DNA of 64,000 nucleotides from Subtercola boreus (GTDB lineage Bacteria > Actinomycetota > Actinomycetes > Actinomycetales > Microbacteriaceae), in NCBI RefSeq assembly GCF_006716115.1, contig NZ_VFOO01000001.1:186001-250000 (forward strand), read 5' to 3'. Each line of letters opens with the position of its first letter. The first letter of the stretch is position 1. Below the pieces are notes generated by a model. The model had not been told where the DNA came from. It saw only the letters and a list, made by a program, of their open reading frames with translations, and ran no database searches. The translations under genes and the position numbers were made by a program. Below are positions 1 through 64,000 of the stretch, piece after piece.

Positions 1-543
1 CAGCAGGGTCATTGTTCCGACGGCGACGAACGCTGTCGGCCACCCGAAGGTGGTGCCCACCGAGGTGGCAAGAGGCAGGCCCAGGATGCTGCCGAGAGAG
101 GAACCTGCGTAGACCGTGGCCAGCGCGCGCCCCACGAGGTGCGGGGGCACGAGGTGGGACGCGTAGGCGGTGACGACCGAGAAGAACAGGGCGTGTGCCA
201 GCCCTCCGACCCCCCTCCCGACGACGGCCAGCGCGAACGACGGCGCCACGGCGATCACGAGGTTGCTGACGGCGTACGCCAGCAGAGTGCCGACGAGCAG
301 GCGCTTCCGCGGCATCCGTGTCGTGGCGAAGGTCACAGGCAGGGCCAGCACCGTCACAGCGAGCGCGTACACCGACACCATCAGCCCGAGTGTTGACTCG
401 TCGACTCCGAACGAGGAGCTCATCGGCGTGAGAAGACCGATGGGCAGCAGCTCCGTCGTGATCGCCGCGAACGTGGCGAGCGTCAGCAGGATGAGCCCCG
501 GCCAGGCGTGCCTCGGGATCCTCGGCCTGCTCGTCACGCTCAC
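1..543 (-). CDS. MFS transporter, partial (C-terminus beyond the left edge)
   Basis: Reading leftward from a GTG start gives about 181 residues of a major facilitator transporter. A hydrophobic first helix (LILLTLATFAAITTELLPIG) is followed by VDESTLGLMVSVYALAVTV, a short basic loop (TTRMPRKR) typical of the helix 2-3 loop, and LFFSVVTAYASHLVPP. This resembles DHA1-type drug or sugar efflux proteins. The GTG start overlaps the TGA stop of the upstream GntR gene (GTGA), so the two are co-translated, and the regulator probably controls this exporter. The substrate cannot be told. The reading frame runs off the window, so the C-terminal half is unseen. Confidence 0.82.
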   Translation of the reverse strand, partial: MSVTSRPRIPRHAWPGLILLTLATFAAITTELLPIGLLTPMSSSFGVDESTLGLMVSVYALAVTVLALPVTFATTRMPRKRLLVGTLLAYAVSNLVIAVAPSFALAVVGRGVGGLAHALFFSVVTAYASHLVPPHLVGRALATVYAGSSLGSILGLPLATSVGTTFGWPTAFVAVGTMTLL

Positions 544-1274
544 GTGTGCAACCCGAACGACACCGAACTGTTGGCGGGGGTGAAATGGCTGACACCGTGG
601 GCAACACCGTGACCGGTCTGGTCGAACATCGTCGAGACCACCCGCAGCAGCTTCTCGCCCGTGACGACGCCGAGTGCGTCGGCTACCGCGGCGGGTGCAG
701 GTTGCACCGAGACGACGAGGTCGTTGCGTTCGAGCGAGAGGTCGTACGCTCCGCAGAGATAACCGTAGAGCGAGTCCTGCTCGAAGTCCTGGTCGAGGGC
801 CCCGGGGAAACGCCCGTGTGGAACGATCGTCTCGACGAGGTGGTGCAGGGTGCCGTTCACGAACCGGAGTCGTGCGAGTGCGACCACCTGGTCGGTGGAC
901 GCGAGCCCCAGCGCGGCCGCCGCGGCATCGTCGGCGAGGGATGCGCTCACCGATACCAGACGCTGGCTGAGCACCCTCGTGGTGACGGTGTGCCCCTCGG
1001 CCGTCTGCCGCGCGTGGAAGCCCGAGATCGCGCCTCCGAAACGCTCGCGATAGCGGTTGCGTTGGAGCGGCTCGAGAACGAAGGTGCCGCGGCCGTGCTG
1101 TCGCGTGAGGTAGCGCTCGAACACGAGATCGTCGACAGCATGCCGGAGCGTGATCCGGCTCACGCCGTATTCGGCGCACAGGGCAGGCTCCGCGGGGAGC
1201 AGCGTTCCCGCGGCCAGGCCGCTCACGCGGGCGCGCAGCTGTTCACGAACGGCGACGTATTTGGCGGTGGTCAC
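540..1274 (-). CDS. GntR/HutC-family transcriptional regulator
   Basis: A 244-residue regulator. An N-terminal winged helix (YVAVREQLRARVSGLAAGTLLPAE, then the recognition helix VSRITLRHAVDDL and wing RQHGRGTFV) is followed by a UTRA-type effector domain (from about residue 85 to the end; ending in GVAHGVSHFTPANSSVSFGL). GTG at 1274 was chosen because the protein then begins a few residues before the DNA-binding domain and matches the usual family length of about 240; the frame stays open to 1373. It overlaps the MFS transporter by 4 bases and is divergent from transketolase, so either may be its target. UTRA domains commonly bind sugar phosphates or amino sugars; the ligand here is unknown. 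Confidence 0.85.
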   Translation of the reverse strand: MTTAKYVAVREQLRARVSGLAAGTLLPAEPALCAEYGVSRITLRHAVDDLVFERYLTRQHGRGTFVLEPLQRNRYRERFGGAISGFHARQTAEGHTVTTRVLSQRLVSVSASLADDAAAAALGLASTDQVVALARLRFVNGTLHHLVETIVPHGRFPGALDQDFEQDSLYGYLCGAYDLSLERNDLVVSVQPAPAAVADALGVVTGEKLLRVVSTMFDQTGHGVAHGVSHFTPANSSVSFGLHT

Positions 1275-1417
1275 GGGGCCCGGGGTCTTTCTCTCACTCG
1301 TCAGTCTGGTGCGGGAGTCAAGTCGTCTCAGGCCAGTATGACGACTCCGGCCGGAGGCTAGCGTCGGGGACACCGCGTCGACGGTTGTCGGTGCGTCCCC
1401 GATGAAGTGGAGTCGTC
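1275..1417. promoter_or_regulatory. Divergent GntR / transketolase intergenic region with inverted repeats
   Basis: The spacer carries AGTCGTC (1321-1327) and its reverse complement GACGACT (1340-1346), 12 bases apart. The decamer ATGACGACTC (1338-1347) reappears inverted as GAGTCGTCAT (1410-1419), overlapping the transketolase start. Such repeated half-sites in a divergent region suit a dimeric GntR-type operator, but binding is inferred only. GGAG at 1409-1412 is the transketolase ribosome binding site. Confidence 0.4.
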
Positions 1418-3515
1418 ATGACACATCCCGACCGTCCAGGTGCCGTCGAAAGCCCCGACCGCCCCGGCCTCAGCGACCTCGACAGGCGCGCCATCACCAC
1501 GGCACGGGTGCTGGCCATGGATTCCGTGGAGCGGGCCGGTTCCGGGCATCCGGGCACGGCCATCGCCCTCGCGCCGGTGGCGCACCTCCTGTTCCAGAAG
1601 CACCTCCGCCACGCTCCCGGGCAGCCCGACTGGGTCGGGCCGCGACCGATTCGTGCTCTCCTGCGGCCACGCGAGCATCCTGCTCTACACGCAGCTCTTC
1701 CTGACGGGCTACGGGCTCGACATCGACGACCTCAGGACCTTCCGTGCTCACGAGTCACGCACCCCCGGGCATCCGGAGTTCGGGCACACGCCCGGCGTCG
1801 AGACGACGACCGGCCCGCTCGGCCAGGGATTCGCGACCGCCGTCGGCATGGCCATGGCGATGAAACACGAGAAGGGTCTCTACGACCCCGACCAGGACGA
1901 GTCGGTCTTCGACCGCACGGTGTGGGTGCTCTGCTCAGACGGCGATGTGCAGGAGGGCATCTCGTATGAGGCGGGAGCGCTCGCGGGCCGCCACCAGCTC
2001 GACAATCTCGTCGTGGTCTACGACGACAACGACATCCAGATCGAGGGAAACGCGACCCTGGTGACGAGCGAGGACACGGCCGCGAGATTCCGGGCCCAGG
2101 GCTGGAATGTCGTCACGGTGCCGCTCTCCGAGACGGGGGAGGTCGACACCGAGCGGCTCGACCGGGAGATGGCGGCTGCCGTGGCGTACCGGGGCCGGCC
2201 CAGCCTGATCATCCTGAAGTCGGTCATCGCGTGGCCTGCGCCGCACGCCCAGAACACCTCTGCCTCGCACGGATCGCCTCTGGGCGCGGCCGAGGTCGCC
2301 GCCACCCGCTCGGCGCTCGGCTCGACGAACGAGCCATTCGACGTGAACGCCGAGGTTCTCGCTTTCACACGGGAGGCGAGCGCCCGTGGCGACCTGCTGG
2401 TCGAGGAATGGAATGCGCGCCGCGCCGCCTACGATCTCACGCAGCCCGAGCTGTCGGCCGAATGGTCCCGGGCGATGGCGAGGGAACTGCCGGCCGACCT
2501 CGAGGCCTCGCTGCCTGTCTTCGCGCCGGGCGAGACCCTGGCCACCCGTGCGGCCTCGGGCCGAGTCATCCAGTCGCTGGCCGCCGTACTGCCCGAACTC
2601 TGGGGCGGGTCGGCCGATCTCGCTGAGCCCAACCGCACGACCATCGACGGTGGTGGTTCCTTCCTGCCGGAGGAGGGCGAGACCACCGGCAGAGCCGGGC
2701 GGAACGTGCACTGGGGCGTGCGGGAGCATGCGATGGGTGCCGCCATGAACGGCATCTCGCTGGTCGACGGATCGCGCTTCTTCGCGGGGACCTTCCTCGT
2801 CTTCAGCGACTACCAGCGCGAGGCCGTTCGTCTGGCCGCCCTGATGCAGCTGCCGGTGGTCTACCTCTGGTCGCATGACTCGGTTGCGCTCGGCAGCGAC
2901 GGACCCACCCACCAGCCGATCGAGCACCTCGCGAGCCTCCGGGCCATGCCGGGCTTCGCGGTCGTGCGCCCGTCGGATGCCGCGGAGACGGCGGCGGCCT
3001 GGCTCACGGTTCTGCAGAAGGCGGGGCCTGCGGGCATCGTTCTCGGCCGCCAGCCGATCACCGTCGCCGACACCCCGTGGAGCGAGGTGCTCGCCGGGGT
3101 CAGGCGGGGTGGTTACGTGGTGCGCGAGGTGGCGGATGCCCGAACACTGCTCATTGCGACGGGAAGCGAAGTCGCCCTGGCGCTCGCGACCGCGGCTGAA
3201 CTCGACCCGGAGGCGGCCTGGCTCCGGGTGGTGTCGATGCCCTGCAGGGAGTGGTTCGACGAGCAGCCGGCCGAGTACCGGGAATCCGTGCTGCCCGCTG
3301 CGATCGCGGCGCGTGTGGTCGTGGAGGCGGCGGCGAGCTTCGGCTGGCACGACATCGCTGGTCCCGCCGGGCGGATCGTCGGAATCGATGTGTTCGGACT
3401 CTCTGCGCCGCCGGAGGAGGCCCTCATCGCGCGCGGAATGACGGTGGAACGGGTCGCCGCTGCTGTGCGGGAGACGAACGCGACCGTCGGAGACGGCGTC
3501 CTGGCCTCCGTCTGA
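1418..3515 (+). pseudogene. tkt: Transketolase, interrupted by a single-base frameshift
   Basis: Transketolase moves two-carbon units between sugar phosphates in the non-oxidative pentose phosphate pathway, using thiamine diphosphate. The N-terminus starts at ATG 1418 (GGAG five bases upstream) and reads through SGHPGTAIALAPVAHLLFQK to QPDWVG. One extra G in the GGG at 1637-1639 then shifts the frame. The next frame continues without further damage: GRDRFVLSCGHAS, the ThDP motif region CSDGDVQEGISYEAG, SASHGSPLG, and the pyrimidine-domain FSDYQREAVRLAALMQ, through to 3515. Repaired, the product is about 698 residues, the normal length. Because there are no other lesions, this is either a sequencing error or a very recent mutation. 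It lies opposite a GntR gene in a sugar-catabolism neighbourhood. Confidence 0.85.
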
Positions 3516-3526
3516 GAGTGAGACGA

Positions 3527-3559
3527 AGGGGCCGGGCCACCTGATGTGACCCGGCCCCT
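3527..3559. terminator. Bidirectional hairpin terminator between transketolase and aldose epimerase
   Basis: The arms AGGGGCCGGGCCAC (3527-3540) and GTGACCCGGCCCCT (3546-3559) pair with one mismatch across a 5-base loop. It sits between the stops of two convergent genes. There is no long T tract on either side. Confidence 0.7.
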
Positions 3560-3574
3560 CCGTCGTTCACGGTG

Positions 3575-4519
3575 TCACAGCGAGGCGGTCACGCCCCAGC
3601 TCGCCTCCCAGCTCTCGCCGGGCTCGAGCCAGGTGAGTCCGATGCCGTTGTTGAGGGCATTCACGGCGGCGGTCTGGGGTTCGATCGCGATGGCGTCGAC
3701 CAGCAGGCGGTGCTCGTCGAGAAAGACGTCGGTGGTGCAGATCACGGTGTGCCCGAACGACTCGTCGCCCCAGACGGTGACGGAACGACCATCCGGTGCC
3801 GTGAGCATCGTGGAGGTGCGTTCGTCGCTGTACCTCTGATCGGTGAAACAGTCGTCGAGTTCGACGTCGCCCACCTTCACTCCCCGGCGGAGGTCGAAGT
3901 CTCCCGAGACCGGAACAGGACGCAGCGGCAGCTTGCGGGAGTCGTTGACATAGACCGTCTCGGCGGAACAGCTGAGCACAAGCTCAGAGGTCGGCACCTC
4001 CCCGATCCTGAAGTACGCGTGCGAACCGACCGCGACGGGGGCGCGGAGGGCGCCGCGGTTCTCGAAGGTGTGCGTGACGTGCAGCCCGTCCCGCCCCAGC
4101 GTGTAGGTCACGGTCGTGTCGACGACGAACGGATAGCCGGGGTGGGCGAAGATCGTCGCGCCGAGCGTGATCGACGATGCGCTGTGTGCAAGGAGGCGGT
4201 AGGGCGTGTTCTTCAGAAGTCCGTGGGAAGCGTTGCCGAACTCGGTGTCCGTGATGTCGAGCTGCTGCTCGTCGCCCTCGTACGTCCAGATGCCGCCGTC
4301 GACGCGGTTGGGCCACGGCGACATGATGATGCCCGCGCCTCGCGACGGCGGAGCATCGAGCGGGTAACGCTGCACGATGTCGACATCGTCGACGGTGAAG
4401 GAGCGAAGGGATGCCGCGACCTCCGTGACCGTGACGACCGCCCGGCCGAACGAGGTGGTGCCGATGATCTCGTACTGGGCGCCCGTCGGAAGCACGGGAC
4501 CCTCGGTCGGGCCGGTCAC
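3575..4519 (-). CDS. Aldose 1-epimerase family protein (GalM-like)
   Basis: A 314-residue mutarotase-fold protein that interconverts the alpha and beta anomers of aldoses. Motifs seen are IIMSPWPNRVDGG near residue 65, FGNASHGLLKN near 95, the GSHAYFRIG segment near 165 carrying the conserved histidine, and IAIEPQTAAVNALNNG near 280 carrying the catalytic glutamate region. It starts at GTG 4519, overlapping by GTGA the stop of the upstream kinase, and is the last gene of the six-gene sugar operon. There it would supply the right anomer to the kinases. Sugar specificity is not evident. Confidence 0.85.
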   Translation of the reverse strand: MTGPTEGPVLPTGAQYEIIGTTSFGRAVVTVTEVAASLRSFTVDDVDIVQRYPLDAPPSRGAGIIMSPWPNRVDGGIWTYEGDEQQLDITDTEFGNASHGLLKNTPYRLLAHSASSITLGATIFAHPGYPFVVDTTVTYTLGRDGLHVTHTFENRGALRAPVAVGSHAYFRIGEVPTSELVLSCSAETVYVNDSRKLPLRPVPVSGDFDLRRGVKVGDVELDDCFTDQRYSDERTSTMLTAPDGRSVTVWGDESFGHTVICTTDVFLDEHRLLVDAIAIEPQTAAVNALNNGIGLTWLEPGESWEASWGVTASL

Positions 4520-5178
4520 ACCAGTCTCAGCACTCGATCGGCGCGCACGGCGGTCGACTCGATCAGCTCGGCGTTCCGCTGGTCGCTGCCGAGCGCCCAG
4601 AGCTCCGCCTCCTCATGGCTCTTGCCGTACGCCTCGTGCCGCTTGACCAGCCGTTCGTGGCGAACGCTCTCCAGCGGTGAGAGGAACCAGACCTGGTCGA
4701 TGCAGGCGCGGGCTGCGGGCCAGGAACCCTGATCGAGCAGGAGGTAGTTCCCCTCCGTCACGATCAGGGGGGTCTGCGGCCGGATCGGCAGCGATGAACC
4801 GATCGGTTCCTCGAGGTCGCGGGCGAAGCGCGGGGCGTACACGATCGCGTCGTCTCCGGTCAGCTCCGAGGACTCCTGCGAACGGATGCGCTGCATCAGC
4901 GAGGCGTAGCCCGCGGCGTCGAACGTGTCGTTGGCACCCTTACGGTCCCGGCGGCCGAGCGCGAGAAGAACGTCGTTGGCGAGGTGGAAGCCATCCATCG
5001 GCACGAGCACGGCGAGTTCGGGTCCGAGTGCGTCCACGACCTGCTCGGCGACGGTGGACTTTCCGGCCCCTGGAGCGCCGGTGAAACCGAGGATGTGGCG
5101 TCCGCCAGTGGAGGCGAGGGCACGGGCCTGACGGAAGACGTCTTCGAGCGTGAGCTCCTCGACGGCGGGTTCGATCAT
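4516..5178 (-). CDS. P-loop sugar/nucleoside kinase of the FrcK / uridine kinase-like family
   Basis: A 220-residue P-loop kinase. Walker A is GFTGAPGAGKST at about 30-41. The VPMDGFHLANDVL segment and YAPRFARDLEEPI are typical of the phosphoribulokinase/uridine kinase/pantothenate kinase superfamily, followed by VTEGNYLLLD (Walker B-like) and a lid-like VRHERLVKRHEAYGKS. Family members of this size (FrcK type) occur with FrcBCA sugar ABC transporters, which matches this operon. Start and stop overlap both neighbours (ATGA with the PfkB gene, GTGA with the epimerase). It probably phosphorylates the imported sugar or a derivative; the substrate is inferred from context only. Confidence 0.8.
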   Translation of the reverse strand: MIEPAVEELTLEDVFRQARALASTGGRHILGFTGAPGAGKSTVAEQVVDALGPELAVLVPMDGFHLANDVLLALGRRDRKGANDTFDAAGYASLMQRIRSQESSELTGDDAIVYAPRFARDLEEPIGSSLPIRPQTPLIVTEGNYLLLDQGSWPAARACIDQVWFLSPLESVRHERLVKRHEAYGKSHEEAELWALGSDQRNAELIESTAVRADRVLRLV

Positions 5179-6116
5179 CGTGGGACTTCCTGGAGGTCGA
5201 GGGTGGGGATCTGGCTGAGCCAGGCGCGCGGCCCGATGTTCGAGCACCGCAGGGCCGCGACGCGGGAAGCACGGCCGATCGCTGAAGCGACGGTCGCCTG
5301 CGGGAGCGACTGGAAGTAAGCGTAGGCGCCGTGGAACACGTCGCCCGCACCGAGGGTGTCGACGGGCCGGATGCGCGGAACCGGCACCGCTCCCAGCGCG
5401 CCGTCGCTCCACCAGAGCACGTCCCCGCCGCCGTGCGTCGTGGCGACGGTCCGCACTCCACGATCGACGAGAGCAGCAGCCGTCGCATCCGAGTCGGCGG
5501 TCCCCGGGACGAGGAAGTCGTTCGAGCAGATCATCGCTGTCGTGAGGGGGAGCAGATCGGCCATGACGGGCTTCCACCGGCCGGCATCCACGACCACGGT
5601 GACACCGGCGTCGTGCGCCGCCTCAGCGGCAGCCACGGCGAGAGCCGGATGGTGGCCGTCGATGAGCACCACATCAGAACCGCTGAGCAGGTCAGCGAGA
5701 TTGCGGGCTGAGGGCGGCCGGACGTCGGCTCCGACGGCATCGATCGACACCACCGAACGATCACCGGTCGACTCCGTCACGGCGACGGCCGAGACGGGCG
5801 CCGGGGTGGATCGCTGCGGGTCGACATCGACGACCCGCACCCCGTAGGCCGCCAGATCGGAGCGGATCAGGTCGGCGACCGGATCCGCTCCGAGCGCGGT
5901 CACGAGGGTGGCCGTGCCACCGAGCCCGGCGAAGACCACGGCGGCGTTCGCAGCCGGCCCACCGGCCGCGATGAACTGGGCCGTCGCGGTGATCTTCTGG
6001 TTGACTCCCGGGTTGGCCGCGACACGGTGCACGACGTCGAGCGTGGCGAGCCCGACGAAGACACCGACGGGCTCGGAGTCTCGTGCGGGCGAGGTGTTAG
6101 CGTGCACCGCCGGCAC
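5175..6116 (-). CDS. PfkB-family carbohydrate kinase
   Basis: A ribokinase/fructokinase-superfamily kinase of 313 residues. The N-terminal region GLATLDVVHRV and the glycine-rich AAGGPAANAAVVFAGLGG bind the sugar. The C-terminal signature DTLGAGDVFHGAYAYF (about residue 251 on) holds the anion hole and catalytic aspartate. It begins at a GTG that overlaps the end of the ABC ATPase gene by 20 bases, and it ends in an ATGA overlap with the next kinase. Having two different kinases in one operon suggests either sequential phosphorylation or two substrates. The substrate could be fructose, ribose or a related ketose. Confidence 0.85.
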   Translation of the reverse strand: MPAVHANTSPARDSEPVGVFVGLATLDVVHRVAANPGVNQKITATAQFIAAGGPAANAAVVFAGLGGTATLVTALGADPVADLIRSDLAAYGVRVVDVDPQRSTPAPVSAVAVTESTGDRSVVSIDAVGADVRPPSARNLADLLSGSDVVLIDGHHPALAVAAAEAAHDAGVTVVVDAGRWKPVMADLLPLTTAMICSNDFLVPGTADSDATAAALVDRGVRTVATTHGGGDVLWWSDGALGAVPVPRIRPVDTLGAGDVFHGAYAYFQSLPQATVASAIGRASRVAALRCSNIGPRAWLSQIPTLDLQEVPR

Positions 6117-6894
6117 GTTCCGCTTCCGAAGGCTGTTCCGCGCCCGTCATCAGGGCGACGACCTCCGACATGGTGCGCTCTTTCGGATCGATGACACCGG
6201 CGCGCTTGCCGAGCCGGTGCACGTGGATCTTGTCGGCGACCTCGAAGACATGCGGCATGTCATGGCTGATCAGCACCACGGGGATGCCGCGGTCACGGAT
6301 CGAGCGGATCAGGTCGATGACCTGGCCCGACTCCTTGACCCCGAGGGCGGCTGTCGGCTCGTCCATGATGATCACGCCGCGGCCGAACGCCGCAGCGCGT
6401 ACCACGGCGACACCCTGGCGCTGGCCGCCGGAGAGCGTCTCCACCGCCTGGTTGACCGACTTGATACCGATCTTGAGGTCGGCGAGGTGCCCCGAGGCTT
6501 CAGCGCGCATGCGGGGCATGTCGAGGCGGCGGAAGACGCTGCCCATGATTCCCTTCCGGCGCACTTCCCGCCCCAGGAACACATTGGTGGCGATGTCGAG
6601 CGCAGGGATCACGGCGAGGTCCTGGTAGACGGTCTCGATGCCGGCAGAGCGGGCATCCCGGGTGTTCCGGAAGTTCACCTTCTCGCCGTTCATCGAGATC
6701 TCACCCTGGTCGGGGATGAGAGCGCCCGCCAGAGCCTTGATCAGGCTCGACTTGCCGGCGCCGTTGTCGCCCACGACGGCCAGCACCTCACCCGGGTAGA
6801 GATCGAAGTCGGCCCCGTTGATGGCCGTGACGTTGCCGTACTTCTTGACGAGGCCGCGAGCCTGCAGAACGGCGGTTCCTGCTGTGATGGTCAT
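6097..6894 (-). CDS. Sugar ABC transporter ATP-binding protein (single-domain, FrcA type)
   Basis: A 265-residue ATPase that powers sugar import. Walker A is GDNGAGKSS (about 43-51), the Q-loop lies near ETVYQDLAV, the signature is ETLSGGQRQGVAVVRA, Walker B is VIIMDEPTAAL and the switch histidine is in LISHDMPHV. It is half the size of RbsA/XylG-type tandem ATPases and so resembles FrcA, which works as a homodimer. ATG 6894 overlaps the permease stop (ATGA) and has the strong site GGAGGAGA just upstream. It couples to the permease and binding protein of the same operon. Confidence 0.92.
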   Translation of the reverse strand: MTITAGTAVLQARGLVKKYGNVTAINGADFDLYPGEVLAVVGDNGAGKSSLIKALAGALIPDQGEISMNGEKVNFRNTRDARSAGIETVYQDLAVIPALDIATNVFLGREVRRKGIMGSVFRRLDMPRMRAEASGHLADLKIGIKSVNQAVETLSGGQRQGVAVVRAAAFGRGVIIMDEPTAALGVKESGQVIDLIRSIRDRGIPVVLISHDMPHVFEVADKIHVHRLGKRAGVIDPKERTMSEVVALMTGAEQPSEAERAGGAR

Positions 6895-7886
6895 GCTGAT
6901 CTCCTCCGAGCGAACTGGTCGACCGCGACGGCCACGATGACCAGGATTCCGGTTGCGATGTTCTGGTAGAGGCTGTCGACACCGGCCTGGGTGAGGCCGT
7001 TCCGCAGCACTCCGACGATCAGGGTACCGATCAGGGTTCCGATGACGCTTCCCCGGCCGCCGAAGAGACTCGTTCCACCGATCACCACGGCGGTGATCGT
7101 GTCGAGGTTCGCCGTCTGGTAGGCGTTCGGGTCGGCATTCGGGATACGACCGAGTGCCGCCCAGGCTGCAACCGCCGCGATCACGCCCGTCGCCAGGTAG
7201 ACCGAGAAGAGGGTGCGGTTCGACTTGATGCCCGAGAGCTTCGAGGCGGTGATGTTGCCGCCCACGGCGTAGACGTGCTTGCCCCAGGCGGTCTGGGAGA
7301 GCGCGTACCAGACGACCAGGTAGACGAGCAGCATCGCGACGACACCGTACGTTGTGGCGAAAGTGCCGATCCTGAACGAGGTACCGAGCAGAGTGAGCAC
7401 TCCGTCGGGAACCTGGTAGGTCTGCGAACCGGCGAGCAGCCGTGTGGCGGCCTGGATGGCCGTGAACGTGCCGAGCGTCACGATGAACGGTGGAAGCCGC
7501 AGCACCGTGACCAACCCGCCGTTGACCGCGCCGAGAACGACACAGACGGCGAACGTCGCGCCCAGGGCGAGGATCGGACCTCCGGCACCTGCGGCCTGCG
7601 CCATGACGATCGTGCCGAGCACGGCGACCGAACCGATCGACAGATCGATGCCCGACGTCAGGATGATCAGGGTCTGGCCGACCGCCAGGATTCCAACCAC
7701 GACCGACTGCTGGAGGATCAGCGAGAGGTTGTAGGGGTTGAGGAACGTCTGGGAGACGATGCTGAAGACGATGATCGCGACGACCAGTGCGGCCAGCGGC
7801 CCCAACAGTGGTTCGCGAAGGATTCGGGAGACGCGGGCCCGGGTGAGGTCTCGGCCTCCCAGACCTGCTGTCGTTGCTGAACTCAT
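6891..7886 (-). CDS. Sugar ABC transporter permease (FrcC/RbsC family)
   Basis: A 331-residue integral membrane permease of the BPD_transp_2 family with about eight to ten hydrophobic segments. Typical features are FLNPYNLSLILQQSVVVGI, the hallmark TSGIDLSIGSV, LPPFIVTLGTF, and the cytoplasmic coupling region VGGNITASKLSGI. ATG 7886 was chosen over the in-frame ATG at 7928 because it has GGAGG a few bases upstream and the family usually begins just before the first helix. It is co-translated with the ATPase. Confidence 0.92.
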   Translation of the reverse strand: MSSATTAGLGGRDLTRARVSRILREPLLGPLAALVVAIIVFSIVSQTFLNPYNLSLILQQSVVVGILAVGQTLIILTSGIDLSIGSVAVLGTIVMAQAAGAGGPILALGATFAVCVVLGAVNGGLVTVLRLPPFIVTLGTFTAIQAATRLLAGSQTYQVPDGVLTLLGTSFRIGTFATTYGVVAMLLVYLVVWYALSQTAWGKHVYAVGGNITASKLSGIKSNRTLFSVYLATGVIAAVAAWAALGRIPNADPNAYQTANLDTITAVVIGGTSLFGGRGSVIGTLIGTLIVGVLRNGLTQAGVDSLYQNIATGILVIVAVAVDQFARRRSA

Positions 7887-7907
7887 AGGGTGCACCTCCG
7901 TGCGGAA

Positions 7908-7937
7908 CCGGGGCGGATGAACGTGCATCCGCCCCGG
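7908..7937 (-). terminator. Intercistronic hairpin between the binding protein and permease genes
   Basis: CCGGGGCGGATG (7908-7919) pairs perfectly with CATCCGCCCCGG (7926-7937), giving a 12-bp stem with a 6-base loop and no T run. Stems at this point in sugar ABC operons usually protect the binding-protein mRNA or partly terminate transcription, so that more binding protein than permease is made. That role is inferred. Confidence 0.6.
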
Positions 7938-8020
7938 GTCGAACCGACATTCTGTGAAAGGGAGCGCTTCAGGTCGCTACGGATGCGACCGGAAGAGGGA
8001 GCGAACGGGTTGGCTGGGGA

Positions 8021-9046
8021 TCAGCCCCAGCAGTTGTCCGCACCCCACGTGGTGTCCTTCGAGTCGAGGCCCGAAACCGGCTTGTCGGTGATGAGCTGCG
8101 ATCCAGTGTCGTTGAATCCGCTCGGCTTGGTGCCGTCGGAGGCGTACTTGACCACGGCGTCGACGCCCTGCTCGGCCATCTTGGCCGGGAACTGCATGAC
8201 CGTGGCGCCGATGATGCCGGACTTGACGTTCGCCACACCGGTGCAGCTGCCGTCGATCGAGCCGATGGTGACCTGCGCGGTCTTGCCCGCGGCCTTGATG
8301 GCCTCGTAGGCTCCGGCGGCGGCGGGCTCATTGATCGTGTAGAGCGCGTTCACGCCGGGAGCACGCTGCAGGAGGTTCTCCATGGCGGTCTGGGCCTTGG
8401 TCTGGTCGCCGTTCGTGTTCTCCTGGCCGACGATCTCGGACGAACCCTCAGCGATGCCGAAGCCCTCGAGGAAGCCGTCGTGGCGGAACGTGTCGACGGT
8501 GCCGCCCGGGGTTCCGTCGAGCATGACGAGAGCCGGTGCGGTCGAGCCGAGAGTCGCCTTGACCCACTTTCCCTGCGTGACCCCTGCCGCCTTGTTGTCC
8601 GTCGCGTACGTGGCGTCGACGGCGTCTTCGGGGTCGGTGGCGGTGTCGAGTGCGATCACGACGACGCCGTTGTCACGGGCCGACTTGATGGCGGTCAGGA
8701 TGCCCGACGAGGAGTTCGGCGTGATCAGGATGCCCTTCACGCCCTGGCTCACCAGGTTCTCGATGGCTGCGACCTGGCCTTCGTTGTCACCGTCGAAGGC
8801 GCCGGCGAGGGCGATCAGCGTTGCGCCGTCCTTCGTGGCCTGGGCCTGGGCTGCTTCACGCAGTTTGACGAAGTAGGGGTTCGAGTCGGTCTTGGTGATG
8901 AGGCCGATCTTGACTCCGTCGGCGCTTCCGCCGGTGGAGCTTCCGCTCGAGGATCCGCCGGAGCAACCGGCGAGGGTGAACGCGACCGCGCTGGCCAGCA
9001 GCACCGCGCCGACCGTGAGTGATCGCTTCTTGGTACGAGTGAACAT
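8021..9046 (-). CDS. Sugar ABC transporter substrate-binding lipoprotein (ribose/fructose-type)
   Basis: A 341-residue type I periplasmic binding protein (Peripla_BP_4). A basic start (MFTRTKKRS) and hydrophobic segment lead to the lipobox LAGCSGG, so it is exported and lipid-anchored. The mature part begins VKIGLITKTDSNPYFVKL and has NLVSQGVKGILITPNSS and VVIALDTATDPEDAV, typical of pentose/hexose binding proteins such as RbsB and FrcB. AAAGGAG precedes ATG 9046. First gene of the operon, directly under the LacI-type double operator. The ligand is not determinable from sequence alone; fructose, ribose or a related sugar is likely given the operon. Confidence 0.9.
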   Translation of the reverse strand: MFTRTKKRSLTVGAVLLASAVAFTLAGCSGGSSSGSSTGGSADGVKIGLITKTDSNPYFVKLREAAQAQATKDGATLIALAGAFDGDNEGQVAAIENLVSQGVKGILITPNSSSGILTAIKSARDNGVVVIALDTATDPEDAVDATYATDNKAAGVTQGKWVKATLGSTAPALVMLDGTPGGTVDTFRHDGFLEGFGIAEGSSEIVGQENTNGDQTKAQTAMENLLQRAPGVNALYTINEPAAAGAYEAIKAAGKTAQVTIGSIDGSCTGVANVKSGIIGATVMQFPAKMAEQGVDAVVKYASDGTKPSGFNDTGSQLITDKPVSGLDSKDTTWGADNCWG

Positions 9047-9097
9047 CTGTGGACTCCTTTGGCCTGTGATTGTGTGGACTTTCTCGTCCGCTGGATC

Positions 9098-9127
9098 ACC
9101 ATAGGACGCAGACAAGCGCTTGCGCAA
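9098..9127 (-). promoter_or_regulatory. Promoter of the sugar ABC operon
   Basis: On the minus strand, TTGCGC (9127-9122) and TATGGT (9103-9098) are separated by 18 bases and lie about 50 bases upstream of the binding-protein start. The -35 element and spacer are inside the LacI-type palindrome, so bound repressor would block RNA polymerase. Confidence 0.55.
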
Positions 9128-9135
9128 GCGCTTGT
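9112..9135. promoter_or_regulatory. Double LacI-family operator
   Basis: These 24 bases are a perfect palindrome made of two AAGCGCTT cores (9114-9121 and 9126-9133) joined by GCGC. AAGCGCTT with a central CG is the classic core recognised by LacI/GalR-family repressors. The site overlaps the -35 regions of both divergent promoters and lies next to a LacI-family gene, so it should control the sugar operon and the repressor itself. Confidence 0.8.
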
Positions 9136-9160
9136 ATCAAATCGTGATGATCGCTATATT
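9132..9160 (+). promoter_or_regulatory. Promoter of the LacI-family regulator gene
   Basis: TTGTAT (9132-9137) and TATATT (9155-9160) have an ideal 17-base spacer. The -35 box overlaps the right end of the operator palindrome, implying autoregulation. It lies about 70 bases upstream of the GTG start. Confidence 0.6.
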
Positions 9161-9229
9161 TGTCGAGCGGCCCCACGTCGCGAGATCTGCGGTCGCAGCG
9201 CGGTCGCTGTATGCAATGGAGTGTGCAGA

Positions 9230-10234
9230 GTGTCAACCATGGACGACGTCGCCAGGCGCGCGGGTGTCTCAGGTTCCACGGTCTCGCATGTGCTCAACGG
9301 CACCCGCAACGTCAGTGCTTCCACGCGCAGTCGTGTCGAGGCGGCGGTGCGAGACCTCGGGTACCGCAACAATCTCAACGCGAGAGCACTCGCCGCCGGC
9401 AAGACATTCACCGTCGGCCTGGCAACCTCCGCCCTGCAGACGCCCTACTTCGGCGCCGTCGTCAATGCGATGGAGAAGCGGCTGTCCGAGGCCGGCTACA
9501 TGCTGATGGTCGGCGATTCGAACGACGACGGTCCCACCGAGCGCCGCATCATCGACGCCCTGCTCAGCCGACGGGTCGACGGCATCGTCGTCACGCCCGC
9601 GATCGACTCCGAGCACACGACCATCCCGCAGATCGTTGCAGCCGGCACTCCCTTCGTCCTCGTGGACCGGAACCTCGACCTCGACTGCGACCAGATCACG
9701 CCCGAGAACACCGAATCGGCCTTCCTGCTCACGAATCACCTGATCGAGATCGGCAACCGACGGGTCGCGGTGCTCCGCGGGCTGATGGGCATCGCGTCGT
9801 CGCCCGAACGGTTCCAGGGCTACCTCGACGCCCTCCAGGCCAACGGCATCCCCTTCGATCCGAGCCTCGTCCTCGACGGCGAAGGTCATCGGGACGACGC
9901 GGAGCGCGAAGTCAGACGGCTCTTCTCGCAGCCCGGGTATCCGACCGCCCTGGTCGCCCTCAACAACTCGATGACCATCGGGGCACTCGAAGGCCTCCGC
10001 GACCTCGGACTCGCCATCCCGACGGACGTCGCATTCGTCTCCTACGACCACTTCGACTGGTCGGAACTCATCCAGCCCCGACTCACCTCCATCGCGCAGA
10101 ACGTCGAACTGATGGCCACGACTGCCGTCGACCTTCTTCTGCGGCGGATCGACGGAGACGATTCCCCGTTCGAGCGCATCAAGATCGCCACCACCTTCCA
10201 GCACCGCAACTCGTGCGGTTGCGGCACGACCTGA
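9230..10234 (+). CDS. LacI-family transcriptional regulator of the sugar operon
   Basis: A 334-residue repressor. The helix-turn-helix MDDVARRAGVSGSTVSHVLN and hinge RALAAGKTFTVGL are followed by a ribose-binding-protein-like effector domain (TPYFGAVVNAMEKRLSEAGY, RRVDGIVVTPA, FVSYDHFDWSELIQPRLTSI). GTG 9230 (product VSTMDD...) was preferred because GGAG lies 8 bases upstream; the ATG at 9239 is farther away. Divergent from the ABC operon and upstream of the aldolase. It probably binds the transported sugar or its phosphate. The C-terminus NSCGCGTT contains two cysteines, which is unusual but not clearly functional. Confidence 0.9.
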   Translation: MSTMDDVARRAGVSGSTVSHVLNGTRNVSASTRSRVEAAVRDLGYRNNLNARALAAGKTFTVGLATSALQTPYFGAVVNAMEKRLSEAGYMLMVGDSNDDGPTERRIIDALLSRRVDGIVVTPAIDSEHTTIPQIVAAGTPFVLVDRNLDLDCDQITPENTESAFLLTNHLIEIGNRRVAVLRGLMGIASSPERFQGYLDALQANGIPFDPSLVLDGEGHRDDAEREVRRLFSQPGYPTALVALNNSMTIGALEGLRDLGLAIPTDVAFVSYDHFDWSELIQPRLTSIAQNVELMATTAVDLLLRRIDGDDSPFERIKIATTFQHRNSCGCGTT

Positions 10235-10275
10235 TCCCTTCCCGACCTCACCCAACCCGCAGAACAGGACCACGA

Positions 10276-11301
<1,026 letters not shown>

Positions 11302-11307
11302 TCCCCA

Positions 11308-11334
11308 CGTGGGCGCCCCCGCGTGGCGCCCACG
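11308..11334. terminator. Bidirectional hairpin between aldolase and 8-oxoguanine deaminase genes
   Basis: CGTGGGCGCC (11308-11317) pairs perfectly with GGCGCCCACG (11325-11334) across a 7-base loop, in the 35-base gap between convergent stops. Confidence 0.7.
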
Positions 11335-11336
11335 CC

Positions 11337-12719
11337 TCAGCGGAGCCTGAGGGCTCCGGATGCCCGGGCCACCTCGCGCGCGATGACACCCTCGTCCGCG
11401 CGGGTCAGTGCGCCGTCCCGCACCACCGCCACGCCGTTGACGAGCAGCAGTGCCAGCGGCGGCTGCGCGCCGAGTGTCAGCGCCGCCACCGGGTCGAGGA
11501 TCCCCGCGTGCTCGACGCCGTCCACCTTCCACACGGCGACATCCGCGAGCTTCCCCACCTCGAGCGAGCCGATCTCCGACGCGCGACCGAGCGTGCGGGC
11601 CCCGCCCATCGTCGCCATCCTGAGCGCGGTGCGCCCGGTCATCCGGTCGGCCCCCGAGCCGAGCCGATTCATCAGCACGGCCATCCGGATCTCCGAACCC
11701 AGCTGCCCCGACTCGTTCGACGCGGCGCCGTCGACTCCGAGCCCGACCGTGACCCCGGCGTCGAGCATGGCGGGAACGGGCGCTATGCCCGCTGCCAGCC
11801 GCGCGTTCGACGACGGGCAGTGCGCGACGCTCGTCCCCGTCGCGGCGAACCGGCCGATCGCGTGCTCGTCGAGGTGAACGCAGTGCGCCATCCACACGTC
11901 GCCGCCCAGCCAGCCGAGGTCTTCGAGGTACTGCGTCGGAGTGCGGCCGAACTTCGCGAGGCAGAACGCATCCTCTTCCACCGTCTCGGAACCGTGCGTG
12001 TGCAGCCGCACCCCCCGCGCCCGGCCGAGCGCGGCGGACTCCGTCAGCAGCTCAGCGGTCACCGAGAACGGCGAACACGGGGCGAGGGCGACCTGCGTCA
12101 TCGCGCCGGGGGATGCATCGTGGTACCGGTCGATCGCGAGATCGCTCGCCGACAGGATCGCGTCGATCGTCTCGACCGCGAAATCGGGCGGCAGTCCGCC
12201 GGCGCTCCGGCCGAGGTCCATCGATCCGCGGGTCGCGTGCAACCGCACGCCCACCGTGCTCGCAGCGTTCACGATCCCGCCGAGGATGTCGCCCGCCCCG
12301 CTCGGGAACACGTAGTGGTGATCGCCGACGGTCGAGCATCCAGAGCGCGCTGCGACCGCGATGGCGCCCAGCGCCCCCGCTTCGACGAGGTCGGCATCGA
12401 TCATCGACCACAGCGGGTAGAGGGCCGTCAGCCAGTCGAAGAGGATCGCGTCCTGCGCATAACCCCTGGTCAGCCACTGGTACAGGTGGTGGTGGGTGTT
12501 GATGAGGCCGGGGGTCACCACGTGGCCGTGAGCGTCGACGACAGTGATTCTCGGGGTGTGCTGGTCTCGCGCGGGCTGCGACCACTCGCTCGGCACGGCT
12601 CCCGCTCCCACCGCGACGATCACCGCGTCGTCGATCACCAGGTACCCGTCGCTGAACTCGTCGTCGGCGGCGTTGACGGTGACGATGTGGGCGTTCCGGA
12701 TGATCGTGCGCTCGGTCAT
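11337..12719 (-). CDS. 8-Oxoguanine deaminase (amidohydrolase family)
   Basis: A 460-residue cytosolic metal-dependent hydrolase that converts 8-oxoguanine to uric acid. The metal-binding LINTHHHLYQWLTRGYAQ at about 76, where the LYQ.LTR segment separates this subfamily from guanine and atrazine hydrolases, is followed by RLHTHGSETVEED, MAHCVHLDEHAI and GLGVDGAASNES, giving the HxH...H...H...D metal ligands. The C-terminal beta-sandwich includes KLADVAVWKVDG. Single gene, convergent with the aldolase. It probably scavenges oxidised purines. Specificity among purine and triazine deaminases is inferred from the motif. Confidence 0.82.
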   Translation of the reverse strand: MTERTIIRNAHIVTVNAADDEFSDGYLVIDDAVIVAVGAGAVPSEWSQPARDQHTPRITVVDAHGHVVTPGLINTHHHLYQWLTRGYAQDAILFDWLTALYPLWSMIDADLVEAGALGAIAVAARSGCSTVGDHHYVFPSGAGDILGGIVNAASTVGVRLHATRGSMDLGRSAGGLPPDFAVETIDAILSASDLAIDRYHDASPGAMTQVALAPCSPFSVTAELLTESAALGRARGVRLHTHGSETVEEDAFCLAKFGRTPTQYLEDLGWLGGDVWMAHCVHLDEHAIGRFAATGTSVAHCPSSNARLAAGIAPVPAMLDAGVTVGLGVDGAASNESGQLGSEIRMAVLMNRLGSGADRMTGRTALRMATMGGARTLGRASEIGSLEVGKLADVAVWKVDGVEHAGILDPVAALTLGAQPPLALLLVNGVAVVRDGALTRADEGVIAREVARASGALRLR

Positions 12720-12787
12720 GCGTTCACGCTAGCGGTTCCCGGGCTGGGCCGGACCCTCATAGTTGAGGCAATGTCAGTGGTTGGTGT

Positions 12788-14701
12788 TTGACTGTAGATA
12801 TGAACCAGCCAGCTGCTCCCGCACCCGACTTTGCGTCGGTGGTGTCGTGGGTTCTGGATGCCCGGCACGGCTTTGACGCCGTGTTGGCCGGTGCCGGTGG
12901 GGCTGCCGCGCCCTGCGGGCTTGCCGACGACGCTTTAGTGGCGGCGACTGTGCAGGTGGAGTCGTTGGGCCGGATCGTAGATGGGTTGCGTGTGCAGGTG
13001 GCTGGGGAGGTGGCGGCCAGGTCTGCTGCGGAGTTCGGGGCGGAGGGTCTTGCCCGGTCGCACAACGTCCGGTCGGTTCCGAAGTTCCTGGCCGCGATCA
13101 CCGGTGCGCGGGACGAAACGATCAAGGCCAGGATCAAGCTCGCCTCCCAGGTACACACGAGCATCTCGTTGGTGGGGTTGCCGAACCCACCGCGGTTCCC
13201 GCAGGTTGCGGACGCTCTCGCCCGTGGCGATCTCGGGGTGGACGCGGCAGTCGCGATCACGCGCCGCCTCTCCGAGGCCGCCGCGAAGATCGGGTTCACC
13301 GAAGAAGTCTCGGAGGCCGAGGCCAGCCTCGTCGCGTTGGCGCAGCAGACGTCGGGTAGTTTCGGGTACTCCGCGAACCAAGTGGATGATCTGGCGATCC
13401 GGTGCCGAGAACACCTCGACCCCGACGGCGCAGAACCTCGCGAGGCGGACCTGCACGAGAAGCGCTACCTCGAGCTGAAGGCGCACCGTTCGGGGATGAC
13501 GTCGATCCGGGGCCTGCTGTCCCCGTCGATGGCCGCGATCGTCGCGTCCGCGTTGGAGCCGCACACGTCCCCGCGTATCGTCGCGTTCGAGCCTGACCTA
13601 TCCGACGCAGCCGACCCGTCGGCGCTCGGCGAGGCAGGCGCGGCTGCCACCGCAGCAGGCGCGGATGGCGCCGCTACCGCAGCAGGCGCGGATGGCGCGG
13701 ATGGCGCGGATGGCGCCGCCGCAGCAGCAGGCATCGTGGCCGACACCTCCGCCACCAACCCCGCGGGCCTCAAGAACGGCGACCCCGTCGCGCTGGTCGA
13801 CGGTCTGACCGCGGACACCCGCACCACGGGTCAGAAGCGCGTCGACGCGCTCGTGAACCTCCTGCAGGTCGCGGCGGGCCGGCCGGAGATGCCGCGCCTG
13901 AACGGTGCCGCACCCACCGTGAACCTCCACGCCTCCTTGGAAGACGTCGTCACCGGCCGCGGCATCGGCTGGATCGACGGCCTCACCGCCCCCGTCCCCT
14001 ACTCGACCGTCGAGGCGCTCCTGTGTCACGGGGACGTGATCACGACCCTGTTCGGTGAACACGGGCAAGTCCTCCAGCATGGGAAGACCCGCCGCCTGTT
14101 CACCGCCGCACAGAACCGTGCGTTGGCGGCACGCGACGGCGGGTGTGTGTGGCCGGGCTGCGACGCACCCCCGTCCTGGTGCGAAAGTCACCATGTCGAC
14201 GGGTGGCTCTCCGACACCCACCCCGGCGGGCTGACGGACATCGACAACGGGGCACTGCTTTGCCACTTCCACCACACGAACGTGCACAAAACACACTGGA
14301 AACTCACCATCCGGAACGGAACCCCGCACCTCATCCCACCGGAATGGCTCGACTGGACCCAAACCCCGAGGCCCTGCCAGCAGAACCGGGCCAGACAGAA
14401 GACCGGCCACCACCCACCCGGCCCGCACAACCCAGCCCGGCACCGCCCACCCCCGACACCACCGCCTACCCGACAACCGAGCAACCCTCCAGCCAGCGAC
14501 CCACCCCACAGCGACCCCCGACCCGGCCACCCTCAATCCGACGACCCCCGACCCGGGCACCCTCAAACCGGCCACCCTCAATCCGACGACCCCCGACCCG
14601 GCCAGCCTCGATCCGGCGAGCCTCGATCCGGCGAGCCTCGATCGAGCGACCGGCCACCGACCGAATGGTGGCTCGAACACCGCCAGAGCGACACCGGGTA
14701 G
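12788..14701 (+). CDS. DUF222 domain HNH endonuclease (13E12-type repeat protein)
   Basis: A 637-residue protein with an N-terminal DUF222 region (about 40-330), an Ala/Gly/Asp low-complexity insert (about 283-315), and an HNH nuclease near 450-500: CVWPGCDAPPSWCESHHVDG, then DNGALLCHFHHTNVHK. Past residue 540 comes a Pro/Asp/Ser/Arg repeat tail. TTG 12788 gives the longest frame; ATG 12800 (MNQPAAP) is equally possible, and neither has a good ribosome binding site. Such proteins are multicopy in Microbacteriaceae and related actinomycetes. Their role is unknown, and both mobile-element and defence roles have been suggested. Confidence 0.85.
   Translation: MTVDMNQPAAPAPDFASVVSWVLDARHGFDAVLAGAGGAAAPCGLADDALVAATVQVESLGRIVDGLRVQVAGEVAARSAAEFGAEGLARSHNVRSVPKFLAAITGARDETIKARIKLASQVHTSISLVGLPNPPRFPQVADALARGDLGVDAAVAITRRLSEAAAKIGFTEEVSEAEASLVALAQQTSGSFGYSANQVDDLAIRCREHLDPDGAEPREADLHEKRYLELKAHRSGMTSIRGLLSPSMAAIVASALEPHTSPRIVAFEPDLSDAADPSALGEAGAAATAAGADGAATAAGADGADGADGAAAAAGIVADTSATNPAGLKNGDPVALVDGLTADTRTTGQKRVDALVNLLQVAAGRPEMPRLNGAAPTVNLHASLEDVVTGRGIGWIDGLTAPVPYSTVEALLCHGDVITTLFGEHGQVLQHGKTRRLFTAAQNRALAARDGGCVWPGCDAPPSWCESHHVDGWLSDTHPGGLTDIDNGALLCHFHHTNVHKTHWKLTIRNGTPHLIPPEWLDWTQTPRPCQQNRARQKTGHHPPGPHNPARHRPPPTPPPTRQPSNPPASDPPHSDPRPGHPQSDDPRPGHPQTGHPQSDDPRPGQPRSGEPRSGEPRSSDRPPTEWWLEHRQSDTG
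13634..13731 (+). repeat. Coding tandem repeat (GGCGCGGATGGC-type) in the DUF222-HNH gene
   Basis: Imperfect repeats of GCAGGCGCGGATGGC and GCGGATG units encode the AGADGA / ADGADGA segment between the DUF222 and HNH domains. All units keep the frame. Copy number is likely to vary between strains by slippage. Confidence 0.7.
14511..14653 (+). repeat. Coding repeat in the C-terminal tail of the DUF222-HNH gene
   Basis: Repeats of about 15-30 bases built from CGACCCCCGACCCGG, CACCCTCAATC and CCTCGATCCGGCGAG encode DDPRPGHPQ-like and SGEPR-like units. This makes a disordered, proline-rich tail outside the recognised domains. Confidence 0.7.
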
Positions 14702-14888
14702 AACGACACCGGTGCACGAAGCCCTGATCCCAGCCACCCCACCCGGCCACCTACGGCAGGCGCTCCGCCCACCCCGGCTGCACCACCGATCCGGCCACGC
14801 GCATCCAGAACCACACCCACCGGAGGCAAGCCCGCAGGGCGCGGCAGCAGGGCAAAGGTCGGTCAGGGCGCGACGAAGGAGCACGCCC

Positions 14889-15413
14889 TCACTCGCGACG
14901 GATCGTCGCCAGCTGCCCGCCCGTCACGGCGAGCAGATCGTCGGGGCTGACCTCGATGTCGAACCCGCGGCGCCCGCCCGAGACGTAGATCGTGTCGAAG
15001 AGGAGGGCCAGGTCATCCAGAACCGTCGGCAGGGGGGTCTTCTGCCCGAAGGGACTGATGCCGCCGACGACGTACCCGCTCTTCCGCTCCGCGACGGCCG
15101 GCTCGGCCATCGTGCCGCGCTTGGCGCCGACGGCACCGGCTAAGGACTTCACGTCGAGTTGTGAGGAGACGGACACGATTCCGACGGCCAGCCCCTGATC
15201 GGTGTCGACCATGAGCGTCTTGAAGACGCGTTCGGGTTCGATGCCGAGAGCGTCCGCGGCCTCAGCGCCAAAGTTCGTGCTCGCGGCATCGTGGTGGTAG
15301 GCGTGCGGGGTGAACGGAACCCCCGCGGCGGCCAGGGCGACCGTGGCTGCTGTCGTCGGGCCGTCGGACGAACCCGCGCGCGTAGCGCGTGACGAGCGCG
15401 GCGACCGTGCCAC
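14889..15413 (-). CDS. ybaK: YbaK/EbsC-family aminoacyl-tRNA deacylase (Cys-tRNA(Pro) type)
   Basis: A 174-residue trans-editing protein that hydrolyses mischarged tRNA, classically Cys-tRNA(Pro). Family features are HAYHHDAASTNFGAEAADAL, the RVFKTLMV segment with the conserved lysine, VSVSSQLDVKSLAGAVGAK, and the SGYVVGGISPFGQK motif with the conserved glycine-rich loop. GTG 15413 gives about 20 extra polar residues before the domain; an internal start is possible because no ribosome binding site stands out. It is 21 bases downstream of the esterase gene on the same strand. Confidence 0.85.
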   Translation of the reverse strand: MARSPRSSRATRAGSSDGPTTAATVALAAAGVPFTPHAYHHDAASTNFGAEAADALGIEPERVFKTLMVDTDQGLAVGIVSVSSQLDVKSLAGAVGAKRGTMAEPAVAERKSGYVVGGISPFGQKTPLPTVLDDLALLFDTIYVSGGRRGFDIEVSPDDLLAVTGGQLATIRRE

Positions 15414-15434
15414 AGTGAAAGAACCCGACCGTCT

Positions 15435-16187
15435 CTAGTCTCGAGGTTCGGTGGCGCCGGCGCCGGCGCTGGCTGCGGTGCCGGCCGCCGTGCTGGTGCC
15501 GGAGCCGCCGGACTGCGCCGCCCGCAGGAACAACGCGACGTCGCCGATCTCCTCCTGCGACACCCCGTGCCGGATGCCCGGGTACAGCTTCGCGGTCAGC
15601 GTCGAGTGGCCGGGCAACCAGGCTTCGGTGCGGGCGACGGCCTCGGCGGTGATGATGGGGTCCGCGACATCCCGGCCCCAGAACACCGGGGGCAGCACCT
15701 CGGCCAGGACCTGGTCGCCAGGCGCCTCGCCGGAGACGGTGAAGCCCGACAGGTTCACCGCAGCGACGAACCGCTCGGGTGCGGTGCGCAGCAGGTGCAC
15801 CGCCATGGCTCCGCCCTGGGAGAACCCGAGCGTGGCGACACTCGGCGGGGTGCCGTAGACGGCCTCGACACGGTCGAGCCACTCGAGAACGGATGCTGCG
15901 GCGTCGTCGAGCCCGGAGATGTGCGGGTTGCCCGGCTGGCCGATCGTGAACCAGGCGTAGCCGTCGACCACGGGCTGAGGTGCGACCAGGGGCGCGCGCA
16001 GGGAGGCTGCGATCGTGCCCTCAGGAAGCAGCGGTGCGAGCGAGATGAGGTCGTTCTCGTGCGACCCGTAGCCGTGCATGATGATGACGAAGGGGCTGGT
16101 CGGGAGGCGTTCGGCGAGTTCGTCGGTCGGCACCGACCAGACGACCACGTCGTCGTCGATGGCTGCGCGGCGGGGGGAGTCGGTCAC
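15435..16187 (-). CDS. Alpha/beta hydrolase (phospholipase/carboxylesterase family)
   Basis: A 250-residue cytosolic serine hydrolase. The oxyanion region is FVIIMHGYGSHENDL, the nucleophile elbow is GFSQGGA (about residue 124), and the acid and histidine are in FWGRDVADPIIT and IRHGVSQEE. This order fits the YpfH/YtpA carboxylesterase group. After about residue 225 comes a Gly/Ser/Ala-rich tail that is not part of the fold. GTG start. Natural ester substrate unknown. Confidence 0.83.
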   Translation of the reverse strand: MTDSPRRAAIDDDVVVWSVPTDELAERLPTSPFVIIMHGYGSHENDLISLAPLLPEGTIAASLRAPLVAPQPVVDGYAWFTIGQPGNPHISGLDDAAASVLEWLDRVEAVYGTPPSVATLGFSQGGAMAVHLLRTAPERFVAAVNLSGFTVSGEAPGDQVLAEVLPPVFWGRDVADPIITAEAVARTEAWLPGHSTLTAKLYPGIRHGVSQEEIGDVALFLRAAQSGGSGTSTAAGTAASAGAGATEPRD

Positions 16188-16209
16188 GCGCTCGAATCTA
16201 CCAGCCGTG

Positions 16210-16491
16210 CTACTCGCCGCGGTTGCGGCTCAGTTCGAAGATGCGCACCAGCTCTTCGATCGCCTTCTCGCGCTGCTCCCCGCCGGCGTCGAACATCTCG
16301 CTCACATGCGTCTTCAGATGGTTCTCGACCATGAGCTTGTTGAGGGATCCGAGCGACTTCTGGATCGCCAGGGACTGCGTGATGATGTCGACGCAGTAGT
16401 CCTCGTTCTCGATCGCCTTCTCGAGCCCCCGCAGCTGGCCTTCGAGGATCCTGGTTCGGTGCAGCGCCCGCTTCTTGATGTCTTCGATCAC
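16210..16491 (-). CDS. CsoR/RcnR-family metal-sensing repressor
   Basis: A 93-residue all-helical repressor of the DUF156 family (HRTRILEGQLRGLEKAI at the DNA-binding surface). The metal-site positions read Cys33, His58 and His62 (YCVDII, ENHLKTHV). Copper CsoR has a second Cys at the last position, whereas RcnR-type nickel/cobalt sensors have His there, so this copy looks closer to RcnR. The His at position 3 used by RcnR is replaced (MIEDI). The start is GTG 16491. No metal-transport gene is adjacent, so the regulated target is elsewhere. Confidence 0.82.
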   Translation of the reverse strand: MIEDIKKRALHRTRILEGQLRGLEKAIENEDYCVDIITQSLAIQKSLGSLNKLMVENHLKTHVSEMFDAGGEQREKAIEELVRIFELSRNRGE

Positions 16492-16515
16492 AGGCCAAGA
16501 CTAGGGCCGACCGGC

Positions 16516-17295
16516 TCAGGTCTGGCAGCGCGGGCACCAGTACGTGTCGCGCAGCGAGAGCTCGGTCGCCCCGAGCTTTCCGGTGAGGATCGTCGTCCCG
16601 CACCGACGGCACGGCTGCCCCGCCCGGTTGTACACCCACACCTGCCGGCCCGGCCGGAGATCGCCGGTGGTGGTGCGCTCGACGCGGTCACGGTTGGCGA
16701 GGATCAGCCGCGACGCCAGTCCGACGACGGCGTCGAGCTTCGGCACCTCGCTGACCGGCCGGGTCGGCAGCACTCCGCGCAGGAAGCACAGCTCGTTCGC
16801 GTACACGTTGCCGAGCCCGGCGAGGTTCCGCTGGTCGAGCAGGGCCACATCGATCTCGCGGGCAGGGTCGCTCGCCAGGCGTCGCTCAGCCTCGGCCGCG
16901 TCCCAGCCGGGCCCGAGGAGGTCGGGCCCGAGGTATCCGACGGCCTCGTCTTCGCGGTCGCGCGGCAGCACTTCGACCAGTCCGAGTTCGAAGCCGACCG
17001 CCGTCCATTCCGCGTTCCTCAGGATCGCCCGCGCCTTGTATGCCGGCTTCCGCCACCGCGTTCCCTCGCGGTAGAGGTGCCAGGTGCCCTCCATCTTCAG
17101 GTGCGAGTGGATGCTGAACTTCCCGATACGCATGAGCAGGTGTTTGCCGCGGCTGACCACGTCGTCGACGGTCTCGCCGGTGAGGTCGACGGTGGCGAAC
17201 TTCGGCACACGGATGTCGCAGCCGGTCAGCACCGTGCCGGCGAGTACCGCGTTGAGGTGTTCCGCCGTGCGGTAGACGGTGTCACCCTCAGGCAC
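16516..17295 (-). CDS. nei2: Fpg/Nei-family DNA glycosylase (endonuclease VIII, Nei2-like)
   Basis: A 259-residue base-excision enzyme removing oxidised pyrimidines and cutting the abasic site. After loss of the initiator, Pro1-Glu2 (PEGDTVYR) supply the catalytic amine. GKHLLMRIG and SIHSHLKMEG form the N-terminal beta sandwich, the H2TH region is LLDQRNLAGLGNVYANE, and the C-terminal zinc finger is CRRCG...YWCPRC. GTG 17295 is forced because the proline must be second. The gene lies just after the large Lhr helicase, an arrangement known in actinomycetes and suggesting a shared repair role. Confidence 0.9.
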   Translation of the reverse strand: MPEGDTVYRTAEHLNAVLAGTVLTGCDIRVPKFATVDLTGETVDDVVSRGKHLLMRIGKFSIHSHLKMEGTWHLYREGTRWRKPAYKARAILRNAEWTAVGFELGLVEVLPRDREDEAVGYLGPDLLGPGWDAAEAERRLASDPAREIDVALLDQRNLAGLGNVYANELCFLRGVLPTRPVSEVPKLDAVVGLASRLILANRDRVERTTTGDLRPGRQVWVYNRAGQPCRRCGTTILTGKLGATELSLRDTYWCPRCQT

Positions 17296-17348
17296 GCTCG
17301 CCCCCCGACGCGTCGCCTTCGAGCGCTCCGCTCCCGAGCACTCCGCCC

Positions 17349-20300
17349 CTAAGCACTCCGCAACCTCAGCCCTCGGGGCGTGTTGCTGAACCCGGAACTC
17401 TCGAGCATCCGGCCCACGGATGATCCCACCGAGAATTCGCCGTTGATCTTCTCGATAGTCAGCTTGTCGACTCGGCCTGACACCACCGTCTGGGCGAGGG
17501 AGTCCGCCGCCTCGATGAGTGCCTCCTCGTTGTCGGCGAAGGCCAGCACGGTCTTGCCTCCGCGTTCCACGTAGAGTGTGAGCTCGCCGTCGACGAGCAC
17601 CACGAGTGCACCCGCCTTCCGTCCGGGCCGGTGCCCCTCGCCCTGCGGCCACGGAAGCGCCGCCCCGTAGGGGTTCGCGGGGTCGGTCGCCGCGAGGGTG
17701 AGCGCCCGGGTGCGCTCCACGTCACGCGAGCCGCGCCGTTTCGTCGGTGCGGCATCGGACGCGGACGCGCGCGGGTCGTGCCCGAGCATCCCGCCCGCAC
17801 CGCTGCCGCCTGCGCCTGCGGCCCCGGACTGTGCCGGATCGCCCGACTCGCCCCGTTGGTCGCGCAGAATGTCAGCCGCGAAAGCCCGCAGCCTGTCGAC
17901 GGTGCCGCCGGTCGCGAACTGGGAGGCGCCGAGTCCTTCGATGAAGTAGCCGCGCCGGCAGCGCCCGGTCTCCTCGAACTGGCTGAGCACGCGGTAGGTG
18001 AGGGCGAAGCCGCCGGGCTGGTGTTCGCTCATCACCGATCCGCGGGTGACCACACCGTACCGGTCGAGCAGGAACTCGGCGGTGGCATGGGCCCGCAGTG
18101 TCGCATCCCGCTCTGCCCGGGGGAGCAGCGACCAGCGCCCACCGGCCGTCGGCGGCCCGACCCGCGTGGCCATCGTCGGGCGCGAGTAGGCCCGGCCGCG
18201 ATACATCCGCGCCCTCGGCGCAGATCGTTTGACGGTGTGCGCCGTCGCGCCCCCACCGGTGAGCGTGCGGAGCGGTGCGAGGGTGTCGTTCGTGAGGCGC
18301 CCGGCCCAGACGAGATCCCAGAGCGCGGTGACGAGTTGTTCGTCGGTGAAGTAGCCCGCGCCGGGCTGGGGTGCAGGCAGGGCGACGGGCACCGGATGCA
18401 CGGGGCTGGTGCCCACGGCCGCCGAATCCGTGCCACCCGCACCCGTGCCGAGCCCGCCCGACCCGATGCCCGACTTCGGCGTGCGCCGCGGACTTCTCGG
18501 CTGCACCGACTCGGCGAGGGCCCGTTCCGCTGCCGCGGTCGCCTCGGACGCCTCGACCCGCGCCTTCTCGGCCGCACTGCCGAGCTCGTCGGCGACCGCG
18601 TCGGACAGGTTCCGGAAGAAGTACGCCCCGCCCCCGGCCAGCGTCTTCAGCACGGCGGCCTGCAGGTCGCTCGGTTCGAGTTCCGGCATCTCGGGCAGGG
18701 TCACGCGCACTGTGTCGGCGAGGTGCAGCGAGACCCAACCGTCGCTGCCGGCCAGGGATCCGCTGCCCGACCAGACGATCTCGCCGGCCGCGGTCAGCTC
18801 GTCGAGCATCGCCGGGCTGTAGTCCCGCACGCGCGACGGGAGCACGAGCGTCTCCCAGGCCGAGGCTGGCACGGGCACGCCGGCGAGCTGTTCGATGACG
18901 GTGAGCACGCCGTCGACCCCGCGGAGGTTTCCTCCCACATGCTGCCAGACCGGCAGGAACCGTCCGAACGCCGCAGCGTCGACCGGTTCGACCTCGTGCC
19001 GGAGCGCCGCGAGCGAGCGGCTGCGAAGGCGCCGCAGCACCTCGTTGTCGCACCACTCGCTGGTCGCCGCCGCGTGTGCAAACCGCGAGAACTCGGGTGC
19101 GATCGGGATGACCACGGCATCGCGCGCGCCGACTGCCCCGACTGCGTCGTCCGTGCCGTCCGTGCCGCCCGCACTCTCAGCGCCCGCAGCCCCCCGCGCT
19201 CCCGGCACCCCCGTCGGCCGGAACTCGCCCTCCACGACCCGCCGCGCCGCCTCGAGCCGCTTCAGCGTCTCGTGCACCACCGCCGAGCCGAGCCCGAGGC
19301 GCACCCCCACCTCGGGCGCCGTGAACGGCCCGTGCGTGCGTGCGTATCGCCCGACCAGGTCGCCCAGCGGATCCTCCACCGGCTCGATGAACGCGTCGGG
19401 CACCCCGAACGGGATCGGCACTCCCAGCGCATCCCGCAGCCGGCTCGCGTCTTCGATGGCCGCGAACCGGGCATCGCCGGCGATCGTGACCGCCAGCACG
19501 CGGCGGGCGTCGAGCAGCACCGCCACATGCGCAGAGGCGGAGGCCCCGTCGGTCAGCCGCTCGGCGAGCTCGTCGATGCTGAGCGGTCCGAGCATCCGCA
19601 CCAGGTCGGCGACCCCTTCGACGCCCGTCGCCTGCCGCCCAGCGGCGACCCGCTGCAGCTCGCGTTCGGTCTGCTCGATGACGCCGGGGTCGAGCAGTTC
19701 GCGGAGTTCCGCACGCCCGAGCAGCTCGGCGAGCAGCGTCGGGTCGAGCGACAGCGCCGCCGCCCGGCGCTCGGCGAGCGGGCTGTCTCCCTCGTACACG
19801 AATGACGCGACGTAGCCGAACAGCAGCGAGCGGGCGAACGGCGACGGTTCGGCCGTCTCCGTCTCGATGATGCGGATGCGCCGGCTCTCGATCTCGCCGG
19901 CCAGGGCCTTCAGCGAGGGCAGGTCGTAGACATCCTGCAGGCACTCGCGCACGGTCTCGAGGATGATCGGGAACGTCGGATACCGCCGGGCGACCTCCAG
20001 CAGCGCCGCCGACCGCTGCCGCTGCTGCCAGAGCGGCGACCGTTTGCCCGGGTTCTGCCGGGGCAGCAGCAGCGCCCGCGCCGCGCTCTCCCGGAACCGG
20101 GACGCGAACAGCGCCGACCCGCCCACCTCGGTGGTCACGAGCAGTTCGAGCTCGTCGGCGTCGAACACGAACAGGTCGGCGCCCGGCGGCTCGCTCTCGG
20201 TGTCGGGCAGCCGCACCACAATGCCGTCGTCGCTCGCCACGACACCGCCGTCGACGCCGAACCGCTCGCGGATCCGCGCCCCGATCGCCAGAGCCCACGG

Positions 20301-22559
20301 CGAATGCACCTGCATTCCATATGGCGAATGCAGAATGACCCGCCAGTCGCCGAGCTCGTCGCGGAACCGTTCGACGATCAGCGTCTGGTCGCTCGGCACG
20401 TGCCCCGTCGCCTCCCGCTGCTCGGCGATGAACGTCACCAGGTTGGTGGCCGCGTTCTCGTCGAGCCCCGCATCGGTCGCCATCCCGAGCGCACGGTCTT
20501 CTGATGCCCCGCCGACCGCCCGCGTGAACGCCCCGATCGCGCGGCCGAGTTCTGCCGGTCGGCCGAGCCCGTCTCCGCGCCAGAACGGCAGCCGCCCGGG
20601 CTCGCCGAATGCCGGGGTGACGCGCACCTGGTCGTGCGTGATCTCCTGGATGCGCCAGCTCGTCGCTCCGAGTGCGAACACGTCGCCGACCCGCGACTCG
20701 TAGACCATCTCCTCGTCGAGCTCGCCGACCCGGGAGGCCTTCTCTCCGACCATGAACACGCCGAACAGGCCGCGGTCGGGGATCGTGCCGCCGCTCGTCA
20801 CGGCCAGCCGCTGGGCTCCGGGCCGCCCCGTGATCGTGCCTGCGTCGCGATCCCACACGATGCGCGGGCGGAGTTCGGCGAACTCGTCGGAGGGGTAGCG
20901 CCCCGCCAGCAGGTCGAGCGTCGCCTCGTACGCCGACCGCGGCAGGGAGTTGAAGGGCGCGCTCCGCTTGACCCGGTCGAACCACTCCTCGACGTCGACC
21001 GACTCGAGTGCGCAGGCCGCCACGGTCTGCTGCGCCAGGATGTCGAGCGGGTTCTTCGGCACGGCGAGCGTCTCGATGAGCCCCTTCGTCATGCGGTCGG
21101 CCGCGACGGCCGAGTGGATGAGGTCGGCCCGGTGCTTCGGATAGATGACCCCGCGCGACACCTCCCCGACCTGGTGTCCGGCGCGTCCGACGCGCTGCAG
21201 CCCGCTCGCGACCGACGGCGGCGACTCCACCTGCACGACGAGGTCGACCGCGCCCATGTCGATGCCGAGTTCGAGGCTCGACGTCGCGACCACGCAGCGC
21301 AGCCGCCCGCTCTTCAGGTCGTCTTCGATGATCGCCCGCTGCTCCTTGCTGACCGAGCCGTGGTGCGCCCGGGCGAGAAGCGGTTCTGCGCCCCGGGTCT
21401 GGCCGCTCTGTGCCATCACCTGCGCCGGTGCCGCGGCGCTCCGCTGGGCGGTGGATGTCGCGGCTGAGCCCGCACCCGTACCAGCACCGGCACCGGCACC
21501 CGCGCCTGCACCAGCACCGCCCGCACCGTCGGCACGCGGCACGAACCGGTCGTCGTCTACCTCGTACCCCTGCCGCTCGGCATAGATCTCGTTCAGTCGG
21601 GCCGTCAGCCGCTCGGCCAGCCGCCTCGAGTTCGCGAACACGATCGAGGAGCGGTGCTGCAGCACCCGGTCGACGATGCTCTCCTCGACATGCGGCCAGA
21701 TCGAGCCCTGCTGCGGTGTCGCGGCCGCCGCGGATCCCTCGAGTGCGGGGGCTGCACCCAGGTCGCTCATGTCCTCCACCGGCACGACGACCCGGAGGTC
21801 GAACTTCTTCGTCGAGACGGGCGCCACGATCGTCACCGGAACCCCGCCCGACAGGAACCTCGCCACCTCTTCGGGCGGACGCACGGTGGCCGAGAGACCA
21901 ATGCGCTGCGCCGGGTGCTCCAGCAGGGCATCCAACCGTTCGAGGCTCACGGCCAGGTGTGCACCGCGCTTCGTGGCGGCGACCGCGTGCACCTCGTCGA
22001 TGATGACCGTCTGCACATCTGTCAGGGTCTCGCGCGCCGCCGAGGTGAGCATCAGGAAGAGTGATTCCGGCGTCGTGATCAGGATGTCGGGCGGGTTCTT
22101 GATCATCGTGCGCCGGTCGCTGGCCGTCGTGTCGCCCGAACGCACTCCCACCGTCACGGTCGGGGGAGTCGTGCCCAGGCGTTTGGCGGTCTGCGTGACG
22201 CCGACGAGCGGGGCCCGGAGGTTCCGCTCCACATCGACTGCGAGGGCCTTCAGCGGCGAGATGTAGAGCACGCGGGTGCCGACGGGGGAGTCTTTCGCAT
22301 CGGCTGAGGACGCTGCATCCGGAACCCTGGCCGGCTCGCTGATCAGCCGATCGATCGCCCAGAGGAACGCCGCGAGCGTCTTGCCCGACCCCGTGGGGGC
22401 CACCACCAGTGCGTGCGACCCCTCGGAGACCGCCTGCCAGGCGCCGATCTGCGCCTCGGTGGGCGCCGCGAAGGCACCCGTAAACCACTCTCGGGTCGCG
22501 GGGGAGAACTTCTCGAGCACGGACAGGGCCGTGGGCTCGGGCTTCGGTGCCTTCTTCAC
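17349..22559 (-). CDS. lhr: Lhr-type ATP-dependent helicase (full length)
   Basis: A 1,736-residue superfamily 2 helicase, 3'-5' on DNA and RNA:DNA, implicated in actinobacterial DNA damage responses. Walker A APTGSGKT is near residue 55, IIDEVHAV near 185, and motif VI LQRVGRAGHQVG near 453. A winged helix and the Lhr-specific C-terminal domain fill the rest (GVDGGVVASDDGIVVRLP, FSQFEETGRCRRGYF-like segment near 1,530). A Gly/Ala linker (about 345-365) lies between the two RecA domains, and other Gly/Ala/Ser inserts make it longer than the usual 1,500. GTG 22559 follows GGAGG. Next downstream is nei2. Confidence 0.92.
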   Translation of the reverse strand: MKKAPKPEPTALSVLEKFSPATREWFTGAFAAPTEAQIGAWQAVSEGSHALVVAPTGSGKTLAAFLWAIDRLISEPARVPDAASSADAKDSPVGTRVLYISPLKALAVDVERNLRAPLVGVTQTAKRLGTTPPTVTVGVRSGDTTASDRRTMIKNPPDILITTPESLFLMLTSAARETLTDVQTVIIDEVHAVAATKRGAHLAVSLERLDALLEHPAQRIGLSATVRPPEEVARFLSGGVPVTIVAPVSTKKFDLRVVVPVEDMSDLGAAPALEGSAAAATPQQGSIWPHVEESIVDRVLQHRSSIVFANSRRLAERLTARLNEIYAERQGYEVDDDRFVPRADGAGGAGAGAGAGAGAGTGAGSAATSTAQRSAAAPAQVMAQSGQTRGAEPLLARAHHGSVSKEQRAIIEDDLKSGRLRCVVATSSLELGIDMGAVDLVVQVESPPSVASGLQRVGRAGHQVGEVSRGVIYPKHRADLIHSAVAADRMTKGLIETLAVPKNPLDILAQQTVAACALESVDVEEWFDRVKRSAPFNSLPRSAYEATLDLLAGRYPSDEFAELRPRIVWDRDAGTITGRPGAQRLAVTSGGTIPDRGLFGVFMVGEKASRVGELDEEMVYESRVGDVFALGATSWRIQEITHDQVRVTPAFGEPGRLPFWRGDGLGRPAELGRAIGAFTRAVGGASEDRALGMATDAGLDENAATNLVTFIAEQREATGHVPSDQTLIVERFRDELGDWRVILHSPYGMQVHSPWALAIGARIRERFGVDGGVVASDDGIVVRLPDTESEPPGADLFVFDADELELLVTTEVGGSALFASRFRESAARALLLPRQNPGKRSPLWQQRQRSAALLEVARRYPTFPIILETVRECLQDVYDLPSLKALAGEIESRRIRIIETETAEPSPFARSLLFGYVASFVYEGDSPLAERRAAALSLDPTLLAELLGRAELRELLDPGVIEQTERELQRVAAGRQATGVEGVADLVRMLGPLSIDELAERLTDGASASAHVAVLLDARRVLAVTIAGDARFAAIEDASRLRDALGVPIPFGVPDAFIEPVEDPLGDLVGRYARTHGPFTAPEVGVRLGLGSAVVHETLKRLEAARRVVEGEFRPTGVPGARGAAGAESAGGTDGTDDAVGAVGARDAVVIPIAPEFSRFAHAAATSEWCDNEVLRRLRSRSLAALRHEVEPVDAAAFGRFLPVWQHVGGNLRGVDGVLTVIEQLAGVPVPASAWETLVLPSRVRDYSPAMLDELTAAGEIVWSGSGSLAGSDGWVSLHLADTVRVTLPEMPELEPSDLQAAVLKTLAGGGAYFFRNLSDAVADELGSAAEKARVEASEATAAAERALAESVQPRSPRRTPKSGIGSGGLGTGAGGTDSAAVGTSPVHPVPVALPAPQPGAGYFTDEQLVTALWDLVWAGRLTNDTLAPLRTLTGGGATAHTVKRSAPRARMYRGRAYSRPTMATRVGPPTAGGRWSLLPRAERDATLRAHATAEFLLDRYGVVTRGSVMSEHQPGGFALTYRVLSQFEETGRCRRGYFIEGLGASQFATGGTVDRLRAFAADILRDQRGESGDPAQSGAAGAGGSGAGGMLGHDPRASASDAAPTKRRGSRDVERTRALTLAATDPANPYGAALPWPQGEGHRPGRKAGALVVLVDGELTLYVERGGKTVLAFADNEEALIEAADSLAQTVVSGRVDKLTIEKINGEFSVGSSVGRMLESSGFSNTPRGLRLRSA
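21470..21527 (-). repeat. Hexanucleotide repeat in lhr encoding Gly-Ala
   Basis: Runs of CACCGG/CACCAG/CGCCTG on the plus strand encode an alternating Gly-Ala stretch in a linker of the helicase. Prone to slippage but in frame. Confidence 0.6.
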
Positions 22560-22645
22560 CCCTCCATCCTCCCCGATACCACTGACACTCGGCCTGTTCG
22601 GCCCCAGGTGACCGGCAACCCTTGCGCGATGGGTGAGAATGAAGC

Positions 22646-23185
22646 ATGAGCGTTCGCACCCCTGACCCGAACTCCGGCTGGTTGAGTGACCAGGAGCTTG
22701 AAGAGATCAGACGGCGACTGCCGTTGCTCTACGTCGAAGCGGTTCCCGTGCGGGTCGACGGCCTCGGGCAGGTCACCGAGGTGGGGGTGCTCCTCCGTGT
22801 GTCGGCGAGCGGCAACATGACGCGCACGATCGTCTCGGGCCGGGTGATGTACGGCGAGACCCTCCGCGACGCGCTGTTCCGCCACCTCGAGAAGGACCTC
22901 GGGCCGATGGCGTTCCCGCAGCTGCCGACCAGCCCGATCCCGTTCTCGGTCGCCGAGTACTTCCCGCTGCCCGGTGTCAGCGCCTTCACGGATGAGCGCC
23001 AGCACGCCGTCTCGCTCGCCTACGTCATCCCGGTGACGGGCACGTGCGACCCGCGGCAGGACGCGCTCGAGCTCACCTGGATGACGCCCGAGGAGGCGTC
23101 GAGCGACGCGATCCGCGCCGAGATGGAAGGCGGTCGCGGCGCACTGCTGCGCGCGGCCCTCGCCTCCGTGGGGCGCCTGGGCTAG
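22646..23185 (+). CDS. DUF4916 / Nudix-like protein
   Basis: A 179-residue protein of the DUF4916 group, which has a Nudix fold. Seen are WLSDQELEEIRRRLPLLYVE, VPVRVDGLGQVTEVGVLLR, PFSVAEYFPLPGV and QHAVSLAYVIPVTG. The segment GRVMYGETLRDALFRHLEKD lies where the Nudix box should be, but the REUxEE core is RHLEKD, so the metal-binding glutamates are largely missing and hydrolase activity is doubtful. Divergent from lhr. Its TAG stop and that of the convergent nucleoside hydrolase share the four bases CTAG. Confidence 0.8.
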   Translation: MSVRTPDPNSGWLSDQELEEIRRRLPLLYVEAVPVRVDGLGQVTEVGVLLRVSASGNMTRTIVSGRVMYGETLRDALFRHLEKDLGPMAFPQLPTSPIPFSVAEYFPLPGVSAFTDERQHAVSLAYVIPVTGTCDPRQDALELTWMTPEEASSDAIRAEMEGGRGALLRAALASVGRLG

Positions 23186-24141
23186 TCGAGCAGGGCGACC
23201 GTTCGGAGGAACAGGTCGGCGTAGCGGTCCGCATCGACCTCGAGCGCGACATCCGTGAGTCCCACCTCGGCGTGCAGCCCGTGCATCCGGTCCTCGCCCG
23301 GGAACTGGCGACGGTCGACGACGGTCTGGCCGCGGCTCGCGCCGGCGAGTTCGACGAACACCGGCAGACGTTCTATCCGGAGCGCGTCGGGGTCGACCAA
23401 CGCGCAGACCGCGCCCGCGTCGCCGATCAGCCCCGTGTAGACCGGCTCGTGACCCGGGCCCATGCCGATGCGGTGCGAGAGCAGGGCGCCTGCCAGCCGT
23501 TCGGCCCGGCGTCCGCTCGACTGCAGCGCTTCGGCCTGCTCGAACGGCACTGACACCCGGTTGAACACGTCAAGACCGTACATGAAGGTCTGGATGCCCG
23601 AATCGAGCACGATCGCGGCCGCCTCGGGGTCGTGCCACACGTTGAACTCTGCGGTGGGCGTGGCGTTGCCGACGCTCGCGGATCCGCCCATGAACAGGAT
23701 CCGCTCGATCTTCGCCGCGACCTCCGGGTGCGTGCGGAGCAGCAGCGCGAGGTTCGTCTGCGGGGCGAGCGCGATGATCGTCACCGGTTCGTCGCTCGCG
23801 AGGAGCTGTTCGCGCAGCATCGCGACCGAGCCCTGTGCAACGGCCCGACGACCCGTCGCGGGCAGTTCGATGCCGCCGAGCCCGTCCGACCCGTGCACGT
23901 GCGAGGCGTCGCGGGCCGCTGCGATCAGCGGGCGGGTGGCTCCCGCGGCAACCGGGATGTCGCCGGCCCCCGCCGCGTCGAGCACCTTCAGCGTGTTCTG
24001 CACGACCTGCGGCAGAGCGGCGTTGCCCGCCACGCAGCTCACCCCCAGGAGGGCGATCCCGGGGTGGGCGACAGCGAACAGGATCGCCAGCGCGTCATCC
24101 ACCCCCGTGTCGACGTCGAGCAGCACATTCGTGGTCTTCAT
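23182..24141 (-). CDS. Inosine-uridine preferring nucleoside hydrolase family protein
   Basis: A 319-residue hydrolase splitting the N-glycosidic bond of ribonucleosides. The calcium-binding DVDTGVDDALAILF (about 9-22) is diagnostic. VHGSDGLGGIELP, ILFMGGSASVGNATP, EFNVWHDPEAAAIVLDSG and MYGLDVFNRV follow in family order. ATG 24141 (MKTTNVLLD) is the start; the open frame upstream is low-complexity. Used in nucleoside salvage. Single gene, downstream of the DEAD-box helicase terminator. Confidence 0.88.
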   Translation of the reverse strand: MKTTNVLLDVDTGVDDALAILFAVAHPGIALLGVSCVAGNAALPQVVQNTLKVLDAAGAGDIPVAAGATRPLIAAARDASHVHGSDGLGGIELPATGRRAVAQGSVAMLREQLLASDEPVTIIALAPQTNLALLLRTHPEVAAKIERILFMGGSASVGNATPTAEFNVWHDPEAAAIVLDSGIQTFMYGLDVFNRVSVPFEQAEALQSSGRRAERLAGALLSHRIGMGPGHEPVYTGLIGDAGAVCALVDPDALRIERLPVFVELAGASRGQTVVDRRQFPGEDRMHGLHAEVGLTDVALEVDADRYADLFLRTVALLD

Positions 24142-24226
24142 GCTGCCCAAAATACCGCACCCCGCCCGCGCCTCCCCACGCCCGCCGTCCTCGCACCCTC
24201 CACGCACCCCGCACCCCACCCCGCAC

Positions 24227-24282
24227 GACGAAGGGACCCACATCGTCCTAACGCTGATGCGTTCGAACGATCTGGGTCCCTT
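24227..24282 (-). terminator. Terminator of the DEAD-box helicase gene
   Basis: CGAAGGGACCCA (24227-24238) and TGGGTCCCTTCG (24271-24282) form a perfect 12-bp stem, extended inside by TCGT/ACGA (24241-24244, 24265-24268) across a small internal loop. It lies 43 bases past the helicase stop. No strong T run. Confidence 0.65.
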
Positions 24283-24324
24283 CGAGGTCACGAGAGCCCG
24301 GCGAGGGGCTCGGGCGGCGAGCTG

Positions 24325-25971
24325 CTAGCCCTGCGCGCGACGCGGAGCCGAGCGCTGCGGGCGGGGAGCCGTCTGCGATCCGCCGGCGCTCGACCACACT
24401 GTGGTGGATCCGCCCTGGCCGCCGCGACCGCCGCCGCCCTGGCCGCCGCCGCGACGAGCGCCGCCGGCACCGGCGCCGCCGGCACCGCCGGCGCCACCCG
24501 CACCGGCACCACCGCGGCGGGGACGGTCGGAGCCCGCACCGGCACCGGCACCGGCAGCAGCGCCATCGCGCAGGCCGCGCTTCCGCTGGGCGTTCGCGCC
24601 CTGCGAACCGCCGCCAGCGCCGCCCTGGCCGCCGCGTCCGCCGCGACCGCCACCGCCACCGTTACCTCCGCGACCGCCACCGTTGCCGCCGCCCTGGCCG
24701 CCGGAACGGCCGCCACCGGTGAGCGTCACGGGGGCATCCGACGGCTTCACGTACGCTGCCACCTCGCCGACAAGAGCATCGACCGACGGCGACGTGAGCG
24801 CGACGCGCTCGACGGCAACCGAGATCGCTGCCTTCCGCATCAGCTGGTCGAGGTCCTTCCGCTGGGCGGGAAGGATGATCGTCACGACGTCACCCGCGCT
24901 GCCGGCCCGAGCCGTGCGGCCCGAACGGTGCAGGTACGCCTTGTGCTCGGTCGGCGGGTCGACGTGGATCACGAGTTCGATGTCGTCCACGTGCACACCG
25001 CGGGCCGCGACATCCGTCGCCACCAGAACGCTCACGTCACCGGCGCTGAACGCGGCGAGGTTGCGGTCGCGGGCCACCTGCGAGAGGTTGCCGTGCAGGT
25101 CGACGGCCGGGATGCCCGCGTCGATCAGCTGGCGGGCGAGCTTCTTCGCGTGGTGCTTGGTGCGCATGAAGAGGATGCGACGCCCGGTGCCGGAGGCGAG
25201 CTTCCGCACGAGGGCGGTCTTCGCCTCGGCATCGTTGACCTCGAACACGTGGTGGGTCATGGCCGCGACGGGGGAGTTCGCTTCATCCACCGAGTGCAGA
25301 ACCTCGTTGTGGAGGAACCGGTTCACGATCTTGTCCACGCCGTTGTCGAGCGTCGCCGAGAAGAGCAGGCGCTGGCCGTGCTCGGGAGTCTTGGACAGGA
25401 TGCGCGTCACGACGGGCAGGAAGCCGAGGTCGGCCATGTGGTCGGCCTCGTCGAGCACGGTGATCTCCACGGCGTCGAGCGAGACGAAGCCCTGCTTCAT
25501 CAGGTCTTCGAGGCGACCGGGGCAGGCGACGACGACATCCACGCCGGCCTTGAGGGCGGCGACCTGGCGACCCTGCGAGACGCCACCGAAGATGGTGGTC
25601 GACTTCAGGCCGTAGGCGTCGGCGAGCGGCTGCAGCACAGCGGAGATCTGGGTGGCGAGCTCACGCGTCGGCGCGAGGATCAGGCCGACGGGGCGACCCG
25701 GGCGGCGCTTTCCGCCGGCCAGCACGCCGGCGAGGCGGGCGACCATCGGAATCGAGAACGCGAGCGTCTTGCCCGAGCCGGTCTTGCCGCGGCCGAGCAC
25801 GTCGCGCCCGTTCAGGGTGTCGGGCAGGGTGTCGACCTGGATCGGGAACGGGCTGGTGATGCCCTCAGCCGTGAGCTTGGCCACGATGGGGGCGGGAACG
25901 CCGAGCGAGGCGAACGAGGGGCCGGTGGCTTCGGATGCCGCGGCCGCAGTGGTGGGAGGAGCAATAGTCAT
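24325..25971 (-). CDS. DEAD-box RNA helicase with RGG-like tail
   Basis: A 548-residue ATP-dependent RNA helicase. Q motif FASLGVPAPIVAKL...PIQ, motif I GRGKTGSGKT (about 60), LAPTRELATQI, CPGRLEDL, motif II VLDEADHMADLG, motif III LLFSATLDNGV, then ATDVAARGVHVDD and HRSGRTARAG. From about residue 410 the protein is almost only Gly, Arg, Ala and Gln (RGG-type), which would bind RNA without specificity. Related to RhlE/CsdA helicases used in cold adaptation, ribosome assembly or decay. A leader of about 300 bases precedes it. Confidence 0.9.
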   Translation of the reverse strand: MTIAPPTTAAAASEATGPSFASLGVPAPIVAKLTAEGITSPFPIQVDTLPDTLNGRDVLGRGKTGSGKTLAFSIPMVARLAGVLAGGKRRPGRPVGLILAPTRELATQISAVLQPLADAYGLKSTTIFGGVSQGRQVAALKAGVDVVVACPGRLEDLMKQGFVSLDAVEITVLDEADHMADLGFLPVVTRILSKTPEHGQRLLFSATLDNGVDKIVNRFLHNEVLHSVDEANSPVAAMTHHVFEVNDAEAKTALVRKLASGTGRRILFMRTKHHAKKLARQLIDAGIPAVDLHGNLSQVARDRNLAAFSAGDVSVLVATDVAARGVHVDDIELVIHVDPPTEHKAYLHRSGRTARAGSAGDVVTIILPAQRKDLDQLMRKAAISVAVERVALTSPSVDALVGEVAAYVKPSDAPVTLTGGGRSGGQGGGNGGGRGGNGGGGGRGGRGGQGGAGGGSQGANAQRKRGLRDGAAAGAGAGAGSDRPRRGGAGAGGAGGAGGAGAGGARRGGGQGGGGRGGQGGSTTVWSSAGGSQTAPRPQRSAPRRAQG

Positions 25972-26309
25972 GGGGGTTTCGGTGCCTTCCAGGCATCGGT
26001 TCCATCGGAGACCTGCGCGTGCCGAACAGCACGGAGCTGCGTGGCGAGGTGCGTCTGCGCGATCTCATTCCGGCCGTTCGGGCCTCAGCACTCGGGCTGG
26101 GCGCACGTTCTGTGGCCGGACTTCGGTGGAAGTGTGGCGAAGGTGCCGGTGGGCACATCCGTTCGCCGTGAGAATTCATCTCCGTGACGATCGTCTTCTG
26201 ACGATCTTGTGTGACGGAGAGGTGCGTTCTACGACGCAGGGAGCGCGCGATTGCGCTCGCAAGTGGTTACAGTCTAGCGCACGGAGCCCGCTGCACGCAC
26301 AGCCACCCC
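25972..26309 (-). promoter_or_regulatory. Leader and promoter region of the DEAD-box helicase
   Basis: No gene is visible in these 338 bases. A ribosome binding site GGAAGG lies before the helicase start. GATCGTC (26189-26195) and GACGATC (26200-26206) form a tight 7-bp hairpin with a TTCT loop. On the minus strand TAGACT at about 26270 is a plausible -10 box, which would give a leader near 300 nt. Long structured leaders are common in cold-shock RNA helicase genes, where the helicase controls its own mRNA; that is inference here. Confidence 0.4.
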
Positions 26310-26969
26310 TCAGTGGTACAGCTCGCCCACCGGGATCTCCGGCGCCACGCGGTTGCCGGCCGGGGCGAGCGGGCACGCCCACGCCGGGTCGTACGCGCAC
26401 GACGGGTTGTAGGCGAAGTTGAAGTCGAGCACGAGGGAGCCGGGCGCCTCGCCCTCGCCGAGGAACGCCCCCTTGATCGTGTCGAGCAGGTAGCGCCCGC
26501 CTCCGTAGGTGCCACCCGGATGCCCGGCCAGCGCATCCCGCACCGGTATGAACAGCCCACCGCCGTACGACTGCAGTCGCCACACGTCGAGCGACCCGAC
26601 CCCGGGCACCTCGGCGCGGCCGACCAGTTCGAACGGCACGACCCCGTCGGTCCCGGTCTCGAAGTCGAAGCGTGCCGGCTCGGTCGGTGCTACGAGTTCG
26701 ACCTCGAACCGCCAGGCGGGGTCGTAGTCGGCGACGGGCAGGCCGGCGAACCCGTCGCGGTCCTCCGGCAGCAGCGGAGTCTGCGGGTGCGACCCGAACA
26801 GCTCGTCCCGTGCGCCTCGCCAGAAGGTGTGCGCCTCGACGGCCGGCGACGGAACGTGCGCGCCGATCCCGGTGCCGGGGCCAGCTGCGAGCCGACGGGT
26901 CTCGGCATAGATGTCGAACACGCGGAGGCGCCAGTCGAGCGTCTCGATCGCTGTGCGTGCGTCGGCCAT
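26310..26969 (-). CDS. DUF1684 domain-containing protein
   Basis: A 219-residue protein of unknown function. Family marks: AHTFWRGARDELFGSHPQTP, GGRYLLDTIKGAFLG and LDFNFAYNPSCAYDPAWACP, the last two strongly conserved across DUF1684. Cytosolic, with no signal peptide. Its ATG overlaps the TGA of the upstream SRPBCC gene by one base, so the two are translationally coupled. Confidence 0.85.
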   Translation of the reverse strand: MADARTAIETLDWRLRVFDIYAETRRLAAGPGTGIGAHVPSPAVEAHTFWRGARDELFGSHPQTPLLPEDRDGFAGLPVADYDPAWRFEVELVAPTEPARFDFETGTDGVVPFELVGRAEVPGVGSLDVWRLQSYGGGLFIPVRDALAGHPGGTYGGGRYLLDTIKGAFLGEGEAPGSLVLDFNFAYNPSCAYDPAWACPLAPAGNRVAPEIPVGELYH

Positions 26970-27580
26970 CAGCGCGCACCGCCGTCCTGCGCCGCGTCAT
27001 CCGCCCCGGCGACGTGGGCCGCAGCGACATTTGCGTCGGCGACGTGCGCCGCCGCGACATCCGCCGGCACCTCGTCCACCACGGCCGCCGCGTGCTTCGG
27101 CTCGAACGACCAGGTCGGCGCCAGCTGCTGCAACCGCACCCCGCGAAGCTGCCAGAACGCCCACATGCCCGCCCAGAGCGCCGGTGTCAGTGCGCCCGCC
27201 CCGATCACGAGCCGGTCACGGTACAGCGTCTTGCCCGGTTCGTATGGGTCGGCCGACACGGCCATCCGGTGGTCCCATGTCGTGAACAGTTTCAGCGAAC
27301 CCGACGCCCCGTACCCTTTGTCGTGGATGATGCGCACCCCCGGGTGCTGCGTGCGCGAGCGGTCGATGTCGATCACCTGGCGACCCATCGGAACCAGCCC
27401 GAGCGCCTCGATCTCGACGCGGTTCTTGCCCTCGGGCCACGTCGTCGGGAAGCCGCCCTCCTCCAGCGAGACGATCTTCATCAGTGGCGCCGAGACCTCC
27501 CGGAACACGGCAGGGCTCTGCAGGGCCCGCCATGCGGCGTCGACGGAGCAGTCCAGAGTCAGTTTCAGCATCACCTTCAT
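26969..27580 (-). CDS. SRPBCC (START-like) family protein
   Basis: A 203-residue protein. The first 150 residues look like a helix-grip lipid/ligand-binding fold: MLKLTLDCSVDAAWRALQSP, LMKIVSLEEGGFPTTWPEG, SGSLKLFTTWDHRMAV. The end is an Ala-rich tail with repeated VAAAHVA/DAN units, which is probably disordered. ATG 27580 chosen; an in-frame start at 27595 would add five residues. No catalytic residues recognised. Pairs with the DUF1684 gene. Confidence 0.6.
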   Translation of the reverse strand: MKVMLKLTLDCSVDAAWRALQSPAVFREVSAPLMKIVSLEEGGFPTTWPEGKNRVEIEALGLVPMGRQVIDIDRSRTQHPGVRIIHDKGYGASGSLKLFTTWDHRMAVSADPYEPGKTLYRDRLVIGAGALTPALWAGMWAFWQLRGVRLQQLAPTWSFEPKHAAAVVDEVPADVAAAHVADANVAAAHVAGADDAAQDGGAR

Positions 27581-27642
27581 GCTTCCCAGTCTCACGCACC
27601 AGGGCTCCCGGCGCGCCCTGTTGACAGCACTACGATTGTCGG

Positions 27643-28206
27643 GTGAACACGAGCGACCCGGCCCCGAACGCCGCCCAGACCCACTACCAGGTGCGATTCG
27701 GTCGCGGTGAATCCGCTCTCGAGACGGTCGCGCGCCTCGCCGATGTGGCGATCTGGGTGGATGCCCTCCCCGACGTCCCGGCCGCCGGCCAGCCCCTGGC
27801 GGAGCGGGTCACGCCGGAGCTCCACGGGGTGCAGGTCATCCATGCCGACCTCCGAACGCGCTCGGCCGCAGCCGGGTGGATGCTCGAACAGCAGGTGCTG
27901 GCCGGTGACCGTGTCTCGGTCGCTGTCATAGCGGCGGACGACACCGTCGAGGACACCCTCGCCGCCGGCGCCGTGATCGACGCACTCGCCGCGCGCGGCA
28001 TCGACTTCGCCTCCCCGGAGGCGGCCGTGGCCTGCGCCTCATTCACCGGACTCGAACGCGCCGTCGGCCACCTCCTCACGGCCTCCGTCGCCGGGAGGTC
28101 GCTCGTCGCGGCCGGGCATGCCGTCGTCGTCGCCGACGCGAGCGAGATCGACGCCGAGGGCCCGGGCGCAAGCGGTATCGATTCCGAGCCCACGGTGGTT
28201 GCATAG
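27643..28206 (+). CDS. ComB-like (2-phosphosulfolactate phosphatase superfamily) protein, divergent
   Basis: A 187-residue protein. VRFGRGESALETVARLADVAIWVDAL at the start and GIDFASPEAAVACASF...LLTASVAGRSLVAAGH near the end follow the layout of ComB-type 2-phosphosulfolactate phosphatases, but several positions expected to bind magnesium and phosphate are not obvious. No coenzyme M pathway is expected in this lineage, so the substrate is unknown. It starts at GTG 27643, divergent from the SRPBCC gene, and is followed 42 bases later by a DUF427 gene on the same strand. Confidence 0.45.
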   Translation: MNTSDPAPNAAQTHYQVRFGRGESALETVARLADVAIWVDALPDVPAAGQPLAERVTPELHGVQVIHADLRTRSAAAGWMLEQQVLAGDRVSVAVIAADDTVEDTLAAGAVIDALAARGIDFASPEAAVACASFTGLERAVGHLLTASVAGRSLVAAGHAVVVADASEIDAEGPGASGIDSEPTVVA

Positions 28207-28248
28207 TCTGTGCGGCCGAACCGGTCCGCGATCGATGTGGAGGAACCC

Positions 28249-28551
28249 ATGAAAGCCGTCATCAACGGAACCGTCATCGCCGAGGCTCCGAAAGAAGACC
28301 TCATCGCCATCGAAGGCAACTGGTACTTCCCGCCGTCGAGCGTCAAGAGCGACTACCTCGTCGAGAGCGCCACGCCCTACACCTGCCCGTGGAAGGGCGA
28401 GTGCCAGTACTTCAGCGTGAAGGACGGCGACGAGACCCTGAAGGATCGCGCCTGGAGCTACCCGACGCCCTACTCGTCGGGCATCGACCGCGTCGGCAAG
28501 GACTTCAGCAACTACGTCGCGTTCTGGAAAGAAGTGAACGTCAGCGAGTAG
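28249..28551 (+). CDS. DUF427 domain-containing protein
   Basis: A compact 100-residue cytosolic protein. MKAVINGTVIAEAPKEDL leads to the family signature TPYTCPWKGECQYFSV and AWSYPTPYSSG. Function unknown; the fold is a small beta barrel. GGAGG precedes ATG 28249 by a good distance. Convergent with the SprT-like gene six bases away. Confidence 0.88.
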   Translation: MKAVINGTVIAEAPKEDLIAIEGNWYFPPSSVKSDYLVESATPYTCPWKGECQYFSVKDGDETLKDRAWSYPTPYSSGIDRVGKDFSNYVAFWKEVNVSE

Positions 28552-28557
28552 CGTGCT

Positions 28558-29076
28558 CTACCGCGGGCTCCCGGCCAGCCGTCTCGACGCGGCCGGGATC
28601 TCGCGGTGCACCCACTGGATCACGAACGCCCGGTCGAAACGCTTCGAGCACGCACCGCAGGCCAACACCCGCGCGGGCTTCCGGTAGCGGTAGTGCTGGT
28701 GGCCGTTCGGGCAGGTGCCGATCCATGGCGCGAGTTCGTCGGCTATGGCCCCCTGGTGCAGGCGCTTGCCCTCGTAGCCCAGCTCCTTCGCGATCGCCCG
28801 CCATTTCGGCCCGTGTCCACTCCGCGAACCCGCCATGGCGTGCGCGATCTCGTGCAGCAGCACCTGGTGGATCTCGTCGTCTTCGTAGCGTGCCGCGAGG
28901 TAGCGCGAGACGGTGATCCTCTTCAGGGAGTAGTTGCACTGGCCGGCGCGGGTCTTCGCATTGTCGAAACCGAACGTCCACGCTCCGCGCGCCGCATCAG
29001 TATCTGGGTGCAGCGTGTCGAGGTGCAGCGCGATGAGGGCTTCGGCCCAGGTTCGCACGCGGTGTAGATCTGCCAC
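28558..29076 (-). CDS. SprT-like zinc metalloprotease domain protein
   Basis: A 172-residue protein with the zinc motif HEIAHAMAG (about residue 75) followed by GHGPKWRAIAKELGY, as in SprT/Spartan domains. A C-terminal zinc ribbon is formed by CPNGHQHYRY and LACGACSKRF. SprT-like proteins act on DNA-protein crosslinks in eukaryotes; bacterial functions are poorly known. Same strand as the TPR and sugar dehydrogenase genes upstream. Confidence 0.85.
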   Translation of the reverse strand: MADLHRVRTWAEALIALHLDTLHPDTDAARGAWTFGFDNAKTRAGQCNYSLKRITVSRYLAARYEDDEIHQVLLHEIAHAMAGSRSGHGPKWRAIAKELGYEGKRLHQGAIADELAPWIGTCPNGHQHYRYRKPARVLACGACSKRFDRAFVIQWVHREIPAASRRLAGSPR

Positions 29077-29112
29077 GCCAGAAGCCTAATTCACGCCGCC
29101 GACAGCCGCGCC

Positions 29113-29625
29113 CTACTTGCCGAGGAACGCCTCGGCCACACCGATCGCGATGAGCGAACTCTCGAGCTGGTCCATGGATGCCCCGGCCTTCTCCCAGAGC
29201 ACGACAGCCGCCTTGAAGTCGGCCAGCGCCTCCCGGTACTCGCGCTGGTCGAAGAGCACCCGCCCGCGGTTGTGCAGGGCGGTCGCCTCGAGCGAGGTCC
29301 ACTCGTGGCCGTGCGCCTCCTCGGCGCAGATGGTCAGGTCGGTGAGGGCAGGCACCAGCTTGCCCTGGTACTGCTGCACCTGGGCGCGGCGGATGCGGGC
29401 GGCCAGTCCCTGCTCCCGATCGCCCGAGAACCGGGCCTGGCGGAGCGCCTCGTTGGCGATGTCCCAGGCCTCATCGAGCCGACCGAGCAGGCGCAGCAGG
29501 TTGAGCTTCTCGTTCAGTGCCGACAGGCTCCGGAGCGAGCCGAGTTCGGTGAGCCGCTGCTCTGCGGCGGCCACATCCACGGTCTCGCGCAGGGTCTTCG
29601 GGTCGTAGCCGGTGATGATGCTCAA
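29113..29625 (-). CDS. Tetratricopeptide-repeat protein
   Basis: A 170-residue all-helical protein. Helix pairs such as LLRLLGRLDEAWDIANEALRQA, ARIRRAQVQQYQGKLVPAL and ALHNRGRVLFDQREYREALA fit three to four TPR motifs. No signal peptide or catalytic region. A protein-interaction role is likely; its partner is unknown. It lies between the sugar dehydrogenase and SprT genes, all on one strand. Confidence 0.7.
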   Translation of the reverse strand: MSIITGYDPKTLRETVDVAAAEQRLTELGSLRSLSALNEKLNLLRLLGRLDEAWDIANEALRQARFSGDREQGLAARIRRAQVQQYQGKLVPALTDLTICAEEAHGHEWTSLEATALHNRGRVLFDQREYREALADFKAAVVLWEKAGASMDQLESSLIAIGVAEAFLGK

Positions 29626-29664
29626 GGGTGACGCTCCTGGTTCGGTTCTGTTCCAGCTTACGGC

Positions 29665-31146
29665 TCAGGATGCGCCCGGCGAGAGAGCAACACGGGCCAG
29701 TCGGTCGTCCCCGGCCTGTGGAGAACCTCTCCCATCGGTGTTGTTGGTGAGGAGAAGGAGCCCGGTGCCGTCGGCGGTGGCCACGACATCCCGGATGCGG
29801 CCGAGCGTCCCCGCGTAGTAGCTCACGACGAGCGTGCTGCTGAGCGCCGGAGTGTCGCCGCCGGGCGTGATCGACCACAGCCGCTCACCGCCGAGCCCCG
29901 CCATGAAGAGGGTGCCGCCGACCATGGCGAGCCCGCTCGGGCTCGCCTCATCCGTCGACCACTCGACGATCGGGTTGGTGAAACCGTGCACGGTTCCGCC
30001 CGGCCCGCCCTCGCCGAACCCCTCGACACCGGGCCAGCCGTAGTTCGCGCCCGGGGTGATGACGTTGAGTTCGTCCCACGTGTTCTGGCCGAACTCGGCG
30101 GCGTACATCGTGCCGTCCGAGCTCCACGCCATCCCCTGCGAGTTGCGGTGCCCGAGGCTGTAGACCGGTGACCCGGCAAACGGGTTGTCGCCCGGAACCG
30201 CCCCCGTCGGAGTCACCCTGAGGATCTTCCCCGACAGCGACTCGACCCGCTGCGCGTTCGCCGACTGGTTCGCGTCGCCGGCCGTGATGTAGAGCATCCC
30301 GTCGGGCCCGAAGAGGATGCGTCCACCATTGTGGTTCGAAGCCTTCGGGATCCCCGTGAGCACGTCGCTCGCAGCGCCCAGGCTGAACGCGCCGGGGCCG
30401 CCCTCCAGCGGCATCCGCACCACGCGGTTGTCGCTCGCGGTGGTGAGGTACGCATAGAGGTAGGTGGCGGCGGCTGCGGTCGTCGCGCTGGTCGCGCTGG
30501 CTCCGGATGTCGCGGCTGCGCCCGCGCCGCCCGCGCCGCCGTCCGCGGCTGCGCTCGTGCCTGCGAGAACGCCGGTCGTGTCGACGTAGGCGGCGAGGCC
30601 CAGCAGCCCGCCCTCGCCGGCGGCCGCCACTCCGGGCACCGTTCCGATCGCTCCGGCGCTCCCATCCGCCCGGATCTCCTTCACCACCCCTGTGCCCCGT
30701 TCATCGACGAGAACCGTCCCGCCCGGCAGGGTCACGATCGACCACGGCGCGTCGAGCTCATCGGCGACGGTCGCGGGGTCGCCCTCGGGGTGCACCGCTC
30801 CCGTCACCGACGCGCCGGCGCCGCCCGTTCCCGCGCCGCCCCACGGATTCGCGGCGCCCGCGCTCGCTCCGTCCGTGGCAGGCGCCGTCGCGGCGGCACT
30901 CGGCCCGACTGTCGTGGGCGCCGCACTCGCGGTCCCGCCCGCGCCCGGCCCCGCCTCCGACGCACCCGTGCATCCGCTGACCGCCAGCACGACGGCCACC
31001 CCGAATCCCGCGGCACCGCCGAAAGCTCCCCGCCGCCGTGCTCCCCGCCGCTCTGCTCCCCGCCACCCTGCGCCCCACCCCAGACGCCTCACCCGGGCAT
31101 CCACCCGCCGAGCGCCCACCGGCCATCCGCTCGCCACTCTCGTCAT
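29665..31146 (-). CDS. PQQ-type glucose/sorbosone dehydrogenase-like lipoprotein
   Basis: A 493-residue exported protein. The Arg-rich start and hydrophobic segment end in the lipobox AVSGCTG, followed by a long Ala/Gly/Thr linker. The six-bladed propeller has LDAPWSIVTLPGGTVLVDER, ASNHNGGRILFGPDGMLYIT, VYSLGHRNSQGMAW, YAAEFGQNTWDELN and ITPGANYGWPGVEG, as in the GSDH family. Many members bind PQQ, but actinomycete homologues may be non-enzymatic. A low-complexity Ala/Ser/Thr insert sits in one blade. The start is uncertain because the first 35 residues are unusually basic. Confidence 0.83.
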   Translation of the reverse strand: MTRVASGWPVGARRVDARVRRLGWGAGWRGAERRGARRRGAFGGAAGFGVAVVLAVSGCTGASEAGPGAGGTASAAPTTVGPSAAATAPATDGASAGAANPWGGAGTGGAGASVTGAVHPEGDPATVADELDAPWSIVTLPGGTVLVDERGTGVVKEIRADGSAGAIGTVPGVAAAGEGGLLGLAAYVDTTGVLAGTSAAADGGAGGAGAAATSGASATSATTAAAATYLYAYLTTASDNRVVRMPLEGGPGAFSLGAASDVLTGIPKASNHNGGRILFGPDGMLYITAGDANQSANAQRVESLSGKILRVTPTGAVPGDNPFAGSPVYSLGHRNSQGMAWSSDGTMYAAEFGQNTWDELNVITPGANYGWPGVEGFGEGGPGGTVHGFTNPIVEWSTDEASPSGLAMVGGTLFMAGLGGERLWSITPGGDTPALSSTLVVSYYAGTLGRIRDVVATADGTGLLLLTNNTDGRGSPQAGDDRLARVALSPGAS

Positions 31147-31181
31147 CGGTCGGCCTCCGGTCGCTCAGCGGAACTGCGGTC

Positions 31182-32081
31182 CTAGCCCACACTGCCCGGT
31201 TTCACTTGGAAGATGCTGCGTGCGGGCGGCGGCGAGGGCATGGCCGTCTGATCCGTCACGACCGGTGCGCTCGCGATGAAAGCCTTCAGTTCCCGCCCGT
31301 CGACGACCTTCGCCGGGGTGGGGTCGCTCGCCACGAGGCGCGGCATCCGCTCGAACGGCAGCGGAGCATCCGACGCGAACATCACGACGTTGCCGAACCG
31401 CCTGGACTTCAGCACCTGCGGGTCGACGACCACCGCGACGTGCGCGAACACCGCGCTGAGGGTCGCGGCCTGGCTGCGGGCGAAAGCGAGCCCCGCCCCG
31501 TCGGCGACGTTTGCGGCGAGGATGCCCGTCTCCTTCATCAACGCGGATGCCAGGGTGTAGAACTCCACACTGGTCACGTGCGCTGGGGTCCGGGCGCCGG
31601 AGAACACGTCGACCACCAGAACGTCGACCGTGCCTCTCAGTCCGTGCGGCAGCTTCGCCAGCACCTCCCGCGCATCGCCGTGCCGCACACGGATCTGCGC
31701 CCCCTGCGGAAACGGGAGCTGCTCCCTGACGAAGTCGACCAGCTCACTCTCGAGCTCGACGACCTGCTGCCGCGACCCGGGCCGCGTCGCCGCGACGTAA
31801 CGGGGGAGCGTGAACGCACCTCCACCGAGGTGCAGCGCCGTGATCGCCTCGCCGTCCGGCGCCACGAGGTCGATCCCGTGCCCGATGCGTCGCACGTACT
31901 CGAAGGCCAGGTAGGTCGGATCGTCGAGCGCCACGTGGGACTGCGGCGTGCCGTCGACCACCAGCGTGAACGCCCCCGGCTGGTGCCGGTCGGCCTCGAC
32001 GACCGCCCGCATCCCGTTCCCGAGCGTGACCGCCGGATGCTCCCCGTCGCCCCCGCGTCGCCTGCCGTTTCTCTCGCTCAC
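31182..32081 (-). CDS. Spermidine synthase-like methyltransferase-fold protein (copy 1)
   Basis: A 299-residue Rossmann protein of the spermidine synthase superfamily: ALHLGGGAFTLPRYVAATRP (SAM-binding loop), VVELESELVDFV, VRHGDAREVL, VDVLVVDVFSGARTPAHV and SVEFYTLASALMKETGIL. The polyamine substrate-binding region is not convincing and no SpeD-like decarboxylase is near, so a role in polyamine synthesis is not certain. A paralogue with the same motifs lies at 42299-43243, on the other side of rpoBC. It heads a minus-strand run with the sugar dehydrogenase, TPR and SprT genes. Confidence 0.78.
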   Translation of the reverse strand: MSERNGRRRGGDGEHPAVTLGNGMRAVVEADRHQPGAFTLVVDGTPQSHVALDDPTYLAFEYVRRIGHGIDLVAPDGEAITALHLGGGAFTLPRYVAATRPGSRQQVVELESELVDFVREQLPFPQGAQIRVRHGDAREVLAKLPHGLRGTVDVLVVDVFSGARTPAHVTSVEFYTLASALMKETGILAANVADGAGLAFARSQAATLSAVFAHVAVVVDPQVLKSRRFGNVVMFASDAPLPFERMPRLVASDPTPAKVVDGRELKAFIASAPVVTDQTAMPSPPPARSIFQVKPGSVG

Positions 32082-32159
32082 CCTCCGACCCTAAACCCCG
32101 GCGCAGCAGCCGCGGAGTCGCGGTTATACCTCAGAGCGCGAAAATGGTCAAGATTCGAG

Positions 32160-32188
32160 TGGACAAGTGGCCAGGAGCGGCATATAGT
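32160..32188 (+). promoter_or_regulatory. rpoBC promoter
   Basis: TGGACA (32160-32165) and TATAGT (32183-32188) have an exact 17-base spacer, close to the housekeeping sigma consensus. It predicts transcription from about 32195, leaving a leader of nearly 200 nt before rpoB. Confidence 0.7.
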
Positions 32189-32392
32189 TGTTCTTTGCGC
32201 TCCCAGTACTCCTATGCCTTCATATTGCGGTCGGCTCGCGCTGCAGTTTCTTCTTCGTCAGATGGAACCGCAGCATCACTCCAGAACCCCTGTGCATATC
32301 ACCGGCAGGCGGGTTTTGTTCGAGGGTCTGGCGAGTTCGACCAAAAGTAAACCCAGTACTGAGACCCGACGGGGTCCACGGAGGTTATTTCC
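32189..32392 (+). promoter_or_regulatory. rpoB mRNA leader
   Basis: No gene is seen in the gap 32082-32392 apart from this untranslated region. AACCCCTG (32285-32292) can pair with CAGGCGGGTT (32306-32315), followed by TTGTT, resembling a weak attenuator. GGAGG at 32380-32384 is the rpoB ribosome binding site, 8 bases before the TTG start. Confidence 0.45.
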
Positions 32393-35300
32393 TTGGCTGC
32401 TGCGAGCAACGCAACCACCACCACACCCAAGAACGGTCGCGGAGCATCGCGACTCTCGTTCGCCAAAATTTCTGACAACCTGACTGTTCCCGATCTGCTT
32501 GCACTGCAGACCGAGAGCTTCGACTGGCTCGTGGGCAACGACGTGTGGAAGGCACGCGTCGCTGAAGCGAAGGAGCAGGGTCGCAAAGACCTTCCTGAGC
32601 ACTCCGGCCTCGATGAGATCTTCGAGGAGATCTCCCCGATCGAAGACCTCGGCGAGACCATGCAGCTCAGCTTCACGAGCCCGTTCCTCGAGCCCGAGAA
32701 GTACACGATCGACGAGTGCAAGGAGCGCGGCAAGACCTACGCCGCCCCGCTCTACGTCGAGGCTGAGTTCATGAACCACCTCACCGGTGAGATCAAGACC
32801 CAGACCGTCTTCATGGGCGACTTCCCCCTGATGACCGAGAAGGGCACGTTCATCATCAACGGCACCGAGCGTGTCGTCGTGTCCCAGCTCGTGCGGAGCC
32901 CGGGTGTGTACTTCGACCGCCAGCTCGAGAAGACCTCCGACAAGGACATCTACTCGGCCCGCGTCATCCCGAGCCGTGGTGCCTGGCTCGAGTTCGAGAT
33001 CGACAAGCGCGACCAGGTCGGTGTGCGCATCGACCGCAAGCGCAAGCAGAGCGTCACCGTGTTCCTGAAGGCCCTCGGCCTCACGAGCGAGGAGATCCTC
33101 GAGCAGTTCAAGGGCTACTCCTCCATCGAGGCGACCCTCGAGAAGGACTCCATCCTGACGAAGGAAGAGGCCCTCAAGGACATCTACCGGAAGCTCCGCC
33201 CGGGCGAGCAGGTTGCTGCCGAGGCCGCGCGTGCGCTGCTCGACAACTTCTACTTCAACCCGAAGCGCTACGACCTCGCGAAGGTCGGTCGTTACAAGAT
33301 CAACCGCAAGCTCGGTATCGAGAGCGAGCTGTCGAACTCCGTTCTGACGAACGAAGACATCATCGCGACGATCAAGTACCTCGTGGCCCTCCACGAGAAC
33401 CAGACCACGCTTCCCGGCACCCGTGGTGGCAAGTCCGTCGACATCCGTCTCGACATCGACGACATCGACCACTTCGGCAACCGTCGCATCCGTGCCGTCG
33501 GCGAACTCATCCAGAACCAGGTGCGTACGGGTCTGTCCCGTATGGAGCGCGTGGTTCGCGAGCGGATGACCACGCAGGACATCGAGGCGATCACCCCGCA
33601 GACCCTGATCAACGTGCGCCCCGTCGTCGCCGCGATCAAGGAGTTCTTCGGTACCTCCCAGCTGTCGCAGTTCATGGACCAGAACAATCCCCTCGCGGGC
33701 CTGACGCACAAGCGTCGACTCTCCGCGCTGGGCCCGGGTGGTCTGTCCCGTGAGCGTGCCGGCGTCGAGGTTCGCGACGTGCACCCCAGCCACTACGGCC
33801 GCATGTGCCCGATCGAGACCCCGGAAGGCCCGAACATCGGCCTGATCGGTTCGCTCGCATCGTTCGCCCGCATCAACTCGTTCGGTTTCATCGAGACCCC
33901 GTACCGTCGCGTCGTCGACGGCGTCGTCACCGAGACCATCGACTACCTGACCGCGAGCGAAGAAGACGAGTACGTGGTGGCCCAGGCCAACGCGCCTCTG
34001 ACGAAGGACGCCCGTTTCGCCGAGCCCCGCGTGCTTGCACGCAAAAAGGGTGGCGAGGTCGACCTCTTCCCGATCGAGACGATCGGCTACATGGATGTCT
34101 CGCCCCGCCAGATGGTGTCGGTCGCGACGTCGCTCATCCCGTTCCTCGAGCACGACGATGCGAACCGCGCCCTCATGGGTGCGAACATGCAGCGCCAGGC
34201 CGTGCCGCTCCTGATGAGCGACAGCCCCCTGGTCGGTACCGGTATGGAGGGCTTCGCGGCCGTCGACGCCGGTGACGTGGTCACCACCCAGCACGCCGGT
34301 GTCGTGCAGGAGGTTTCGGCTGACGCCGTCTCCGTTCTGCTCGACGAGGGCGGGGTCGAGACCTACTACCTCCGCAAGTTCGACCGCTCGAACCAGGGCA
34401 CGAGCTACAACCAGCGCGTCATCGTCAACGAGGGTGACCGCGTCGAGGTCGGAGAGGTCATCGCCGATGGTCCCGCCACCGAGAACGGTGAGCTCGCGCT
34501 CGGCAAGAACCTCCTCGTGGCGTTCATGCCGTGGGAGGGCTACAACTTCGAAGACGCGATGATCCTCAGCCAGAACCTGGTGAAGGACGACACGCTCTCC
34601 TCGATCCACATCGAAGAGTACGAAGTCGATGCTCGCGACACCAAGCTCGGCAAGGAGGAGATCACGCGTGACCTCCCGAACGTCAGCCCGGAGCTGCTCG
34701 CCGACCTCGACGAGCGTGGAATCATCCGGATCGGTGCCGAGGTCCGCCCCGGCGACATCCTCGTCGGCAAGGTGACACCCAAGGGTGAGACCGAGCTCTC
34801 CGCCGAGGAGCGACTGCTCCGCGCGATCTTCAACGAGAAGAGCCGCGAAGTGCGCGACACCAGCCTCAAGGTGCCCCACGGTGAGCGTGGAACCATCATC
34901 GCCGTCAAGGAGTTCTCTGCCGAGAACGACGACGAGCTCGGTTCCGGCGTCAACCAGCGCGTGGTCGTCTACATCGCCCAGAAGCGCAAGATCACCGAGG
35001 GTGACAAGCTCGCCGGCCGCCACGGCAACAAGGGTGTCATCGCGAAGATCCTGCCCGTGGAAGACATGCCGTTCCTCGCAGACGGTACCCCCGTCGACGT
35101 GGTGCTCAACCCGCTCGGTATCCCCGGCCGCATGAACTTCGGCCAGGTGCTGGAGATCCACCTCGGGTGGATCGCCAAGCAGGGCTGGAAGGTCGAGGGC
35201 AAGAGCAACAAGTGGGCCGGCCGTCTCCCCGAGGCCGCACACGAGGCTGCCCCGAACACGAAGGTCGCGACCCCCGTGTTCGACGGTGCGCTCGAAGAGG

Positions 35301-35884
35301 AGATCGGTGGTCTGCTCGACTCGACCCTCGTGACCCGCGACGGCGACCGCCTGATCAACGGCACCGGTAAGGCGACGCTCTTCGATGGCCGCTCCGGCGA
35401 GCCGTTCCCCGAGCCCATCTCGGTCGGCTACATGTACATCCTGAAGCTCCACCACCTCGTCGACGACAAGATCCACGCTCGTTCGACCGGTCCGTACTCC
35501 ATGATCACGCAGCAGCCGCTGGGTGGTAAGGCACAGTTCGGTGGGCAGCGCTTCGGTGAGATGGAAGTGTGGGCGCTCGAGGCCTACGGCGCCGCATACG
35601 CACTGCAGGAGCTCCTGACGATCAAGTCGGATGACATCCTCGGCCGCGTGAAGGTGTACGAAGCGATCGTCAAGGGTGAGAACATCCAGGAGCCGGGTAT
35701 CCCCGAGTCCTTCAAGGTGCTCATCAAGGAGATGCAGTCGCTCTGCCTGAACGTGGAAGTGCTGTCTGCCGACGGCACTGCGGTCAGCCTGCGCGACACC
35801 GATGACGAGGTCTTCCGCGCTGCAGAAGAGCTCGGCATCAACATCTCCACGCGGTTCGAGAACTCGTCTATCGACGACATCTAA
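32393..35884 (+). CDS. rpoB: DNA-directed RNA polymerase subunit beta
   Basis: The 1,163-residue beta subunit of RNA polymerase. The rifampicin pocket reads [15 protein letters not shown] and [13 protein letters not shown] (about 419-447) with the sensitive-type Asp, His and Ser, so no rif-resistance change is seen. [20 protein letters not shown] and the C-terminal [20 protein letters not shown] are intact. Translation starts at TTG 32393 (Leu-Ala-Ala-Ala-Ser codons) after a good GGAGG; no ATG or GTG fits the conserved N-terminus ([20 protein letters not shown]) better. Cotranscribed with rpoC, 66 bases downstream. Confidence 0.98.
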
Positions 35885-35950
35885 GCCGAACCTCTGCGCT
35901 AGCTAGAACCCAACTTTCGCTACCTTCCTACTCCAGGAGAGAAGAAAAAA

Positions 35951-39850
<3,900 letters not shown>

Positions 39851-39867
39851 GCACTGACCGCGTGACC

Positions 39868-39903
39868 AGAAGGGCCCTCTCGCTTCGGCGAGGGGGCCCT
39901 TCT
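39868..39903 (+). terminator. rpoBC terminator
   Basis: AGAAGGGCCCTCTCGC (39868-39883) and GCGAGGGGGCCCTTCT (39888-39903) pair over 16 bp, with one G-U, around a stable TTCG tetraloop. It sits 18 bases past the rpoC stop. Confidence 0.85.
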
Positions 39904-39964
39904 TCCGTGTCGGGGAGGTGCCGCGGCGCGCCTAGACTTGCCTGATGACTCTCTCAGGATGCTC

Positions 39965-41050
39965 ATGCTGAAGAATTTCGGCTGGTCCTTCGTGGTGCTG
40001 CTCGTGGGCCTCGCCCTCGGGTTCCTCTACGGCGGACCGACAGCCCTCGTACTGGTGATCGTGCTCAGCGTGCTCGAGATCTCGCTCTCGTTCGACAACG
40101 CGGTGGTCAACGCCACCATCCTCGAGCGTATGAACGCGGCCTGGCAGCGCATCTTCCTCACCGTCGGCGTCATCATCGCCGTCTTCGGGATGCGGCTGGT
40201 GTTCCCCTTCCTCGTCGTGGCGGTCACCGCCGGGCTCGGCCCGGTGCAGGCCGTGCAGCTGGCGTTCGAGAAGGGCGATCCGGCCGTCCCCGGCACCTAC
40301 GGCTTCATCCTCAACGCCGCACACCCCGCGATCGCCGGCTTCGGCGGCATGTTCCTGCTCATGCTGTTCCTCGACTTCATGTTCGACGAACGCGACGTCC
40401 TCTGGATCAAGCCTGTCGAGAAGGTGTTGCAGATCGTCGGGCGGGTTCCGGGCGCCAGCACGATCGTGTCGATCATCGTGCTCGTGCTGGTCTCCCAGTT
40501 CGTCGCCGAAGACCCGGGCACCGTGCTGCTCAGCGGCGTCATCGGCATCGGGGCGTTCCTGCTCGTCACGGCGCTCGGCAAGGTGTTCGAGCAGACGGCC
40601 GAGGAGGGCGGCGGGGAGGACATCGACCCCGTCAAGCCCGGTCGGCAGGTCAAGATCGTCGTCGGCCGCGCGGCGTTCTTCCTCTTCCTCTACCTCGAGG
40701 TGCTGGATGCGAGTTTCTCGTTCGACGGCGTCATCGGCGCCTTCGCCATCACCTCAGACCCGATCGTCATCGCGATCGGTCTCGGCGTCGGGGCGATGTT
40801 CATCCGGTCGCTCACCATCTTCCTCGTACGTCAAGGCACGCTCAGCCAGTTCGTCTACCTCGAACACGGGGCCCTCTGGGCCGTCGGGGCGCTGGCGGTC
40901 ATCCTCCTCATTTCGATCCGACTGGAGATCCCCGATGTCGTCACGGGGCTCGTCGGCATCGTCTTCATCGGCGCCGGGTTCCTGTCGAGCATCGTGCGGA
41001 ACCGCCGGGTGAAGGCCCGTGAGCTCGGCGGATCGGTGCAGGTGGGCTGA
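39965..41050 (+). CDS. DUF475 / TerC-like integral membrane protein
   Basis: A membrane protein of about 361 residues with roughly nine helices. It has the internal duplication of the TerC superfamily, with the paired acidic motifs EISLSFDNAVVNA near residue 36 and DASFSFDGVIGAF near 250, which may form a metal-ion path. TerC-like proteins have been tied to manganese export and tellurite resistance. ATG 39965 has AGGA 6 bases upstream; ATG 39959 and TTG 39938 are in frame. Preceded by the rpoC terminator, so it needs its own promoter (a TAGACT box lies at 39932-39937). Confidence 0.83.
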   Translation: MLKNFGWSFVVLLVGLALGFLYGGPTALVLVIVLSVLEISLSFDNAVVNATILERMNAAWQRIFLTVGVIIAVFGMRLVFPFLVVAVTAGLGPVQAVQLAFEKGDPAVPGTYGFILNAAHPAIAGFGGMFLLMLFLDFMFDERDVLWIKPVEKVLQIVGRVPGASTIVSIIVLVLVSQFVAEDPGTVLLSGVIGIGAFLLVTALGKVFEQTAEEGGGEDIDPVKPGRQVKIVVGRAAFFLFLYLEVLDASFSFDGVIGAFAITSDPIVIAIGLGVGAMFIRSLTIFLVRQGTLSQFVYLEHGALWAVGALAVILLISIRLEIPDVVTGLVGIVFIGAGFLSSIVRNRRVKARELGGSVQVG

Positions 41051-41079
41051 CTCAACCCGCCTGACTCAGGTGGGCTGAC

Positions 41080-42312
41080 TCAGGCGGGTTCCGGATGCCC
41101 GGGGTCATCCTCGGCATCTCGCTGCTCCAGTGCCTCCAGCACCTGCATCGCCACCAGCCGCCCCGCCCGGTCCGCCCCGATCGTCGACGCCTGCGGCCCG
41201 TAGCCCGCGAGGAACACCCGTGGGTCGCGGAGTGCGCGCCCCTCCGCTGCAGCCACCCCGCCGCCCGGTTCGCGGAGACCGAGCGGGTCGAGGTGGCCGA
41301 GTTCCGAACGAAATCCGGTCGCCCAGATGATGGCGTCGGCCGGCTCGAAGCTGCCGTCGGCGAAGCGAACTCCGCCCTGTTCGATGCTCGTGAACATCGG
41401 TCGCGCCACGAGAACCCCGCGCCGCAGAGCGTCGAGGTTGCGGGCCGTTGCGGGGAGACCGGTTCCGCTGATGATGCTCGGCAGCACGCGCCCGGCCGCC
41501 GCCGCGTCGTTCTGCTGGGCGACCGCGGCGAGCCGGCCCTCGATGCTCGCGCTCGCCTCACCCGGCTCGTCGCCTGCGAACGAGACCGGTCGGCGGGTGA
41601 CCCAGGTGGTGGATGCCGCGATCCCCTCCAGCTCGAGCACGAAGCCCACCGCGGAGGTACCGCCGCCGACCACGATGACCCGGAGGCCGCTGAACTCGGC
41701 GGCCGATCGGTACTCGGGGGTCGCGAGCTGGCGCCCGGCGAACGTCTCGATGCCGGGGACGTACGGGCGGATCGGCGCGCCCCATGTGCCGGTGGCGTTC
41801 ACCAGGATGGCGGTGGTGATCGCGCCACGAGCAGCGTCTGCGGTCGTGCTTGGGGCCATCACGCCGGCGACCACCCCGCGGAGGTACTCGACGCGCAACC
41901 GGCCGGACGCGACATCCGGAGCCGCCTCGCGCACCCCCGTCACCGTCACCGGCCGGAACACCTGCAACCCGAAGTGCTGCTCGTACGCGGCGTAGTACTC
42001 GCCCACCACGTCGCGGGCGGCACGGCCCCGGTCGGCCGTGTCGAAGCTCAGGCCGAGCTCCCGCATGCCCGGCAGGTCGTTGACCCGGTGCGCCGTGCCG
42101 AGTCGCAGCGACTCCCAGCGGAACTGCCACGCGCCGCCGGCAGCGGGGGAACGGTCGAGCACGACCAGATCCTCACCGGGCGTGAGACCGCGGCGCGCCA
42201 GGTGATGGGCGACCGAGAGCCCCGCCTGCCCGGCGCCGACGATCACCACCCGGGCGTGCGAGGGGAGAGCCGCATCGGGTGCATCGGCGGAGTGCGGGTC
42301 AGCCACGGGCAT
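41080..42312 (-). CDS. FAD/NAD(P)-dependent flavoprotein monooxygenase-like protein
   Basis: A 410-residue cytosolic flavoprotein of the FMO/CzcO group. FAD-binding [20 protein letters not shown] is near residue 22-41, the second dinucleotide motif [13 protein letters not shown] near 210, and the ATG-type motif [13 protein letters not shown] near 340. [15 protein letters not shown] matches the conserved GG.W of these oxygenases. It overlaps the end of the upstream spermidine-synthase-like gene by 14 bases. Substrate unknown. Confidence 0.85.
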
Positions 42313-43243
42313 CCGGAGCAATGTCGTGCACCGCACGAGCGTCGCCGATGAACGCCGTGAGCCGCTCGGTTCCCACCAATCCGCTCGGATGCGGCCCCGC
42401 CGCCTGCAGCGCCGCCGCCAGCGAGACGAGGCCGGCCCAGCGGGAGGCGAACAGAACGGCGTTGCCTTCGTCGAGGTCCTCGGTGAGAGCCTGGGCGCCG
42501 GCGACCAGCACGAGCGGGAAGACCTCGGCCAGGCTCGCCGCGGCCGCCCGCGCGACCGGCAGATCGCGGTCGTCGGCCACATTGACCGCCAGCACCCCCG
42601 CATCACCGAGCAGCGCGACGAGTTCGCGGTAGAACTCGACGCTCGCGAGGTGCGCTGGTGTCGCTGACCCGAGGTACACGTCCGCCACGATGAGGTCGAA
42701 CGGGGCGGATTCGGATGCCCGGTCGAGCCCCGCCCGGGCGTCGTCGATGATCACACCGAGGTCGATGCCCTCGGGCAGGGGAGCCACTTCTGTCACGAGG
42801 TCGAGGAGGTCGGCCTCGAACTCGATCACGGTCTGCGGCGAGCCCGGCCGTGTCGCGGCGATGTACCGGGCCAGGGTGAGAGCACCTCCGCCGAGGTGCA
42901 GCACGCGGAGGGGTGCGCCGGCCGGGGCGAGCAGATCCGCGAGGTTCGCGATGCGCCGCAGGTAGTCGAACCGCAGCGAACGCGGATCGCCGGTGAACAC
43001 GTGCGACTGCTGTTCACCGCCGATGTAGAGGGTGAAGCCGCTGCCGCCGATGTCGTCTGCACGGAGCTCGGCGGCCAGACCGCTCAGGCGGAGACGGCGG
43101 TGCACCGGGGGGATCATCCGCACCAGCCTAGGGTCTGCAGCCGGTCTCGCCCCCACCTTCGGGTGAACCTCCCCAGATGATTTTGCGCCCCGACTTGTCT
43201 CTCCGCTATCTTGAGCGTTGAGCATCCCGACTACCGTAGTCAT
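42299..43243 (-). CDS. Spermidine synthase-like methyltransferase-fold protein (copy 2)
   Basis: A protein of up to 314 residues. [67 protein letters not shown] and [19 protein letters not shown] line up motif by motif with the protein at 31182-32081, so the two are paralogues. The first about 42 residues are polar and lie outside the domain; ATG 43117 (MIPPVHRRL) is a plausible alternative start. Overlaps the monooxygenase gene by 14 bases, suggesting co-translation. Confidence 0.78.
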
Positions 43244-43284
43244 CGCCTGGTATGACCCTCGCTGGGTGCCATCTGACGGGGGCC

Positions 43285-46200
43285 ATGATGGCTGTACTGC
43301 TGTATCGGATCGGCGCTTTCGCCGCTCGCCGGCACTTCCTGGTCATCGGGGTGTGGCTGCTCATCGTGGTCGCCGCGATCTCCGGTGCCATCGCCTTCCC
43401 GGGCAAGGGTTCCCCTGCGGTGGAGATTCCGGGCACGCAGTCGCAGACCGCGATCGATCTGCTCGGCAGCCGCTTCCCGGCAGCCAACGGGGGCAGCTCG
43501 AAGGTCATCTTCGTCGCGCCCGAGGGGCAGAGCATCCGGAGCTTCGAATCGCAGATCTCCGGTGTCGCCGCGAAGATGAAGACGCTGCCGAACCAGGCGA
43601 ACGTGACCGACCCGTTCGACACCTCGGGAGCTCCCGCCGTCGCTGCTGCCGCCGCCGCACAGATCGCCCCCGACAACTCGATGGCGTACATCTCGATCTC
43701 GTACACGGTGCCGGCCACCGACCTCACCGATGCCGACACCGAAGCCCTCGAGGCGATGGGCGACAGCATTACGGATGACGGACTGACCGTCGCCTACGCC
43801 GGGGTGAAGGCACCCGAGGCCGCGGCCGACGACAGCCAGGAGGCAGGCGGGATGGTCATCGCCCTCATCATCCTGGCCATCACGATCGGCTCGCTGCTCG
43901 CCGCAGGCATGCCGCTCATCACCGCGCTCTTCGGGGTCGCGATCTCGACCACCTCGATCACCATCATCGCCGACTTCGTGACGATCTCGTCGTCGGCTCC
44001 GATCCTGGCCCAGATGCTCGGGTTGGCCGTGGGCATCGACTATTCCCTGTTCATCGTCGCCCGGCACCGCTCCCAGCTCGCCGCGGGCACACCGGCCCGG
44101 GAGTCCGTCGCGATCGCGACGTCCACCGCGGGCAGCGCCGTCATCTTCGCCGGCATCACCGTGATCATCGCGCTGATCGGGCTGTCGGTGGTCAACATCC
44201 CGTTCCTCTCGGTGATGGGTCTGGGCGCTGCCTTCGGCGTGCTGCTGGCCGTCGCCGCGGCCGTCACTCTGCTTCCCGCCATCCTCGGCCTGCTCAACAC
44301 CACGTTGGTGCCGAAGCCCGGCTCCCGCACCGAGCGGCGCGAACGCGAGCTGCAGAACCCGAGGCACGACACGAAGCCCACTCTCGGTCGCCGGTGGGTG
44401 CGCCTCGTGACGCGCCGGCCGCTGATCGCGGTGATCGTCGTTCCGCTCGCCCTGCTGGCGCTCGCCTTCCCGGCGCTCCACCTCGCACTGACCGTGCCCG
44501 ACGCGGGCTACGACGCCCCGGGCAGCCAGTCCCGCGTCGCCTACGAGCTGCTCGACAAGGGGTACGGGCCGGGCTTCAACGGCCCGCTGCTGGTGACCGC
44601 GGACATCGGGTCGGTCGAAGCGCAGAACCTTCAGGGCGCCCTCGACGCGCTGGGAAAGCAGTTCACCGGCATTCCCGACGTGGACACGGTGAGCCCGGTC
44701 ATCCCGAACAGCGCCCTCGACATGGCGATCGTCTCGCTGACGCCGTCGAGCGCACCCGATTCTGAGGCGACGAAGCAGCTCGTCCAGACGTTGCGGGACG
44801 ACGCGCCGGCCTTCGAGGCAGCGAACGGGTTCACCTACATGGTCACCGGGCAGACCGCCGTGGCGATCGACATCTCCCAGCAACTGGGCGATGCCCTGCC
44901 GATCTTCGCGCTGGTCGTGGTCGGGCTCTGCCTGGTGCTGCTGACGATGGTCTTCCGTTCGCTGGCCGTGCCGATCAGCGCGACCCTCGGCTTCCTGCTC
45001 TCCGTCGCGGCCTCGCTCGGCGTCGTGACCCTGGTCTTCAACGACGGCGTGTTCGCCGAGGTGTTCGGCGTGCAGAAGGTTGGGCCGGTGATCAGCTTCA
45101 TGCCGATTCTCGTGATGGCCGTCCTGTTCGGCCTCGCGATGGACTACCACGTCTTCCTCGTCTCCCGGATGCGCGAGGAGTTCTCGCGCACCGGGGAGGC
45201 GCGGGCATCCGTTCTCGACGGCTTCAGCGCCGCCGCCCGCGTGGTGACCGCGGCGGCCCTGATCATGTTCAGCGTGTTCGCCTCGTTCGTTCCCGGTTCC
45301 GGTGCGGCGGTGCAGCCGCTGGCGTTCGCGCTCGCGGCGGGTGTGCTGATCGACGCGTTCCTCGTGCGGATGACGCTCATCCCGGCGATCATGGCCATGC
45401 TCGGAACGCGCGCCTGGTATCTGCCGGCCTGGCTCGGGCGGCACCTGCCGAACGTGGACATCGAGGGCGAGAAGGTGCACGAACTGATCGCCGCCCGCGA
45501 CTGGCGGCCGGGTGACGCCGAGGCGCCCGCGCACGGCGCGCCGGCTCTGGATGATCGGGGTGCGCTCGCTCCGGGCGCCGAGGTCGACGCGGCTGCGTCG
45601 GCTGCGTCGGCTGCCGATGTGGGGGCTGTCGCGGCCGAGTCCCCGGGCCCGGCGCCCGTCAGCCGCTCGGCCGCTGCCGCCGAGAGGCGTGCCCTCGCCA
45701 GGGCCGCGAGGATCGAGGCGAAGAACGAGCAGAAAGCGGCCCGCGCCGCCCAGCTCGCCCCGCCCGTCGAACGCCCCGCGATCACGGACGCTGTCGCAGC
45801 GGGTTCCCTCAGCGTGGCCGGCCAGCAGCCGTTCGACCTGCGGGTCGAAGCCGGTGGCGTCGCCCTGATCGTCGAGGAGCCGGGCGCCGAATCCCAGCTC
45901 GGTGCCGATGTGGGAGGGGCTGCTGTACTGGCAGCGCTGATGGGGCGGCTTCCCCACTTCACGGGCCACCTGAGCGTGCTGGGCCATCCGCAGCCGTTCG
46001 AGTCGTCGGCCGTGCGTCGACGGTCGCGCCTCGTGATGGGCGTCGATGCCGACCCGTCGACCCTCACCGTGGGCGAGTACCTCCTCGGCGAGGTGCGGCT
46101 CGATACCCGCCGGGCCGAGCGGCACCGCCGACTCGAGCGGGTCGGTGCGTACCTGCGCGTGCTCGAAGGAGTCGTGGCGACGCCGTCGGGTGCAGACCTC

Positions 46201-46509
46201 CCCGGCCCGGCGACCGACCAGTCGACCCCGCTCGCGGCGCTCGGTCTTGCGGCGCGCTGGTGCATCGACGTTGCGCTGGCGCTCGCCTCCTCCGCCGAGC
46301 TGATCGCCATCGATCTGCGACCCCTCGAGGACGGGCTCGCCGGCGACCTCCTGGCCGCGGTGGCCGCCGAGGCGGGCCGGAGTGTCACCCTGGTCTGCGC
46401 TGTGTCCAGCGCGACCGCGACCACGACCACCGCCCCGACGGGCCGCCCCCTCGTCACCGTGCAACTCACTGCCGCTCCGATCCAGACCGAACAGGGAGCC
46501 CTCGTATGA
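43285..46509 (+). CDS. MMPL/RND-family transporter with a fused ABC-like C-terminal domain
   Basis: A membrane protein of about 1,074 residues. Two RND repeats each have an extracytoplasmic loop and end in the MMPL signature: VGIDYSLFIVARHRSQL and FGLAMDYHVFLVSRMREEF, the Asp-Tyr pairs that carry protons. After the last helix comes an Ala-rich linker (about 745-815), then some 250 residues laid out like an ABC ATPase (SLSVAGQQPFDLRVEAGGV, LAALMGRLPHFTGHLSVLG, LTVGEYLLGEVRL, ALALASSAELIAIDLRPLED) but without a Walker A GxxGxGKS. ATG 43285 chosen; ATG 43252 also in frame. Its TGA overlaps the YhgE start (ATGA). Probably exports lipids or drugs. Confidence 0.85.
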   Translation: MMAVLLYRIGAFAARRHFLVIGVWLLIVVAAISGAIAFPGKGSPAVEIPGTQSQTAIDLLGSRFPAANGGSSKVIFVAPEGQSIRSFESQISGVAAKMKTLPNQANVTDPFDTSGAPAVAAAAAAQIAPDNSMAYISISYTVPATDLTDADTEALEAMGDSITDDGLTVAYAGVKAPEAAADDSQEAGGMVIALIILAITIGSLLAAGMPLITALFGVAISTTSITIIADFVTISSSAPILAQMLGLAVGIDYSLFIVARHRSQLAAGTPARESVAIATSTAGSAVIFAGITVIIALIGLSVVNIPFLSVMGLGAAFGVLLAVAAAVTLLPAILGLLNTTLVPKPGSRTERRERELQNPRHDTKPTLGRRWVRLVTRRPLIAVIVVPLALLALAFPALHLALTVPDAGYDAPGSQSRVAYELLDKGYGPGFNGPLLVTADIGSVEAQNLQGALDALGKQFTGIPDVDTVSPVIPNSALDMAIVSLTPSSAPDSEATKQLVQTLRDDAPAFEAANGFTYMVTGQTAVAIDISQQLGDALPIFALVVVGLCLVLLTMVFRSLAVPISATLGFLLSVAASLGVVTLVFNDGVFAEVFGVQKVGPVISFMPILVMAVLFGLAMDYHVFLVSRMREEFSRTGEARASVLDGFSAAARVVTAAALIMFSVFASFVPGSGAAVQPLAFALAAGVLIDAFLVRMTLIPAIMAMLGTRAWYLPAWLGRHLPNVDIEGEKVHELIAARDWRPGDAEAPAHGAPALDDRGALAPGAEVDAAASAASAADVGAVAAESPGPAPVSRSAAAAERRALARAARIEAKNEQKAARAAQLAPPVERPAITDAVAAGSLSVAGQQPFDLRVEAGGVALIVEEPGAESQLGADVGGAAVLAALMGRLPHFTGHLSVLGHPQPFESSAVRRRSRLVMGVDADPSTLTVGEYLLGEVRLDTRRAERHRRLERVGAYLRVLEGVVATPSGADLPGPATDQSTPLAALGLAARWCIDVALALASSAELIAIDLRPLEDGLAGDLLAAVAAEAGRSVTLVCAVSSATATTTTAPTGRPLVTVQLTAAPIQTEQGALV

Positions 46510-48431
46510 GCATGCTGTCGACACTCCTGAAATCCGCCGATCGGGCACCCCGGTCGTCCGCCGCCCGGATGATCGCCCTCGTGCTCGCCGTCGCGACACC
46601 CCTGCTCGTGGCCGGTGTCGCCGTCTCCGCGTTCTCGAACACCGCGGAGAGCGCGTCGGGCGCACCGAACCTCCCCGCAGCCGTCGTGAACCTCGACGCC
46701 ACCGCGAAGACCGTGGTCAACGGCGCAGAGACGACCGTTCCCGCCGGAAAACTGCTGACCACCCAGCTCGTCAGCGGCCAGGCCGGATCGGGTTTCAGCT
46801 GGACGCTCACCAGCGCAGACCTCGCGCAGCAGGGCCTCGACTCGGGGGAGTACTCGGCAGTCGTCACCATTCCGAGCAACTTCTCCGAACTCTACGTCTC
46901 GACCGGCACGAGCGCCCCGGCGGCTGCCTCGCTCGAGGTCACCACCAATGGCGCACAGAGCTACGTCGCCGCTCTGCTGGCGACGGCACTCTCGACGAAC
47001 GTGAACGATGCGCTCGCGACCGGCTTCACCCAGAGCTACGTCAAGGGTCTGCTCGGCGGCTTCACGAGCATCCACGACCAGCTGACGACCGTCGCCGACA
47101 AGAGCACCGAACTCTCGACGGCGGCCGGGCAGGTGTCGCAGCTCGGGGCGGGCGTCGCCGACGGCGTGGGCAAGCTCGCCGTCGGAGCGGAAGGTCTCAG
47201 CAGCGGGCTCCAGACCGCCGCGACGTCACTCGAACCGCTGCCCGCTGCGACCAGCGACCTCGCGAAGCTGGCTGTCGTCGCGAGGGACGGCAGCGCGCTG
47301 CTCTCCGACGGGATCACGGAGACCGCCCGGAAGCAGGACGACATCGAGGCGCGTCAGCTCGACCTGAACCTGAAGATCGCGGCTCTCTCGGCCGACCTGC
47401 CGAAGCTGACGGCGGCCGAGGTCGCCGCCCGGGTGGCCGAGATCAAGAAGCTCTCCGATGATGTCGCGCTGTCGAGCCTCGACGTCGGACTCTCCCTCGA
47501 CGCGGGTGCGGTCGCCGGGGCCCTGCTGAAGGGCGGAAACTCCCTGATCTCGACCGGCACGACCACCCTCGCCGACAGCATGCCCGGCCTGGTGACAGGC
47601 ATCGCGGGCGCCGCGAAGGGCGCGGGCGACCTGACCACAGGGCTCCAGGGACTCAACAGCTTCAGTCCCCAGCTCGTGCAGGGCACGGCGGGCGTCGCCT
47701 CGGGCGTCAGCCAGCTCTCCTCCGGGCTCGGCGAGGCCGCCGGGAAGATCCCGACGTACACCGCCGACCAGCAGACGACTCTCGCGACCGTCGTGGCCAC
47801 CCCGGTCGTCACCACCGTGACCGACAGCCAGGCCCTGCCGAGCGCCCGAGTGGCGACCGCTTCGGTGATGGTCCCGGTGGCCCTCTGGCTCGGCGCGTTC
47901 GCGCTCTACCTTCTGCTGACACCGTTCACGACACAGGCGCTCGCCTCCTCGGCGGGGGCATTCCGCATCCTGCGGCAGTCGCTGCTTCCCGCGCTCGGAC
48001 TCGCGGTGATCCAGGCGCTGGCGGTCGTGCTGGGGTTGCAGCTCCTCGGCGTGAACTCCCCGAATCCGGTGGGGAGCGCCCTGTTCATCCTGGGCCTCTC
48101 GCTCGCCTTCGTCATGGTGCACCAGGGACTTGTGGCTCTGCTCGGCCGGGTCGGCCGGATGATCTCCCTCGCGTTCCTCGTGCTCCAGGTCGTGGCGGCC
48201 GGCGTGCTGCTTCCCGTTGCACTCAGCCCCGCCTGGTTCCAGACGCTCTCGACGATCCTTCCGCTGTCGGCAGCCGTGCGCGGAATGCAGGGGCTCCTGA
48301 CCGGAGCGGGTGCGGATGGCGGGGCGGCCGTCGGGGGAGTCATCGTGACCCTCGTGGTGGTGGCCGCGGTGGGGGTGGCGTTCACTCTGGTCGCGATTTC
48401 GAGGCGACGCAGCGTGACCTCCCTCAGCTGA
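46506..48431 (+). CDS. YhgE/Pip-family membrane protein
   Basis: A 641-residue protein. One N-terminal helix (MIALVLAVATPLLVAGVAVS), then a large extracytoplasmic region rich in Ala/Gly/Ser/Thr heptads (LSTAAGQVSQLGAGVADGVG, GAAKGAGDLTTGLQGL) typical of YhgE coiled coils, and about five to six helices at the end with ABC-2-permease-like topology (AFVMVHQGLVALLGRVGRM). YhgE proteins are often linked to MMPL transporters, phage receptors and ESX-type secretion. Starts inside the stop of the MMPL gene, so the two are made together and probably form one complex. Confidence 0.85.
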   Translation: MSMLSTLLKSADRAPRSSAARMIALVLAVATPLLVAGVAVSAFSNTAESASGAPNLPAAVVNLDATAKTVVNGAETTVPAGKLLTTQLVSGQAGSGFSWTLTSADLAQQGLDSGEYSAVVTIPSNFSELYVSTGTSAPAAASLEVTTNGAQSYVAALLATALSTNVNDALATGFTQSYVKGLLGGFTSIHDQLTTVADKSTELSTAAGQVSQLGAGVADGVGKLAVGAEGLSSGLQTAATSLEPLPAATSDLAKLAVVARDGSALLSDGITETARKQDDIEARQLDLNLKIAALSADLPKLTAAEVAARVAEIKKLSDDVALSSLDVGLSLDAGAVAGALLKGGNSLISTGTTTLADSMPGLVTGIAGAAKGAGDLTTGLQGLNSFSPQLVQGTAGVASGVSQLSSGLGEAAGKIPTYTADQQTTLATVVATPVVTTVTDSQALPSARVATASVMVPVALWLGAFALYLLLTPFTTQALASSAGAFRILRQSLLPALGLAVIQALAVVLGLQLLGVNSPNPVGSALFILGLSLAFVMVHQGLVALLGRVGRMISLAFLVLQVVAAGVLLPVALSPAWFQTLSTILPLSAAVRGMQGLLTGAGADGGAAVGGVIVTLVVVAAVGVAFTLVAISRRRSVTSLS

Positions 48432-48457
48432 GGCTCCACTGTGAGTAAAGTGTGCGC

Positions 48458-49957
48458 ATGAGCACAGACGACCGCACCGACGACGCCGCCCCGAACAGCG
48501 CGGAGCAGGGTGCGCCGCCCCCCGCCGCGGCGGATACCGGGGCATCCGGTGAGGCGGCCGTGCCGACGGTCGGACTGCCCGCAGAGAGTGCGGAGCCCGC
48601 CTCCACCTTCGCCGGCGAGCCCTCCGCTGACAGTGTGTGGGCCGAGTCGGAGTACCCCGGTCAGCCGGTTCCGGATGTCGCGGGCGAGGCCTCGCAGGGC
48701 GAAGCTGCCGAGCCGTCCTCTGCCGCTGCGGGCACGGCCGCGGCTGCGGCCCCGCCGGCGCCCGCTCCCATCGCGCAACCGCTGACCGACGCATCCGAAG
48801 TCTTCGACGTTCAGCCCGCGCCGGAAACCGTTCCACGCTGGGAGGCGCCGGGGGCTGGGCCTGCGGCCGTCGCCGAGCCTGCTGCCGCCGCGCCTGCTGC
48901 TGAGCCTGCTGCTTTCGCTGCGCCAACCGCGGGTGATGGGCCCGCCGCTGTCGCTGGCCCCGCCGCCGTCGTTCGGCCCGCCACCGAGGCCGCGCCTGTC
49001 GTCGTTCCCGCGGCGCTGTCCGCCACCCCGGCCACTGCCCCGCGCTACCCGGCGGCGGCGGAGTCCGCGGAACCCGCCGCACCGCCCGCATCCCTCGAAT
49101 CCCCCAGCGAGACGGGGGCGGTGGCCTACCCGGCAGCCGCCTTCATCCCGCCGCCCGCGGCGTTCGCCGCTCCGGTGGCACCGGAAGCCGCCCCGACAGG
49201 CGCCTCCGCAGCGACCCCACCCGCCGCCCAGGGCCAGGCCTCGCCAGCGGCAGGTCTCGCCACGGCAGGAGTCGCGGCGACCGGTCTCGCCGCGGGTGGC
49301 GGTGCTGCGGCAGGCACGGGCACCGGCGCAGCCGCCGCGTACCCCGGGCCCGGATTCGCTGCGCCCACGGCGATCGCCGTGCCGATTCTCACGCCCCCGA
49401 AGCGCCGCAGCAACCGCGGTTTCGGTATCCTGGTCTCGCTTCTCGCAACCCTCGTCTTCGCCGTCGTGTACGCCGCGGCGGGTGCCGCGATCCTCGCCTT
49501 CTCCGTGCCGGGGTCGCGCCTCGTCTCCGTGGTCGGCCAGTTCGCGGCGAGCCCGGCCTTCTACGTGCCCGTGATCTTCTTCGCGCTCGCCCTCATCCTC
49601 ACGGTCGTCATCGTCAACCGGGCCGGTTGGTGGGCCTACGTACTCGGCGGCTTCCTGATCGCCGTCGTCGTCTACGGCGCGGCCATCCTCGGCGCCCTGC
49701 TCGCCGTGCAGGCGTGGACGTTGTCGAGCGGTGACATCGCCACCTTCGTCCGGTCCCTGGTGATGGATCCCCTCACGCTCGCCGGAGCACTCGTCGCCCG
49801 GGAGGTGCCGATCTGGGCGGGAGCCTGGATCGCCTCGCACGGCCGCAAGCTCAAGGCGAAGAACCTTCTCGCCCAGGAGGAGTACGACAGGAAACTGGCC
49901 GAGACGCCGGTGGCGCAGTACCCGACGGGGGAGCCGCTGTACACCCCGACCGCGTAA
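48458..49957 (+). CDS. Ala/Pro-rich protein with C-terminal membrane domain
   Basis: A 499-residue protein I do not recognise. About 310 residues are almost wholly Ala, Pro, Glu, Gly and Val and must be disordered. Then RRSNRGFGILVSLLATLVFAV begins four hydrophobic segments (ending around FVRSLVMDPLTLAGALVAREVPIWAGAWI) and a short charged tail RKLKAKNLLAQEEYDRKL. The N-terminal part is probably cytoplasmic since there is no signal sequence. ATG 48458 lies 26 bases after the YhgE stop; a GTG two codons earlier is in frame. Possibly part of the same operon. Confidence 0.7.
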   Translation: MSTDDRTDDAAPNSAEQGAPPPAAADTGASGEAAVPTVGLPAESAEPASTFAGEPSADSVWAESEYPGQPVPDVAGEASQGEAAEPSSAAAGTAAAAAPPAPAPIAQPLTDASEVFDVQPAPETVPRWEAPGAGPAAVAEPAAAAPAAEPAAFAAPTAGDGPAAVAGPAAVVRPATEAAPVVVPAALSATPATAPRYPAAAESAEPAAPPASLESPSETGAVAYPAAAFIPPPAAFAAPVAPEAAPTGASAATPPAAQGQASPAAGLATAGVAATGLAAGGGAAAGTGTGAAAAYPGPGFAAPTAIAVPILTPPKRRSNRGFGILVSLLATLVFAVVYAAAGAAILAFSVPGSRLVSVVGQFAASPAFYVPVIFFALALILTVVIVNRAGWWAYVLGGFLIAVVVYGAAILGALLAVQAWTLSSGDIATFVRSLVMDPLTLAGALVAREVPIWAGAWIASHGRKLKAKNLLAQEEYDRKLAETPVAQYPTGEPLYTPTA

Positions 49958-49959
49958 AT

Positions 49960-50006
49960 GAATCTTCTTCACTTCATGAGCTAAGCTCAGACGGTGAAGA
50001 AGATTC
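49960..50006 (+). promoter_or_regulatory. Long inverted repeat covering the start codon of the next gene
   Basis: GAATCTTCTTCAC (49960-49972) is perfectly complementary to GTGAAGAAGATTC (49994-50006), whose first three bases are the GTG start codon. The 21-base loop holds a smaller dyad TGAGCT/AGCTCA (49977-49982, 49984-49989). In mRNA this would be both a terminator-like stem after the upstream gene and a lock on translation of the downstream gene. Confidence 0.6.
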
Positions 50007-50545
50007 TGTTGGTTGTCCTTGGTGTGCTCGTGGCGGCCGGCGTTGCGGTCGCCGTCGTGTTCGCTCTGGTCGGGTCGGGTGCCGGTTCGACCGCAGGGCC
50101 GACCGTCGCCGGTTCCACTGCTCCCACCGGTCTCGCGTCAGCACCGCCCACCTCCATGCCGACGGGGACACCGACCACCACGCCGGCCCCGGTCGCGACT
50201 CCAAATGACCCCGGAGTGGGCGGCGTCACCACGCCCGATCTCCGCACCGCGTCAGCAACACAGACGGTCTCGTGCCCGGTGCCGGGAGAGGGTCCGGCCG
50301 GGTCCACGGCCGAGTCTCCCGACGTGCAGCTCGTCTGGTCGAGCGAGGGAGCGCAGACCGCCTTCGTCGGCGTCGACACGCAGGATGCCCAGGCCGAGCC
50401 CTACTCGGAAGTCAGCACCTCGGGGTCGATCTCCATCCCGTTCGCCTGCCCCGCAGCGAGCCACACCTACACGATCACCCTGGTCGGCGCAGGCGGCGCT
50501 CGCAGCAAGACCTTCACGGTGCAGAACACCGGTCACCGCGGCTAG
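49994..50545 (+). CDS. Membrane-anchored secreted protein, Thr/Pro-rich
   Basis: A 183-residue protein of unknown function. MKKILLVVLGVLVAAGVAVAVVFALVG is a signal anchor with no lipobox Cys. A Thr/Pro/Ala-rich stalk follows (TSMPTGTPTTTPAPVATP), then about 90 residues that look like one beta sandwich: PDVQLVWSSEGAQTAFVGVD, FACPAASHTYTITLVGAGG and SKTFTVQN, with two cysteines (QTVSCPVP and PFACPAA) that could form a disulfide. Resembles an Ig-like extracytoplasmic domain. The GTG start lies in the arm of a 13-bp inverted repeat. Confidence 0.65.
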   Translation: MKKILLVVLGVLVAAGVAVAVVFALVGSGAGSTAGPTVAGSTAPTGLASAPPTSMPTGTPTTTPAPVATPNDPGVGGVTTPDLRTASATQTVSCPVPGEGPAGSTAESPDVQLVWSSEGAQTAFVGVDTQDAQAEPYSEVSTSGSISIPFACPAASHTYTITLVGAGGARSKTFTVQNTGHRG

Positions 50546-50563
50546 CGCCACATTCGCCGCCAT

Positions 50564-50592
50564 TTGACCGCGACCGTCACAACGGGTAATAT
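50564..50592 (+). promoter_or_regulatory. str operon promoter (rpsL-rpsG-fusA-tuf)
   Basis: TTGACC (50564-50569) and TAATAT (50587-50592) are separated by exactly 17 bases, the best sigma-70-like match in the window. It lies about 300 bases before rpsL, as fits a highly expressed ribosomal operon. Confidence 0.75.
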
Positions 50593-50896
50593 TTCCGGGG
50601 TGTGCGCTTTGTCGTGCTCTCGTGCCGTGCCCGCTTCTGTATTCCATCAGCGGAGGGCGGTTCCTGGCCAGACATGCATCATACAAAGCAGGGCTCGAAC
50701 GAAGGTGCCGGTTCCACCGGCCCGTCCACTCGGCCCCCACGGCATACCTACCCCCGACAGGCGCCAGAGGCTTCGGTCTCGTGTGTTTGCAAGTAGGTCC
50801 AAATGAACTCGACTGACAGGGCTCCGGCCTTGGCGCGTTCGAATGCTAATCATCTGTAGCAGCTGTCACCGTGCAGTAAACACAAGGAGTTATGTA
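50593..50896 (+). promoter_or_regulatory. Long untranslated leader of the str operon
   Basis: About 300 bases lie between the predicted transcription start and rpsL. No conserved gene is visible; short open frames here have no good ribosome binding site. GCCGGT-TCC-ACCGGC (about 50705-50720) is a short perfect hairpin. AAGGAG (50884-50889) is the rpsL ribosome binding site. A regulatory RNA role is possible but unproven. Confidence 0.45.
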
Positions 50897-51271
50897 GTGC
50901 CTACCATTCAGCAGTTGGTCCGCAAGGGCCGCTCGCGCAAGGTCACGAAGACCAAAGCGCCTGCTCTCAAAGCAAACCCGCAGCAGCGCGGCGTGTGCAC
51001 ACGTGTGTACACCACCACCCCGAAGAAGCCGAACTCGGCTCTCCGCAAGGTCGCCCGCGTGAAGCTCTCCAACGGTACCGAGGTCACCGCCTACATCCCC
51101 GGTGAAGGCCACAACCTGCAGGAGCACTCGATGGTGCTCGTCCGCGGCGGTCGTGTGAAAGACCTCCCCGGTGTCCGTTACAAGATCGTCCGCGGCGCCC
51201 TCGACACCCAGGCTGTCAAGAACCGCAAGCAGGCTCGCAGCCGTTACGGCGCGAAGATGGAGAAGAAGTAA
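50897..51271 (+). CDS. rpsL: 30S ribosomal protein S12
   Basis: The 124-residue S12 decoding-centre protein begins at GTG 50897 after AAGGAG ([15 protein letters not shown]). [17 protein letters not shown] and [17 protein letters not shown] contain the lysines equivalent to K43 and K88 in the streptomycin-sensitive form. First gene of the str operon. The TAA stop shares one base with the rpsG ATG (TAATG), so S12 and S7 are translationally coupled. Confidence 0.97.
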
Positions 51272-51741
51272 TGCCTCGTAAAGGACCCGCTCCCAAGCGC
51301 CCCGTCGTCGCAGACCCCGTCTACGGCGCACCGATCGTCAGCCAGCTCGTCAACAAGATCCTTCTCGATGGCAAGAAGGGCCTCGCCGAGCGCATCGTCT
51401 ACGACGCACTCGAGGGCGTGTCGACCAAGAACGGTGCAGACGCTGTCGTGACCCTGAAGAAGGCGCTCGACAACGTGCGCCCGACCATCGAGGTCAAGAG
51501 CCGCCGCGTCGGTGGCTCGACCTACCAGGTTCCCGTCGAGGTCAAGCCTCACCGTGCGAACACGCTCGCTCTGCGTTGGCTCACCACCTACGCGAAGGGC
51601 CGTCGTGAGAAGACGATGACCGAGCGCCTCACCAACGAGATCCTCGACGCATCGAACGGTCTCGGCGCGGCAGTCAAACGCCGTGAGGACACCCACAAGA
51701 TGGCCGAGTCGAACAAGGCCTTCGCGCACTACCGCTGGTAG
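51271..51741 (+). CDS. rpsG: 30S ribosomal protein S7
   Basis: The 156-residue S7 protein, which organises the 3' domain of 16S rRNA and contacts the E site. [57 protein letters not shown] and the C-terminal [20 protein letters not shown] are all typical. It overlaps rpsL by one base. A 14-bp hairpin lies between it and fusA. Confidence 0.97.
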
Positions 51742-51762
51742 GCCGCAGGCCCACCAGCACGA

Positions 51763-51794
51763 TGCCGTGGATGCTCACCCGAGCATCCACGGCA
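51763..51794 (+). promoter_or_regulatory. Perfect hairpin between rpsG and fusA
   Basis: TGCCGTGGATGCTC (51763-51776) pairs base for base with GAGCATCCACGGCA (51781-51794) around an ACCC loop. No T tract follows, so it may be a processing site, attenuator or pause rather than a full terminator. fusA starts 35 bases later. Confidence 0.7.
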
Positions 51795-51828
51795 CCCACA
51801 CCCGTAGCAATCCAATCGGAGGAAATCC

Positions 51829-53946
51829 GTGGCACAGGACGTGCTTACCGACCTGAACAAGGTCCGCAACATCGGCATCATGGCCCACATCGATGCCGGC
51901 AAGACCACCACTACCGAGCGCATCCTGTTCTACACGGGTATCACCCACAAGATCGGCGAAGTGCACGACGGTGCAGCCACCATGGACTGGATGGCGCAGG
52001 AGCAGGAACGTGGCATCACGATCACGTCCGCTGCCACCACGTGCTTCTGGAACAACAACCAGATCAACATCATCGACACCCCCGGCCACGTGGACTTCAC
52101 GGTCGAGGTGGAGCGTTCGCTCCGCGTGCTCGACGGTGCTGTTGCCGTCTTCGACGGCAAGGAGGGCGTCGAGCCCCAGTCGGAGACCGTCTGGCGCCAG
52201 GCCGACAAGTACGACGTGCCCCGTATCTGCTTCGTCAACAAGATGGACAAGCTGGGCGCCGACTTCTACTTCACCGTCGACACGATCGTCAAGCGCCTCG
52301 GCGCCCGCCCGCTCGTCATCCAGCTCCCCATCGGTGCTGAGTCGAGCTTCGAGGGTGTCGTCGACCTGGTCGAGATGCGTGCACTCACCTGGCGCGGCGA
52401 CTCCAAGGGTGACGTCGAGCTCGGTGCGAAGTACGAGATCGAGGAGATCCCGGCAGACCTCGCCGAGCAGGCAGCGGAGTACCGCGAGAAGCTGATCGAG
52501 GTCGTCGCCGAGACCAGCGACGAGCTGCTCGAGCGCTACCTCTCCGGAGATGTCGACTTCTCGGTCGCCGAGATCAAGGCTGCGATCCGCAAGCTCACCG
52601 TCAACAGCGAGATCTACCCGGTTCTCTGCGGCTCCGCGTTCAAGAACCGTGGCGTGCAGCCCATGCTGGACGCTGTCGTCGACTACCTGCCGAGCCCGCT
52701 CGACGTGCCGAGTGTCGAAGGACACGACGTGCGCGACGAGGAGATCATCATCTCGCGCGGCGCGAACTCGACCGACCCGTTCGCCGCTCTGGCGTTCAAG
52801 GTCGCGGTCCACCCGTTCTTCGGTCGCCTGACCTACATCCGCGTCTACTCGGGTCATGTCGACTCGGGTGCGCAGATCATCAACGCGACCAAGGGCAAGA
52901 AGGAGCGCATCGGCAAGATCTTCCAGATGCACGCCAACAAGGAGAACCCGGTCCCGTCCGTGACGGCCGGTCACATCTACGCGGTCATCGGCCTGAAGGA
53001 CACCACCACCGGTGACACCCTGGCCGACCCGGCGCACCCGGTCGTGCTCGAGTCGATGACCTTCCCGGAGCCCGTGATCGAGGTCGCGATCGAGCCGAAG
53101 ACGAAGGCTGACCAGGAGAAGTTGGGCCTGGCCATCCAGAAGCTGGCCGAAGAGGACCCGACCTTCCGCACCGAGCAGAACCAGGACACCGGCCAGACCG
53201 TCATCAAGGGGATGGGCGAGCTCCACCTCGACATCCTGGTCGACCGCATGCGTCGTGAGTTCAACGTCGAGGCCAACGTGGGCAAGCCCCAGGTGGCCTA
53301 CCGTGAGACGATCCGTCGCACGGTCGACAAGCACGACTACACCCACAAGAAGCAGACGGGTGGATCGGGCCAGTTCGCGAAGATCCAGATCTCCATCGAG
53401 CCTCTCGAGGTGACCGCGGAGAAGGTCTACGAGTTCGAGAACAAGGTGTCCGGTGGCCGCGTGCCGCGCGAGTACATCCCCTCGGTCGACCAGGGAATGC
53501 AGGCAGCCATGGCTGTCGGCGTGCTCGCCGGTTACCCGATGGTGGGCGTCAAGGGCATCCTGCTCGACGGCGCTGCGCACGACGTCGACTCCTCGGAGAT
53601 GGCGTTCAAGATCGCCGGCACCATGGCGTTCAAGGAGGCGGCTCGCAAGGCGAGCCCCGTTCTCCTCGAGCCGCTGATGGCCGTCGAGGTGCGTACGCCC
53701 GAGGAGTACATGGGCGACGTCATCGGCGACCTGAACTCCCGTCGTGGCCAGATCCAGTCCATGGAGGATGCCACCGGCGTGAAGGTCATCCGTGCTAACG
53801 TCCCGCTGAGCGAAATGTTCGGTTACGTCGGCGACCTGAGGTCCAAGACCTCGGGCCGCGCGGTGTACTCGATGACGTTCGACAGCTACGCGGAGGTCCC
53901 GAAGGCAGTTGCCGACGAGATCATCCAGAAGAACAAGGGCGAGTAA
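51829..53946 (+). CDS. fusA: Elongation factor G
   Basis: The 705-residue translocation GTPase. The G domain has [20 protein letters not shown] (P-loop), [18 protein letters not shown] (switch I), [12 protein letters not shown], and [11 protein letters not shown]. Later domains show [19 protein letters not shown] and [23 protein letters not shown] 51829 follows GGAGGAAA. Standard position between S7 and EF-Tu. Length matches actinobacterial EF-G, and the sequence looks like the housekeeping copy. Confidence 0.97.
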
Positions 53947-53951
53947 CACTC

Positions 53952-53981
53952 TTGCCTGCCGGCCCCTCCCGGGCCTAGTAA
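53952..53981 (+). promoter_or_regulatory. Possible separate promoter for tuf
   Basis: TTGCCT (53952-53957), 18 bases, then TAGTAA (53976-53981) in the AT-richer gap after fusA. The spacer also contains GGCCC/GGGCC arms. Weak match; many bacteria do have an extra tuf promoter here. Confidence 0.3.
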
Positions 53982-54000
53982 CATAACTAATCAACACCCC

Positions 54001-54039
54001 GCTGAGCAGCCGGTCGACACACTCGATCGGCCGCTCAGC
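54001..54039 (+). promoter_or_regulatory. Hairpin between fusA and tuf
   Basis: GCTGAGCAGCCGGTCG (54001-54016) pairs with CGATCGGCCGCTCAGC (54024-54039) over 16 positions with two mismatches. It ends 23 bases before the tuf start. Probably controls mRNA processing or adjusts the EF-G to EF-Tu ratio. Confidence 0.5.
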
Positions 54040-54062
54040 ATGAGAGTCCTGAGGAGGACCCA

Positions 54063-55253
54063 GTGGCCAAGGCCAAGTTCGAGCGGACTAAGCCGCACGT
54101 AAACGTCGGAACAATCGGTCACGTCGACCACGGAAAGACCACGCTCACCGCGGCCATTTCCAAGGTTCTGGCTGACAAGTACCCGGCGTACAACAAGACC
54201 TTCAACTTCGACCAGATTGACTCTGCGCCCGAAGAGAAGCAGCGCGGTATCACGATCAACATCTCGCACATCGAGTACGAGACCGAGAAGCGCCACTACG
54301 CGCACGTCGACGCCCCGGGTCACGCTGACTACATCAAGAACATGATCACCGGTGCAGCTCAGATGGATGGCGCGATCCTCGTCGTCGCCGCCACTGACGG
54401 TCCGATGGCCCAGACGCGTGAGCACGTGCTGCTCGCCCGCCAGGTCGGCGTCCCGTACCTGCTCGTCGCCCTGAACAAGGCTGACGCTGTCGACGACGAA
54501 GAGATCCTGGAGCTCGTCGAGCTCGAGGTTCGTGAGCTCCTCTCGAGCCAGAACTTCGACGGCGACAACGCACCGGTCATCCGCGTGTCGGCGCTCAAGG
54601 CTCTCGAGGGCGACCCCGAGTGGACCAAGTCGATCGAAGAGCTGATGGACGCGGTCGACGCTTCCATCCCCGACCCGATCCGCGACAAGGACAAGCCGTT
54701 CCTCATGCCCATCGAGGACGTCTTCACGATCACCGGTCGTGGAACCGTCGTCACCGGCCGTGCAGAGCGCGGAACCCTCGCCATCAACTCCGAGGTCGAG
54801 ATCGTCGGCATCCGCCCGACGCAGAAGACCACGGTCACGGGTATCGAGATGTTCCACAAGCAGCTCGACGAGGCGTGGGCCGGCGAGAACTGTGGTCTGC
54901 TTCTCCGTGGCACCAAGCGCGAAGACGTCGAGCGTGGCCAGGTCGTCGTCAAGCCCGGTTCGGTTACCCCGCACACCGGCTTCGAGGGCACCGCCTACAT
55001 CCTGTCGAAGGATGAGGGTGGCCGTCACAACCCGTTCTACACGAACTACCGTCCGCAGTTCTACTTCCGCACCACCGACGTCACCGGCGTCATCACGCTG
55101 CCCGAGGGCACCGAGATGGTCATGCCCGGCGACACCACCGACATCAGCGTTGAGCTCATCCAGCCCATCGCGATGGAGGAGGGCCTCGGCTTCGCCATCC
55201 GTGAAGGTGGCCGCACCGTCGGCGCCGGCACGGTGACCAAGGTCACCAAGTAG
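54063..55253 (+). CDS. tuf: Elongation factor Tu
   Basis: The 396-residue GTPase that carries aminoacyl-tRNA to the ribosome. P-loop GHVDHGKTT starts at Gly19, switch I ends [10 protein letters not shown], then [12 protein letters not shown] near 82 and NKAD near 137. Domain 2 begins with [18 protein letters not shown]. The C-terminus [14 protein letters not shown] is complete. GTG 54063 with GAGGA upstream. Last gene of the str operon, followed by two small repeats and a strong terminator, and then by a degenerate relative of its own G domain. Confidence 0.98.
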
Positions 55254-55266
55254 CACCTGTGTAAAT

Positions 55267-55316
55267 GGTTCGCCCTTCGGGCGACACCTCTACGGTTCGC
55301 CATTCAGGCGACACCT
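55267..55316 (+). repeat. Tandem duplicated hairpin unit after tuf
   Basis: Two 23-base copies (55267-55289 and 55294-55316) differ at two positions and are offset by 27 bases. Each contains a small stem, TCGCCC/GGGCGA in the first and TCGCC/GGCGA in the second, so the mRNA tail has two adjacent stem-loops before the terminator. Confidence 0.6.
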
Positions 55317-55326
55317 AGCACAGCAC

Positions 55327-55366
55327 AGAAGGGCCGCACTCCTCCGGGGGTGCGGCCCTTCTTTTT
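55327..55366 (+). terminator. Terminator of the str operon
   Basis: AGAAGGGCCGCAC (55327-55339) pairs perfectly with GTGCGGCCCTTCT (55350-55362) and is followed by a run of T (55362-55366). It is the clearest intrinsic terminator in the window, and the next gene begins only 19 bases beyond it. Confidence 0.92.
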
Positions 55367-55384
55367 GAGTCATAAACTGATGGA

Positions 55385-55903
55385 ATGTCAGATAATGTCA
55401 GCGCGGAGCTGATTTCCGTTCTTGCGCTGGGAGATCATGACCACGGTGCGACCACAGTGGCGACAGCGCTGCGGGTCCGCCTTGCGGAACGGAGCATCGC
55501 GAACGTGGTGCTGGTGGATACCTGGGCCTATGACGATGTCGTACGCGGGCTCGCCGCCGGGGAATATCGCGCGGAAATTGCGCTGCTGGTTGTCAGCGCT
55601 GCCATCGGGACTACGCCGAGGTCCGCCTTGTTGCTGAGGATGCTTCGGGCACGGCGATTTCGCCGGGTGGTCGTTGCTGTGACCTTCACGGATGTCGTTG
55701 ACGATGACCGGCTGGTTGGGATCACGTTGCACGAGATCCGCGTCGACACGGCACGTTACGGTTTTCCCGACGCTCCTCTCGTGATCGTCAAACACGCGCG
55801 TACTGGAGCAGGCGGAGTCGACTCTGCCCGTTCACTGGACCGCTGCATCGCAGCGCTCAGCACGGTCGTCAATCCCTCGGGAGAATCTGGAGGGCCGGGG
55901 TAG
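55385..55903 (+). CDS. EF-Tu G-domain-like pseudo-GTPase, truncated but intact frame
   Basis: 172 residues that read as a shrunken EF-Tu G domain. ALGDHDHGATT (14-24) aligns with the tuf product's [11 protein letters not shown], but the P-loop Lys is Ala. About 35 residues holding switch I are absent. VDTWAYDDVVRGL (44-56) replaces [32 protein letters not shown] matches [33 protein letters not shown] replaces [14 protein letters not shown], losing Asn and Lys of NKxD. Nothing matches domains 2 and 3. GTP binding is therefore unlikely. There is no good ribosome binding site. It lies directly after the tuf terminator and 9 bases before the topoisomerase gene. Homology is read by eye. Confidence 0.65.
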   Translation: MSDNVSAELISVLALGDHDHGATTVATALRVRLAERSIANVVLVDTWAYDDVVRGLAAGEYRAEIALLVVSAAIGTTPRSALLLRMLRARRFRRVVVAVTFTDVVDDDRLVGITLHEIRVDTARYGFPDAPLVIVKHARTGAGGVDSARSLDRCIAALSTVVNPSGESGGPG

Positions 55904-55912
55904 GGTCGGGGG

Positions 55913-56884
55913 ATGGTCAGGTTGCGGCGCAGCGATTCGAGCGGGCGGGGGCTGCGACGGCTCCGGGCCGGCAGGGGGTTCACTTACCAGGATGTCGATG
56001 GCACCACGCTGCGGGATCCGGAGCTGCGCGCTCGTATCGAGCACCTCGCCATTCCGCCGGCCTGGACGGATGTCTGGATCGCGCCGCACGCGAACGGCCA
56101 CATCCAGGCCACCGGGACCGACGCTGCTGGGCGCCGCCAGTACATCTACCATCCGACCTGGCGCGAGCAGAAGGACCGTATCAAGTTCGACAGGGCCCTC
56201 AGCCTCGCCGAGTCGCTGCCGCCCGCGCGGCGGAAGGTGACGATGCATCTCCGGCACGAGCATCCAGACCGTGAGCGGGCGGCCGCTGCGGCATTCCGGA
56301 TGCTCGACCAGGGCTCGCTCCGGGTGGGGAGTGAGAGGTACGCCGAAGAGCACGGCAGCTACGGCCTCTCGACCCTCCTCTGCGCGCATGTGGTTGTACG
56401 GGACGATGTCGTGCACCTCGCATTCCCGGCGAAGAGTGGGCAGGCGTGGGATTCGGACATCCGTGACGCCGAACTGGCGCGCATCGTCTCAGCGCTGAAG
56501 CGTCGGGGCCCGAACGCTCATCTGCTGGCTTTCCGGGATGAGCGGGGACGCTGGCATCCGCTCGGTGCCCTCGAGATCAACTCGTATGTGAAGGAGCAGA
56601 CCGGCGGGGACTTCACTGCGAAGGACTTCCGCACACTGCACGGCACCCTGGCCGCCGCGATCAGTCTCGCGAAGGCGGGACCGCAACCGACAGAGTACAA
56701 GCGCAAGCGCGCGCTCGCCCAGAGCATGCGGGACGCCGCGGCGGTGCTCAGCAACACCCCCACGATTGCGAAGACCAGCTACGTCGACCCGCGTCTCGTC
56801 GACAAGTACACCGAGGGCCTGACGATCGATCCGACCCGCCTCGCGTCAGCGGAGTCGGAGCTCCGCGCCCTCCTCTTCGAGTGA
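55913..56884 (+). CDS. DNA topoisomerase IB (poxvirus-like)
   Basis: A 323-residue monomeric enzyme that relaxes supercoils through a 3'-phosphotyrosine. The N-terminal domain has YQDVDGTTLRDPELRARIEH, LAIPPAWTDVWIAPHANGHI and QATGTDAAGRRQYIYHP. Catalytic residues lie in LRVGSERYAEEHGSYGLSTL (Arg), KEQTGGDFTAKDFRTLHGT (Arg/His) and SYVDPRLVDKY (the nucleophile Tyr, near 290). ATG 55913 lies 9 bases after the EF-Tu-like gene, so they may be co-transcribed. These enzymes are patchily distributed in actinomycetes. Confidence 0.92.
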   Translation: MVRLRRSDSSGRGLRRLRAGRGFTYQDVDGTTLRDPELRARIEHLAIPPAWTDVWIAPHANGHIQATGTDAAGRRQYIYHPTWREQKDRIKFDRALSLAESLPPARRKVTMHLRHEHPDRERAAAAAFRMLDQGSLRVGSERYAEEHGSYGLSTLLCAHVVVRDDVVHLAFPAKSGQAWDSDIRDAELARIVSALKRRGPNAHLLAFRDERGRWHPLGALEINSYVKEQTGGDFTAKDFRTLHGTLAAAISLAKAGPQPTEYKRKRALAQSMRDAAAVLSNTPTIAKTSYVDPRLVDKYTEGLTIDPTRLASAESELRALLFE

Positions 56885-56897
56885 GCCTCTGACGGAC

Positions 56898-57338
56898 TCA
56901 GTCCGCCCAGTGGCGCGCCGCCGCCTTGTCGAGCAGTGTGACCAGTTCGGCTGACGGCAGGGAATCGCGAGGAGGCGCCATGACGTAGTCGTGGTCGTAG
57001 ATCAGTTCGAGCAACCCGAATCCGTGTCGCACGCCGTCGAGCTCCACGTCGCCGGTCACTCGCAGAGTAATCTCGTCGTCGTCGAGCGCGGCGGTCAGAA
57101 CGGTGAATTCGTGTCCGGCGATGAAGTCGGACTCGACGAACGAAACTTCTCCGTCGTTTGCGATACTCAGTCGACACAGCGAGACGCTCCGCAGTTCCAG
57201 GCGGCAGTGGCGAAGCGGGGCAGCCATCCCCATCTCCCAGGCGCAATCGACGAGGAACGATCGCGTGCGAGTCGCCAGGTCTTCTTCGGACAGGGAGATG
57301 GTGCAATCATGCATCCACTGCCAGAGCCGAAGGTTCAT
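56898..57338 (-). CDS. Uncharacterised protein
   Basis: A 146-residue protein I do not recognise. It begins MNLRLWQWMHDCTISLSEED and looks like mixed alpha/beta with alternating acidic strands (ALDDDEITLRVTGDVELDG, LLELIYDHDYVMAPPRDSLP). No membrane segment, signal peptide or motif. Codon use looks like its neighbours, and it fills the space between a convergent topoisomerase gene and a divergent aldo/keto-reductase-like gene, supporting a real gene. ATG 57338. Confidence 0.6.
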   Translation of the reverse strand: MNLRLWQWMHDCTISLSEEDLATRTRSFLVDCAWEMGMAAPLRHCRLELRSVSLCRLSIANDGEVSFVESDFIAGHEFTVLTAALDDDEITLRVTGDVELDGVRHGFGLLELIYDHDYVMAPPRDSLPSAELVTLLDKAAARHWAD

Positions 57339-57387
57339 TGTTCCTCGAGGCTACCGACACGACACGCGATGAGCAATAATCACATAC

Positions 57388-58146
57388 ATGATTCCGGAGT
57401 TGACACTGCCTGATGGTATGCGCATTCCCCAGCTCGGAATCGGTTTCAGCGCTCAGTTGCTGGGCTGGCGACTTGTGGAGACCGCAACACGGTTCGACAT
57501 CACGCTCATTGATCTGTCCTCCCCGTGGGAAGGTGGTCGTGCGGTGGCAGATGCGCTGGCTCTCGGGCGCGTGAAGAGAGCGGGCCTCTTCCTCCTCGGG
57601 TCGAGCGCAGCGATGACGAACGGTCATCCGTCGCGACGATCGGAGGACAGGCGTGACTATTCACTCGATCTGCTGACGATGGAACTCGATTCCCTTGCGG
57701 CTGAGAGCTCTCGATCCCGGTGGGAGGAGTTCGGCACGCGAGCGAAGGCGGTCGGGGCTGCGTCACTGGGACTCAGGGTCACCGGTGAATTCCCGCTCCC
57801 CGAACTGCTTGAAGGAATCGACGAAGGCTGGAGGCCGTCTTTGATCAGGGTGGGCTGCGGCAGATGGTCTGCAGACTGTCGAGTTGCCGACCTCGTGGAG
57901 CAGAGTGGTCACGTCGTCGCGATGACCGTGCCTCGTCATGTGCCGAAGACGGGAGCATTCGGACGGGTCGCAACCGATCTGGGTGTCTCCGTAGCTGCTG
58001 TCTGTATTGCATGGGCAATGGCGAAAGGCAGAGTGGTGATCGTGGAACCGTGGAGCCACGACTGGGTGGCGACCGCACGGCGCGCGGCCGCACTTCGGCT
58101 GGGACCATCTCTGGTCGCGGAGATCGACCTGTCGCTGGAAGGCTGA
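57388..58146 (+). CDS. Aldo/keto reductase-like pseudoenzyme
   Basis: A 252-residue protein in the layout of an AKR barrel. LTLPDGMRIPQLGIGFSAQ (5-23) matches the family opening, and TLIDLSSPWEGGRAVADAL (39-57) matches the IDTAxxYGNExxVGxAL strand and helix; the tetrad Asp is kept (Asp42) but the Tyr is Trp47. GLFLLGSSA stands where the catalytic Lys strand should be, and no His-containing HWP segment is found. The end has LGVSVAAVCIAWAMAKGRVVIVEPWSHDW, equal to the AKR cofactor end. Function is therefore likely non-catalytic or altered. ATG 57388; divergent from the uncharacterised gene. Confidence 0.6.
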   Translation: MIPELTLPDGMRIPQLGIGFSAQLLGWRLVETATRFDITLIDLSSPWEGGRAVADALALGRVKRAGLFLLGSSAAMTNGHPSRRSEDRRDYSLDLLTMELDSLAAESSRSRWEEFGTRAKAVGAASLGLRVTGEFPLPELLEGIDEGWRPSLIRVGCGRWSADCRVADLVEQSGHVVAMTVPRHVPKTGAFGRVATDLGVSVAAVCIAWAMAKGRVVIVEPWSHDWVATARRAAALRLGPSLVAEIDLSLEG

Positions 58147-58167
58147 AGGCCGGCGGCGTCTAACCGT

Positions 58168-58650
58168 TCACCACGTGGCGCGGGCGGCGGGGCCCGGCAC
58201 GAGCCGCACGTCGTCTGCGGGCACCGTGGCCCCGGCCTCGTCGACGAACGCCAGGCTTACCGGCGAGTGGGTGTCCGACCGTTCGACGAGTGACACGCGT
58301 CCCGCTGGCCAGGGGGTGTATGCGTCACCCCATTCCTGCAGTGCCACAAGGACCGTCTTCAGGGCGAGCCCCTGAGGCGTCAGGTGATAGCTCGACCGCT
58401 CCCGGGCTCCCGGCTCGCGGTAGGCGCGCCGTTCGAGCACACCGGCGTCGACGAGGGTCGCAAGCCGGGCAGTGAGGATGTCGCTCGGCGCGCCGAGCGA
58501 GTCGCGGAACTCCGAGAACTTCGTCTGGCCCCGGAAGGCGTTCCGGATGATCAGCAGCGACCACCTCTCACCCACGATGTCGAGGCTGCGGTGGATGGAG
58601 CAGGCGTGCTCCTTGAGGGGTTGCGCCGGTGTCTTCGCCGAAGTGGTCAC
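58168..58650 (-). CDS. HxlR-family transcriptional regulator
   Basis: A 160-residue winged-helix regulator. HACSIHRSLDIVGERWSLLIIRNAFRG is the HxlR signature with the N-terminal Cys (about residue 17) that may sense oxidants or electrophiles. TKFSEFRDSLGAPSDILTARL is the recognition helix region and RSSYHLTPQGLALKTVL the wing. A C-terminal extension of about 40 residues (SLVERSDTHSPVSLAFVDE) is seen in longer HxlR proteins. Divergent from an MFS exporter, its probable target. Confidence 0.88.
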   Translation of the reverse strand: MTTSAKTPAQPLKEHACSIHRSLDIVGERWSLLIIRNAFRGQTKFSEFRDSLGAPSDILTARLATLVDAGVLERRAYREPGARERSSYHLTPQGLALKTVLVALQEWGDAYTPWPAGRVSLVERSDTHSPVSLAFVDEAGATVPADDVRLVPGPAARATW

Positions 58651-58713
58651 CCTGCCAGCGTAGATCCTCCCACCTAGATCTGCAATTCCAATTCAGGGCT
58701 GTAGGGTGGGGTC
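58651..58713. promoter_or_regulatory. Divergent HxlR / MFS control region
   Basis: Two TAGATC copies (58661-58666 and 58675-58680) lie one helical turn and a bit apart, followed by CTGCAATTCCAATTCAG (58680-58696), an imperfect dyad. One or both may be the HxlR operator; not demonstrable from sequence. Confidence 0.3.
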
Positions 58714-59931
58714 ATGACCACTCGATTCCGCAGGTTCTCCCGGCGCGGCTCCTTCTGGGCCTCCGCAGCTGTGCTCGCCCTCTGCCTGTGGGCGAGTGGA
58801 GCGCCCAGTGTGCTCTACCCGACCTATGCGGCCGAGTGGCAGCTCTCCTCCGTGGTGATCACCACCATCTTCGCGACCTATCCGGTTGTGCTCCTGGCCG
58901 TGCTTCTCGTGTTCGGCAGCATCTCCGACACGGTCGGGCGACGCCGGGCCATGCTGATGGGCGTGGCGCTGATCCTCGTCTCGGGCGTGGTGTTCGCGCT
59001 CGCGCCCGACGTCTCGTGGCTCTACATCGGACGGGCGCTCCAGGGCGCCGGCGCGGGGCTCGCGATCGGGGCGGCCAGCGCTTCGCTCGTCGAGAACAAC
59101 ACCTCGTCGAACCCCCGGCTCGCGAGCTCGCTGACCGCGGCATCCACCGCCCTCGGCCTCACGCTCGCGCTCCTCGTCTCGGGAACGCTCGCGCAGTACG
59201 CGCCCCTGCCCGAACAGCTCACCTACTGGGTGCTTGTGGTGCTGAGCGGCGTCGTGTTCGTCGCCGTGCTCGCGATGCCCCGGCAGGCTCTGGATGCCCG
59301 GCCCGCCCCCTGGCGCCCGCAGGCGCTGCACGTGCCCCGCCCCGCGCTCCGGGTTTTCGTCGTCTCCACGCTCGCCGTCTCGCTGGCCTACTCGGTGGGC
59401 GCGGTCTTCCTCTCCCTCGGTGCCTCCATCGCGCGCGAACTCACCGGCGCCACGAACCTGCTTGTGATCGGGGCGCTCCTCGCGATCTCGTCGGTGATGA
59501 TCGGCGCGACCGCGATCGTGCTGCAGCGCATCCACTCCCACGTCGCAGTGGTCGTCGGCTCCATCGTGTCGATCGCCGGCCTCGTGCTGCTCGAGTTATG
59601 CGCCTCGTCGGGATCCATCGCCCTCTTCCTGCTGTGGTGCGTCGTCGGCGGAGTCGGATATTCACTCGTCTTCATGGGTGGTCTTGCGCTGATTGCCAGA
59701 GCGACCGAGCCGAAGCACAGGGGCGCAACCCTCTCGGCGCTCTACCTCTTCTCGTACTTGTTCCAAGCCGTGACGGCGGTCGGGGCGGGAGTCCTGGCAA
59801 CCGGCCTCGGACTGGCCGCATCCGTTGACATCGTCTCCCCGATCGTCGGTGTGCTGGCCCTCGCCGTCGGCGTGCTCGCTGTGCGGGACTGGCGGCTCCG
59901 GGTGCGCGCCCGCGAGCTCATCACCCCTTAG
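58714..59931 (+). CDS. MFS transporter (DHA-type efflux)
   Basis: A 405-residue, 12-helix transporter. ASAAVLALCLWASGAPSVLY opens helix 1; GSISDTVGRRRAMLMGV is the conserved helix 2-3 loop with GRR; WLYIGRALQGAGAGLAIGAA is the helix 4-5 motif. The second half has MGGLALIARATEPKHRGATL. The HxlR regulator on the other side suggests induction by a toxic compound. The end overlaps by 11 bases the end of the convergent glycan gene. Confidence 0.88.
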   Translation: MTTRFRRFSRRGSFWASAAVLALCLWASGAPSVLYPTYAAEWQLSSVVITTIFATYPVVLLAVLLVFGSISDTVGRRRAMLMGVALILVSGVVFALAPDVSWLYIGRALQGAGAGLAIGAASASLVENNTSSNPRLASSLTAASTALGLTLALLVSGTLAQYAPLPEQLTYWVLVVLSGVVFVAVLAMPRQALDARPAPWRPQALHVPRPALRVFVVSTLAVSLAYSVGAVFLSLGASIARELTGATNLLVIGALLAISSVMIGATAIVLQRIHSHVAVVVGSIVSIAGLVLLELCASSGSIALFLLWCVVGGVGYSLVFMGGLALIARATEPKHRGATLSALYLFSYLFQAVTAVGAGVLATGLGLAASVDIVSPIVGVLALAVGVLAVRDWRLRVRARELITP

Positions 59932-62209
59932 CTGGAGCGACCGGTGCTGTGCCCTCGAGCAGGCGGCCCAGTTCGACATCCAGGACTTCGATGTTCGAGG
60001 CGATGACCGGCCCCGGGCTGTATCCCGAGCGAACGACTGGCGCACCCTCGGTGGCGGTGAAGGACACGTCGGTCACTCCGGGAGGAACGGTCACGGTGAG
60101 CTCCTGGGCTGTCCCGCCGGAGCTTGCGGCCAGGGAGGTCCGGCTTCCGTCGGGCAGGGTTGCAGTGATGGATGCAGCACCGACCGTGTACGAGAGAGTG
60201 AACTTCAGGCGCACCTCCACGGGCTCCGTCCGATCGTTGTCCAGCGAGATTCGCGGCTTGTAGGGCTGCAGCAATTGCAGGCCTGTGTAGGAATCGAACC
60301 TGGGCAGGAACTGCGCGATGACCGGCGACACGGCGATCTCGCCGATTCGGCTCAAGGCGGACTCGTCCGCTTCGGTGCGGAGCGCTGTGGCGGCCGATGC
60401 GAGGGTGTAGAACCGGTAGCGGCCGTCGGGGCTCGTGACTGTAGGCGACCCGAGTTCGGCCTGCAGTTGGGATGCGAGGGTCGTGCCGGTGGGGGAGAGA
60501 TCGGCGCTGTCGATGAAGATGCCGGAGAATCCGGCGGCGACCGCAGTGGTGATGACGTCTCGCGCAGACAACCGTTCGACGGCCTGGACCCAGTCGGAGG
60601 CCGGGCGACCCTTCACCCCTCCACCCGAGAACCGGAGGGTGTGCGAGTGCAGGTAGGGCCTCAACTGGTTGGAGTCCAGCACACCCTGCGCGCTCATGGA
60701 TTCAGGGAACGGATGGTAGGGAAGCTGCAGGATCATCGCCGTGGGCGAGGTGGCGGCCTCGATCTCGTCGGCCATCGCCTGGTCGGCCTGATAGCTGGCG
60801 TTCAGTGAGGCGTAGTTGGGAATCAGCAGGGGTCCGGTCTGGTCCCACACTCCCACGAGCAGAACAAGCGATGCTCCGAGCACGCTGACCCAGAGCGTCC
60901 TCTGGCCGGTTGACGCGGCCAGCCCGCCGGAGAGCTTTCGGAGGCAGGCATCTGCCAGGAGCCCGAAGCCAGCGAGTGCAAGCGCGGCTATGAAGATCGA
61001 GATCCGGTTCCAGCCCCGGAGATCGCTGGTGAAGAACGAGATGATCGTGCCGAAGCCTCCGACGGTGCCGAACAGGAAGCACACGATGGTGAGGAAGGAC
61101 AGGGCTGCAGTCTTCGAGATGAGGCCGTCGGCGATCAGAGGGCGTCGGCGGCCGAACGACACCAGGAGAAGGAACGCGCAACCGAGGAGCGCCAGGAACC
61201 CCGCCGCCGCGACCAGACCCAGCGACGGTGTCTCCGCGGGGGAGCCGTAGACGCTGTCGTAGTAGTTACGCAGGGCGCGGAACGCTGCCACACGGTGCTG
61301 GGGGGCGGGAAGGAGGAGCTGGGTGAACTTGAACGAATACAGTTCCGCCTCTATCGGCAGCCTCAACACGGCAGAGGAGTTCGTGCCGTTGATGAGAGCG
61401 TAGAGAGTCGACGGGATGAGACCGGCCGCCAGCGTTCCGGCCACAACGACTCCGGCGCCGACTGCGCCGAAGAATCGCCGGTAGGCGCGCGTGCGCAGGA
61501 TCGTGAACACCCCGGAGATGGCGATCAGCAGGAGGGTGATGAAGGCGTAGTAGGAGTTGGAGACCGACACGAGCAGGAGAATCGCCGCGGTGCCGACGGC
61601 GGGCGGGATCCGCAGCCGGCCCAGGTGAAGACCGCCTGTCTTCCATGCCCAGATCGGTCGGCCGCGAATGATCGCGTAGACGACTCCGATGGCCAGGGGG
61701 ATCGGGTAGTAGGAGGCCAGCCACATGTGGGCCTCGGCGCGCACGAAATGGTACGGCGCGATCGCGAACAGCACGGCCAGCGCTGCGGTCATCGGCCGTG
61801 AGACCCCCACCCGGCGCAGCAGCCAGGTCGCCGTGACGGCGGCGAGCGGGTATCCGACCAGGTAGTACAGGTTCTGCACCACGCCGAAGTCGGAGGTGAA
61901 CGGCCTCATCAGAAGACCGAAGAACATCCCGAGGTTGTCCGCGATCTTCCAGTCGAAATACTCCTGCCCGCTGGGTGCTCCGAGCAGGGGCTGCTCGAGG
62001 TACCACCCGGTCTCGATGATGGTCTTGAAGTGCGAGGAGATGAGCAGTGCATCCCCGTCGTAGTTCAGCGGGACGCGCAGATCGATGTGCCAGAGCCTCA
62101 GCGTCACGGCGATGACGACGAGGGTGACAGCGACGACCGTCGCATACAGGCCCAGTTCTCGCGTGCGGGAGGGAGCTGGGGAAGGTGCGGGGAAGGGCAT
62201 GGATTTCAT
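59921..62209 (-). CDS. Large polytopic membrane protein, GT-C glycosyltransferase-like
   Basis: A 762-residue protein with about 12 hydrophobic helices and a soluble C-terminal part. The first outside loop has VPLNYDGDALLISSHFK with acidic residues placed as in GT-C lipid-sugar transferases. APYHFVRAEAHMWLASYYPI and FFTSDLRGWNRISIFIA lie between helices. The C-terminal 280 residues include a possible small sugar-binding beta domain (RLKFTLSYTVGAASITATLP). ATG 62209 overlaps the GtrA stop (ATGA). Probably transfers a sugar from a polyprenyl carrier onto a cell-surface glycan; precise family unassigned. Confidence 0.68.
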   Translation of the reverse strand: MKSMPFPAPSPAPSRTRELGLYATVVAVTLVVIAVTLRLWHIDLRVPLNYDGDALLISSHFKTIIETGWYLEQPLLGAPSGQEYFDWKIADNLGMFFGLLMRPFTSDFGVVQNLYYLVGYPLAAVTATWLLRRVGVSRPMTAALAVLFAIAPYHFVRAEAHMWLASYYPIPLAIGVVYAIIRGRPIWAWKTGGLHLGRLRIPPAVGTAAILLLVSVSNSYYAFITLLLIAISGVFTILRTRAYRRFFGAVGAGVVVAGTLAAGLIPSTLYALINGTNSSAVLRLPIEAELYSFKFTQLLLPAPQHRVAAFRALRNYYDSVYGSPAETPSLGLVAAAGFLALLGCAFLLLVSFGRRRPLIADGLISKTAALSFLTIVCFLFGTVGGFGTIISFFTSDLRGWNRISIFIAALALAGFGLLADACLRKLSGGLAASTGQRTLWVSVLGASLVLLVGVWDQTGPLLIPNYASLNASYQADQAMADEIEAATSPTAMILQLPYHPFPESMSAQGVLDSNQLRPYLHSHTLRFSGGGVKGRPASDWVQAVERLSARDVITTAVAAGFSGIFIDSADLSPTGTTLASQLQAELGSPTVTSPDGRYRFYTLASAATALRTEADESALSRIGEIAVSPVIAQFLPRFDSYTGLQLLQPYKPRISLDNDRTEPVEVRLKFTLSYTVGAASITATLPDGSRTSLAASSGGTAQELTVTVPPGVTDVSFTATEGAPVVRSGYSPGPVIASNIEVLDVELGRLLEGTAPVAPAKG

Positions 62210-62607
62210 TTCGTTTTCTGTGCGCGGAAGGTGAAGAACCTGTGACCGAGATAGCTGCACGCTGTGGTGACCACCACGGCCGCAGCCTGGGCGATGAGGG
62301 GCTGCAGTTCGAAGCCGATCACCAGGGCGGGCAGCGCAACGGTGTTGATCGCGAGAGAGACGACGTAGACGGAGGAGAACCGCAGGAACGGCAGGGCGCC
62401 CCGATCTGCCGAGCGGAACACGAACCGGCGATAGAGCAGGTACGCCACGATGATCGCGCCGGCGTACGACAGGTAGAGGCACGCGAGATAGCCGATCCGG
62501 TTGCCGATCGAGAGCCACAGCGCGGTGAAGAGGGCGAAGCCCAGCGCCGTGTTCACAGCGCCCACGAGAAGGAAGCGAACGGGCTCCGCTTGCAGTAGGC
62601 GTTTCAC
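62206..62607 (-). CDS. GtrA family membrane protein
   Basis: About 133 residues with four helices. RFLLVGAVNTALGFALFTAL and the arginine-ended LLYRRFVFRSADRG and YLGHRFFTFRAQK are the GtrA pattern. These proteins are thought to flip or carry undecaprenyl-phosphate-linked sugars for glycosyltransferases. GTG 62607 was chosen because GAGAGAG lies upstream and helix 1 then begins about 9 residues in; ATG 62658 is in frame and adds 17 residues overlapping the divergent promoter area. Overlaps the GT-C-like gene. Confidence 0.83.
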   Translation of the reverse strand: MKRLLQAEPVRFLLVGAVNTALGFALFTALWLSIGNRIGYLACLYLSYAGAIIVAYLLYRRFVFRSADRGALPFLRFSSVYVVSLAINTVALPALVIGFELQPLIAQAAAVVVTTACSYLGHRFFTFRAQKTK

Positions 62608-62672
62608 TGGGCTCTCTCTCTCGCACGATCGAGCAAGATAAGCATTGCTCATTAACATGGTATCCTCATTTT

Positions 62673-63722
62673 ATGGCTGCTCTCCAACCTCCTCCTCCCG
62701 AGCACACGGCCTTCCCCGAACACACGGTTTCGATCGTCATCCCCGTCTACCAGGGCGAGCGCACGCTCGCTCTGCTCATCGAAGAGATCGAGCCGCTCAC
62801 GCGCGCGCAGCGATCACCCGAGGGCCATCCGTTCCGTGTCACCGAGGTGGTGCTGGTGAATGACTGCGGCCCTGATGATTCGGCTCGCGTCATGCGCCAG
62901 CTCGAGGCGTCCCATCCGTTCGTCCGCACCGTCTGGCTCAGTCGCAACTTCGGCCAGCACCCGGCCACGTTGGCCGGTGTGGCCTCCTCGGGCGGTGACT
63001 GGATCGTGACCCTCGACGAAGACGGTCAACACGATCCGGCCGATGTTCCCCGGCTGCTCGACACGGCGATCGACGAGCAGGTGGCTGTCGTCTACGCGCG
63101 ACCCACGAACCCGCCTCCCCACGGAGCAGTCCGGAACACCGCATCGCGGCTGGCGAAGTTCGCGCTCGCGCAGCTCTCCGGCACCCGCACGACGCACTTC
63201 AACAGCTTCCGGCTGATGCTGGGGAGTACCGGTCGAAGTGTCGCCGCCTATGCGGGATCGGGGGTCTACTTCGATGTCGCCGTGGGCTGGCTCTCCGCAT
63301 CCGTCGCCACCACCGACGTTCTCCTGAGGGAAGGGTCGACCCGGCGGTCGGGCTACTCGATCCCCGGCCTCTTCTCGCACTTCTGGCGGATGATCCTCTC
63401 GAGCGGCACCCGTGCGCTGCGGGCGGTGAGTGTGCTGGGGGCGGGGTTCGCTCTGGTCGGAACGATTGTCGCGATTGTGCTCCTCGTCGGGAGGGTCGTG
63501 TCGAACGCCGTCCCGGAAGGATGGACTTCGACCATCGTCGTGCTGCTGTTCGGCATAGGTGCCATTCTCATCTCGCTGGGGATCATCGCGGAATATGTCG
63601 GTGTGAGCGTCAACATGGCCATGGGCAAACCTCCCTACCTGATCACGGGAGACCCGCTGAATGGGCCGCTCGGCAGAATCAGCGCGACATCCCTGCGCGA
63701 GGCCAACCGGGGTGGCGGGTAG
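62673..63722 (+). CDS. Family 2 glycosyltransferase (bactoprenol glucosyltransferase-like)
   Basis: A 349-residue membrane-bound enzyme that moves a sugar from a nucleotide donor to a polyprenyl phosphate. VSIVIPVYQGERTLALLIEE is the GT-A start, VVLVNDCGPDDSARV and IVTLDEDGQHDPADVPRL hold the Asp metal ligands. QLSGTRTTHFNSFRLM and YFDVAVGWLSASVATTDV follow, then two C-terminal helices (ALVGTIVAIVLLVGRVV and VVLLFGIGAILISLGIIAEY). It is divergent from the GtrA gene, a common partner, and overlaps no gene downstream. Confidence 0.88.
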   Translation: MAALQPPPPEHTAFPEHTVSIVIPVYQGERTLALLIEEIEPLTRAQRSPEGHPFRVTEVVLVNDCGPDDSARVMRQLEASHPFVRTVWLSRNFGQHPATLAGVASSGGDWIVTLDEDGQHDPADVPRLLDTAIDEQVAVVYARPTNPPPHGAVRNTASRLAKFALAQLSGTRTTHFNSFRLMLGSTGRSVAAYAGSGVYFDVAVGWLSASVATTDVLLREGSTRRSGYSIPGLFSHFWRMILSSGTRALRAVSVLGAGFALVGTIVAIVLLVGRVVSNAVPEGWTSTIVVLLFGIGAILISLGIIAEYVGVSVNMAMGKPPYLITGDPLNGPLGRISATSLREANRGGG

Positions 63723-63724
63723 TC

Positions 63725-64000
63725 GTGCTGGCATGGGTGGTGGGCGCGCACGGCCTGCTCGGCCAGGCGGTCCTGCGGGAGGTCGCCCGCAGGCCGCAGT
63801 GGACACTCTTCGCGGCTGAGTCACTGCCGTGGTCGGACACACCGGCGATCGTGCCAACAGTCGCGCGACTCGCGCGCCGCTTCGGTGAGGCGGTATCGGG
63901 GGCCGATTCGGAGTGGGCATTCATCTGGGTTGCCGGCGCGGGTGTCGTGGCGAGCGGAGAAGAGGGGCTCGCGCTCGAAGCCAGCGTGTTCGAGTCCGCA
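63725..64000 (+). CDS. NAD-dependent epimerase/dehydratase-like protein, partial
   Basis: The first 92 residues of a gene that runs off the window. GTG 63725 follows the glycosyltransferase stop by two bases. AWVVGAHGLLGQAVLREVAR is a Rossmann GxxGxxG motif as in short-chain epimerases, and EWAFIWVAGAGVVAS fits the fourth strand region. Probably a nucleotide-sugar modifying step of the same glycan locus; the catalytic YxxxK lies outside. Confidence 0.65.
   Translation, partial: MLAWVVGAHGLLGQAVLREVARRPQWTLFAAESLPWSDTPAIVPTVARLARRFGEAVSGADSEWAFIWVAGAGVVASGEEGLALEASVFESA

Follow-up and report, generated by a model that had tools for sequence, protein, structure and literature searches.

Directly downstream of tuf in Subtercola boreus lies an open reading frame, here called P0001, whose predicted 172-aa product, judged by sequence comparison, is a diverged and motif-dead G domain of the EF-Tu/SelB class by descent. 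We found it in a 64,000-nt stretch of DNA, referred to below as the window. We favor, with about even confidence, the reading that P0001 is a real, probably leaderless and lineage-specific gene for an expressed pseudoGTPase domain. In other words, we infer that the gene is expressed and that its product serves for binding without catalysis. Few bacterial proteins are as conserved as the translational GTPases, and a nucleotide-dead G domain with a kept core would show what stays useful once the switch is gone.

A G domain without working motifs next to tuf

P0001 runs from ATG to TAG over 172 codons without a stop, and starts 22 nt after a strong terminator of tuf (Table 1). An earlier note on this DNA had reported an intact frame directly after the tuf terminator, which we confirm. 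Such a long open frame is weak evidence by itself, because in the GC-rich window long frames (740 and 421 aa) are open even antisense to fusA and tuf. The case for P0001 therefore rests on homology rather than on the openness of the frame.

Table 1. Features of the locus, with positions in the window
Feature	Position	Strand	Evidence
tuf (EF-Tu), intact	54063..55253	+	Pfam GTP_EFTU, D2 and D3, all far over cut-off
Intrinsic terminator of tuf, 16-pair stem	55327..55362	+	Similar stem after tuf in the Subtercola loci printed
TAAACT, -10-like TANNNT hexamer, exactly 6 nt 5' of the P0001 ATG (leaderless-type start)	55373..55378	+	
P0001, putative 172-aa pseudoGTPase, a lone G domain of the EF-Tu/SelB class in which no G1-G5 motif is in working form	55385..55903	+	Profile, sequence and model matches
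TAGGGT, -10-like hexamer for topoisomerase IB, starting with the three bases of the P0001 stop codon	55901..55906	+	
DNA topoisomerase IB, often a neighbor of tuf	55913..56884	+	Pfam Topoisom_I, 4.8e-27
146-aa ORFan	56898..57338	-	No Pfam or NCBIfam match
252-aa aldo/keto-reductase-like protein, 1.5 kb from P0001	57388..58146	+	Pfam E 0.0016, below cut-off

The product matched the Pfam GTP_EFTU profile (E 3.1e-5; 24.1 bits, just under the curated cut-off of 26.5 bits), the NCBIfam EF-Tu profile TIGR00485 (E 7.2e-10; 30.3 bits, short of the curated cut-off of 522.4 bits) and the NCBIfam SelB profile TIGR00475 (E 3.8e-5; 22.6 bits, short of the curated cut-off of 242.25 bits). EF-Tu chains in the PDB matched it down to E 5.9e-9 in a sequence search, and a SelB profile match reached E 2.6e-11 at Z 100000. 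Chance similarity to EF-Tu was ruled out by three profile and sequence searches. The earlier note, which had aligned the product to the EF-Tu G domain and proposed a profile search for a P-loop GTPase hit, is borne out on both points: hits to GTP_EFTU, EF-Tu and SelB were found, and the strings that it quoted align as it had described. Of the 10 PF00009 matches in the same genome at E <= 0.01, with in-frame neighbors counted, P0001 is the sole one under the cut-off.

The alignment shows how each motif has changed. In G1, GHVDHGKT has become GDHDHGAT (DHGKTT to DHGATT) and the P-loop Lys is gone. About 35 residues, comprising switch I (RGITI, G2) and strand beta2, are missing, and their removal is in frame. 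G3 reads DTWAY instead of DAPGH and G4 reads TFTD instead of NKAD, each with its Asp (the first of DAPGH) retained, while the SAL of G5 is replaced by HAR (KHA in some alignments). Domains 2 and 3 are absent: the frame stops after the G domain, and Pfam gives GTP_EFTU only. The losses listed in the earlier note (P-loop Lys, switch I, DxPGH, two NKxD residues, domains 2 and 3) are as claimed, with the first Asp of DAPGH retained. Beta1, alpha1, beta3, alpha2, beta4, alpha3, beta5, helix D, beta6 and alpha5 are all retained, and no frameshift occurs along the aligned domain. SelB proteins continue beyond the G domain with two barrels and C-terminal winged helices; that layout was not found in P0001, which at 172 aa is a G domain alone.

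In P-loop GTPases, nucleotide binding depends on the P-loop Lys, switch I and NK. Because all three are lost, P0001 is very unlikely to bind nucleotide, and GTP binding and hydrolysis have probably been lost altogether. The roles of G1-G3 are set out in sections of PMC3037878.

The start of P0001 carries a -10-like TANNNT hexamer at the spacing of a leaderless-type start. Within the window, this layout (TANNNT 6 nt before ATG) precedes 7 of the 1263 ATGs on both strands, P0001 and topoisomerase IB included, with 6/604 on the plus strand and 1/659 on the minus strand. The topoisomerase IB gene has the same layout in six of the seven loci titled Subtercola (L122-L127) and lacks it in S. vilae (L135); over all 80 topoisomerase IB loci, only 35 have TANNNT 5-8 nt 5' of an in-frame start. 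According to part of PMC3898074, TANNNT is the usual -10 in Mycobacterium tuberculosis. Searches at P0001 found no sigma-70-type promoter and no Rfam match to an RNA element, and the surroundings held no telling repeats of the kind that mobile elements leave as scars. Two 23-nt direct repeats (91% alike) lie between tuf and its terminator at positions 55267-55316, and one or two similar units are present 3' of tuf in several Subtercola relatives. The nearest named loci of the topoisomerase IB in the window are those of S. boreus strains, at 86-92% identity.

P0001 was found in a single genome

P0001 was found in one genome and is so far a single sequence. We found no orthologue among the matches listed for 398 family, 396 order, 396 phylum and 296 class genomes, nor in 60 relatives or 12 genus genomes (the genome itself included in each set). 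These draws are overlapping samples; the longer match lists were cut after ranking by E-value, which should leave any true orthologue near the top. The non-self matches listed are in frames at least 300 aa long, except for two frames of 271 aa (G998) and 242 aa (G951), both close to the end of a contig (no more than about 240 and 160 bases away, respectively). Frames of 300-378 aa occur among the matches in the relatives, family and phylum sets and were judged by length alone; the best listed matches that were read are EF-Tu or SelB. Low-sensitivity scans of genome and viral contigs with exact 8-residue peptides, which reach only close relatives, returned no P0001 either.

The same picture emerged at the site itself. 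Of 80 loci fetched by their topoisomerase IB, 61 have tuf upstream on the same strand inside the stored flank, and no P0001 orthologue was seen at any of these 61. By position, each of the 14 top P0001 matches from the 80 loci sits inside tuf, and in the loci of 16 relatives the sole match at E <= 1e-3 is likewise inside tuf. The earlier note had suggested an undescribed family in this lineage and a search for its members beside tuf in related genomes. With no orthologue in the samples or at the 61 loci, such a family does not hold up, and the search ended in an outcome that the note had named beforehand as speaking against its reading.

The gap between tuf and topoisomerase IB (L124:2596-3983, for instance) varies across Subtercola loci, being short or holding either an ORF of 329-386 aa or P0001. 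An ORF-by-ORF reading of nine genus relatives showed the 329-386-aa ORF in seven, and it is missing from G002 (gap of about 156 bp) and G003. The single gap ORF that was tested matched an AbiEi antitoxin at 6e-5. In the literature searched, no bacterial EF-Tu G-domain pseudoGTPase was reported.

Similarity beyond that left by neutral drift

We simulated neutral drift starting from the 171 codons of the genome's own tuf that align to P0001, letting them diverge to the same identity (39/171) in 2000 runs. The frame stayed free of stops in 46 runs. The BLOSUM sum of P0001 is 165, compared with a simulated mean of 69.8 and a maximum of 143, so that none of the 2000 runs reaches it; conservative replacements make up a share of 0.386 in P0001, where the simulated runs have a mean of 0.188 and a maximum of 0.315. 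This excess is somewhat overstated, because the real alignment was optimized and the simulated ones were not. The simulation shows that the P0001 protein was under constraint at some time during its divergence, a constraint that may be past. It also upholds the statement of the earlier note that P0001 is not simply a fresh pseudogene.

Composition counts against P0001 being a gene. Codon usage barely favors the P0001 frame (0.048 bits/codon, vs 0.758 for tuf), and its GC3 is low at 0.676. When ORFs were crudely called in 16 stretches sampled from the genome, the median GC3 was 0.86, with 19 of 280 calls below 0.70, several of which resemble antisense frames. The genome also has a block of low-GC3 genes (0.55-0.59) at L217:7154-10370 (C1, about 3.107-3.110 Mb), possibly an acquired island.

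The strongest competitor is that P0001 is a relic, in which an acquired or duplicated translational GTPase was once selected, was trimmed to a domain, and now drifts without function; its frame would look intact because stops are rare in a high-GC genome. We give this a fair chance, though a smaller one than that of an expressed pseudoGTPase domain. It agrees with the absence of an orthologue from every sample, with the loss of the active site and of domains 2 and 3, and with the other ORF or the little sequence that occupies the site in the nine genus relatives read. The weak codon signal also fits, as does a GC3 close to that of the neighboring aldo/keto-reductase-like orphan (0.664). However, none of the few neutral runs that remained open kept the similarity, the aligned domain has no frameshift, and the start signal is clean. 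Since neutral drift fails to reproduce the similarity and the start is of the leaderless type, we favor an expressed pseudoGTPase domain.

Source within the EF-Tu/SelB class

P0001 is 22.5% identical to the Subtercola tuf representative and 37.5% identical to the SelB of locus L094. In total, 10 of 13 SelB rows (27.5-37.5%) are closer to P0001 than the tuf representative is, and the three best EF-Tus, all from distant Actinomycetota, reach 25.8-27.5%. In a comparison from which minus-strand loci are missing, the local score of P0001 is 89 against its own tuf and 137 against the best distant actinomycetotal EF-Tu. With rows labeled SelB or EF-Tu by motif, P0001 scores 46.3 bits with a SelB profile (13 rows) vs 39.0 bits with an EF-Tu profile (55 rows), a gap that is biased towards SelB because 7 of the 13 SelB rows (L038, L094-L097, L101, L104) were fetched for their likeness to P0001. 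The 13 SelB rows, these 7 included, also entered the tree. The best SelB match, that of L094, was the sole one at E <= 1e-9 in 30 genomes of the order to which L094 belongs, and selB gave no match over the cut-off in 12 genus genomes (that of P0001 and 11 relatives).

In a tree of 50 rows, P0001 and the 13 SelB rows group together (100/100); the P0001 branch has a length of 10, and the program issued a long-branch warning. AU tests do not reject a grouping of P0001 with the EF-Tu clade (p 0.43), with the Subtercola tuf representative (p 0.25), or with eight Microbacteriaceae EF-Tus (p 0.20). A firm SelB ancestry was given up, the branch being extremely long and the tests leaving EF-Tu open. 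By these comparisons, the source of P0001 would be a member of the EF-Tu/SelB class, with SelB slightly ahead, and trees cannot settle which.

P0001 does not visibly appear to be a copy of the adjacent tuf. An ancient tandem duplicate of that gene, as the earlier note had proposed, would have diverged very fast in place, and we consider this origin quite improbable. The position right after tuf speaks for it, and so do the AU tests, none of which rejects an EF-Tu grouping. Set against this are the low identity to Subtercola tuf, which most SelB rows exceed, the higher score with a distant EF-Tu, and the SelB profile score above that of EF-Tu, although the SelB rows were partly chosen by likeness. 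In addition, the P0001 matches in relatives lie inside tuf, both in the 16 loci and for the 14 best over the topoisomerase loci, and a copy made in place must either postdate the divergence of the near relatives or have disappeared from them.

Predicted fold and candidate partners

An AlphaFold2 model of P0001 built with 19 EF-Tu rows reached a pLDDT of 70.0 and a pTM of 0.67, and its five strands and five helices follow the order of a G domain. All of its 50 listed PDB matches are EF-Tu or complexes with it (E down to 2.3e-9), a result that is partly circular and not independent because the model was built with EF-Tu rows. The single-sequence model is weaker (pLDDT 60.4, pTM 0.57) and has no PDB match at E <= 0.001. 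The structural comparison with EF-Tu that the earlier note had suggested thus gave EF-Tu matches for the EF-Tu-aligned model and no match at that threshold for the single-sequence model. On the retained elements and the aligned model, P0001 would keep a five-stranded alpha/beta core.

A stand-alone G domain that neither binds nor hydrolyzes GTP, and whose core is retained, would act by binding only. The likeliest partners of P0001 would be EF-Ts and ribosomal bL12, which touch helix D of EF-Tu, and the partner-bound domain may be a weak competitor or a tether at the translation machinery. These two are named because helix D of P0001, DDDRLVGITLHEIR, keeps an Ile, a Glu and an Arg aligned to what we take to be positions L148, E152 and R154 of E. 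coli EF-Tu. However, counts of positions similar to the genome's own tuf (12/19 in helix D, 18/28 in beta1/P-loop/alpha1 and 5/17 in alpha3) show helix D to be preserved to no greater degree than the fold core, so the partner is a weakly supported guess. The positions in helix D belong to the general fold as well. Within the reading of P0001 as an expressed pseudoGTPase domain, we hold a helix D partner to be unlikely. Binding of EF-Ts and L7/L12 by EF-Tu helix D is described in portions of PMC5770553 and PMC5574714, the former of which names an L148A mutant. If P0001 binds EF-Ts or bL12, it would be a small probe of those interactions.

Orphan genes beyond topoisomerase IB

Aldo/keto reductases rely on a catalytic Tyr, Lys and His, all of which are absent from the aldo/keto-reductase-like protein in an alignment with four relatives. 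Across 30 genomes, this protein matches itself at 2.0e-165 and four others at 6.1e-5 or weaker, and a tblastn search of the tuf-side loci from 16 relatives found nothing at E <= 1e-3. The ORFan matches only its own genome among 60. It is striking that two dead orphans, each a copy of a common protein, lie within 3 kb, and the three genes share a lowered GC3 of 0.66-0.77. The locus might be read as a pseudoenzyme cluster of one Subtercola lineage, in which a dead EF-Tu/SelB G domain and a dead aldo/keto reductase, unrelated and deeply diverged but in frame, flank the conserved topoisomerase IB, together with the ORFan; we give this reading little credence. If it were true, these proteins would owe their retention to a role in binding, as decoys or as sensors, at a type of bacterial locus not recognized before. 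The second dead enzyme nearby makes pattern vs coincidence testable.

We consider it highly improbable that P0001 is cargo of a hot spot for defense or toxin genes and serves as a decoy, drawing off toxins or phage factors that attack EF-Tu or a different translation factor: the 329-386-aa ORF in the gap of most genus relatives read, the one tested being AbiEi-like, and the second dead-enzyme orphan across the topoisomerase gene point that way, but PADLOC gave no match, P0001 has no phage or plasmid relative, and no toxin partner was recognized. Searches for a phage, plasmid or defense origin of P0001 likewise returned no match (best PHROGs E 0.19), and this origin was rejected.

Comparison with known systems

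P0001 and EF-Tu have in common helix D, the strings DHG.TT and VDD...E.R, and the strands and helices that form the core of domain 1, whereas only EF-Tu has the P-loop Lys, switch I, PGH, NK and domains 2 and 3. With the G domain of bacterial SelB it shares a tail resembling DAP.V.V..ARTGAG, along with the higher profile score, but bacterial SelB has intact G motifs and further domains. Like P0001, eukaryotic Ski7 is a relative of translational GTPases outside canonical elongation, as described in part of PMC4933942; unlike P0001, it is eukaryotic, has an N-terminal region for other partners, and is reported there to bind guanine nucleotides.

The closest precedent is aSelBL, the archaeal SelB-like proteins that sections of PMC3037878 describe as having disrupted G domains with domains II and III kept. 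Both show disrupted G motifs and in-frame deletions in the G domain, with a fold that is kept in aSelBL and probably kept in P0001. They differ in that the deletion takes the P loop in aSelBL and switch I in P0001, and in that aSelBL is, in the same sections, a family present in many archaea whereas P0001 is bacterial and from one genome. Moreover, aSelBL retains domains II and III, which bind tRNA and the ribosome, while P0001 is a G domain alone and falls outside that family. P0001 would thus be a bacterial, domain-only counterpart of the archaeal aSelBL, and its reverse case.
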